This document shows, in pieces, positions 1-36,112 of a stretch of DNA of 36,112 nucleotides. This DNA is from Paludibacter sp. (GTDB taxonomy: Bacteria; Bacteroidota; Bacteroidia; Bacteroidales; Paludibacteraceae), in NCBI GenBank assembly GCA_028691965.1, contig JAQUYE010000024.1, positions 1 through 36,112 on the forward strand. Direction: 5' to 3'. The first letter of the stretch is position 1. Each line of letters opens with the position of its first letter. The position numbers were made by a program, and so were the translations under genes. The notes below the pieces were generated by a model. That model saw nothing but the letters and a program-made list of their open reading frames with translations, did no database searches and had not been told where the DNA came from.

Positions 1-230
<230 letters not shown>

Positions 231-252
231 TTCTTAAATGTATACTACTGTT

Positions 253-298
253 AATACCGGGGTCGGAAGTGTGAATCTTCCAATCCCGGTATTTGTTT
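253..298 (+). terminator. Intrinsic terminator after rpoC
   Basis: The arms AATACCGGG (253-261) and CCCGGTATT (285-293) are perfectly complementary over 9 bp. A second GGAAG/CTTCC pairing lies inside the loop, and a short T-rich tail (TGTTT) follows. It sits 22 bases after the rpoC stop. Confidence 0.85.
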
Positions 299-322
299 AA
301 CCAACATTTCTCACTATCTTAG
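292..322 (+). promoter_or_regulatory. Candidate Bacteroidota promoter for manC
   Basis: TTTG at 292-295, a 19-base spacer and TATCTTAG at 315-322 match the TTTG-N19-TAnnTTTG form with one mismatch in the -7 element. The -33 box overlaps the tail of the rpoC terminator. The predicted start of transcription is about 45 bases before the manC ATG. Confidence 0.45.
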
Positions 323-373
323 TGCTGTTTTTCAAGACCGACACAACTAAGTTGAAGTAAAAATAGATACACC

Positions 374-1447
374 ATGAATCAGAATTTTTGCATTATTATG
401 GCAGGTGGCGTTGGAAGCCGTTTCTGGCCTTTTAGTAGAAACAACCGACCTAAACAATTTCTGGATTTCTTTGGTACCGGACGATCATTATTACAGATGA
501 CCTTCGATCGTTTTCGTAGGGTAGTACCTGCCGAAAATATCCTTATAGTCTCTAATGTGTTATACAAAGACATGATACTGGAGCAATTACCTGAGATCAG
601 TGAAAGTCAGGTATTACTCGAACCTCATCGTCGCAATACAGCTCCCTGTATCGCCTATGCTATTCATCGTATCAAGGCGCTTACCGCGAATGCAAATATT
701 ATCGTTGCTCCTTCCGATCATTTAATCGTTAAGGAAAATGATTTTATCGATACGCTGACTATCGGACTGGACTTTATTGAAAATAATGAAAGTTTACTTA
801 CCCTGGGTATTAAGCCCAGCCGCCCTGAAACAGGTTATGGGTATATTCAGATCGACGAAGGGGAGGGTGCCTTACGTAAGGTGAAAACCTTTACCGAAAA
901 ACCCAATGCCGATCTGGCACAGGTATTCTTCGAAACCGGAGAGTTTTATTGGAATTCCGGTATCTTCCTCTGGAATCTAAAAACGATTGATCATGCTTTT
1001 AAAACGCTGTTGCCGGAAGTAGATTCCCGTTTCGCTGCCGGTAGTTCATTTTTCAATACCGATAAAGAACAGGAGTTTATAAATTCAATTTATCCTACCT
1101 GTATGAATATCTCCATCGACTACGGAATTATGGAGAAAGCTGATAATGTGTATGTGTTGTGTAGCGACTTCGGGTGGACTGATCTAGGGACCTGGGGTTC
1201 TCTCTATGAAATGTCGGATAAGGACAAAGACCAGAATGTTACCCTGAAGTGTAATACCCTGTTCTACGAGAGCGACCAGAATATAGTTGCCTTGCCACAG
1301 GGCAAACTGGCAGTTGTTGAGGGCTTGTCGGGTTATCTGATTGCCGAATCCGATAATGTACTTCTGATTTGTAAGAAAGACGAAGAAGCACGAATTCGTC
1401 AGTTTGTTAATGATGCCATTGTTTCATACGATGGTGAATACAGCTAA
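374..1447 (+). CDS. manC: Mannose-1-phosphate guanylyltransferase (GDP-mannose pyrophosphorylase)
   Basis: This 357-residue enzyme is predicted to make GDP-mannose from GTP and mannose-1-phosphate in the cytoplasm, for surface glycans and GDP-fucose. The nucleotidyltransferase signature is at residues 9-28 (MAGGVGSRFWPFSR then RPKQF). The other family blocks follow: EPHRRNTAPCIAYA near 83-96, PSDH at 113-116, ETGYGYIQ near 152-159, FTEKP near 173-177 and WNSGIF near 193-198. There is no fused C-terminal phosphomannose isomerase cupin, so it is the short single-function form. It may share a transcript with the small membrane protein and mutL. No other glycan genes are nearby. A related sugar-1-phosphate substrate is less likely. 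Confidence 0.93.
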   Translation: MNQNFCIIMAGGVGSRFWPFSRNNRPKQFLDFFGTGRSLLQMTFDRFRRVVPAENILIVSNVLYKDMILEQLPEISESQVLLEPHRRNTAPCIAYAIHRIKALTANANIIVAPSDHLIVKENDFIDTLTIGLDFIENNESLLTLGIKPSRPETGYGYIQIDEGEGALRKVKTFTEKPNADLAQVFFETGEFYWNSGIFLWNLKTIDHAFKTLLPEVDSRFAAGSSFFNTDKEQEFINSIYPTCMNISIDYGIMEKADNVYVLCSDFGWTDLGTWGSLYEMSDKDKDQNVTLKCNTLFYESDQNIVALPQGKLAVVEGLSGYLIAESDNVLLICKKDEEARIRQFVNDAIVSYDGEYS

Positions 1448-1472
1448 ATTTTTCCATTTAAACGATTTAATC

Positions 1473-1745
1473 ATGGGCTTTTTTAATTTACATAAACCTT
1501 CTGAATTTAAGCACAGGTATATTTATTACGACCCTAAGAAGGAAGCTCAAAAAGAACGTGAGCAAAAGAATGCCAACCAAAAACAGGAAGGTGTCGACGG
1601 ATACACACCGGGAATTAAACGGGGTACTTTCCGCGAAATGGCAAATCAACGCCACCAGCAACGCCGTTCGGTAATGCAGTCGAATGTACGACTCATTGTA
1701 ATTATCCTGATTTTGTTGGCGATCATGTATTTTCTTATGCGGTAA
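1473..1745 (+). CDS. Small tail-anchored membrane protein of unknown function
   Basis: This 90-residue protein has a soluble, highly charged N-terminal part with Lys/Glu/Gln-rich stretches near 20-40 and Arg/Gln-rich stretches near 54-66. One hydrophobic segment at about 72-89 ends the protein, so it is predicted to be anchored by its C terminus with the bulk in the cytoplasm. I start it at the ATG at 1473, which begins MGFFNLHKPSEFKHRYIYYD. The same frame is open further upstream, but that would overlap manC. The stop is 10 bases before mutL, so the two are probably cotranscribed. I recall similar short proteins before mutL in other Bacteroidales, but no function is known to me. Confidence 0.75.
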   Translation: MGFFNLHKPSEFKHRYIYYDPKKEAQKEREQKNANQKQEGVDGYTPGIKRGTFREMANQRHQQRRSVMQSNVRLIVIILILLAIMYFLMR

Positions 1746-1755
1746 TATTGAATGA

Positions 1756-3555
1756 ATGAGTGATATAATTCGGTTGCTACCCGATGCAGTGGCCAATCAG
1801 ATTGCAGCAGGTGAGGTGATTCAGCGCCCGGCTTCGGTTTTAAAAGAATTAGTAGAGAATGCCCTGGATGCCGGTGCTACATCCATACGTGTAGTTATCA
1901 AGGATGCCGGACGAACGCTGATATCCATCTCCGACAACGGAAAAGGAATGAGCGATACCGATGCCCGTATGGCTTTCGAGCGGCATGCAACTTCCAAAAT
2001 TTCAGATGCCCGCGATTTGTTTCATATTCGAACCATGGGTTTCAGAGGCGAAGCGCTGGCTTCCATCGCTGCTGTGGCGCAGGTGGAACTCCGTTCCCGT
2101 CAGGCTGATCAGGATCTGGGCACCTTTGTCGAAATTGCAGGTAGCCGTATTTTTCGTCAGGAAATGGTGCAGTGCGATAAAGGTACATCCATTCAGGTTA
2201 AGAACCTGTTTTTTAATGTACCGGCCCGCCGGCGTTTTTTAAAAAGCGATAGCGTTGAGAAGACTCATTTGTTAAATGAGTTCTACAGGATCGTGTTAGT
2301 AAACCCCGAGGTCGAATTTTTCTTCCTGGATGGGGATGATGAAGTGTTCAATCTGCCGGTGTCCAACCTGAAAGTCCGTATCGATCATGTTTTTGGCAAT
2401 GCACGCCGTAAGCTGAGTGCACAGCTTTTAAACCTTACCACCGAAACCTCGTTAGCATCGATCAATGGCTTTATCGGTCGCCCTGAGTTTGCTCAAAAGT
2501 CGGCACATCAGTTTTTCTTTGTGAATGGTCGCTATATGCGTCATCCCTATTTTCATAAGGCAGTAATGATGGCTTATAGTCAGCTTATTCAGCCCGGTGA
2601 GAACCCGCATTACCTCATCTATTTTGAAGTCGATCCCGAAACGATCGACATCAATATTCATCCTACAAAGACCGAGATTAAGTTCGAGAATGAGCAGGCC
2701 ATTTGGTCGATCCTCTCTGCAGCTGTGAAAGAGTCGCTTGGCAAATTTAATATAGTGCCTTCTATCGACTTCGACCGCGACGATGTACCTGAGATACCGG
2801 TTTTGCAGCCGGGAACTCCGGTGATTACTCCACAAACAACCTTTAATGAGTCGTACAATCCCTTTAAAAATGCCGGAGGAGGAATGGCCTACTCCCGTCC
2901 CCCGGTAAATTGGGATACTTTATTCCGACAGGAGGATCGTACCGAAACACCGGTATCAGTTCAACAGGAACTGACAGGATCCGACGAGACCTCGGGTAGT
3001 TTTTACCAGCTTAAACTGCGATATATCCTTACCTCTGTCAAATCAGGAATGATGATCATTGATCAGCACCGTGCGCATGTACGTGTGCTTTTTGAAGAGT
3101 TCCTTACAGAACTTACCAGGCGAAAGGGCTTCTCCCAGCAACTACTATTTCCTGAAGTGATTGAGCTGATGCCCGAAGATGTTCCGTTTTACGTTCAGAT
3201 AAAGGACGATTTACGGGCTGTAGGGTTTGACTCGGAACTTGTAAACCGGAACGAGCTGCAAATCAACGGCATTCCTTCCCGACTTCGTTCTTCAGAGAAG
3301 GTGGTGGCATTAATCCATGATATGATGGTTCGCATGAAAAATGCATACGGTGATTCACTGGAAAAAATCAGAGAGGAGATAGCATTATCACTCGCTGAAT
3401 CTTCGGCCATACCCTCAACCAGTAAGCTGTCGGCCGAAGAAATGGCGCACCTGGTCAACGAGCTTTTTGCTTGTCCTGTTCATAACCATACCCCCGATGG
3501 TAAAACAATAATGGTAATTATCAGTCAGGACGAACTAGCAAACCGGTTCAATTAA
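1756..3555 (+). CDS. mutL: DNA mismatch repair protein MutL
   Basis: This 599-residue GHKL ATPase links MutS mismatch recognition to strand processing. The N-terminal ATPase motifs are intact: NQIAAGEV (14-21), the catalytic Glu and Mg-binding Asn in KELVENALDAGA (30-41), DNGKGM (60-65) and GFRGEAL (95-101). A transducer domain follows up to about residue 330, then a low-complexity linker and the C-terminal dimerisation domain from about 405. The expected endonuclease motif DQHAxxExxxxE reads DQHRAHVRVLFE at 436-447, so Ala is Arg and the first Glu is Val. The later CPHGRP motif reads CPVHNHTPDGK (573-583). Two ATGs lie 4 bases apart; only the one at 1756 is in frame. Confidence 0.97.
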   Translation: MSDIIRLLPDAVANQIAAGEVIQRPASVLKELVENALDAGATSIRVVIKDAGRTLISISDNGKGMSDTDARMAFERHATSKISDARDLFHIRTMGFRGEALASIAAVAQVELRSRQADQDLGTFVEIAGSRIFRQEMVQCDKGTSIQVKNLFFNVPARRRFLKSDSVEKTHLLNEFYRIVLVNPEVEFFFLDGDDEVFNLPVSNLKVRIDHVFGNARRKLSAQLLNLTTETSLASINGFIGRPEFAQKSAHQFFFVNGRYMRHPYFHKAVMMAYSQLIQPGENPHYLIYFEVDPETIDINIHPTKTEIKFENEQAIWSILSAAVKESLGKFNIVPSIDFDRDDVPEIPVLQPGTPVITPQTTFNESYNPFKNAGGGMAYSRPPVNWDTLFRQEDRTETPVSVQQELTGSDETSGSFYQLKLRYILTSVKSGMMIIDQHRAHVRVLFEEFLTELTRRKGFSQQLLFPEVIELMPEDVPFYVQIKDDLRAVGFDSELVNRNELQINGIPSRLRSSEKVVALIHDMMVRMKNAYGDSLEKIREEIALSLAESSAIPSTSKLSAEEMAHLVNELFACPVHNHTPDGKTIMVIISQDELANRFN

Positions 3556-3622
3556 AACCCACTGACAGGAGCTTTCCGGCTATTCTATCCTTTATTACTT
3601 CCAGTTAGCTATAAGGTAATTC

Positions 3623-3890
3623 CGGCTACATCGGCAATGTAGCCGACCTGCATTGCCGATGTAGCCGATCTGCATTGCCGATGTAGCCGATCTGCATTGC
3701 CGATGTAGCTCCTTCATTGCGAATGTAGCCGACCTGCATTGCGAATGTAGCTGGTCTACATTGCGAATGTAGCTGGTCTGCATTGCGAATGTAGCTGCCT
3801 TGCATTGCGAATGTAGCTGGTCTACATTGCGAATGCAGCTGCCCTGCATTGCGAATGTAGCTGGTCTACATTGCGAATGTAGATTCCTTG
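3623..3890 (+). repeat. Tandem array of 22-bp imperfect palindromic repeats
   Basis: Eleven head-to-tail units run from 3651 to 3890. All are 22 bp except the third (3695-3714), which is 20 bp. The core is CATTGCSRATGTAGC followed by about 7 variable bases. Units 1-3 read CATTGCCGATG; units 4-11 read CATTGCGAATG. Across unit joins the sequence makes dyads such as CTACATT-GCG-AATGTAG, with 7-bp arms. A leading element at 3623-3644 (GGCTACAT-CGGCA-ATGTAGCC) has 8-bp arms and carries the core in inverted orientation. The array fills most of the convergent gap (3556-3961) between mutL and rprY. I see no gene there, and no other obvious terminator for mutL. Confidence 0.95.
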
Positions 3891-3902
3891 ATGCAGAGTC
3901 AG

Positions 3903-3942
3903 GACAAAAAAAGGGGAAAACACAAACAGTGTTTTCCCCTTT
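3903..3942 (-). terminator. Intrinsic terminator of the rprX-rprY operon
   Basis: A perfect 14-bp stem forms between AAAGGGGAAAACAC (3910-3923) and its complement (3929-3942) with loop AAACA. On the minus strand it is followed by a run of Ts (the A-run at 3905-3912 of the plus strand), which is the expected layout for transcripts leaving rprY. The plus-strand side has only a weak T run, so it may stop mutL transcripts poorly. Confidence 0.9.
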
Positions 3943-3961
3943 AGATGAAGTAGAGATCCTC

Positions 3962-4666
3962 TTATTCGCCTGCCTGAGGTGTAATCAGTTTATACCCTTT
4001 ACCGTGGATATTTATGATAGCCACATTAGGATCATCTTTTAGCAGTTTACGAAGCTTGGTAATGTAAACATCCATGCTACGTGCGTTGAAGTAGTTGTCG
4101 TCTTCCCAAATCGACTTCAAAGCATAGTTCCTTTCCAGGATACTGTTTGCGTTTGAAGCCAACAGGCGTAGCAGTTCAGATTCTTTTGTAGTAAGTTTCT
4201 TTGTTTCACCATCAAAAGTAAGTACCTGTTTCTGGGCATCAAATATAAATCCTCCGATGTTAAAGACAACCACATCTTTTACTTTTTTGCCTTTCACCCT
4301 GCGCAGGATGGATTCAATGCGGGAGAGTAATTCTTCCATGCTAAACGGTTTCGAAAGGTAATCGTCGGCTCCGAGCTTGAATCCCTGGAGGATATCTTCT
4401 TTCATTGATTTAGCAGTCAGGAATATAATCGGAACTTCGGAATTAATATTACGAATGTCAGCTGCAAGTGCAAAACCGTCTTTTTTGGGCATCATTACGT
4501 CAAATACACATAAATCGTATTTGTTTTTTGTGAATGCTTTATAACCAGCTTCTCCGTCTGGCTGAAGATCTGCATCATACCCTTTGGTCTGTAAATATTC
4601 CCGTAGTAACATGCCGAGGTTTTCATCATCCTCGCATAATAAAATTTTTACTTTTTCATCGTTCAT
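3962..4666 (-). CDS. rprY: OmpR-family response regulator RprY
   Basis: This 234-residue regulator has an N-terminal receiver domain (about 6-122). The acidic pocket is E12-D13-D14, the predicted phosphoacceptor is D56 in DLCVFDVMMP, and the switch residues are T84 and K106. A C-terminal winged-helix Trans_reg_C DNA-binding domain follows (about 135-230), with ESELLRLL and RSMDVYITKLRKLL typical of the OmpR/PhoB class. Wording such as ILLCEDDENLGMLLREYLQ matches Bacteroides RprY as I remember it. RprXY was described in B. fragilis, and RprY homologues are linked to stress responses in related species. The gene overlaps the 3' end of the kinase gene by 11 bases, and a terminator follows it. 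Confidence 0.93.
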   Translation of the reverse strand: MNDEKVKILLCEDDENLGMLLREYLQTKGYDADLQPDGEAGYKAFTKNKYDLCVFDVMMPKKDGFALAADIRNINSEVPIIFLTAKSMKEDILQGFKLGADDYLSKPFSMEELLSRIESILRRVKGKKVKDVVVFNIGGFIFDAQKQVLTFDGETKKLTTKESELLRLLASNANSILERNYALKSIWEDDNYFNARSMDVYITKLRKLLKDDPNVAIINIHGKGYKLITPQAGE

Positions 4667-6194
4667 AATCGAAACTTTTTAGTGTTGGTAATGCTATAAT
4701 AAATTTGGTACCTATGTTTAATTCACTTTCAACCTTAATTGTACCTTTGTGTTCGTTGATAATTCGTTTGACGTAGGCCAGGCCTAGTCCAAAGCCTTTT
4801 ACATTGTGTTTGTTTCCTGTAGGAACCCGGTAGAATTTTTCAAATACCCGTTTCAGATCTTCCCGGGGGATACCAATACCATTGTCCTCTATACTGATAT
4901 ATAATTTGTCCTTATCATTCCAGGTTTCCAGGTTAAGCAGTAAAGGTTTATCCGTATACTTAAGGGCGTTGTCCATTAAGTTATGAATAACGTTTGTAAA
5001 ATGAACCTCGTCGGCCACCACCAAATCGTCGGTTGCTTTTAACAGGGTAGTTAATTTTCCTCCGCTGTTGGCAACTTTCAAGGAGAAGATTTCAGCGGTA
5101 TGACTTATCAGTTCGTTTACATTCATCTCCCGCATTTTGTAAGTCGCTTTTTCAGATTCAAAGAGCGATAGCTTTAATACCTCCTCAACCATACGGCTAA
5201 GCCTTCCGGTTTCATCCAGTATCACCTTGGAGATATGCTTAAGTGTCTCCGGTGTTTTACCTACTACCGGGTCCTGAAGCATTTGCGATGCCAGGGAGAT
5301 ACTCGATATCGGAGTTTTTAACTCATGCGTCATGTTATTAACAAAATCATTCTTAATATTGTTCAACTGTTTTTGTTTAAAAATAACAATAATGGCGACA
5401 ATAAAGATGAGCAATATTAACACAACTAGTATAATAGTGGGGTAGAGCAGACCCATCGAACTAATTATGTAGTTTTTTTTAGTCGGGAATGTTACTTCAA
5501 TAAATGCTTCTTTGGTCGAACTTTCAGAAGGAAATAATTTTTGGGTGTAGAAGTTTCTGCCGTGAGCACGGTGTAGTTCGTGAAAGTCCTTATCACAGGT
5601 ATAAATCTCGCTGCCGAATTTATCTACTATACTGTAATAGAAAGGCAGGTCGATTCCGTTGCTTAGTAAGTATTTCTCAATTATGGAGTTAAGCTCTGCG
5701 AAGTTAACCCGTTCGCTGATCTCTTTCTGATCTTTTTCACGCAACCATCTGAAAACAGCCTGGTCGAGAACGGTTTTGCTTCGTGAGAAGTTTTCCCTGA
5801 ATTTGTTTTGCAGGTAGCGGGAAGTTTCTTCTATGGTTGCTTTGCCATGATGTGCCGAGATGCGTATTTTAGGTTTTTCAATTTTTTGAGTGGTAACTTC
5901 TAAACGCTGGGTGATGGTATCCATCTGAAGACTTTTGTTGATCTCAGCTAAGTTGGAGAGCTTGTTGGGGCTTTTGTGAAAATCGTTTCCTTCAAGAGTC
6001 TGAGCCATATATTCTAAGGCTTCGTTTTCTTCAACTAATCTTACTGTTTGGTAAAGACTCCTCTTAACGCTTTCATTGAATTGATTCTCAATCATTTCAG
6101 CGTTTACCATAACGTAGCGTGCCTGGATCAGAATTAATCCGATAAAGGTGAATAGCATCGACAGTATGAGAATAATTATCGTAGTTTTTTTCAT
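4656..6194 (-). CDS. rprX: Membrane sensor histidine kinase RprX
   Basis: This 512-residue kinase is predicted to phosphorylate RprY. TM1 is at about 5-25 and TM2 at about 244-272. Between them lies a periplasmic sensor region of about 215 residues with no domain I recognise. The HisKA domain follows, with the phospho-accepting H290 in MTHELKTPISSIS, then a HATPase_c domain with an N box (NLMDNALKYT), a G1 box (DNGIGI) and a G2 box (GFGLGLAYVK). There is no HAMP domain between TM2 and the H box. The gene is upstream of rprY with an 11-base overlap, which suggests translational coupling. The start at 6194 opens directly with the signal-anchor sequence. Confidence 0.93.
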   Translation of the reverse strand: MKKTTIIILILSMLFTFIGLILIQARYVMVNAEMIENQFNESVKRSLYQTVRLVEENEALEYMAQTLEGNDFHKSPNKLSNLAEINKSLQMDTITQRLEVTTQKIEKPKIRISAHHGKATIEETSRYLQNKFRENFSRSKTVLDQAVFRWLREKDQKEISERVNFAELNSIIEKYLLSNGIDLPFYYSIVDKFGSEIYTCDKDFHELHRAHGRNFYTQKLFPSESSTKEAFIEVTFPTKKNYIISSMGLLYPTIILVVLILLIFIVAIIVIFKQKQLNNIKNDFVNNMTHELKTPISSISLASQMLQDPVVGKTPETLKHISKVILDETGRLSRMVEEVLKLSLFESEKATYKMREMNVNELISHTAEIFSLKVANSGGKLTTLLKATDDLVVADEVHFTNVIHNLMDNALKYTDKPLLLNLETWNDKDKLYISIEDNGIGIPREDLKRVFEKFYRVPTGNKHNVKGFGLGLAYVKRIINEHKGTIKVESELNIGTKFIIALPTLKSFDYER

Positions 6195-6293
6195 GCCCGT
6201 AAAAGTGCTTAATCTTAAGACTTGTTGTTCTGTTCGTATGTTTCCTGCTACTTAATGCATGAAAATGAACAAGATGCACGCCTCTTAGCTGTA

Positions 6294-6301
6294 CAAATAT
6301 A
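6294..6301 (-). promoter_or_regulatory. Candidate -7 element for rprXY
   Basis: On the minus strand the sequence is TATATTTG, an exact TAnnTTTG match. I see no good TTTG at the expected distance, so the -33 box would be degenerate. The leader to the rprX start would be about 90 bases. The whole gap 6195-6503 holds only this element and the divergent promoter described next. Confidence 0.4.
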
Positions 6302-6453
6302 GAACTTATTAAAACGTTAAAATGTAAACGGACTTCATTATTAACAAAATATAAGGAGTTCAATCGCTTGGATTAGCGTTATATAACATATAACTGTTAA
6401 TATGTGGTTTTTCCTCTGAATTATTGGTTGTTGGATACCTGCTTTTTCGGTGC

Positions 6454-6484
6454 TTTGTGCTGAAGTATTAAAATTGTACTTTTG
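6454..6484 (+). promoter_or_regulatory. Bacteroidota promoter for the MFS-symporter-AraC operon
   Basis: TTTG (6454-6457), a 19-base spacer and TACTTTTG (6477-6484) form an exact TTTG-N19-TAnnTTTG promoter. Transcription should start near 6490, giving a short leader before the ATG at 6504. This placement rules out the in-frame ATG at 6450 as the translation start. Confidence 0.75.
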
Positions 6485-6503
6485 CGATTCGATAATCAAC
6501 TGT

Positions 6504-7727
6504 ATGAATAAAGAGTGGAGAAAACTGTTTCTTAGCAACTTTGCCGGTGTTTTTAACGACAACCTCTTAAAGCATGCTATCATTTTTAGTGCGATTAGCT
6601 GGTCGATGCCCGCCTGGTTATCCCAATCGCAATTAATTGCTCTGGTTTCGGCGGCGCTTATTATACCTTATCTGATTTTATCTCCGCTGGGCGGCAGGTG
6701 GGCTGTTCGTTATTCAAAACAGCGGGTATTCCTTTTGTTCAAATTGCTGGAGTTCCCGATAATGCTGCTGGCAGCACTTTCATTTGCAGTTGAATCGCTG
6801 AGTCTCGCTATTGCAGCGGTATTTTTAATGGGTATTCAGAGTTGTTTGTATTCTCCCTCAAAATATGGATTAATACGTGATATAGGGGGCAAAGAGGGAA
6901 GTGCCAAAGGGAGTGGGGTGTTTGAAGCGATGGCCTTTCTGGGAATACTGACAGGCACAGTAGTAGCTGCGTGGTTGAGTGATCATTATCAACTATACTT
7001 GTTGGTGGGGCTCTTCTTGTTGATGGCTGCAGTCGGATTTGTAGCTGTGTTGACGCTAAAAGTTAAGGAGCAACCCCCCGAAACCGGTCTTTCGCAACAG
7101 GTCCACCTGAATCCTGTGCGCTTCCTCTTTTCGAGCTATCGCCTGGCAGCTGCCTATAAAGATGTAAATAAAGCCGTTTTTGGGGTTTCGTTTTTTTGGC
7201 TGACAGGTGGGATGCTTCAAATGAATATTGTGCTGCATTCGTCGGGAGTGTTGAAACTTCCAAATACAGTAACCGGGATCCTGATGGCGATGACTGCCGT
7301 AGGTATTATTGCAGGCAACTGGGTGGCCGGACTTATGCTCAAAAGCTACAGTAAGGCAACCCTGATTCTGATGGGAAGTGCGGGTATGACCCTTGGATTC
7401 CTGGTGCTTTCGTTGTTCAGTTTGCCGGCGTCGGGGTTCGCTGTAACGGTAATGTTGATTGCTTTCGCGGGTGGTTTTTACCAGGTGCCCTGGCTTACCA
7501 CTATTCAGCAGGCTGATGCCGGTCGCCGGGCCGGACAATTACTCGCGTATATGAATGTAATGGTGTTTATCTTCGTTTTAACGGGGTCGGTTTTGTTTTC
7601 GCTTTCCAACTTTATAAGCACCGATAATAGTATTATGGTATTTTTTGTACTTTTGCTGCTCAACAGCATCGTGCTGGTGGCAACCATGCTGTATTTTCGT
7701 CGCTCGTCAACAACTATTCAGGTATGA
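6504..7727 (+). CDS. MFS transporter, LplT-like (probable lysophospholipid carrier)
   Basis: This 407-residue polytopic inner-membrane protein has about 12 hydrophobic segments. The opening FLSNFAGVFNDNLLKHAII, the loop motif SPLGGRWAVRYSKQRV and the block MGIQSCLYSPSKYGLIRDI match LplT and the MFS half of Aas-type fusions. Those proteins flip lysophospholipids into the cytoplasm for re-acylation. There is no fused acyltransferase or acyl-ACP synthetase domain, and none lies nearby, so the substrate is uncertain. I chose the ATG at 6504 because the promoter lies between it and the upstream in-frame ATG. The stop overlaps the next start by 4 bases (ATGA). Confidence 0.8.
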   Translation: MNKEWRKLFLSNFAGVFNDNLLKHAIIFSAISWSMPAWLSQSQLIALVSAALIIPYLILSPLGGRWAVRYSKQRVFLLFKLLEFPIMLLAALSFAVESLSLAIAAVFLMGIQSCLYSPSKYGLIRDIGGKEGSAKGSGVFEAMAFLGILTGTVVAAWLSDHYQLYLLVGLFLLMAAVGFVAVLTLKVKEQPPETGLSQQVHLNPVRFLFSSYRLAAAYKDVNKAVFGVSFFWLTGGMLQMNIVLHSSGVLKLPNTVTGILMAMTAVGIIAGNWVAGLMLKSYSKATLILMGSAGMTLGFLVLSLFSLPASGFAVTVMLIAFAGGFYQVPWLTTIQQADAGRRAGQLLAYMNVMVFIFVLTGSVLFSLSNFISTDNSIMVFFVLLLLNSIVLVATMLYFRRSSTTIQV

Positions 7728-8959
7728 ATTCAACGTTCAGGTTTAAAAAAATTGCTGGTGATTTAAGTGTCCATATCCTTGTTGCAATGGTAGTGGGTAT
7801 AGTGGTCGGACGCCTTATGGGTGAGTCGGCATCCATGTTTGCTCCGCTGGGTACCTTGTTTATTCAACTGATTAAAATGCTGGTGGTACCGCTGGTGTTT
7901 GTGTCGATTGTAAGCGGTTCGGCTTCGCTTGGAGCAACCAATTCGGCCGGTCGGATCGGTATAAATGCTATATTATATATTGTAGCTACTACAGTGGCGG
8001 CTATTAGTGTGGCTTTTTTGGTGGGTGCCTGGCTTCAACCCGGGGCGGGAATCCCGGTAGAGCTAATTCGTTCGTTTATTCCCACTGAGAATTATTCGCT
8101 CCAGGCCGAAAAAATGGAGTTCTGGCCTATGTTGCTATCGGTAATTCCAGAGAATCCTGTTCAGTCGCTGGCACAAGGCAACATCCTTCACATTATCTTT
8201 TTTGGTTTGTTTTTAGGATTCGGACTCAGTTCCCTGCCGGGTTCCAAAAAAGACAGTGTAGTGAACGCATTTAACACCTTGCTGGATGCCCTGATATGGT
8301 GTATCGGCAAAGTGATGTGGGTGGCCCCTGTCGGAGTGTTCGGATTAATGGCCGACGCGACCGGCTCGTTTGGCTACGAACTATTGCTTAAAGTAGCAAA
8401 TCTGTTTTGGGCTAATATTCTGGCAGCCCTGATTATATTCCTGGTGATGTATCCGCTGACCCTTCATTTCTTTTCGAAGATTAAGTTGTCGCGCTTTTTT
8501 AAGGAAATGCTTCGTCCGCAGTTAGTGGCTCTGTCGACTTCTTCGTCGCTGGCAACCCTTCCGGTAACCTTAAAAACCTGTGAGGAAAAGCTCGGGGTAA
8601 GCAAGGAGACTACTTCCTTTGTAGTACCCTTAGGTGCAACTATCAATATGACCGGCAGTGCAATTTATTATACCCTTGTAGCGTTATTTTTTGCCCAGTT
8701 GTATGGAATTGAGCTTACCCTGGCACAATACATTGCAATTGCAGTAACCTCTACAATCGGTTCCATCGGTCAGGCTGGCGTCCCGGGACCTACCTTGCTG
8801 GTAGTGGCAGTGCTGGTGTCGGCAGGTATTCCTATTGAAGGGTTGCCTTTGTTGTACGCGCTCGACCGGGTATTTGATATGCTCAGAACCGTGCTGAATA
8901 TAACCGGCGATGCAGCCTGTTCGGTAGTGGTGGATCATTTAAGTAAGACGGAAAAATGA
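7724..8959 (+). CDS. Dicarboxylate/amino acid:cation symporter (DAACS/SDF family)
   Basis: This 411-residue inner-membrane carrier is predicted to take up acidic amino acids or dicarboxylates with Na+ or H+. Family marks are clear: the HP1 serine-rich tip STSSSLATLP (271-280), the HP2 tip GQAGVPG (349-355), and DRVFDMLRTVLNITGDA (381-397). The last block carries Asp385 and Arg388 at the substrate-binding positions of GltPh-type transporters. The Na+-site motif NMDGT reads NMTGS (308-312), so the Asp is lost; this could change ion coupling. The gene overlaps both neighbours by 4 bases, so all three are probably one translationally coupled unit. The exact substrate cannot be read from the sequence. 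Confidence 0.9.
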   Translation: MNSTFRFKKIAGDLSVHILVAMVVGIVVGRLMGESASMFAPLGTLFIQLIKMLVVPLVFVSIVSGSASLGATNSAGRIGINAILYIVATTVAAISVAFLVGAWLQPGAGIPVELIRSFIPTENYSLQAEKMEFWPMLLSVIPENPVQSLAQGNILHIIFFGLFLGFGLSSLPGSKKDSVVNAFNTLLDALIWCIGKVMWVAPVGVFGLMADATGSFGYELLLKVANLFWANILAALIIFLVMYPLTLHFFSKIKLSRFFKEMLRPQLVALSTSSSLATLPVTLKTCEEKLGVSKETTSFVVPLGATINMTGSAIYYTLVALFFAQLYGIELTLAQYIAIAVTSTIGSIGQAGVPGPTLLVVAVLVSAGIPIEGLPLLYALDRVFDMLRTVLNITGDAACSVVVDHLSKTEK

Positions 8960-9843
8960 TACAATCGGAATACACCATCCGGGACGACCACCGGTTGAAC
9001 TTTGGCTTATCCGTCAACTCCGTCGGAGTTAAAACAATTTTGTCGGAAGCCAGAGATAATCCCGAAAGTAAGATAAGCGATCATCGGTATCATTTTAAGA
9101 AAGGGAAGGTTGCTGATGAGTTTAAACTGATTTACATTACGAATGGCACTGGCTATGTGTGTTTCGAAAATGAAGAAGAAACCCGGCTCGAAAAGGGTGA
9201 TGTGCTGATGATTCTGCCGAATCAAAAGTACCAGTATTATCACGACAGTCAGTACGATTGGAAAGAGTACTTCATCCGTTTTGAAGCAGATGCCCTGTAT
9301 CATCAACTTATAAAAACGCTGTTTATCAACGAATATCAGGTAGTCGACGCGGGCTTTAATGAAGAACTCGTGCGCTTGTTCCAGCGTTCGGTTGATGTGG
9401 TGCGAAACGGACTAAAATCATCCCAGGTGTATCTTTCGGGTATTTTGCTTCATATATTAGGACTGGTAATTGCCGAGACCCGCAATAATGTAGCTGAGAA
9501 AAGAGAAAAACAACAGGTTGAGCGGGCGAAAATGCTGATGCACGAGCAGGTAAACAGCGAAGTTTCGCTGCAGGAAATTGCTTCGCAAATGAACCTGAGT
9601 TACACCACATTTCGCAAAAAGTTTAAAAAGTATTCCGGTATTTCGCCTGCCAGGTACCTGAACGAATTAAGGATGGATAAGGCAAGAGAGTTGCTTGCCG
9701 AGACTGCCCTTTCGGTCAAGGAGATTGCCTACCAGCTTCAGTATTCGTCGTCGAATCAATTTTCCACCATGTTCAAAAAACAGGTCGGACTATCCCCTCA
9801 ACAGTTTAGAAACCATCATTCACGGTCCTCCGAAAACGAATGA
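8956..9843 (+). CDS. AraC-family transcriptional regulator
   Basis: This 295-residue regulator has an N-terminal cupin-type sensing domain (about 35-120), with blocks such as YITNGTGYVCFE and LEKGDVLMILPNQKYQYY. The C-terminal AraC HTH pair spans about 190-290: SLQEIASQMNLSYTTFRKKF is the first helix-turn-helix and SVKEIAYQLQYSSSNQFSTM the second, followed by the family ending GLSPQQFRN. It overlaps the symporter gene by 4 bases and probably controls the operon, with a small molecule, perhaps a transported one, as ligand. That last point is inference from position only. I see no clear terminator between it and the rpsL promoter. Confidence 0.92.
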   Translation: MIQSEYTIRDDHRLNFGLSVNSVGVKTILSEARDNPESKISDHRYHFKKGKVADEFKLIYITNGTGYVCFENEEETRLEKGDVLMILPNQKYQYYHDSQYDWKEYFIRFEADALYHQLIKTLFINEYQVVDAGFNEELVRLFQRSVDVVRNGLKSSQVYLSGILLHILGLVIAETRNNVAEKREKQQVERAKMLMHEQVNSEVSLQEIASQMNLSYTTFRKKFKKYSGISPARYLNELRMDKARELLAETALSVKEIAYQLQYSSSNQFSTMFKKQVGLSPQQFRNHHSRSSENE

Positions 9844-9887
9844 TCCTGCTATTCAACCGGGAAAAGGAAATAATTTGGGAAAAAGAG

Positions 9888-9918
9888 TTTGCAAGATAAA
9901 AATCTTTTTGTAACTTTG
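9888..9918 (+). promoter_or_regulatory. Promoter of the str-S10-spc-alpha cluster
   Basis: TTTG (9888-9891), a 19-base spacer and TAACTTTG (9911-9918) are an exact Bacteroidota consensus promoter. The transcript should begin near 9925, leaving a leader of about 60 bases before rpsL. It is the best promoter match in the window, as expected for a ribosomal protein operon. Confidence 0.85.
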
Positions 9919-9925
9919 CAGCCCG

Positions 9926-9944
9926 TTTTGGCTATGTACCAAAA
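9926..9944 (+). promoter_or_regulatory. Small hairpin at the 5' end of the rpsL leader
   Basis: TTTTGG (9926-9931) pairs with CCAAAA (9939-9944) around a 7-base loop. It lies at or next to the predicted first transcribed base, so it could cap and protect the mRNA 5' end. Its role is inferred. Confidence 0.4.
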
Positions 9945-9985
9945 TCATATAAATAAAGTAGTTAAAGTTTAAAACAAAAATTGAG

Positions 9986-10393
9986 ATGCCTACAATTCAA
10001 CAATTAGTTAGAAAAGGAAGAGCAGAACTGATCGACAAGAGCAAGTCTCCGGCGCTGGATTCATGTCCGCAACGGCGAGGTGTTTGTGTTCGTGTGTACA
10101 CCACTACTCCTAAGAAGCCAAACTCTGCAATGCGTAAAGTAGCGCGTGTACGTTTGACCAACCAGAAGGAAGTGAATGCTTACATTCCGGGCGAAGGACA
10201 CAACTTGCAGGAACACTCGATTGTGATGGTTCGCGGTGGTCGTGTAAAAGACCTTCCGGGAGTACGTTATCACATTGTGCGTGGAACGCTTGACACTGCA
10301 GGTGTTAGCGGTCGTAAGCAACGTCGTTCGAAGTACGGAACTAAACGTCCGAAACCAGGACAAGCAGCTCCGGCAGCAGGAAAGAAGAAATAA
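9986..10393 (+). CDS. rpsL: 30S ribosomal protein S12
   Basis: S12 (135 residues) lies at the decoding centre of the small subunit. The conserved loop [14 protein letters not shown] (39-52) and the block [13 protein letters not shown] (84-96) are intact. Lysines stand at the positions where streptomycin-resistance changes arise (K43/K44 and K88), so the sequence looks like the sensitive type. Asp89 is the residue methylthiolated in many bacteria. The C terminus has an Ala/Pro/Lys-rich tail ending AAPAAGKKK. It is the first gene after the operon promoter. Confidence 0.98.
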
Positions 10394-10435
10394 AAATCTT
10401 CCAACCACCTTCTTTTTCGCAGAGAATTAAAAAAT

Positions 10436-10457
10436 CAAGTTAAAACAACTTGTTTTT
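10436..10457 (+). terminator. Terminator-like hairpin between rpsL and rpsG (possible attenuator)
   Basis: CAAGTT (10436-10441) pairs with AACTTG (10447-10452) around the loop AAAAC, and five Ts follow at once. The stem is short and AT-rich, so it would give partial termination at best. A second small hairpin (GCTC-GGAG-GAGC) follows near 10484-10495. The gap to rpsG is 156 bases, unusually wide for this operon. Confidence 0.4.
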
Positions 10458-10549
10458 AGGGTAGCAGATGAAGGTTGAGTAAACGGCTCGGAGGAGCTTG
10501 TTGAAGTAAGACTAAAAAGCAACCAAAAAACAACAGACTGTATTAAAAA

Positions 10550-11026
10550 ATGAGAAAATCGAAACCAAAAAAACGGATCATTTTACCGGATCCCGTTTTC
10601 AATGAGTCGATGGTTACAAAATTTGTAAACCACCTTATGTACGATGGCAAGAAATCGACTGCCTACGACATTTTCTACTCTTCCTTAGAGGTAGTTAAAA
10701 ACAAGCTGCCGAACGAAGAAAAAGCCCCTCTCGATATCTGGAAAAAAGCCCTTGAGAACATCACTCCCCTTGTGGAAGTAAAATCCCGCCGTGTAGGAGG
10801 TGCAACATTCCAGGTTCCCACCGAAATCCGTTCTGATCGGAAAGAATCAGTTTCAATGAAGAATCTTATATTATACGCCCGTAAACGCGGGGGTCGCTCG
10901 ATGGCTGATAAATTGGCTGCCGAGATTGTTGATGCATTTAACAACCAGGGTGGTGCCTTCAAACGCAAGGAAGATATGCACCGTATGGCTGAAGCTAACC
11001 GTGCATTCGCTCACTTCAGATTCTAA
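10550..11026 (+). CDS. rpsG: 30S ribosomal protein S7
   Basis: S7 (158 residues) nucleates assembly of the 30S head and contacts the E-site tRNA. The N-terminal block [18 protein letters not shown], the central [12 protein letters not shown] and the [17 protein letters not shown] helix near the C terminus are family marks. The protein ends [15 protein letters not shown], typical of bacterial S7. It sits between rpsL and fusA, as in most str operons. In E. coli S7 represses str-operon translation; the wide rpsL-rpsG gap leaves room for a similar control, which is not shown here. Confidence 0.98.
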
Positions 11027-11069
11027 TATTGCAGCATAATTTTTAAGATATAAATAAGAAATATAGCAA

Positions 11070-13187
11070 ATGGCTAAAGGAGATTTAAGTTACAACAGAA
11101 ACATCGGTATCATGGCGCATATCGATGCCGGTAAAACGACCACTTCGGAACGTATCCTCTTCTACACCGGTCTGACTCACAAGATCGGGGAAGTTCACGA
11201 TGGTGCTGCCACCATGGACTGGATGGAACAGGAGCAGGAGCGTGGTATTACCATTACCTCAGCTGCAACTACAACTTCCTGGACTTACCAGGATGAAAAG
11301 TATAAGATAAATTTGATTGATACTCCGGGACACGTTGACTTTACCGTAGAGGTAGAGCGTTCATTACGTATTCTCGACGGAGCTGTCGCTGCTTTCTGTG
11401 CCGTTGGTGGTGTTGAACCACAGTCGGAAACAGTATGGCGTCAGGCCGACAAGTATCAGGTGCCCCGTTTGGGTTATGTGAATAAGATGGACCGTTCGGG
11501 TGCCGATTTCTTTGAAGTGGTTCGCCAGGTTAAAGATGTATTGGGTGCTACTCCTTGTCCTATTCAGATTCCAATCGGAGCAGAAGAGAAATTCAGGGGT
11601 GTTGTCGACCTGGTTACAATGAAGGCCTTACTATGGCATGATGAAACCATGGGTGCTCAATATGACGTTGAAGAAATCCCTGCTGACCTGCTGGATGAAG
11701 CTAAGGAATGGAGAGATAAAATGCTTGAAGTTATCGCTGAACACGATGATGTGTTAATGGAAAAGTATTTCGACGATCCTTCTACTATTACCGAAGAAGA
11801 AATCAGACGTGCTATCCGGAAGGCTACCATTTCAATGGATATCAATCCGATGATTTGTGGTTCTTCATTCAAGAATAAAGGGGTGCAAACCATGCTTGAT
11901 GCTGTTTGTGCTTATCTCCCAAGTCCGCTGGATACTCCCGAAATTATCGGTACAGATCCCCGCGACACCGAAAAACAAGTGGTTCGTCATCCGGATGCAA
12001 AAGAGCCATTGACTGCTCTTGCATTTAAGATTGCAACCGACCCTTATGTAGGCCGTTTGTGTTTCTTCCGCGTATATTCAGGTAAACTGGATGCCGGATC
12101 CTATGTATACAACTCCCGCTCTGAAAAGAAAGAACGTATTTCACGTATCTTCCAGATGCATTCCAATAAACAAAATCCTGTTGATACTATTTCAGCCGGT
12201 GATATTGGTGCCGGAGTTGGATTCAAAGACATCCGTACCGGTGATACATTGTGCGACGAAGCTCATCCTATTACCCTCGAATCGATGGATTTCCCGGCTC
12301 CAGTAATCGGTATCTCCATTGAACCTAAGACACAGAAAGACCTCGACCGACTGGGTATGGGTTTATCAAAATTAGCAGAAGAAGATCCTACCTTTACAGT
12401 TCATACTCAGGAACAATCAGGTCAGACTATCATTTCCGGAATGGGTGAACTTCACCTGGAAATTATTATCGACCGTTTGAAACGTGAGTTTAAGGTAGAG
12501 TGTAACCAGGGTCGTCCTCAGGTATCCTACAAGGAAGCGATTACCAACTCGGTTGAATTACGCGAAGTGTACAAGAAACAGTCGGGTGGTCGTGGTAAGT
12601 TTGCGGATATTATTGTACGCGTTGAACCGGCTGATGCTGAATTCGAAGGCGGCTTACAATTCGTAGACGTTGTAAAGGGTGGTAATATCCCTAAGGAATT
12701 TATTCCATCTATCCAGAAAGGATTCCAAAATGCAATGAAGAATGGTGTGTTGGCCGGCTTCCCGATGGATAAACTAAAAGTAACTGTACTTGACGGATCG
12801 TTCCACGCAGTTGACTCGGATCAGCTTTCATTTGAAATCTGTGCTTCGATTGCATTTAAGAACGCCTGTGCTAAAGCAAAACCGGTATTACTGGAGCCTA
12901 TCATGAAGATGGAGGTTGTAACTCCGGATGAAAGTATGGGTGACGTGATTGGCGACCTTAACAAGCGTCGTGGACAGGTTGAAGGAATGGAATCAAGCCG
13001 TACCGGTGCACGTATCGTTAAAGCCAAGGTTCCACTTGCTGAAACCTTCGGATATGTAACTGCACTTCGTACTATTAGTTCCGGACGTGCTACTTCTTCG
13101 ATGGAGTTCTCTCACTATGCCGAAGTATCTACATCCATTGCTAAGGAAGTTGTTGCCGAAGCTAAAGGACACGTAGAATTACTCTAA
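11070..13187 (+). CDS. fusA: Elongation factor G
   Basis: EF-G (705 residues) is the GTPase that drives tRNA-mRNA translocation and, with RRF, ribosome recycling. The G domain has the P loop AHIDAGKTT (16-24), the switch I block [10 protein letters not shown], the switch II block [15 protein letters not shown] and the NKMD guanine-specificity motif. Domains II to V follow, with the domain IV region around [16 protein letters not shown] and a C terminus typical of the family. All GTPase residues are present, so this is the standard hydrolysing EF-G. It starts 43 bases after rpsG and is followed by a long hairpin before rpsJ. Confidence 0.98.
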
Positions 13188-13193
13188 AAAAAT

Positions 13194-13229
13194 TAACCCC
13201 GGTTAGCGAATGACTCTTAACCGGGGTTA
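13194..13229 (+). promoter_or_regulatory. Long perfect hairpin between fusA and rpsJ
   Basis: TAACCCCGGTTA (13194-13205) and TAACCGGGGTTA (13218-13229) form a perfect 12-bp stem with a 12-base loop. On the plus strand no T run follows, so it should not act as a classical terminator for the operon. On the minus strand it is followed by Ts (the A-run just before 13194), so it could stop antisense transcription. It could also be an RNA processing or stabilising element at the str/S10 junction. Confidence 0.75.
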
Positions 13230-13260
13230 CTAACAATAAAATTAATCATTCAAAAACGAC

Positions 13261-13566
13261 ATGAGTCAGAAAATCAGAATTAAATTAAAATCGTACGATC
13301 ACAGCCTGGTCGACAAATCAGCTGAAAAGATTGTAAAAACCGTTAAGGCTACCGGAGCACATGTAAGCGGACCGATTCCTCTTCCTACACACAAGAGAAT
13401 CTTTACCGTTAACCGCTCGACTTTCGTTAACAAGAAATCACGTGAACAGTTCGAATTGTCGTCGTATAAACGACTGATCGACATTCACAATTCCTCAGCT
13501 AAAACTGTGGATGCTTTGATGAAGTTAGAATTGCCCAGCGGCGTTGAAGTAGAAATTAAAGTTTAA
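13261..13566 (+). CDS. rpsJ: 30S ribosomal protein S10 (NusE)
   Basis: S10 (101 residues) is part of the 30S head and, as NusE, pairs with NusB and NusG in transcription antitermination and coupling. Family marks are [21 protein letters not shown] at the start, the loop [17 protein letters not shown] near 37-53, and the ending [13 protein letters not shown]. It begins the S10 section of the cluster, 73 bases after fusA across the hairpin gap, and is followed 16 bases later by rplC. Confidence 0.98.
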
Positions 13567-13582
13567 ATAAAAATTAATTGAA

Positions 13583-14200
13583 ATGCCAGGATTATTAGGA
13601 AAAAAAATCGGAATGACATCCGTTTTCAGTGCCGACGGTAAAAATGTACCGTGCACTGTTATCGAAGCTGGTCCTTGTGTAGTTACTCAAATTAAAACGG
13701 TAGAGAGCGACGGTTACGAAGCTGTGCAGGTGGGTTACCAGGAAAAGAAGGAAAAACACACTACAAAGCCTGAGTCAGGTCACTTCAAAGCTGCCGGAGT
13801 AGCACCACAGAGACACTTGGCCGAGTTCAATGAATTCGAGCAGGAATTCAAATTGGGTGACAAGATCACCGTTGAAATGTTTGAAGCCGACACCTATGTT
13901 GACGTGATCGGAACTTCAAAGGGTAAAGGACATCAGGGCGTTGTAAAACGTCATGGTTTTGGTGGGGTAGGACAAAGTACTCACGGTCAGCACAACCGTT
14001 TACGTGCACCGGGTTCTGTAGGAGCATCTTCATATCCTTCACGGGTATTCAAGGGAATGCGCATGGCAGGACGTACCGGAGGTGATCAGGTGACAGTACA
14101 AAACCTACAAGTGTTAAAAGTAATTCCCGAACACAATCTTCTTCTGGTGAAGGGATCAGTTCCGGGTGCTAAAGGTTCAATCGTTATCATCAATAAATAA
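13583..14200 (+). CDS. rplC: 50S ribosomal protein L3
   Basis: L3 (205 residues) binds 23S rRNA early in assembly and extends a loop towards the peptidyl transferase centre. The start [20 protein letters not shown] and the central loop block [20 protein letters not shown] followed by [14 protein letters not shown] are typical. Length is normal for bacteria. The stop is only 2 bases before rplD, indicating coupled translation. Confidence 0.98.
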
Positions 14201-14202
14201 TC

Positions 14203-14832
14203 ATGGAAGTAAGTGTATTAAATATTAAAGGAGAAGACACCGGAAGAAAGATTTCGTTGAACGAAACCATTTTCGGTATTGAGCCAAACGACCATGCTAT
14301 TTATCTTGATGTAAAGCAGTATTTGGCAAATCAACGTCAGGGTACTCACAAGTCAAAAGGTCGTAGCGAATTGGCCGGTTCGACTCGTAAGCTGGGTCGT
14401 CAGAAAGGTGGTGGTGGAGCCCGTCCGGGTGATATCAAATCGCCGGTACGTGTTGGTGGAGGTCGTGTATTCGGTCCGGTTCCACGCGATTACAGTTTCA
14501 AACTGAATAAAAAACTGAAACAGTTGGCACGTAAATCTGCCCTTAGCTACAAAGCAAAAGGCGAGTTGATAACTGTTATCGATCAGATTGATTTTGCAGC
14601 TCCGAAGACGAAGGAAATGATCGCGTTGACACAAAATTTGAAGGTTGCTGATAAAAAACCCTTAATTATTTTAGCATCCGGAAATAAAAACGTATATTTG
14701 TCGGCTCGAAATTTACCCAAGGTAGATGTCGTAACAGTTTCTGAATTAAACACTTACAAGGTGCTTAATGCAAAAACTCTTGTTATTACTGAAGAAGCTG
14801 TAACAGCATTAGAACAAATTTTTAAAGCATAG
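14203..14832 (+). CDS. rplD: 50S ribosomal protein L4
   Basis: L4 (209 residues) is an assembly initiator whose extended loop lines the peptide exit tunnel near the macrolide site. The loop region [20 protein letters not shown] followed by [13 protein letters not shown] (residues about 46-78) is the expected tunnel-facing segment. In E. coli L4 also represses its own S10 operon; no matching leader can be identified here by eye. The next gene, rplW, starts 11 bases later with an AGGAG at 14831-14835. Confidence 0.98.
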
Positions 14833-14843
14833 GAGACAAAAAA

Positions 14844-15134
14844 ATGGGAATTATCATTAAACCGATCGTAACTGAAAAGATGACTCAGTTAGGCGAGAAG
14901 CTGAACCGCTATGGATTCAGAGTCGACAAAGGCGCCAACAAGATTGAGATCAAGCAAGCAGTAGAAGCCCTTTATAATGTTACTGTGCTGGAGGTAAATA
15001 CAATGATTGCTGCGCCGAAGAAGAAAAGCCGTTTCACTAAAAGTGGAGTTATTAACGGTCAGACTTCGGCTTACAAGAAAGCCATTGTAACATTGAAAGA
15101 AGGAGAAGTAATTGATTTTTATAGCAATATATAA
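14844..15134 (+). CDS. rplW: 50S ribosomal protein L23
   Basis: L23 (96 residues) lies at the exit of the peptide tunnel and docks trigger factor and SRP. The start [21 protein letters not shown] and the block [18 protein letters not shown] are family marks. The start codon is preceded at 8 bases by AGGAG, which is uncommon in this phylum. rplB follows after 8 bases. Confidence 0.97.
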
Positions 15135-15142
15135 TAAATAAA

Positions 15143-15970
15143 ATGGCTGTACGTAAATTAAGGCCCACTACACCGGGGCAACGACACAAGATTATTGGTA
15201 CATTCGAAACAATTACCACGGATGCACCAGAGAAATCTCTTGTGAAAGGCGGAATTTATAAATCCGGAGGTCGTAACCATGATGGCAAGATGACAATGCG
15301 TCAACTTGGTGGCGGTCACAAGAGAAAATACAGAGTAATTGACTTTAAGCGTAATAAAGACGGTGTTCCCGCTACAGTAAAAAGCATCGAATATGATCCG
15401 AACCGCTCGGCTCGTATTGCTTTGTTGTACTATGCTGACGGGGAAAAAAGATACATTCTTGCACCTAATGGATTGCAGGTTGGTCAGATTGTAGTTTCGG
15501 GAGAAACTGCAGCACCAGAAGTAGGTAATGCTATGCCTTTGCAGAACATCCCGCTGGGTACGATTATTCATAACATTGAGCTGCGTCCCGGACAGGGAGC
15601 TGCTATGGTACGCTCAGCAGGAACTTTTGCTCAGCTGAACTCACGTGAAGACAAGTACGCAATTATCAAACTTCCTTCGGGAGAGTTGCGTAAAGTATTG
15701 GCAACCTGTAAGGCTACTATTGGTACTGTAGGTAATTCTGACCATGCTCTTGAAATATCAGGAAAAGCCGGACGTTCCCGTTGGTTGGGTCGTCGTCCGC
15801 GCGTTCGTGGTGTGGCTATGAACCCGGTTGATCACCCGATGGGTGGTGGTGAAGGCCGTGCTTCCGGAGGTCATCCACGTTCTCGTAAAGGCTTGTTAGC
15901 TAAGGGTTATAAGACTCGTGCTAAGAAAAAACATTCGAGCCAGTATATTATTGAAAGAAAGAAAAAATAA
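15143..15970 (+). CDS. rplB: 50S ribosomal protein L2
   Basis: L2 (275 residues) helps join the subunits and lies close to the peptidyl transferase centre. The N-terminal RNA-binding domain includes [15 protein letters not shown] (56-70); the C-terminal domain has [19 protein letters not shown] and [19 protein letters not shown] (230-248). His231 matches the conserved catalytic-region histidine; the following His-Pro-His of E. coli reads His-Pro-Met here, which I believe is common in Bacteroidota. The C terminus is strongly basic (ERKKK). Confidence 0.98.
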
Positions 15971-15992
15971 CAGCTAAAAGAAAGTAAATAAT

Positions 15993-16259
15993 ATGAGACG
16001 TTCATTAAAAAAAGGACCCTATATTAATGTGAAGCTCGAAAAGAAATTACTGGCTATGAATGAGAGCGGTAAAAAGACTGTTCTGAAAACATGGTCGAGA
16101 GCTACGATGATTTCACCTGATTTTGTAGGTCATACAATTGCAGTTCACAATGGAAACAAATTCATTCCTGTTTATGTAACCGAAAATATGGTAGGTCACA
16201 AACTAGGTGAATTTTCACCAACACGTAACTTCCGTGGACACGGTGGTAAAAAGAAATAA
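15993..16259 (+). CDS. rpsS: 30S ribosomal protein S19
   Basis: S19 (88 residues) sits in the 30S head with S13, facing the A-site tRNA and the subunit bridge. The start [19 protein letters not shown], the block [20 protein letters not shown] and the ending [16 protein letters not shown] are complete. It lies between rplB (22 bases) and rplV (21 bases), the usual S10 order. Confidence 0.98.
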
Positions 16260-16280
16260 TCAGAAAAAATATTTGTAAAA

Positions 16281-16691
16281 ATGGGTGCAAGAAAAAAAAT
16301 ATCAGCCGATAAACGAAAAGAAGCGAACAAATCGCTGTATTTTGCTAAGCTGAATGATGTTCCTACCTCACCACGCAAAATGCGTCTGATGGCAGACCTG
16401 ATCCGTGGCATGGAAGTGAACAAGGCGCTTGGCGTGCTGAAGTTCTCCTCAAAAGAGGCTTCAGGCAGATTAGAGAAGTTGCTCAAGTCGGCTATTTCCA
16501 ACTGGGAACAAAAGACAGAGCAGAAAGCCGATAGTGCTACGTTATATGTAAGTAAGATTTATGTGGATTCAGCAACTATGCTGAAACGTCTGCGTACCGC
16601 TCCTCAGGGACGTGGTTACCGGATTCGTAAGCGTTCGAACCACGTAACAATCTTTGTGGATACCAAGAATACTAACGAAAACGAAAATTAA
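16281..16691 (+). CDS. rplV: 50S ribosomal protein L22
   Basis: L22 (136 residues) binds several 23S rRNA domains; its long hairpin forms part of the tunnel constriction and affects macrolide response. The core [20 protein letters not shown] (about 23-42) and the hairpin block [20 protein letters not shown] followed by NHVTIFV are present. The N terminus ([17 protein letters not shown]) is longer than in E. coli, and the C terminus ends in an Asn/Glu-rich tail. rpsC follows after 6 bases. Confidence 0.97.
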
Positions 16692-16697
16692 TACGCG

Positions 16698-17444
16698 ATG
16701 GGACAAAAGACTAATCCAATTAGCAACCGCCTCGGAATTATCCGGGGATGGGATTCAAACTGGTATGGTGGTAACAACTATGGTGACACCATCCTCGAAG
16801 ACAGCAAAATCAGAAAATATCTGAATGCTCGTCTTGCAAAGGCCAGTGTATCGCGTATTGTTATCGAACGTACGTTGAAACTGGTAACTATTACTGTATG
16901 TACTGCCCGTCCGGGTATTATCATCGGTAAAGGTGGCCAGGAAGTTGACAAGTTAAAAGAAGAGCTGAAGAAAATTACCGATAAGGAAATTCAGATCAAT
17001 ATTTTTGAAATTAAACGTCCGGAACTGGATGCAGTGATTGTAGCAAATAATGTTGCCCGTCAGATTGAAGGCAAAATTGCTTACCGTCGTGCAGTGAAGA
17101 TGGCTATTGCTTCTACCATGCGTATTGGAGCAGAAGGTATCAAGATCATGGTTTCAGGTCGTTTGAACGGAGCTGAAATGGCTCGCTCGGAAATGTATAA
17201 GGAAGGAAGAACTCCACTGCATACATTCCGTGCCGACATTGACTACGCTCACGCTGAAGCGCTTACCAAGGTAGGTATTGTTGGTGTAAAAGTATGGATC
17301 TGTCGTGGCGAAATTTACGGAAAGAAAGACCTCGCCCCCTCTTTCAGCGCAACGAAGGAAAACAGCCGTGGTGGAAACGACCGTTTCGGAAACAACGACC
17401 GTGGTGATCGTGGCGGTAAAGGATTCAGAAAGAGAAAAAAGTAA
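16698..17444 (+). CDS. rpsC: 30S ribosomal protein S3
   Basis: S3 (248 residues) forms part of the mRNA entry channel and its helicase activity. The type II KH domain has the GxxG loop in [17 protein letters not shown] (about 73-89); the C-terminal S3 domain includes [20 protein letters not shown] and [14 protein letters not shown]. After about residue 215 there is a Gly/Asn/Arg/Asp-rich low-complexity tail ending [10 protein letters not shown], longer than in E. coli. The next gene, rplP, starts after 32 bases. Confidence 0.98.
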
Positions 17445-17476
17445 ACTGTTATTAATGAATTTGAAGTAAGGAAATT

Positions 17477-17911
17477 ATGTTACAACCTAAAAAAACAAAG
17501 TTCAGGAGACAGCAGAAAGGGCGCATGAAAGGAAATGCCGGAAGAGGTAATCAACTGGCGTTCGGATCTTTCGGTATCAAATCGCTGGAATCGAAATGGC
17601 TCACCGGCCGTCAGATTGAAGCTGCCCGTATTGCTGTTACACGTTATATGCAACGTCAGGGTCAGATTTGGATCCGTGTGTTTCCAGACAAACCCATTAC
17701 AAAAAAGCCTGCTGAAGTGCGTATGGGTAAGGGAAAAGGTGCTCCGGAAGGATTCGTTGCTCCCGTTACTCCTGGTAGAATGATTATTGAAGTGGAAGGT
17801 GTGTCTTTCGAAATAGCCAAAGAAGCTTTACGCCTGGCTGCTCAGAAATTACCTGTTACAACCCGCTTCGTGATACGACGCGATTATGACATCACTCAAT
17901 TAAATGCGTAA
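17477..17911 (+). CDS. rplP: 50S ribosomal protein L16
   Basis: L16 (144 residues) helps place the A-site tRNA acceptor end and is added late in 50S assembly. The start [19 protein letters not shown], the block [20 protein letters not shown] and the [15 protein letters not shown] loop near the PTC are all intact. Length is slightly above the usual 136-138. It is followed 5 bases later by rpmC. Confidence 0.98.
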
Positions 17912-17916
17912 GGAAA

Positions 17917-18111
17917 ATGAAAACAAGAGAAATTAAAGAACTTAATAACCAGGAGATTCTGGAACGTATGGATGCTCAGCGTGAGCAGCTGGTACGGTTG
18001 AAACTGAATCATGCCATTTCTCCGCTGGACAATCCGTTGCAAATAAAAGAAGTACGTCGTACTATTGCCCGTCTTGCGACAGAATTACGTCAGCGCGAAT
18101 TTAATCAATAA
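17917..18111 (+). CDS. rpmC: 50S ribosomal protein L29
   Basis: L29 (64 residues) is a small two-helix protein beside L23 at the tunnel exit, contributing to the trigger factor and SRP site. The start [20 protein letters not shown] and the central [20 protein letters not shown] match the family, with the normal [15 protein letters not shown] helix after it. It sits between rplP and rpsQ with short gaps (5 and 14 bases). Confidence 0.97.
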
Positions 18112-18125
18112 TAAATCGGACTCTG

Positions 18126-18380
18126 ATGGAAAGAAATTTAAGAAAAGAAAGAACGGGTGTCGTTTTCAGCAACAAAATGGAAAAATCCATTACTGTAGCT
18201 GTAAAGTGGAAAGAAAAACACCCTATTTACGGTAAATTCGTAAATAAGACAAAAAAATATCATGCTCATGACGAGAAGAACGAATGTAACATTGGTGACA
18301 CCGTTCGTATCATGGAAACTCGCCCGCTGAGTAAGTTGAAAAGATGGAGATTAATTGAAATTATCGAAAGAGTTAAGTAA
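18126..18380 (+). CDS. rpsQ: 30S ribosomal protein S17
   Basis: S17 (84 residues) is an OB-fold primary binder of the 16S rRNA 5' domain. The opening [20 protein letters not shown] and the block [20 protein letters not shown] followed by [20 protein letters not shown] are the family signature. rplN starts 2 bases after its stop. Confidence 0.98.
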
Positions 18381-18382
18381 TT

Positions 18383-18748
18383 ATGATACAACAAGAATCT
18401 AGACTCACAGTAGCGGATAACTCGGGTGCCAAGGAAGCACTCTGTATCCGTGTGTTAGGAGGAACCGGTAAGCGCTATGCCAGCCTGGGTGACATCATCG
18501 TGGTTGCGATTAAGAGTACTGTGCCTGCTTCTGAAGTAAAGAAAGGTATTGTTTCGAAAGCAGTAGTGGTTCGTACTAAAAAAGAAGTACGTCGTGCCGA
18601 TGGCTCATATATCCGTTTTGATGATAATGCCTGCGTACTGCTCAATAACGCCGGTGAAATCCGCGGTAGCCGTATTTTTGGTCCGGTAGCTCGTGAACTG
18701 CGTGCTACAAATATGAAAATCATATCACTTGCACCTGAAGTGCTTTAA
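18383..18748 (+). CDS. rplN: 50S ribosomal protein L14
   Basis: L14 (121 residues) forms an intersubunit bridge with 16S rRNA and is the docking site for the silencing factor RsfS. The start [20 protein letters not shown], the [20 protein letters not shown] block and the ending [15 protein letters not shown] are complete. It is the first gene of the spc section; there is no extra space or promoter before it, so S10 and spc seem fused into one transcript. Confidence 0.98.
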
Positions 18749-18769
18749 TCTTCGTAAAATAAATTAGTA

Positions 18770-19081
18770 ATGAACAAATTACATATCAAAAAAGGTGATA
18801 CCGTTTATGTTAACTCGGGAGAGGACAAAGGCAAGACCGGACGCGTACTGGAAGTCATTGTAGATAAAAACCGTGCTATCGTAGAAGGTATAAATATGGT
18901 ATCCAAGCATACCAAGCCTAACGCGAAAAGTCCTCAGGGTGGTATAGTTAAACAGGAAGCACCCATTCATCTCTCGAATCTTAATCCGGCCGAAGGGGGT
19001 AAACCCGTTCGCGTAGGACGGAAAAAGAACGCTGAAGGTAAATTAGTGCGTATTTCTAAAAAAACAGGGGAGGAAATTTAA
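18770..19081 (+). CDS. rplX: 50S ribosomal protein L24
   Basis: L24 (103 residues) starts 50S assembly by binding the 5' end of 23S rRNA. The KOW motif is visible in [20 protein letters not shown] (about 7-26), followed by [20 protein letters not shown] and the PIHLSNL block. Length is normal. rplE starts 3 bases after the stop. Confidence 0.97.
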
Positions 19082-19084
19082 GCT

Positions 19085-19630
19085 ATGAATACAGCAAGTT
19101 TAAAACAAGACTACAACGAACGTATAGTTCCTGCACTCATGACTGAATTTGGTTACAAATCAATCATGCAGGTACCCAAACTCGAGAAAATAGTTCTGAA
19201 TCAGGGATTAGGTATCGCTGTAGCTGATAAGAAAATTATCGAAGTAGCTATCAACGAAATGACTACCATCACTGGTCAGAAGGCAGTACAGACAATCTCT
19301 AAAAAAGATATCTCTAACTTTAAACTCCGTAAGAAAATGCCTATTGGTGTTCGTGTAACCTTACGTGGTGATAAAATGTACGAGTTTCTGGAACGTCTGG
19401 TACGTGTTGCACTTCCCCGTGTACGCGACTTTAAAGGTATCGAGAATAAACTCGATGGCCGTGGAAATTATACATTAGGAATTACTGAACAGATTATATT
19501 CCCTGAAATCAACATTGATAACATCAATCGTTTATTAGGAATGAATATAACATTTGTAACAACTGCTCCTACCGATGAGGAAGGTTTTGCATTGCTCAAG
19601 GAGTTCGGTTTACCATTTAAGAAAAACTAA
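19085..19630 (+). CDS. rplE: 50S ribosomal protein L5
   Basis: L5 (181 residues) binds 5S rRNA and contacts the P-site tRNA and S13. The block [16 protein letters not shown] (about 23-38), the [18 protein letters not shown]-like stretch (here [18 protein letters not shown]) and the ending [20 protein letters not shown] are typical. It lies 3 bases after rplX and 12 before rpsN. Confidence 0.98.
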
Positions 19631-19642
19631 TACAGAGATACA

Positions 19643-19912
19643 ATGGCAAAAGAATCAATGAAAGCCCGCGAGGTTAAAAGAGCCAAACTGATCGCGAAGT
19701 ATGCTGAAAAACGTGCGAATTTCTTAGCTGAAGGCAATTACGATGCTCTTCAGACACTGCCGAGAAACTCCTCGCCTATCCGTCTGCACAACCGTTGCAA
19801 AATCACCGGTCGTCCGAAAGGATATATGCGTCAGTTCGGTATTTCACGTATTCAGTTCCGTGAAATGGCTTCCAAAGGGCTGATCCCGGGAGTAAAAAAA
19901 GCAAGCTGGTAA
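19643..19912 (+). CDS. rpsN: 30S ribosomal protein S14 (zinc-free form)
   Basis: S14 (89 residues) belongs to the 30S head near S3 and S10. The signature [20 protein letters not shown] followed by [18 protein letters not shown] is complete. It is the long C-minus form: the CxxC pairs of the short zinc-ribbon S14 are absent and only one Cys is present. A 133-base gap containing a strong hairpin follows before rpsH. Confidence 0.97.
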
Positions 19913-19927
19913 TAAAGTTTAAGAATA

Positions 19928-19965
19928 AAGGAGATCTGATTTTTCAGGTATCCTTCGTTCTTTTT
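19928..19965 (+). promoter_or_regulatory. Hairpin with T-rich tail between rpsN and rpsH (possible attenuator or leader)
   Basis: AAGGAGATCTGA (19928-19939) pairs with TCAGGTATCCTT (19944-19955) around a TTTT loop: 12 positions with one mismatch and one G-T wobble. Five Ts follow at 19961-19965. A second short hairpin (TCCCG-GCAGT-CGGGA) lies at 20010-20024, just before rpsH. The 133-base gap is out of keeping with the 2-30-base gaps around it, so control of the downstream spc genes is plausible. I did not find a convincing promoter here. Confidence 0.5.
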
Positions 19966-20045
19966 CAGCTTATCCGATACAAAAAAAATATTTGAGTTAA
20001 TAAATATTGTCCCGGCAGTCGGGATCAATTTAAAAAACAATTTTT

Positions 20046-20441
20046 ATGACAGATCCAATAGCAGATTATTTAACCCGGTTGCGGAATGCTATCAAAGCTA
20101 ACCACCGTGTGGTGGAAATCCCCGCTTCCAACTTAAAAAAGGAGCTAACCCGTATTCTTCACGAACAGGGTTTTATCCTTAATTACAAATTTATCCAGGA
20201 TGGTCCTCAGGGAACGATTAAAATCGCTCTGAAGTACGACCCGGTAAACAAGGTGAGTTCTATTAAGAAACTTATCCGTGTTTCTACTCCTGGTCTCCGT
20301 CAGTACACTGGCATCAAGGAAATGCCCCGTGTGTTGAACGGTCTGGGTATTGCCATTCTTTCAACTTCGAAAGGTGTGATGACAAATAAACAAGCCGCTG
20401 CTGAAAAAGTAGGTGGTGAAGTATTATGTTATGTTTATTAA
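20046..20441 (+). CDS. rpsH: 30S ribosomal protein S8
   Basis: S8 (131 residues) binds the central domain of 16S rRNA. The start MTDPIADYLTRLRNAIKANH and the ending STSKGVMTNKQAAAEKVGGE followed by VLCYVY are diagnostic. In E. coli S8 is the repressor of the spc operon; the structured leader just before this gene makes a comparable autoregulation possible, but I see no clear S8-site mimic by eye. Confidence 0.98.
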   Translation: MTDPIADYLTRLRNAIKANHRVVEIPASNLKKELTRILHEQGFILNYKFIQDGPQGTIKIALKYDPVNKVSSIKKLIRVSTPGLRQYTGIKEMPRVLNGLGIAILSTSKGVMTNKQAAAEKVGGEVLCYVY

Positions 20442-20443
20442 TT

Positions 20444-20449
20444 AGGAGG
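20444..20449 (+). promoter_or_regulatory. Perfect Shine-Dalgarno sequence for rplF
   Basis: AGGAGG lies 8 bases before the rplF ATG. Most genes in this window lack such a site, as is normal in Bacteroidota, whose ribosomes make little use of the anti-Shine-Dalgarno. A weaker AGGAG precedes rplW at 14831. Confidence 0.6.
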
Positions 20450-20457
20450 AAAGAAGC

Positions 20458-21015
20458 ATGTCAAGAATAGGAAAATTACCCATAACAATTCCCGCAGGCG
20501 TAACAGTGTCTGTCGAGAACAACGTAGTAACTGTAAAAGGTCCTAAGGGAACTTTAAATCAGGATGTCAACCCGAATATCACTGTAAAAGTGGAAGGTGA
20601 TCAGATTTTCGTACTCCGTCCGGATGATGAAAAAGAAAACCGCTCCATGCACGGACTTTACCGTTCGTTAGTTAATAACATGATAATCGGTGTATCTGAA
20701 GGCTATAAGAAAGTCCTTGAATTGGTTGGGGTTGGTTATCGTGCCAGCAACAATGGTCAGATTCTCGAGCTTTCGCTCGGATTTACCCATACAACTTACC
20801 TGGGATTACCCGCTGAAATCAAAGTTGAAACCAAATCAGAACGTAACCAGAATCCTATTATTATTCTGGAAAGTGCTGACAAACAACTGATCGGTCAGGT
20901 TTGCGCTAAGATCCGTTCATTCCGTAAACCAGAACCTTATAAAGGTAAGGGTATTAAGTTTGCGGGTGAAGTTATTCGTCGTAAAGCTGGTAAATCAGCA
21001 GGTAAAGGTAAATAA
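20458..21015 (+). CDS. rplF: 50S ribosomal protein L6
   Basis: L6 (185 residues) lies near the factor-binding site by the sarcin-ricin loop. Two repeated L6 folds are present; the start [20 protein letters not shown], the central [20 protein letters not shown] and the ending [20 protein letters not shown] are typical. The start is supported by a perfect AGGAGG 8 bases upstream. Confidence 0.98.
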
Positions 21016-21038
21016 TTCACGTAAACTTGTATAAGAAA

Positions 21039-21380
21039 ATGGCAAATACAGATAGAAGACAAAGAATAAAAGCGCATATCCGTCATAAAATTTCGGGCAC
21101 AGCTCTGAAACCAAGATTGACTGTTTTTCGTAGTAATACGCAAATATATGCACAATGTATCGATGATGTAGCTGGTAAAACGCTTGCATCTGCATCCTCA
21201 TTGGGAATCAAAGATAAAATGACTAAGAAAGAACAAGCTGCTCTGGTTGGTTCAATGGTAGCGAAAGCTGCAGTTGAAGCAGGTATTTCAGAAGTGGTAT
21301 TCGATCGTAACGGTTATTTATATCATGGAAGAGTTAAACAACTGGCTGATGCTGCCCGCGAAGCCGGACTTAAATTTTAA
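21039..21380 (+). CDS. rplR: 50S ribosomal protein L18
   Basis: L18 (113 residues) binds 5S rRNA in the central protuberance together with L5. Family blocks are [20 protein letters not shown] (about 28-47), TLASASSL, and the ending [27 protein letters not shown] use the ATG at 21039, giving [18 protein letters not shown]; an in-frame TTG four codons earlier is possible but has no support. Confidence 0.96.
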
Positions 21381-21398
21381 TCAGGTAAGACAACAGAT

Positions 21399-21905
21399 AT
21401 GAATAAAGTTAAAACAACCAATGATTTGGAATTAAAGGACAGATTAGTTGCGGTAAACCGTGTTACTAAGGTAACAAAAGGGGGTCGTACCTTCAGCTTT
21501 TCTGCCATTGTTGTAGTTGGTAACGAAGATGGTATCGTAGGATGGGGATTAGGCAAAGCCGGTGAGGTAACTGCTGCCATTGCTAAAGGTACTGAAGCTG
21601 CCAAAAAGAACCTGATTAAAGTTCCGGTGTTGAATGGTACCATTCCTCACGAACAATATGCTAAGTTCGGTGGTGCTCAGGTGTTCCTTAAACCGGCATC
21701 GCCGGGTACCGGGGTGAAAGCAGGGGGTGCTATGCGTGCCGTGCTCGAAAGTGTTGGTGTAACCGACGTACTTGCCAAATCAAAAGGCTCGTCGAACCCT
21801 CACAACCTTGTAAAGGCTACTATTGAAGCTCTTGGAGAATTACGCGATGCGTATACTGTGGCTCAAAACCGCGGTGTTTCGCTCGACACAGTGTTTAACG
21901 GTTAA
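21399..21905 (+). CDS. rpsE: 30S ribosomal protein S5
   Basis: S5 (168 residues) guards the mRNA entry channel and affects decoding accuracy. The N-terminal dsRBD-like fold has [20 protein letters not shown] followed by [13 protein letters not shown]; the C-terminal part includes [20 protein letters not shown] and the conserved block [19 protein letters not shown]. No change typical of spectinomycin resistance is evident, though I have not aligned it. Confidence 0.98.
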
Positions 21906-21916
21906 TAATTTGAATG

Positions 21917-22093
21917 ATGGCAACTATCAAGATACAGCAAGTAAGAAGTAAAATTAAATGTCCTAGAGATCAAAAACTGACTTTAGAAGCATTAGGTTTG
22001 AGAAAAATGAACGCCGTCGTTGAACACGAAGCTACTCCGCAGATTCTGGGAATGGTAGCAAAGGTGAACCATTTAGTGAAAATTATTGAGTAA
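21917..22093 (+). CDS. rpmD: 50S ribosomal protein L30
   Basis: L30 is only 58 residues. It reads MATIKIQQVRSKIKCPRDQK at the start, then LEALGLRKMNAVVEHEATPQ and a C terminus ending HLVKIIE, all typical of L30. Two ATGs stand side by side at 21914 and 21917; the second gives the usual MATIK start, while the first would add one Met. It sits between rpsE (11 bases) and rplO (30 bases), its normal place in the spc order. Confidence 0.96.
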   Translation: MATIKIQQVRSKIKCPRDQKLTLEALGLRKMNAVVEHEATPQILGMVAKVNHLVKIIE

Positions 22094-22123
22094 CAATCAT
22101 CGAATCTTTTTAAAAAATAAGAT

Positions 22124-22570
22124 ATGAATTTAAGTAATTTAACCCCTGCACCCGGATCCGTAAAAACCCGTAAGAGAGTTGGCCGGGGTAGTGGTTCAGG
22201 TTTAGGCGGTACTTCAACCCGCGGTCATAAAGGAGCGAAATCCCGTTCAGGTTATTCCAGAAAAGTTGGTTTTGAAGGTGGTCAGATGCCTATTCAGCGT
22301 CGTCTTCCTAAATTCGGTTTCAAGAGTTTGAATAAAGTGGTATACAAACCCATTAATTTAGATACACTCGAAACCCTTGCAGCTTCTGCTGATCTGACTA
22401 AAATCGGACTTGACGAAATGCGTCAGCATGGCTTTATTGGTAAAATGGATAAAGTGAAGGTTCTGGCTAATGGTGTTCTTACACGTAAGCTGGATGTAGA
22501 AGCTAATGCCTTCTCTAAATCGGCCGAAGAAGCTATCGTAGCTGCAGGCGGAACAGTAGTCAAATTATAA
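22124..22570 (+). CDS. rplO: 50S ribosomal protein L15
   Basis: L15 (148 residues) is a late-binding organiser of 23S rRNA. The extended Gly/Arg-rich N-terminal arm has KRVGRGSGSGLGGTSTRGHK followed by GAKSRSGY (about 16-43), then EGGQMPIQRRLPKFGF. The C-terminal domain ends KSAEEAIVAAGGTVVKL. secY follows after 43 bases. Confidence 0.98.
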   Translation: MNLSNLTPAPGSVKTRKRVGRGSGSGLGGTSTRGHKGAKSRSGYSRKVGFEGGQMPIQRRLPKFGFKSLNKVVYKPINLDTLETLAASADLTKIGLDEMRQHGFIGKMDKVKVLANGVLTRKLDVEANAFSKSAEEAIVAAGGTVVKL

Positions 22571-22613
22571 CTTCCTGGGATTGACCACAGGAGTGATCTA
22601 AAAAGATTTACAC

Positions 22614-23957
22614 ATGAAAAAGCTCATAGAGACAATTAAAAATATCTGGAAGATTGAAGACCTCCGCGGTCGACTCATAACAACCTTGTTGTTTGTGTTG
22701 ATTTACCGCTTCGGATCGTTTATCGTTCTTCCGGGTATTGATCCTTCTTCGTTAACCGCACTCGAAGCACAGACCAGTGGTGGCCTTATGGCCCTGCTGA
22801 ACATGTTCTCAGGTGGAGCCTTCGCTAATGCGTCGGTATTCGCTCTGGGTATTATGCCTTATATCTCTGCTTCTATCGCTGTACAGTTGCTGTCGATCCT
22901 GGTACCTTATTTCCAGAAGATGCAACGCGAAGGCGAAAGTGGTCGTCGTAAAATGAATCAGATTACGCGTTACCTTACAGTAATTATTTTGCTGTTCCAG
23001 GGTCCTTCGTACCTGATTAATCTCGGTGTTCAGCTTGCACAGGCAGGTTCAGCATTACCTTCCGGAATTTGGTTTACTATTTCATCCACCCTTATTCTTA
23101 CCGGTGGATCCATGTTTGTAATGTGGCTGGGTGAACGTATTACGGATAAAGGTATTGGTAACGGAATCTCGTTCATCATTCTTATCGGTATTATCGCCCG
23201 TTTTCCCGGTGCGGTTATCAAGGAATTCGCTTCCCGTTGGACCGATGCCGGTGGTGGATTAGTAATGTTCCTGCTGGAAATTATTATGCTGTTAGTGGTT
23301 ATCGGAGCTTCCATCATGCTGGTTCAGGGTACGCGTAAAATTACCGTACAGTATGCCAAGCGTGTGGTAGGTAACAAACAATACGGCGGTGTTCGTCAGT
23401 ATATTCCATTAAAAATCAATGCTGCAGGGGTTATGCCTATCATCTTTGCTCAGGCAATTATGTTTATCCCCCTTACGCTGGCCGGATTTGCAAATTCGGA
23501 AAGTGTAAACAGTTTTGTGGGTGCTTTTATGGATAATAACGGGTTCTGGTATAACTTTGTATTTGCAATGTTAATTATACTGTTTACCTATTTCTATACG
23601 GCGATAACTATCAATCCGACACAAATGGCGGAAGACCTGAAACGTAACAATGGCTTTATACCGGGATGCAAACCGGGTAAACATACTGCTGAATTCCTCG
23701 ATGAAGTAATGTCAAGGATTACCTTGCCCGGATCTATTTTCCTGGCTATCGTAGCTATCCTTCCGGCTTTTGCTTCTCTTATGGGAGTTAATATGGAGTT
23801 TGCTCAGTTCTTTGGTGGAACATCACTGCTCATTCTTGTTGGTGTAGTATTGGATACGCTGCAGCAAATCGAGAGTCACTTGTTGATGCGTCACTACGAC
23901 GGATTGCTAAAAACGGGACGTATTAAAGGACGTACCGGTAATGTTTCGGCTTATTAA
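22614..23957 (+). CDS. secY: Protein translocase subunit SecY
   Basis: SecY (447 residues) is the channel of the inner-membrane SecYEG translocon. About ten hydrophobic segments can be traced, starting with LITTLLFVLIYRFGSFIVLP. The plug and TM2 region includes LNMFSGGAFANASVFALGIM, and the cytoplasmic loop block QYAKRVVGNKQYGGVRQYIP is the ribosome- and SecA-facing signature. The ending MRHYDGLLKTGRIKGR is typical. adk, often next to secY elsewhere, is absent: map follows after 12 bases. Confidence 0.98.
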   Translation: MKKLIETIKNIWKIEDLRGRLITTLLFVLIYRFGSFIVLPGIDPSSLTALEAQTSGGLMALLNMFSGGAFANASVFALGIMPYISASIAVQLLSILVPYFQKMQREGESGRRKMNQITRYLTVIILLFQGPSYLINLGVQLAQAGSALPSGIWFTISSTLILTGGSMFVMWLGERITDKGIGNGISFIILIGIIARFPGAVIKEFASRWTDAGGGLVMFLLEIIMLLVVIGASIMLVQGTRKITVQYAKRVVGNKQYGGVRQYIPLKINAAGVMPIIFAQAIMFIPLTLAGFANSESVNSFVGAFMDNNGFWYNFVFAMLIILFTYFYTAITINPTQMAEDLKRNNGFIPGCKPGKHTAEFLDEVMSRITLPGSIFLAIVAILPAFASLMGVNMEFAQFFGGTSLLILVGVVLDTLQQIESHLLMRHYDGLLKTGRIKGRTGNVSAY

Positions 23958-23969
23958 TTCAGGAAGCAG

Positions 23970-24746
23970 ATGATTTTTTTAAAAACTGACGAAGAGATTG
24001 AATTGCTTCGTATCAGTAATCAATTGGTTGCCCGTACGCTTGCAGAAGTTGCAAAATTAATTGCTCCCGGTGTAAGTACGGCAACACTTGATAAAATTGC
24101 AGAAGAGTTCATTCGCGACAACGGTGCCGTGCCCGGTTTCCTGGGATACGGCGGTTTCCCGAAATCTATCTGCACCTCTGTTAACGAACAGGTGGTACAT
24201 GGTATTCCCTCAGATGAAGTTATACTCCGCGACGGAGATATCATTTCTGTCGACTGTGGTGCATACATCAACGGCTTTCATGGTGATTCGGCCTATACTT
24301 TTGAAGTAGGTGAGGTGAGTCCTGAAGTTAAAAACTTACTAAAGGTTACCAAAGAATCGCTGTACCTGGGGATAGAGCAGGCAGTGGAAGGTAAACGATT
24401 AGGGGACGTCGGATATGCTATCCAGTCACACTGTGAAAACCATGGTTATTCGGTAGTACGCGAGATGATCGGTCACGGTGTCGGACGGGATCTGCATGAG
24501 TCACCTGAGGTACCCAACTACGGTCGCAGAGGAAATGGTATCATGTTGAAAAGCGGAATGACCATTGCTATCGAACCGATGATTAACCTGGGCAAACGCC
24601 AGTTGATCTTTGAAAAAGACGGATGGACAACCCGTACTATCGACCGCTTACCTTCTGCTCATTTTGAGCACTCGGTAGCCGTTCGAAAAGGAAAGGCAGA
24701 TATTTTATCATCATTTGAATACATTGAAGAAGTTTTAAAAAAATAA
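23970..24746 (+). CDS. map: Type I methionine aminopeptidase
   Basis: This 258-residue metallopeptidase removes the initiator Met from new proteins. The five metal ligands of the pita-bread fold are visible: D95 and D106 ([19 protein letters not shown]), H169 ([10 protein letters not shown]), E202 (IEPMINLG) and E233 (HFEHSVAV). The substrate-contact H78 lies in VVHGIP. There is no N-terminal extension, so it is the type Ia form. It lies between secY and infA, 12 and 11 bases away. Confidence 0.97.
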
Positions 24747-24757
24747 GTATACTGTGT

Positions 24758-24976
24758 ATGGCTAAACAAACAGCAATAGAACAAGACGGAACGATCATTG
24801 AAGCATTATCGAATGCTATGTTCCGCGTAGAATTGGAAAATGGACACGTTTTAACTGCCCATATCTCCGGTAAAATGCGGATGCACTACATAAAGATTTT
24901 GCCCGGTGACCGCGTTAAGGTGGAAATGTCGCCTTATGATTTATCGAAAGGAAGAATATCGTTCAGATACAAATAA
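24758..24976 (+). CDS. infA: Translation initiation factor IF-1
   Basis: IF-1 (72 residues) is an OB-fold protein that blocks the A site during initiation. The sequence [20 protein letters not shown] then [20 protein letters not shown] and the ending [20 protein letters not shown] is the standard bacterial form at its normal length. It lies directly upstream of rpmJ. Confidence 0.98.
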
Positions 24977-24994
24977 TTAGAAAATTATACTCAC

Positions 24995-25111
24995 ATGAAA
25001 GTAAGAGCTTCAGTAAAAAAGCGCAGCGAAGATTGCAAAATCGTTCGCAGAAAAGGACGCTTGTATGTAATTAACAAAAAGAACCCGAAGTTTAAACAAC
25101 GTCAGGGTTAA
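24995..25111 (+). CDS. rpmJ: 50S ribosomal protein L36 (zinc-free form)
   Basis: This 38-residue protein starts [20 protein letters not shown] and ends [12 protein letters not shown], clearly L36. The C-plus form has a zinc ribbon of three Cys and one His. Only one of those Cys remains here (residue 14), the others reading Ser and Asn, and His reads Phe, so it cannot bind zinc in the usual way. It lies between infA and rpsM, its usual place. Confidence 0.96.
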
Positions 25112-25140
25112 GTAATTTTATTTTACAAAAGAAATAGTTT

Positions 25141-25521
25141 ATGGCTATAAGAATTGTCGGAGTAGATTTACCCCAGAACAAACGAGGGGAAGTTGGATTG
25201 ACTTATATCTACGGAATAGGTCGCAGTAGTGCAAAAAAGATTTTAGAACAGGCAGATGTTGATATCAACATCAAGGTTAAGGACTGGACTGACGACCAAG
25301 CAGCTAAAATCCGCGAAATTATCGGTGCCGGTTTTAAGGTAGAAGGTGATTTACGTTCGGAAGTACAAACCAATATCAAGCGATTGATGGACATTGGTTG
25401 CTACCGTGGTATTCGCCACCGTATCGGACTCCCTCTGAGAGGACAAAGTACGAAAAACAATGCCCGTACTCGTAAAGGTAAGAAGAAAACAGTTGCTAAC
25501 AAGAAGAAAGCAACGAAATAA
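25141..25521 (+). CDS. rpsM: 30S ribosomal protein S13
   Basis: S13 (126 residues) tops the 30S head and contacts the P-site tRNA and L5. The H2TH-like N-terminal part has [20 protein letters not shown]; the C-terminal block [20 protein letters not shown] followed by [11 protein letters not shown] is the tRNA-contacting tail. It begins the alpha section of the cluster. The tail is rich in Lys and Ala. Confidence 0.98.
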
Positions 25522-25569
25522 GGTTTAACTGTAGCGAATTTTAGTTTAGCTTAAAAAAAAGAAAAAGAT

Positions 25570-25959
25570 ATGGCAAAGAAAACAGTTGCAGCCAAGAAAA
25601 GGGTAGTAAAGGTTGACGGTGTTGGACAATTACACGTTCACTCCTCTTTCAACAATGTTATCGTGACCCTTACCAATGGCGACGGTCAGGTAATCTCATG
25701 GTCATCGGCCGGTAAAATGGGATTCCGCGGATCCAAGAAAAATACTCCTTATGCAGCACAGATGGCTGCTCAGGATTGCGCTAAGGTGGCGTTTGATTTG
25801 GGTTTACGCAAAGTAAAAGCGTACGTTAAAGGACCGGGTAACGGTCGTGAGTCTGCTATGCGTACCGTTCACGGTGCAGGTATTGAAGTAACCGAAATCA
25901 TCGACGTTACTCCACTTCCACATAACGGATGTCGTCCACCTAAACGCAGAAGAGTATAA
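25570..25959 (+). CDS. rpsK: 30S ribosomal protein S11
   Basis: S11 (129 residues) lies on the 30S platform near the E-site codon. The block [20 protein letters not shown], then [20 protein letters not shown], and the ending [16 protein letters not shown] are diagnostic. The 78 bases after it, before rpsD, contain overlapping hairpins. Confidence 0.98.
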
Positions 25960-25974
25960 TTCAGGTATTTGTAT

Positions 25975-25999
25975 CACTGGGTGACAGTGCCGGGGCACT
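25975..25999 (+). promoter_or_regulatory. Mutually exclusive hairpins before rpsD
   Basis: CACTG (25975-25979) can pair with CAGTG (25985-25989) around GGTGA. AGTGC (25986-25990) can instead pair with GCACT (25995-25999) around CGGG. The two share bases 25986-25989, so only one can form at a time. S4, encoded next, is a known translational repressor of its own operon in E. coli and Bacillus, so a switch here would make sense; that function is inferred. Confidence 0.45.
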
Positions 26000-26037
26000 C
26001 CCTCATCCGCTAAGTTTAAAAAATAAAATAAAAAACA

Positions 26038-26646
26038 ATGGCAAAATATATTGGACCCAAATCAAGAATTGCCCGTAAGTTTGGAGAAGCTATTTTCGGT
26101 CCTGACAAGGTGTTAGCGAAAAAGAACTATCCTCCCGGACAGCATGGCAACAACCGCCGCAAAAAATCATCTGAATATGGTATTCAGTTGCGCGAAAAAC
26201 AAAAAGCAAAATATACTTACGGGATATTGGAAAAACAATTCCGTATCATGTACGAAAAAGCTAAGAGTAATCCGGGTGTTACCGGGGTTATCCTTCTGCA
26301 GTTGCTGGAGTCACGTCTCGACAATGTTGTATTCCGTATGGGACTTTCACCAACACGTGCCGGTGCCCGTCAGCTTGTAAATCACCGTCACATTACTGTC
26401 AACGGTAAAGTGGTTAATATACCTTCTTTTCAGGTAAAACCAGGTCAGGTGATTGCTGTTCGCGAAAAAGATAAATCCATGATTGTTGTTAACGAAGCCC
26501 TCAATGGTTTCAATCATACTAAATATCCATGGATTGAATGGAATGCATCTTCTATGTCGGGTACTTACCTGCATATTCCCGAACGTGAGGATATTCCTGA
26601 AAACATAAAAGAACAATTAATCGTTGAGTTGTACTCAAAACAATAA
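26038..26646 (+). CDS. rpsD: 30S ribosomal protein S4
   Basis: S4 (202 residues) starts 30S assembly and helps shape decoding accuracy. The N-terminal part [20 protein letters not shown] lacks the Cys cluster of zinc-binding S4. The S4 RNA-binding domain is at about 91-155: [20 protein letters not shown] then [20 protein letters not shown]. The ending [20 protein letters not shown] is typical. rpoA follows after 12 bases. Confidence 0.98.
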
Positions 26647-26658
26647 AACAGTGAAACC

Positions 26659-27651
26659 ATGGCTATATTAGCATTTCAAAAACCCGATAAGGTAATCATG
26701 TTGGAAGCGGACAATTTTCACGGAAAATTTGAATTCCGCCCGCTGGAGCCCGGTTACGGTATTACAATAGGTAATGCTTTGCGCCGCATTCTTCTGTCTT
26801 CATTGGAAGGTTTCGCAATTACTGCCATCAAAATTGAAGGTATTGACCATGAGTACTCAACTATTCCGGGTGTAATTGATGATGTTACTAATATTATTCT
26901 GAATCTGAAACAAGTTCGCTTTAAGCAGGTTGTTGAGGATGTAGAAAGCGAAAAGGTAACCATCAATGTTACCGGTACCACCATGTTGAAAGCTGGTGAT
27001 ATTGGAAAGTATTTTACAGGCTTCGAAGTATTGAATACCAATCATATTATTTGTGAGATGGATTCTACTGCCAGCTTCCAGATTGATATTACGGTTAACA
27101 AAGGTCGTGGCTATCTTCCTGCTGAAGAAAATAAATCGCTTTCCGGAGAATTGGGAGTTATTCCTATTGATGCCATTTTTACTCCTATACGGAATGTAAA
27201 ATATGCAGTAGATAATTTCCGTGTTGAGCAGGTAACAAATTACGAGAAACTGGTTCTCGATATTGATACCGATGGCTCTATTCACCCGAAAGATGCTCTG
27301 AAGGAAGCAGCAAAGATTCTGATTCATCATTTTATGCTTTTCTCTGACGAGAAAATATCGCTTGAAGTGGTTGAAACAGAAACTGCCGATGAGTTTGATG
27401 AAGAATACCTGCATATGCGTCAACTTCTGAAAACAAAATTAACCGACCTGGATCTTTCAGTGCGTGCACTGAACTGCCTCAAGGCTGCTGATGTTGAAAC
27501 TCTGGGCCAGTTGGCAGGATATCACCGTCACGATCTGTTAAAGTTCCGCAATTTTGGTAAGAAATCGCTTACTGAACTGGACGAAAAACTGGAAAGCTTG
27601 AACCTGTCTTTCGGAATGGACGTTGCCAAGTATAAAATAGATAAAGACTAA
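26659..27651 (+). CDS. rpoA: DNA-directed RNA polymerase subunit alpha
   Basis: Alpha (330 residues) forms the dimer on which RNA polymerase assembles and contacts promoter DNA and activators. The N-terminal domain (about 1-230) has [20 protein letters not shown] followed by [15 protein letters not shown], the standard dimer region. A linker leads to the C-terminal domain (about 255-325) with [20 protein letters not shown] and the helix-hairpin-helix block [16 protein letters not shown]. It is separated from rplQ by 5 bases. Confidence 0.98.
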
Positions 27652-27656
27652 AAGAA

Positions 27657-28142
27657 ATGAGACATAATAAGAAATTCAATCATTTAGGCCGTAAAACGGC
27701 ACACAGAAAGTCAATGCTGGCTAACATGGCAATTTCACTTATCCAGCACAAGAGAATTGCTACTACCCTGGCAAAGGCCAAAGCACTGCGCGTTTATGTA
27801 GAACCTCTTTTGACGAAAGCCAAAGATGATACTACTAACTCACGTCGTGTAGTATTTAGTAATTTGCAGAACAAGGAAGCTGTAACTGAACTGTTCCAGA
27901 ATATTGCTCAGAAAATCGAAAACCGTCCCGGTGGTTATACCCGCATTCTTCGTACCGGATTCCGTCTGGGTGATAATGCTGAAATGTGTATTATCGAGCT
28001 GGTTGATTACAATGAAAATATGCTGAAAGAAAAGACTGCTAAGAAAGCTGCCCGTACCCGTCGTAGTAGTGTTAAGAAGGAAGTGGCTGCTGCTGCTCCT
28101 GCCGAAACTGCTGCTCCTGCTACAGAGGCTGCTGCTGAGTAA
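27657..28142 (+). CDS. rplQ: 50S ribosomal protein L17
   Basis: L17 (161 residues) lies near the tunnel exit. The conserved core is residues 1-117, starting [20 protein letters not shown] and including [20 protein letters not shown]. After it comes a low-complexity Ala/Thr/Pro/Glu tail (about 125-161, ending ATEAAAE), which E. coli L17 lacks and which is common in Bacteroidota. It is the last gene of the cluster; a perfect terminator follows 18 bases later. Confidence 0.98.
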
Positions 28143-28160
28143 TTCTTTTTACTATATTCA

Positions 28161-28201
28161 AAAAGAGGGCTGTACTGAAAAATTCAGTACAGCCCTCTTT
28201 T
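28161..28201. terminator. Bidirectional terminator between rplQ and the receiver gene
   Basis: A perfect 19-bp inverted repeat (28161-28179 and 28183-28201) with a 3-base loop ends in AAAA on the left and TTTT on the right, so it works on both strands. It closes the ribosomal cluster on the plus strand and the kinase operon on the minus strand. Confidence 0.95.
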
Positions 28202-28221
28202 GATGGGTATATCCTGAGCTG

Positions 28222-28590
28222 TTAATTGGCAGTAACTTCTTCTATCTCCTGGGTAATTTCTTTTACATTAAAAGGTTTTTGAAAGTACCTGCGTATTAAA
28301 CCCTTGTCGAGTGCATGCTGAATCTCATCCGAAATCTCAAATCCGGTAAGGATGTAATAATTTAGGTGTTCGGCAAGTTCCTTAGCACTGGCAATAAACT
28401 CAGTCCCGTTCATTTGTGGCATTTTCATATCGCTGATCACTACCTTAATGTCCTTGTTGGTACGTAGCACTTCCAATCCTTCCTTGCCTGATTCGCAGGT
28501 TATGACGGTATACTGCTTTTCGAAATTCATTTTAAAAAGAAGTAAATTCAGCGATTCATCATCTACGTATAAAATAGTTTTCTTTTCCAT
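28222..28590 (-). CDS. Receiver-only response regulator
   Basis: This 122-residue protein is a single CheY-like receiver domain with no output domain. The acidic pair D10-D11 (LYVDDE), the predicted phosphoacceptor D54 (VVISDMKMP), T82 and the switch K105 (QKPF) are all present, so it should accept phosphate. It is the last gene of the minus-strand operon, and its ATG overlaps the stop of the kinase before it by one base (TAATG). With three kinases upstream it may be a shared phosphate acceptor or relay to an output protein encoded elsewhere. The target is unknown. The sequence resembles receivers used in hybrid kinases. Confidence 0.9.
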   Translation of the reverse strand: MEKKTILYVDDESLNLLLFKMNFEKQYTVITCESGKEGLEVLRTNKDIKVVISDMKMPQMNGTEFIASAKELAEHLNYYILTGFEISDEIQHALDKGLIRRYFQKPFNVKEITQEIEEVTAN

Positions 28591-29690
28591 TATTCCTGGT
28601 TTAAAAGTGGTAATGTAATAATAACAGTTGTACCCTTGTTGAGGTTCGATTCTATTTTCAGGTTTCCCTGGTGGTTCTTCAGGATTGTAAAGCTTATTGA
28701 CAAGCCAAGTCCGGTTCCTTTTCCGGGTTCTTTAGTGGTATAAAAAGGATCCATTACATGGGCAAGATTACTCTCGTCTATTCCACAGCCTGTATCGCTG
28801 ATGCAAATACAGATATCTTCGTCTTTTACAGCTGTCTGAATGCTTATGGTCCCTTCCTTGTCTATAGCCTGAACTGCATTGATAAGTATGCTGATCAGGG
28901 CCTGATGTAACTGCCCCGGATTTCCGAGAACAAGTAACTCATCACCGCAGTAGTCAGTCTCAATGTTGATACGTCCGGTTATGTGATAATTAAGGATCGC
29001 AATACAATTGTCAATAATAGCATGCACACTGCATTTTTCAAAGCTGGAATGGCTGCTACCACTTAACTGGTTCATTCCGCTGACAATAGTTGCTATTCGC
29101 TTTGTCTGTTGCGTAATTGTTTCAAGTTGGTCGGTAATATCCGTCTTTATAATTGGCTCTTCTGCCAGCTTTTGTTCTATTAGTATGGCCCCCGATTCGA
29201 TAGCTCGCAGTGGAGTATTTAACTCATGAGCAATTCCTGTCGTCAAAATACCAACCGCCATCATCCGGTCGGTTTGAGCAAGTTGAGCCTGCGTGGAACG
29301 GAGTTCGTTGAATGCCTTACTCAGATCCCGGTTTTGCTGGTCAATTAGCTCATTCCTGCTGTTTAGTAGTTGGTTCGTTGATTGTAACTGAATGATGGCA
29401 GCATCAAGTTCCCTCGTCTTATCCTGTACCATTTCAGTCAGGTGATTTTTATGCTTTTCCAATTCAGCTTCTGCAGTTCTAAGTCGCCCGAGGTGCTTCC
29501 GTACAAAAAACAACAGTATTAACGAGGTTGTTATTACATAAAACCACCCTTTGATGGTCTGCATTAAACTGATACTCTCAGCCGATGCATTAGGTCCGAG
29601 TGCAATTACCTTATCGGACAGTAAAATCCAGGTTGAACCGATGAGCAGGTAAGCAAGAGAGATACGGTACTCAAATTTTAGTTTTGTCAT
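28590..29690 (-). CDS. Two-TM sensor histidine kinase
   Basis: This 366-residue kinase starts with two hydrophobic segments (about 11-29 and 45-63) joined by a short loop; ISLAYLLIGSTWILLSD and QTIKGWFYVITTSLIL resemble a small membrane module found in front of PAS kinases in other bacteria. A long coiled coil follows (about 68-140). The dimerisation domain has H155 in GIAHELNTPL, a different type from the two other kinases of this operon. The ATPase domain shows ILINAVQAI (N box), DTGCGI (G1) and GKGTGLGLS (G2). It overlaps the PAS kinase gene by 4 bases and the receiver gene by 1, and is the likely direct partner of that receiver. Confidence 0.9.
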   Translation of the reverse strand: MTKLKFEYRISLAYLLIGSTWILLSDKVIALGPNASAESISLMQTIKGWFYVITTSLILLFFVRKHLGRLRTAEAELEKHKNHLTEMVQDKTRELDAAIIQLQSTNQLLNSRNELIDQQNRDLSKAFNELRSTQAQLAQTDRMMAVGILTTGIAHELNTPLRAIESGAILIEQKLAEEPIIKTDITDQLETITQQTKRIATIVSGMNQLSGSSHSSFEKCSVHAIIDNCIAILNYHITGRINIETDYCGDELLVLGNPGQLHQALISILINAVQAIDKEGTISIQTAVKDEDICICISDTGCGIDESNLAHVMDPFYTTKEPGKGTGLGLSISFTILKNHQGNLKIESNLNKGTTVIITLPLLNQE

Positions 29691-30976
29691 TTTTTCTTAA
29701 GGTTAGATTGCTTGTTAACAGGTTGTGGTATCGAAAAATGAAATTCGCTTCCTTTCCCGGGGGTACTTGTTACCCAGATGTTACCGCCTTGTTTCTCTAC
29801 GAATTCTTTACAGAGAACTAATCCCAATCCCGAACCTTTCTCTCCGTTAGTACCGGACGTTTTGTGTTTATTATCGATCCGAAATAAGTTTTCAAGATGT
29901 TCGGGTTCAATTCCTACACCGGTGTCGGTAACTGAAAAATGGACAGAAGTAGCTTCGGTTTGAACCCTGACTGTGACTTTCCCGTTTTCGGGGGTGAATT
30001 TAAGTGCATTTGAAACCAGGTTGCGTAATGCCATTTTAGTCATTTCCTTATCTACAAAGCTGATATCAGATGCGTTAGTTTCAATGCCTAAGCTGATGTT
30101 TTTAAGTTGTGCCTGTTTCATCGAAAGATACTGAATTTCTTCCAGTAATTCGTGTACTGGTACATGTGTCTGGTTGGGTTGAACAATTCCTCTGTGAATT
30201 TTTGACCAGTCGAGAAGGTTTTCAACCAGCTGATAAGCTTGTTTGGCAGCGCTGGCCATTTCGCCGGCAAATTCAGTAATTTCATCAGCAGAATAAAGAG
30301 CGGCATTTGCTTTTAAAATATCGCTGAATCCTATGAGCGAGTTAAACGGGTTGCGCAGATCATGCGCTATCAGCGAGAATAACTTATCTTTCGTAGCATT
30401 CAACTCGTTTAGTTGTTCATTATTCTTCGTGAGGTTTTTGTTTAATTTGCTGATTTTCTCATTTGATTCTGATAGTTGTTTGTTGATGATGGTGTAACCG
30501 GAGTTTACCCTGGCTAACTCGTCGTTGGATGCCTTCAATTCATCAACCATCTGTTCTATTAAATGTGTCTTTTTGATTAATTCCCGTTGCATGAGGGTAT
30601 TCTCGCCGTTTAAACGGTGCATCATCATATTATACTCCAGTAGCTGAGATACATCCACACCTCCGGCAATCAACAGCTGATTATTCCGGTAGTAGACTTT
30701 TGCCTCTATGGAGGTATTAATGGAGTAATTGTCGCCTAAAGTCAGAGTGCCCGTAAAGATAGGATTGACTTGTTTGGTAAGATTACACAGGTCATCAAAA
30801 TGAGGGTTGACAAAACTCTCAATGGGGTCGTTCTTAATAAGCAAGCCAAAGGCATCATTGCTGAACAGGAGCTTCCCCTCCAGCGTGAAAATTGCGATAC
30901 AAAAGGCATTTGTTCTTACAAGTGACTGTTGTATCTCGTCGAACCAGGCTGATAATATCGTTGATGATTCTTTCAC
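29687..30976 (-). CDS. Cytoplasmic PAS histidine kinase
   Basis: This 429-residue kinase has no membrane segment. An N-terminal PAS-like domain (about 18-112) is seen in IAIFTLEGKLLFSNDAFGLL. A long coiled coil rich in Asn, Leu and Lys follows (about 120-195). The HisKA domain has H205 in LIAHDLRNPFNSLIGF, and the HATPase_c domain has NLVSNALKFT, DTGVGI and GEKGSGLGLVLCKEFVEK. The last block is very close to the six-TM kinase of the same operon (GEKGSGLGLILCKEFVEK), so the two are probably paralogues. It overlaps the B12-protein gene by 4 bases and so is probably translated together with it. It is a good candidate for the direct effector of the B12 sensor; this is inference. Confidence 0.92.
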   Translation of the reverse strand: MKESSTILSAWFDEIQQSLVRTNAFCIAIFTLEGKLLFSNDAFGLLIKNDPIESFVNPHFDDLCNLTKQVNPIFTGTLTLGDNYSINTSIEAKVYYRNNQLLIAGGVDVSQLLEYNMMMHRLNGENTLMQRELIKKTHLIEQMVDELKASNDELARVNSGYTIINKQLSESNEKISKLNKNLTKNNEQLNELNATKDKLFSLIAHDLRNPFNSLIGFSDILKANAALYSADEITEFAGEMASAAKQAYQLVENLLDWSKIHRGIVQPNQTHVPVHELLEEIQYLSMKQAQLKNISLGIETNASDISFVDKEMTKMALRNLVSNALKFTPENGKVTVRVQTEATSVHFSVTDTGVGIEPEHLENLFRIDNKHKTSGTNGEKGSGLGLVLCKEFVEKQGGNIWVTSTPGKGSEFHFSIPQPVNKQSNLKKK

Positions 30977-31620
30977 AGTTTTTCGTTGTTAAGGTATTCT
31001 TCCAGTTCGTATAAATCGGCCGCAAAGTACAGGTTTTTGTAGGATGAACTTATTTCGTTGCCACCTTTGCGGAATCCCTGACCTCCCACAAGAACAGGCG
31101 TTTCGGGGAATTGTGCCCGAAGTTGATTAATCATGTCGACCAGAGCGGGAAGGTTAAAATGCAAACTCATGGATATGGCAATCAATGTGGGTTGAATTCC
31201 GCTAGCAAAGCTGATAAGGTCTTTAACCGGTACATTTGCACCCAAAAAATAGCTTTCCCACCCTTTATTCTCCAAAAGGTCGCTTACCATTTTTACCCCG
31301 ATTTGATGGTATTCGCCCGGTACACAGGCAATAACAGCTTTCTTGCCGGTCAGTTTATCGGGCTTCATGTATAAATACATCTCTGAAAGAAGGTTCTCAA
31401 CAATAGCTGCTGCCATGTGTTCGGTGGCAACACTCAGCTGATGCTTCTCCCATAAATCACCCACCTCGTACATGCTTGGTTTCAACAGCTGTTCGTAAAT
31501 CGCTTTGTAGTCTGTTTTACTTTTCATTAAATCCCGGAGTATGATTGAACAACCGGCTTTATCACCCTTAATTAATGCTTTCTCAAAAGCGCTGATTGTA
31601 GCTTCTTTTAATTTGTCCAT
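30973..31620 (-). CDS. Stand-alone cobalamin-binding protein with CarH-type photoreceptor motif
   Basis: This 215-residue protein has a helical cap (about 1-85) and a Rossmann-like B12-binding domain (about 92-212). In the cap, W57-EKHQLSVAT-E67-H68 fits the Wx9EH motif of adenosylcobalamin photoreceptors of the CarH/LitR type. In the B12 domain, E103-Y-H105-Q-I-G108 fits the lower-ligand motif (D/E)xHxxG, with SMS at 150-152 and the GG at 179-180. There is no MerR-type DNA-binding domain, so output must be through a partner. The residue after Trp is Glu, whereas CarH has the His that binds cobalt in the light. I start at the ATG at 31620; the in-frame ATG at 31677 would overlap the upstream gene by 32 bases. 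Corrinoid methyltransferase partners are absent; a heme-binding SCHIC-type role is an alternative. Confidence 0.85.
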   Translation of the reverse strand: MDKLKEATISAFEKALIKGDKAGCSIILRDLMKSKTDYKAIYEQLLKPSMYEVGDLWEKHQLSVATEHMAAAIVENLLSEMYLYMKPDKLTGKKAVIACVPGEYHQIGVKMVSDLLENKGWESYFLGANVPVKDLISFASGIQPTLIAISMSLHFNLPALVDMINQLRAQFPETPVLVGGQGFRKGGNEISSSYKNLYFAADLYELEEYLNNEKL

Positions 31621-31645
31621 AGTACTGATGTTTACTAACTTTTTT

Positions 31646-33001
31646 TTAAATAGCCGGCGTTTCTTCCGGCTTTGCAACAGGCATCGTGAAGCTGATAGAG
31701 GTAAATTTGCCGGGCGTACTGGTAATTGTCATCCGGCAGTTGTGCTTTTCGACAAATTCCTTGCATAAGATCAGACCGAGTCCACTCCCTTTCTCGCCCA
31801 GTGTACCATCCTGACTGGTACTCCTGTTGTTGTGCAGGACAGAATTAATTTGTTCAGGAGTCATGCCGACACCTGTGTCGGCTATCGTTATGGTAACATA
31901 CCTTCGTTTAGGTACGGCTGACAGACGAATTTCCCCCTCTTCGTGGGTGTACTTTATAGCGTTGTTAAGTAAATTGCGGATAATCAGCATCAGCATATTC
32001 TCATCAGCATTTACCATCTGAAAACTGTCAATCTCATTTACAATGGTAAGTTGCTTTTTAAGGGCCATTGTAGAATAAATATTAATATTCTGCTTTACAA
32101 TTGAATTCAGGAAAAGGTTTTTACGGTCCATCCGGAGTGTTTCGGAATGCAGTTTTGACCATTGTACCAGATTTTCAATTAATACGAGGGTGTTTTTCGA
32201 ACTATCCGACAAGAGTCGCAACATTTCCTTCATCTCTACCTTGCTGTAACTCTCATATTGCTTTTCCATCAACTCGGTTAATCCCAGTAATCCGGTAAAA
32301 GGAGCTCTCAGGTCGTGCGAAATCACTTTCAGTAGTTTAAGCTTGGTGTCGTTTGCCTGCTTTGCCTCCGCTAATAATTTCTCTACCTGCAGTGAATTCC
32401 GTTTAAGTTCGCGTGCACTGGTTTGTAGCGATTCTTCCTGTTTACGGTACAATTTGTTTACAGCATAAAGCACTATTGAAAATGTTCCCAGTACTACTAT
32501 CAAATCCGACATCCTGAACAGCAGCTCATAGCGCATCAAAGTTTCAGAGGGTGGTGTAAATAGTTCTTTGTGACGGAAAATGGTTATTAGTACATAGGAT
32601 GTAAGGTTATACAGGGTGAAGAATATTTGTTTGCGTACATTCACAAAGGAAAAAAAGGTAAGTACTAATCCTATAAAGATGAAATCCTCAACATGAAGTG
32701 TGCCTCCATAAATGAATGCCAGACTAAGTGCCATTGGGGCAAAAGCCAGATTACCGGTTATGATAGCTGCTTTATGATGGTTTAAGTAGTTTAAAACAGG
32801 TACAAAACTAAACCATACTATAAACACTAAGTTTACAATTCCGGTTGTGGCCTGTCCTAAAAAAACAAGCATAAAAAAATAAATTAAATGCAAGATACTC
32901 CCTATCAGAGCAAGGACGTTAAAAAGCCGTATAGTTGCCACCCGTTTCGGATCTGTAGCAGTTCCCGTGCCAAGTTTAAGATAGGTGCTTAGTGGATTCA
33001 T
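31646..33001 (-). CDS. Six-TM sensor histidine kinase
   Basis: This 451-residue kinase opens the operon. About six hydrophobic segments lie at 27-48, 54-72, 80-100, 105-122, 126-143 and 163-183, with only short loops, so it probably senses something in or near the membrane. A coiled coil (about 185-220) leads to HisKA with H229 in VISHDLRAPFTGLLGL, then HATPase_c with NLLNNAIKYT, DTGVGM and GEKGSGLGLILCKEFVEK. Its catalytic half resembles the PAS kinase two genes downstream. The start at 33001 is 18 bases from a candidate -7 element. The stop is 25 bases before the B12-binding protein gene. Confidence 0.92.
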   Translation of the reverse strand: MNPLSTYLKLGTGTATDPKRVATIRLFNVLALIGSILHLIYFFMLVFLGQATTGIVNLVFIVWFSFVPVLNYLNHHKAAIITGNLAFAPMALSLAFIYGGTLHVEDFIFIGLVLTFFSFVNVRKQIFFTLYNLTSYVLITIFRHKELFTPPSETLMRYELLFRMSDLIVVLGTFSIVLYAVNKLYRKQEESLQTSARELKRNSLQVEKLLAEAKQANDTKLKLLKVISHDLRAPFTGLLGLTELMEKQYESYSKVEMKEMLRLLSDSSKNTLVLIENLVQWSKLHSETLRMDRKNLFLNSIVKQNINIYSTMALKKQLTIVNEIDSFQMVNADENMLMLIIRNLLNNAIKYTHEEGEIRLSAVPKRRYVTITIADTGVGMTPEQINSVLHNNRSTSQDGTLGEKGSGLGLILCKEFVEKHNCRMTITSTPGKFTSISFTMPVAKPEETPAI

Positions 33002-33018
33002 AGTAACAACTTTATATG

Positions 33019-33026
33019 CAAATATA
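33019..33026 (-). promoter_or_regulatory. Candidate -7 element of the kinase/B12-sensor operon
   Basis: On the minus strand this reads TATATTTG, an exact TAnnTTTG match, a short way upstream of the six-TM kinase start. A TTTG lies 23 bases further upstream and an ATTG 18 bases upstream, neither at the ideal spacing, so the -33 part is uncertain. The gap has no room for a cobalamin riboswitch. Confidence 0.5.
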
Positions 33027-33122
33027 TTGTTTTTCCTCTAATTTCAATGCAAAAAGGCAGAATAGCAGTAAAAAACAGGATGGATTCGCTAAGTGATAAG
33101 CAAATAATCGGTCATAGGTAGC

Positions 33123-33157
33123 AAAAACAGCCTCTTCTTAGTTATAAAAAGAGGCTG
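33123..33157 (-). terminator. Intrinsic terminator of the aminotransferase gene
   Basis: CAGCCTCTT (33128-33136) pairs with AAGAGGCTG (33149-33157); on the minus strand five Ts follow. It lies 22 bases after the aminotransferase stop, so the kinase operon downstream probably depends on its own promoter. Confidence 0.85.
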
Positions 33158-33179
33158 CTGCGGGTATTTCAGGATAGAT

Positions 33180-34373
33180 TTATACGAGTTGAGAAAGCGC
33201 CTCTTTGATACGGGCAAATGCTTTCACAAGATTCTCATCCGACGTTGCATACGACATCCGGATGCAGTTAGGAGCGCCAAAAGCACCTCCTCCTACACAA
33301 GCCACATGCCCTACTTCGAGAAGGTACAAGGCAAGATCACCAGAGTTTTCAATTTTCTTTCCTTTGTATGATTTGCCAATAAATGCAGAAGCGTCGGGGA
33401 AAATATAAAAAGCACCCTGAGGATCGGCAACTTTTAGTCCCTCGATGTCTCTTGCTAATTTCACTACCAGGTTTTTACGGCGTTCGAAGGCTTCTTTCAT
33501 TTCTTTTACTGGTGCCTGAGTGCCGGTATAGGCTGCTTCGGCTGCTTTTTGCGCAACGGAGTTAGGTCCTGAAGTATATTGTCCCTGAAGAGTGTTGCAC
33601 GCCGATGCGATCCATTTTGGAGCAGCAATCCAACCAATTCTCCAACCGGTCATTGCATAGGCTTTCGATACTCCGTTGATAATCACTACACGCTCGCGTA
33701 CATTTTCAAACTGAGCGATACTTTCGTGAGTTCCCAGGTAGTTAATATGTTCGTAAATTTCATCCGAAAGAATATAAATATCAGGATGGTTGGCAAGTAC
33801 ATCAGCCAGGCCCTTTAATTCTTCCCGGCTGTAAACACTACCAGTAGGATTGGAAGGGGAACACAGGATAATAGCTTTTGTACGCGGAGTAATAGCAGCT
33901 TCCAACTGAGCAGGAGTAATCTTAAAGTCTTGTTCTATTCCTGCTGACACAATTACAGAAGTTCCGTCGGCCAGGGTAACCATTTCCGGGTAACTTACCC
34001 AAAATGGTGCAGGTATAATTACTTCATCACCTTTGCTTATAATAGCTAATAATACATTACATACCGATTGCTTGGCTCCATTGGAACATACAATCTGATC
34101 GGCCTTGTAGTCCAGCCCGTTCTCGTTCTTTAACTTGGTAACGATAGCATTACGTAAAGCCGGGTAACCCGGTACCGGCGAATAGAAAGAATAGTTGTCG
34201 AATATGGCCTGTTTGGCTGCTTCTTTTATATGATCGGGTGTGAAGAAATCGGGTTCTCCTACACTCAGATTAATTACATCGATACCCTGAGCTTTCAACT
34301 CGTTACTCTTTTGCGACATTGCTAGCGTTTCCGATGGGGAAAGAGCTGCTAAACGATCTGATACTGGAAACAT
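33180..34373 (-). CDS. aspC: Class I PLP-dependent aminotransferase (aspartate aminotransferase type)
   Basis: This 397-residue fold-type I enzyme is predicted to move amino groups between aspartate and 2-oxoglutarate. Family marks are NLSVGEPDF (35-43), the Tyr-Gly-rich YSPVPGYPALRNAI block, SNGAKQSVCN for phosphate binding, CSPSNPTGSVY (substrate and PLP contacts), SDEIYEHI, and the Schiff-base lysine in INGVSKAYAMTGWRIGW. The late Arg in CIRMSYA binds the substrate carboxylate. It belongs to the bacterial AspB-like (subgroup Ib) branch; a related role such as aromatic or prephenate transamination cannot be excluded. It appears to be transcribed alone: candidate promoter upstream, terminator downstream. 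Confidence 0.9.
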   Translation of the reverse strand: MFPVSDRLAALSPSETLAMSQKSNELKAQGIDVINLSVGEPDFFTPDHIKEAAKQAIFDNYSFYSPVPGYPALRNAIVTKLKNENGLDYKADQIVCSNGAKQSVCNVLLAIISKGDEVIIPAPFWVSYPEMVTLADGTSVIVSAGIEQDFKITPAQLEAAITPRTKAIILCSPSNPTGSVYSREELKGLADVLANHPDIYILSDEIYEHINYLGTHESIAQFENVRERVVIINGVSKAYAMTGWRIGWIAAPKWIASACNTLQGQYTSGPNSVAQKAAEAAYTGTQAPVKEMKEAFERRKNLVVKLARDIEGLKVADPQGAFYIFPDASAFIGKSYKGKKIENSGDLALYLLEVGHVACVGGGAFGAPNCIRMSYATSDENLVKAFARIKEALSQLV

Positions 34374-34408
34374 AATCTTTATCGGTGTTTTATTAGTTGT
34401 TCTGACCG

Positions 34409-34416
34409 CAAAGATA
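34409..34416 (-). promoter_or_regulatory. Candidate -7 element of the aminotransferase gene
   Basis: On the minus strand the sequence is TATCTTTG, an exact TAnnTTTG. The expected -33 position is a run of Ts without a proper TTTG. The leader would be about 30 bases. Apart from this the 152-base gap 34374-34525 shows only A-rich sequence and no clear terminator for the TPR gene. Confidence 0.5.
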
Positions 34417-34525
34417 GACTATTTTAAAGGAATAAAAAAATCAAATGGTTCGAAATAATTACTTTTATATGCTAAAAAGTAAAATAGAAACAAAAAAGAC
34501 CACTCAAAAAGATAGTTTAGGGGAC

Positions 34526-35143
34526 TTATTTAAGCAGTTTTAATCCACTAAGCGCCGATTCGTCGTTTTTCCGTAATGTGAGAGCATGCTGAAAAAGTAT
34601 TCGTGCTTCAGCTGTTTTACCGAGGTTGAGTTTTGTCCATGCCAGCATAATTACAGAGTCGTAGTCGAGCGGATAGAGGTTGACAACCTTCTCGAAAAGT
34701 CTTGCAGCCGCCATGTACTCTTTGCGGTTGTAATGGATAACTCCCAGCCAGTAGCTGGCAACGGTATTTTGAGGATCGATCTTTAATATCTCCTGGTACT
34801 GCAGTTTTACCTGGTCCCAGTTGGACGTTGCACTCAGGGGCTTAACAAGTCCGAAACGTGCTTCGATCGAATAAGGTTTCAGGCGAATAGCCATGCGGTA
34901 AAACTTTTCCGATTTAACTTGTTGTCGGGCCAGGTAATACAACCATCCCAGTCGCAGGTTAATAAAGTAATCGTCGACTTTATATACCGGCATCAGCTCA
35001 TTGATTGCCTGGGCGTATTTACCATTTGTTTCTGCCTCGTAGCTGTTGTAAAACGCATTTTGCCAGTTGGTGGTCGACTGAGCTACCAGAGTTCCGGTAA
35101 TCAGTAATAGCATACCGAAGATAATTTTTTTTACATTTTCCAT
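34526..35143 (-). CDS. Exported TPR-repeat protein
   Basis: This 205-residue protein starts with a signal peptide (basic MENVKK, hydrophobic core about 7-20, likely cut after LVAQ), so it acts in the periplasm. There is no lipobox Cys. The rest is TPR-like helical repeats: pairs with the W-LG-Y and A-F-P spacing, for example VASYWLGVIHYNRKEYMAAA then RLFEKVVNLYPLD near 128-160. TPRs bind other proteins. The gene overlaps the beta-barrel protein gene upstream by 13 bases, so the two products probably work together, perhaps as a periplasmic adaptor for the barrel. I do not recognise a specific function. Confidence 0.85.
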   Translation of the reverse strand: MENVKKIIFGMLLLITGTLVAQSTTNWQNAFYNSYEAETNGKYAQAINELMPVYKVDDYFINLRLGWLYYLARQQVKSEKFYRMAIRLKPYSIEARFGLVKPLSATSNWDQVKLQYQEILKIDPQNTVASYWLGVIHYNRKEYMAAARLFEKVVNLYPLDYDSVIMLAWTKLNLGKTAEARILFQHALTLRKNDESALSGLKLLK

Positions 35144-36112
35144 TGGATTCCCCCTGTTATTCCGTGTTGTTTATAATATTCATCCCACATTACGAGGTGT
35201 TTTTTTTCTACCCCATAGTGCAAAGTAAGTGCCAGGTTCTTCATCAGATAGGCAGTGATCGATCCTCCTGTCTTAACTACAACAGGAACAAGTGAATTAT
35301 AAAAATAGAGTCCGTCATTGGCCACAAAGTACCGCTGATCACCCCATGTCGTCGATCCTTCTATCCACAACCGCCCTTTCAGAAATCCTACACCTGCTGT
35401 TTGATTGAAAACAATGTGCGGGTAATTGTATTCTTCCAGTGTATTATAATCGGTACCGGTTTCGTTCATCCTGTAGAGCGAACTTTTAAGATACACCGGC
35501 AATCGGCCTGAGAATCCGGTTCCAAGGTGGATACCCCACTGATTGACCTGTAAATAATCAGTTGTAAAATGATGATAGCTACCTGCCAGGTCGAATCGGT
35601 GCCAGTTATAATTTAGTTTAGCTGAAAAACTATTGCCCGGAGTATAAAAGGTGTCAGGGTGCACTACTGAGCGTGTCCCCACATAACGATATCCCCCGGT
35701 AAAGTTGAGCGTGCTGGTTGCTTGCCAGCTTAGAAAGGCGCTGTATTCGAGCTGATTGGTGTTGTTGCCATAGTCGTATTCTTGTTGGAAGCCCGACAAT
35801 GACTGATAGAGCGATAGTCGGTAAGTAGGTAGTGTTAGAAGACCTATGCGACGGAAATGGGCATCTTCACGAAGGTCGTTTTCCCGAAAAAACAACTCCG
35901 GGCGTTTAAAACTATACTCTGCATCCATGCTGTACAAGGCATGAAAGGCTTTTACCTGATTATACGATCGGGTGGGTTCGCTTAATTTACCTGCATGAAG
36001 TCGTGCGGCAAGGAGATGACCGGTATGGAGGTAATTGTAATAGAGGTATAAATGAGTTATCTCGTCTTCGCTATCGTAGCTGAGAGCATTCAGGTAGTGC
36101 TTTTTACTGCGG
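35131..36112 (-). CDS. Probable outer-membrane beta-barrel protein (C-terminal part)
   Basis: The frame is open to the window end, so the N terminus is missing; 326 residues are visible. The sequence is rich in alternating aromatic and polar residues with Gly and Tyr, for example LNFTGGYRYVGTRS, FSAKLNYNWHRFDLAGSYHH and LALTLHYGVEKKHLVM, which is the pattern of antiparallel barrel strands. It ends GITGGIQWKM, a strand-like end although the last residue is Met and not aromatic. The first 60 or so residues look more like a helical domain (NALSYDSEDEITHLYLYYNY). No TonB plug or SusC mark is visible in this part. A TTG at 35937 is not a credible start because the frame continues upstream. Function unknown. 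Confidence 0.7.
   Translation of the reverse strand, partial: RSKKHYLNALSYDSEDEITHLYLYYNYLHTGHLLAARLHAGKLSEPTRSYNQVKAFHALYSMDAEYSFKRPELFFRENDLREDAHFRRIGLLTLPTYRLSLYQSLSGFQQEYDYGNNTNQLEYSAFLSWQATSTLNFTGGYRYVGTRSVVHPDTFYTPGNSFSAKLNYNWHRFDLAGSYHHFTTDYLQVNQWGIHLGTGFSGRLPVYLKSSLYRMNETGTDYNTLEEYNYPHIVFNQTAGVGFLKGRLWIEGSTTWGDQRYFVANDGLYFYNSLVPVVVKTGGSITAYLMKNLALTLHYGVEKKHLVMWDEYYKQHGITGGIQWKM

Follow-up and report, generated by a model that had tools for sequence, protein, structure and literature searches.

A CarH-like stand-alone B12 protein encoded with a histidine kinase: a candidate light-sensing module in Paludibacter and its relatives

Results

The window (the whole stretch of 36,112 nucleotides that was analysed) contains a cassette encoding three histidine kinases (HK1, HK2 and HK3), a B12-binding protein and a receiver-only response regulator. 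A preliminary description of this DNA had reported five tightly packed genes on the minus strand, which we could confirm from the ORF coordinates and the sequence: from HK1 to the receiver, the junctions are a gap of 25 bases followed by overlaps of 4, 4 and 1 bases. The genes and the features at both ends of the cassette are the following.

33019..33047, minus strand: candidate Bacteroidales-type promoter (TTG, 18 bases, TATATTTG), lying 17 bases upstream of the HK1 start
33001-31646, minus strand: HK1, membrane histidine kinase, 451 aa
31620-30973, minus strand: B12 protein, 215 aa, ATG start
30976-29687, minus strand: HK2, soluble kinase, 429 aa, GTG start
29690-28590, minus strand: HK3, kinase with predicted membrane N-terminus, 366 aa
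28590-28222, minus strand: receiver-only response regulator, 122 aa
28161..28201, no strand assigned: perfect inverted repeat (arms 19, loop 3) between the receiver gene and rplQ

Pfam places HisKA and HATPase_c domains in all three kinases and a single Response_reg domain in the receiver. H and G boxes are present in each kinase, the N-box of HK3 was recognized by eye, and the receiver has its acidic pair, Asp, Thr and Lys with an intact phosphorylation site (the Asp in VISDMKMP); the kinase H, N and G boxes and the receiver Asp that define a two-component system are thereby all found in the cassette. Neither an Hpt domain nor a hybrid kinase, as a multistep phosphorelay would have, was detected by Pfam in the five cassette proteins. 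The preliminary description gave HK1 six and HK3 two transmembrane segments. Membrane N-terminal domains are indeed predicted for both, but only five hydrophobic peaks and one, respectively, rise above the cut-off, and such counts are approximate. The multi-helix domain of HK1 matches MASE7 weakly, below the cut-off of that model, and the core of HK3 is AtoS/ZraS-like. With what we take to be the Bacteroidales promoter consensus, the candidate promoter is the sole match in the window, where 0.79 would be expected by chance. The inverted repeat is likely to be a two-way terminator, judging from its sequence. A separate scan for promoters and terminators gave no more matches than were obtained in shuffled sequences and did not flag this repeat.

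Absence of the five-gene order from all relatives had been set beforehand as one outcome that would count against the proposal. The order does recur: Paludibacter sp. 47-17 carries all five genes at the same site, and Paludibacter sp. RS341 has kept the first four: the receiver gene is missing from its position, and the most similar receiver that this genome offers is 34% identical. Since the full order is found in another genome at 54-76% protein identity, the cassette is not a chance adjacency. Within the genus the B12 gene family is rare (2 of 36 sampled congeners, the genome of the window included). No HK3, receiver or aminotransferase gene was seen at 20 other rplQ loci of congeners, searched over flanks of at most 1.5 kb that in some cases were ended by contig ends and in a sample that left genome G033 outside, and none of these loci presented a clean empty site for the cassette. 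A first scan of genome contigs with a single protein as query gave no confirmed match. The N-terminal domain of HK1 occurred in 2 of 60 genomes searched, namely that of the window and G033, both of which have the B12 gene.

The claim that three kinases and a receiver form one phosphorelay was not supported. Besides the missing receiver of RS341, the HK3-receiver pair occurs without the B12 gene in two congeners (G027 and G029), and in two further genomes (G052 and G059) the receiver adjoins larger kinases with an HK3-type core. HK3 and the receiver are hence a separable pair that is independent in congeners, and we reject the five genes as one conserved phosphorelay in favour of a smaller conserved core. 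These same observations suit an arrangement in which two unrelated units share the operon, the B12 protein and HK2 (with HK1) signalling to a regulator encoded elsewhere while HK3 and the receiver answer their own stimulus. This is a serious contender, to which we assign somewhat less than an even chance. Against it, the genes overlap and their order is kept in 47-17; moreover, at seven B12 loci the core of HK2 itself resembles that of HK3, and the gene after it contains a receiver 29-41% identical to that of the window, a comparison made within the retrieved loci. Outside the cassette, the closest receivers are those of the pairs lacking B12 genes (57-58% identical). The receiver is a possible output of the B12/HK2 signal.

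The reading that we prefer, in which the B12 protein acts on HK2, draws on the recurrence of these two genes as neighbours. There are 77 related loci with room for 600 bases or more, drawn from 13 groups labelled at phylum level. In 71 of them the gene immediately downstream of the B12 gene encodes a kinase or is of the HK2 type, compared to 78 of 561 cases for other genes in the same loci, and on these counts we reject chance adjacency. The conserved unit is therefore the B12 protein with a PAS-type kinase, often accompanied by a globin, and not the set of five genes. The trees of the B12 proteins and the kinases agree (r 0.71 over 63 pairs, against at most 0.20 in 2000 shuffles), which may result from shared descent alone. 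HK2 consists of a PAS-like N-terminal domain (residues 20-110 approximately), a long coiled coil, and the HisKA and HATPase_c domains. Its earlier designation as a PAS kinase was upheld in part: Pfam finds no PAS domain, but in the AlphaFold model (mean pLDDT 85) the strands and helices ahead of the coiled coil follow each other in a PAS-like sequence. Most Foldseek matches of this model span the kinase core alone; others include whole sensor kinases and LOV kinases over about 440 aligned columns with an rmsd of about 50, so that the likeness is local and concerns parts only. Ten of 295 genomes from this order encode the HK2 N-domain, each of them once, and all ten have the B12 gene, although this exclusivity is partly by construction, the profile having been built solely from B12 neighbours. 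In nine of them the domain adjoins the B12 gene, which in the tenth lies on another contig. Strong B12 matches were obtained in 25 genomes of the order; in 15 of these the profile had no match, and in the four of the 15 that were examined a PAS-type kinase of another sort adjoins a globin-B12 fusion. At one locus (L111) the protein matched by the profile is a PAS-GGDEF enzyme and not a kinase, and its gene again follows a B12 gene and a globin gene. HK2 is probably a dedicated partner of the B12 protein, with which it would be in contact.

The B12 protein comprises a B12-binding_2 cap (5e-16) and a B12-binding domain (7.5e-19) according to Pfam. No DNA-binding domain scored above the Pfam cut-off and a MerR-type domain is absent from its 215 residues, in agreement with the earlier remark that it is unlike the CarH/LitR repressors. 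All four parts of the signature of B12-dependent photoreceptors (GxxW, EH, GxxH and GxxxP by the SignatureFinder definition; PMC11796333) are present, as G54xxW57, E67H68, G102xxH105 and G127xxxP131. The Trp and the Glu-His are missing from seven out of seven B12-domain controls. They are kept in 23 of 23 covering rows gathered by profile and not by pattern, and in all 80 covering rows of our 80-locus set, where conservation of EH and the lower His is partly built in because the scan patterns contain one or the other. Glu58 occupies the position of His132 in TtCarH, and this replacement is seen in 76 of 80 rows. In GxxH, Asn stands for Gly in 64 of 81 rows, so most of them would be missed if the published signature were applied strictly. 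The nearest solved proteins are the photocobilins 8j2x, 8j2w and 8j2y, followed by CtMerR (8jbs) and CarH, and the genome of the window encodes a cobalamin adenosyltransferase. The signature supports the proposal of a CarH-like stand-alone photoreceptor domain encoded with a kinase; the protein is probably a vitamin B12 light sensor that would bind cobalamin and respond to light.

A globin accompanies the B12-kinase pair in 61 of 80 loci; in most of the relatives examined it has a gene of its own, and in others it is fused to the B12 domain. Searching the PDB by sequence with the stand-alone globin gave no convincing match, and its relatives emerged by fold search only: the top matches are phycobilisome chains (TM 0.63), with weak E-values (best 8.6e-3, none below 0.001) and with the heme sensor globin DosC scoring nearly as high. 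A bilin may be its ligand. The genome of the window (G000, 89% complete) and G033 yielded no stand-alone globin in a search that was positive in three other genomes (G172, G251 and G178). Paludibacter has lost the globin from its cassette, which explains why the preliminary description did not mention one. Because a globin with a phycobiliprotein-like fold lies at the same place in most relatives examined, the ancestral sensor was probably a two-pigment device (B12 and bilin) distributed over separate genes.

Discussion

We consider it rather probable that a CarH-type adenosylcobalamin photoreceptor domain, freed from DNA binding, acts in trans on HK2, and the best reading is that a light (or redox) change at B12 gates this kinase. 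The B12 protein would most likely contact the PAS-like domain of HK2. In the dark, the lower His105 and the Trp/Glu-His cap would hold adenosylcobalamin between them; on exposure to green light the Co-C bond would break and the adenosyl group would depart. The resulting light state would be ligated by water or hydroxide and show a modest helix shift, as in photocobilins, and would not be bis-His, since Glu58 replaces His132, the residue that serves the bis-His light state of CarH (PMC11796333). Such a shift would alter the kinase/phosphatase balance of HK2. HK1, encoded just upstream and of similar catalytic type, may contribute a signal from the membrane. HK3 and the receiver would probably be another two-component pair that the operon has acquired, one that could give a diffusible output; here we infer the direction of phosphotransfer. 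In favour of this scheme, stand-alone photocobilins affect a cyclase in trans in vitro (PMC10979010). Against it, the H132A variant of TtCarH is still mostly tetrameric in the light (PMC10442372), the B12 gene family is rare in the genus, and the search for the bilin partner was negative in this genome and in G033.

Given the globin in 61 of 80 loci and its phycobiliprotein-like model, the wider family resembles a photocobilin that has been split up and linked to a histidine kinase. Paludibacter is an anaerobe, which makes a light sensor less expected, and many relatives presumably belong to anaerobe groups by their names, for instance Desulfobacteraceae. The cobalamin-binding protein could thus control HK2 in response to redox, oxygen or B12 supply instead of light, a view with which the loss of His132 is compatible; CarH, too, combines photo- and redox chemistry (PMC10442372). 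We regard redox, oxygen or B12-supply sensing as unlikely, since the Trp and Glu-His kept in all covering rows, which hold the photolabile adenosyl group, would be superfluous in a simple redox corrinoid, and since the partner globin is nearest in fold to light-harvesting bilin proteins. That an ordinary metabolic corrinoid protein lies beside kinases by chance is highly improbable: the Pfam domain pair is that of MetH- and MtaC-type proteins, whose models are matched below cut-off, but the photoreceptor signature and the kinase adjacency contradict it, and, as first reported, no methyltransferase or mutase is encoded nearby (none among 12 flanking proteins scanned).

Returning to light control of HK2, the chances are about equal that these loci represent a widespread class of light-gated histidine kinases, in which a separate B12 photoreceptor, often with a separate bilin globin, is mounted on a PAS-like kinase domain dedicated to it, Paludibacter having a reduced, one-pigment version with two extra kinases. 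If true, B12 photobiology would reach histidine kinases, one of the largest bacterial sensor classes, by protein-protein contact in trans, and the pairing suggests a possible way for bacteria to convert light into a kinase signal. The module is compact and occurs on contigs of many phyla, and some strains with names and in culture carry it (Lutibacter oricola DSM 24956, L048; Marinifilum breve JC075, L039); for these reasons it is directly testable and could serve as a kinase controlled by green, perhaps red, light.

Neighbourhoods of B12 and photoglobin genes with signalling genes were reportedly described by Schneider et al. in 2022; like our loci, they are reported to link a B12 domain with a phycocyanin-like globin and with signal-transduction genes, whereas the window has no globin. 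Among the papers listed in a literature search, no title or abstract opening described an operon of a B12 protein and a histidine kinase. The earlier statement that no such system had been described was nonetheless too strong, as in photocobilins (PMC10979010) a B12 photoreceptor is already known to influence an enzyme in trans. In BBAG-2 clusters (PMC10151467), too, the biliverdin-binding globin and the B12-binding protein are encoded separately, but these clusters carry a bilin reductase of the pre-PcyA type, and the main text does not contain the term 'histidine kinase'. The B12 protein shares with CarH/LitR the cap and B12-binding domains, the Wx9EH motif and the lower His, and differs in lacking a DNA-binding domain, in having Glu for His132 and in an output that would be a kinase. 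The photocobilins SasPcob and AbDPcob (PMC10979010) have the photoreceptor domain closest in sequence within the PDB, also lack a His at the His132 position and act in trans in their stand-alone forms, and many relatives of the window resemble them in that a globin is either part of the B12 protein or the product of a neighbouring gene. They differ in that B12 domain and biliverdin globin form one polypeptide, whereas the window's B12 protein carries no globin and most of its relatives examined have a separate globin gene, and in that their target is a GGDEF enzyme, the term 'histidine kinase' being absent from the main text, whereas the presumed target in the window is a histidine kinase.

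Conservation of the B12-kinase gene pair

The preliminary description placed five tightly packed genes on the minus strand at 28222-33026, and this arrangement was confirmed, the successive joints being a 25-base gap followed by overlaps of 4, 4 and 1 bases. In gene order they encode the kinase HK1, the B12 protein, the kinases HK2 and HK3, and a receiver. Pfam detects HisKA and HATPase_c in all three kinases and Response_reg in the last gene, and the kinase H and G boxes and the receiver phosphorylation site are present.

Relatives were sought by scanning genome contigs with five aligned members, which matched 176 loci; the best 80 were analysed. These carry labels of 13 phylum-level groups, mostly Bacteroidota (53 rows), the taxon labels being the submitters' own and some bins possibly containing foreign contigs. 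A gene was scored as adjacent if it lay no more than 1.2 kb away in the same orientation and encoded a kinase domain or an HK2-type N-terminal domain; only loci whose downstream sequence reached 600 bases or more were considered. By this rule, a kinase or HK2-type gene is found downstream of the B12 gene in 71 of 77 loci among these best 80 (72 of 78 with the window included). Of 561 further genes in these loci, 78 (14%) passed the kinase or HK2 N-domain test, a strict control given the abundance of kinases there. The loci that failed are L051, L080, L099, L101, L104 and L113. L101 does have a kinase ORF, the called start of which lies too far upstream for the rule, and in L104 a 201-aa protein with no Pfam match follows the B12 gene. 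Tree distances of the B12 protein and the kinase correlate (r 0.71 for 63 pairs; highest of 2000 shuffles 0.20), as do those of the B12 protein and the HK2 N-terminal domain (r 0.71 for 44 pairs; highest shuffle 0.32). Shared descent contributes to this agreement.

L080 and L099 are sister B12 genes with neither kinase nor globin downstream; by eye they lie near TonB-type and sulfatase-type genes and may be orphan sensors. L056 and L075 are B12-kinase-globin loci on contigs labelled Candidatus Methanofastidiosum (archaea), representing either real transfer or foreign contigs in bins.

Within the genus, a B12 gene of this family occurs in 2 of 36 sampled genomes, those of the window and of the congener G033. 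Across the window's order, B12 matches were obtained in 25 of 295 genomes at E 4e-36 or better, and in 44 at the looser 1e-20. In the Paludibacter relatives 47-17 and RS341 the cassette occupies the same site as in the window, between an aminotransferase gene and rplQ. A TPR protein and an open-ended 326-aa frame without Pfam match (window 34526-36111) adjoin the aminotransferase in these two relatives as well.

The N-terminal domain of HK2

HK2 had been called a PAS kinase. This label is plausible but unproven: Pfam finds no PAS domain in HK2, but in the model (35-sequence alignment; mean pLDDT 85.3) strands and helices are arranged in a PAS-like order, ahead of a single very long coiled coil. 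Most Foldseek matches are to kinase cores. For some whole sensor kinases, LOV-kinase chimeras included, the alignment spans about 440 columns at an rmsd near 50, so HK2 resembles them in parts and not in whole arrangement.

A profile of the N-terminal domain, built from 16 sequences that all came from B12 neighbours, matches 10 of the 295 genomes of the order Bacteroidales at E 1e-6 or better, with one copy each. The domain adjoins the B12 gene in nine of these; in G115 the B12 and HK2 genes are on two contigs. Of the 25 genomes of the order in which the B12 search reached E 4e-36 or better, 15 give no hit with the profile. At four globin-B12 fusion loci in profile-negative genomes (L123, L128, L129, L135), the next ORF encodes a different N-terminal domain and then a kinase. 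L111, one of the 71 adjacency-positive loci, has the domain (45 bits) joined to PAS and GGDEF instead of a kinase, in the order B12, globin, enzyme, and HK2 carries its own C-terminal receiver in L064, L084 and L114. Together, these fusions suggest that the N-terminal domain serves for docking or input and that an Asp receiver is a usual target. At L111 (6284-8857) the globin gene overlaps that of the B12 protein, and the same module stands on a diguanylate cyclase.

Light signature of the B12 protein

In the B12 protein (215 aa), Pfam finds B12-binding_2 and B12-binding and nothing further above cut-off. Its closest solved relatives are photocobilins (SasPcob, 8j2x and 8j2w; AbPcob, 8j2y), then CtMerR (8jbs) and CarH. 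The protein carries all four motifs of the light signature of B12 photoreceptors (GxxW, EH, GxxH and GxxxP), as published in PMC11796333. In an alignment of 81 rows (the window plus the best 80 of 176 loci), W57, E67 and H68 are invariant in 80 of 80 covering rows and H105 in 81 of 81, a conservation that is partly built in since the scan patterns contained EH or the lower His. Among the 25 profile-found loci (L117-L141, including the window's own), G54, W57, E67 and H68 are present in 23 of 23 covering rows and H105, G127 and P131 in 25 of 25. In seven of seven B12-domain controls from the window's and related genomes, Phe replaces Trp and Glu-His is missing.

All four motifs are intact in 13 of the 81 rows, the window included. 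The Gly of GxxH is replaced by Asn in 64 of the 81, so that most of these rows would go undetected if the published pattern were applied strictly. At the position following the Trp, where TtCarH has His132, 76 of 80 rows of the same alignment have Glu; most globin-B12 fusions have Leu, Phe or Gln there. Without His132 the bis-His state cannot form, and TtCarH H132A remains mostly tetrameric in light (PMC10442372). Photocobilins and CtMerR also lack this His yet respond to light, the solved cases showing smaller movements (PMC11796333).

An accompanying globin

Among the best 80 of 176 loci, the B12 gene is followed in 55 by a gene for a stand-alone helical protein, usually 140-165 aa long; this gene comes before the next kinase-type gene in 40 of them and after it in 15. 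A globin precedes the B12 gene in three of the 80 and is fused to the B12 protein in three; no globin was found in 19, some of which are ended by contig edges. The stand-alone protein has no convincing match in Pfam or in a PDB sequence search. Phycobilisome and allophycocyanin chains rank first for its model (pLDDT 92.3; TM about 0.6, probability 1.00, best E 8.6e-3, none below 0.001), and the heme globin of DosC, at rank 9, scores alike, so the fold ranking does not fix the ligand. Profile comparison links the stand-alone type to the N-terminal globins of the fusions (hhalign probability 91, E 1e-6), and these in turn match Pfam Phycobilisome (L035, 1.1e-8; L036, 3.8e-4, under the cut-off). 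On these grounds, most of the relatives examined resemble photocobilins divided between two genes.

The stand-alone type was not found in the genomes of the window (89% complete), G033 (99%) and G058 by a search that was positive in the controls G172, G251 and G178. RS341 encodes a globin of this family away from its cassette, on a different contig (L200, G330:C361, 4382-4843), as if left behind or moved, with no B12 or kinase gene within the 5.9 kb examined.

HK1, HK3 and the receiver

A kinase gene lies at most 400 bases upstream of the B12 gene in 15 of 81 loci (the window plus the best 80 of 176), including all three from Paludibacter. Of 60 genomes searched, 2 have the HK1 membrane domain, each of them B12-positive; RS341 has it as well.

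Relatives of HK3 and the receiver adjoin in G027 and G029 (43% identity for HK3, 57-58% for the receiver), two genomes that lack a B12 gene of this family, and these receivers are the closest outside the cassette. In G052 and G059 the receiver adjoins larger kinases whose core is of the HK3 type. No B12 gene was found near these relatives in the stretches examined of the four genomes; the B12-kinase pair of G059 sits elsewhere. The RS341 cassette ends with HK3, 97 bases short of rplQ; the closest receiver in that genome shares 34% identity with the window's. In seven loci (L058, L073, L081, L086, L088, L096, L097), the core of the B12 operon's HK2 is HK3-like, and the next protein combines a receiver with a kinase; in a comparison among retrieved loci, these receivers are 29-41% identical to the window's. 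We read HK3 and the receiver as a two-component pair recruited into the cassette.

After the B12-less pair of G027 come a lycopene cyclase gene (L194, G027:C94, 4557-5720; Pfam 9e-45), CheR and a large kinase, in this order. The cyclase possibly ties the pair to carotenoids; no lycopene cyclase gene was found at the pair of G029. Elsewhere in the window (3962-6194, minus strand) an OmpR-type regulator is paired with a further histidine kinase.

Mode of action and comparison with known systems

The window genome encodes a cobalamin adenosyltransferase, and adenosylcobalamin should therefore be available. We infer that the B12 protein binds cobalamin, takes light as its input and contacts HK2, and that phosphotransfer leads to the receiver. 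The photoglobin paper reportedly finds B12 domains and signalling genes in the vicinity of photoglobin genes, and we accordingly do not claim the B12-globin-kinase operon as unreported. The term 'histidine kinase' is absent from the available portions of the main texts of PMC11796333 and PMC10979010. In vitro, stand-alone photocobilins altered the activity of a cyclase on another polypeptide (PMC10979010), which sets a precedent for action in trans.
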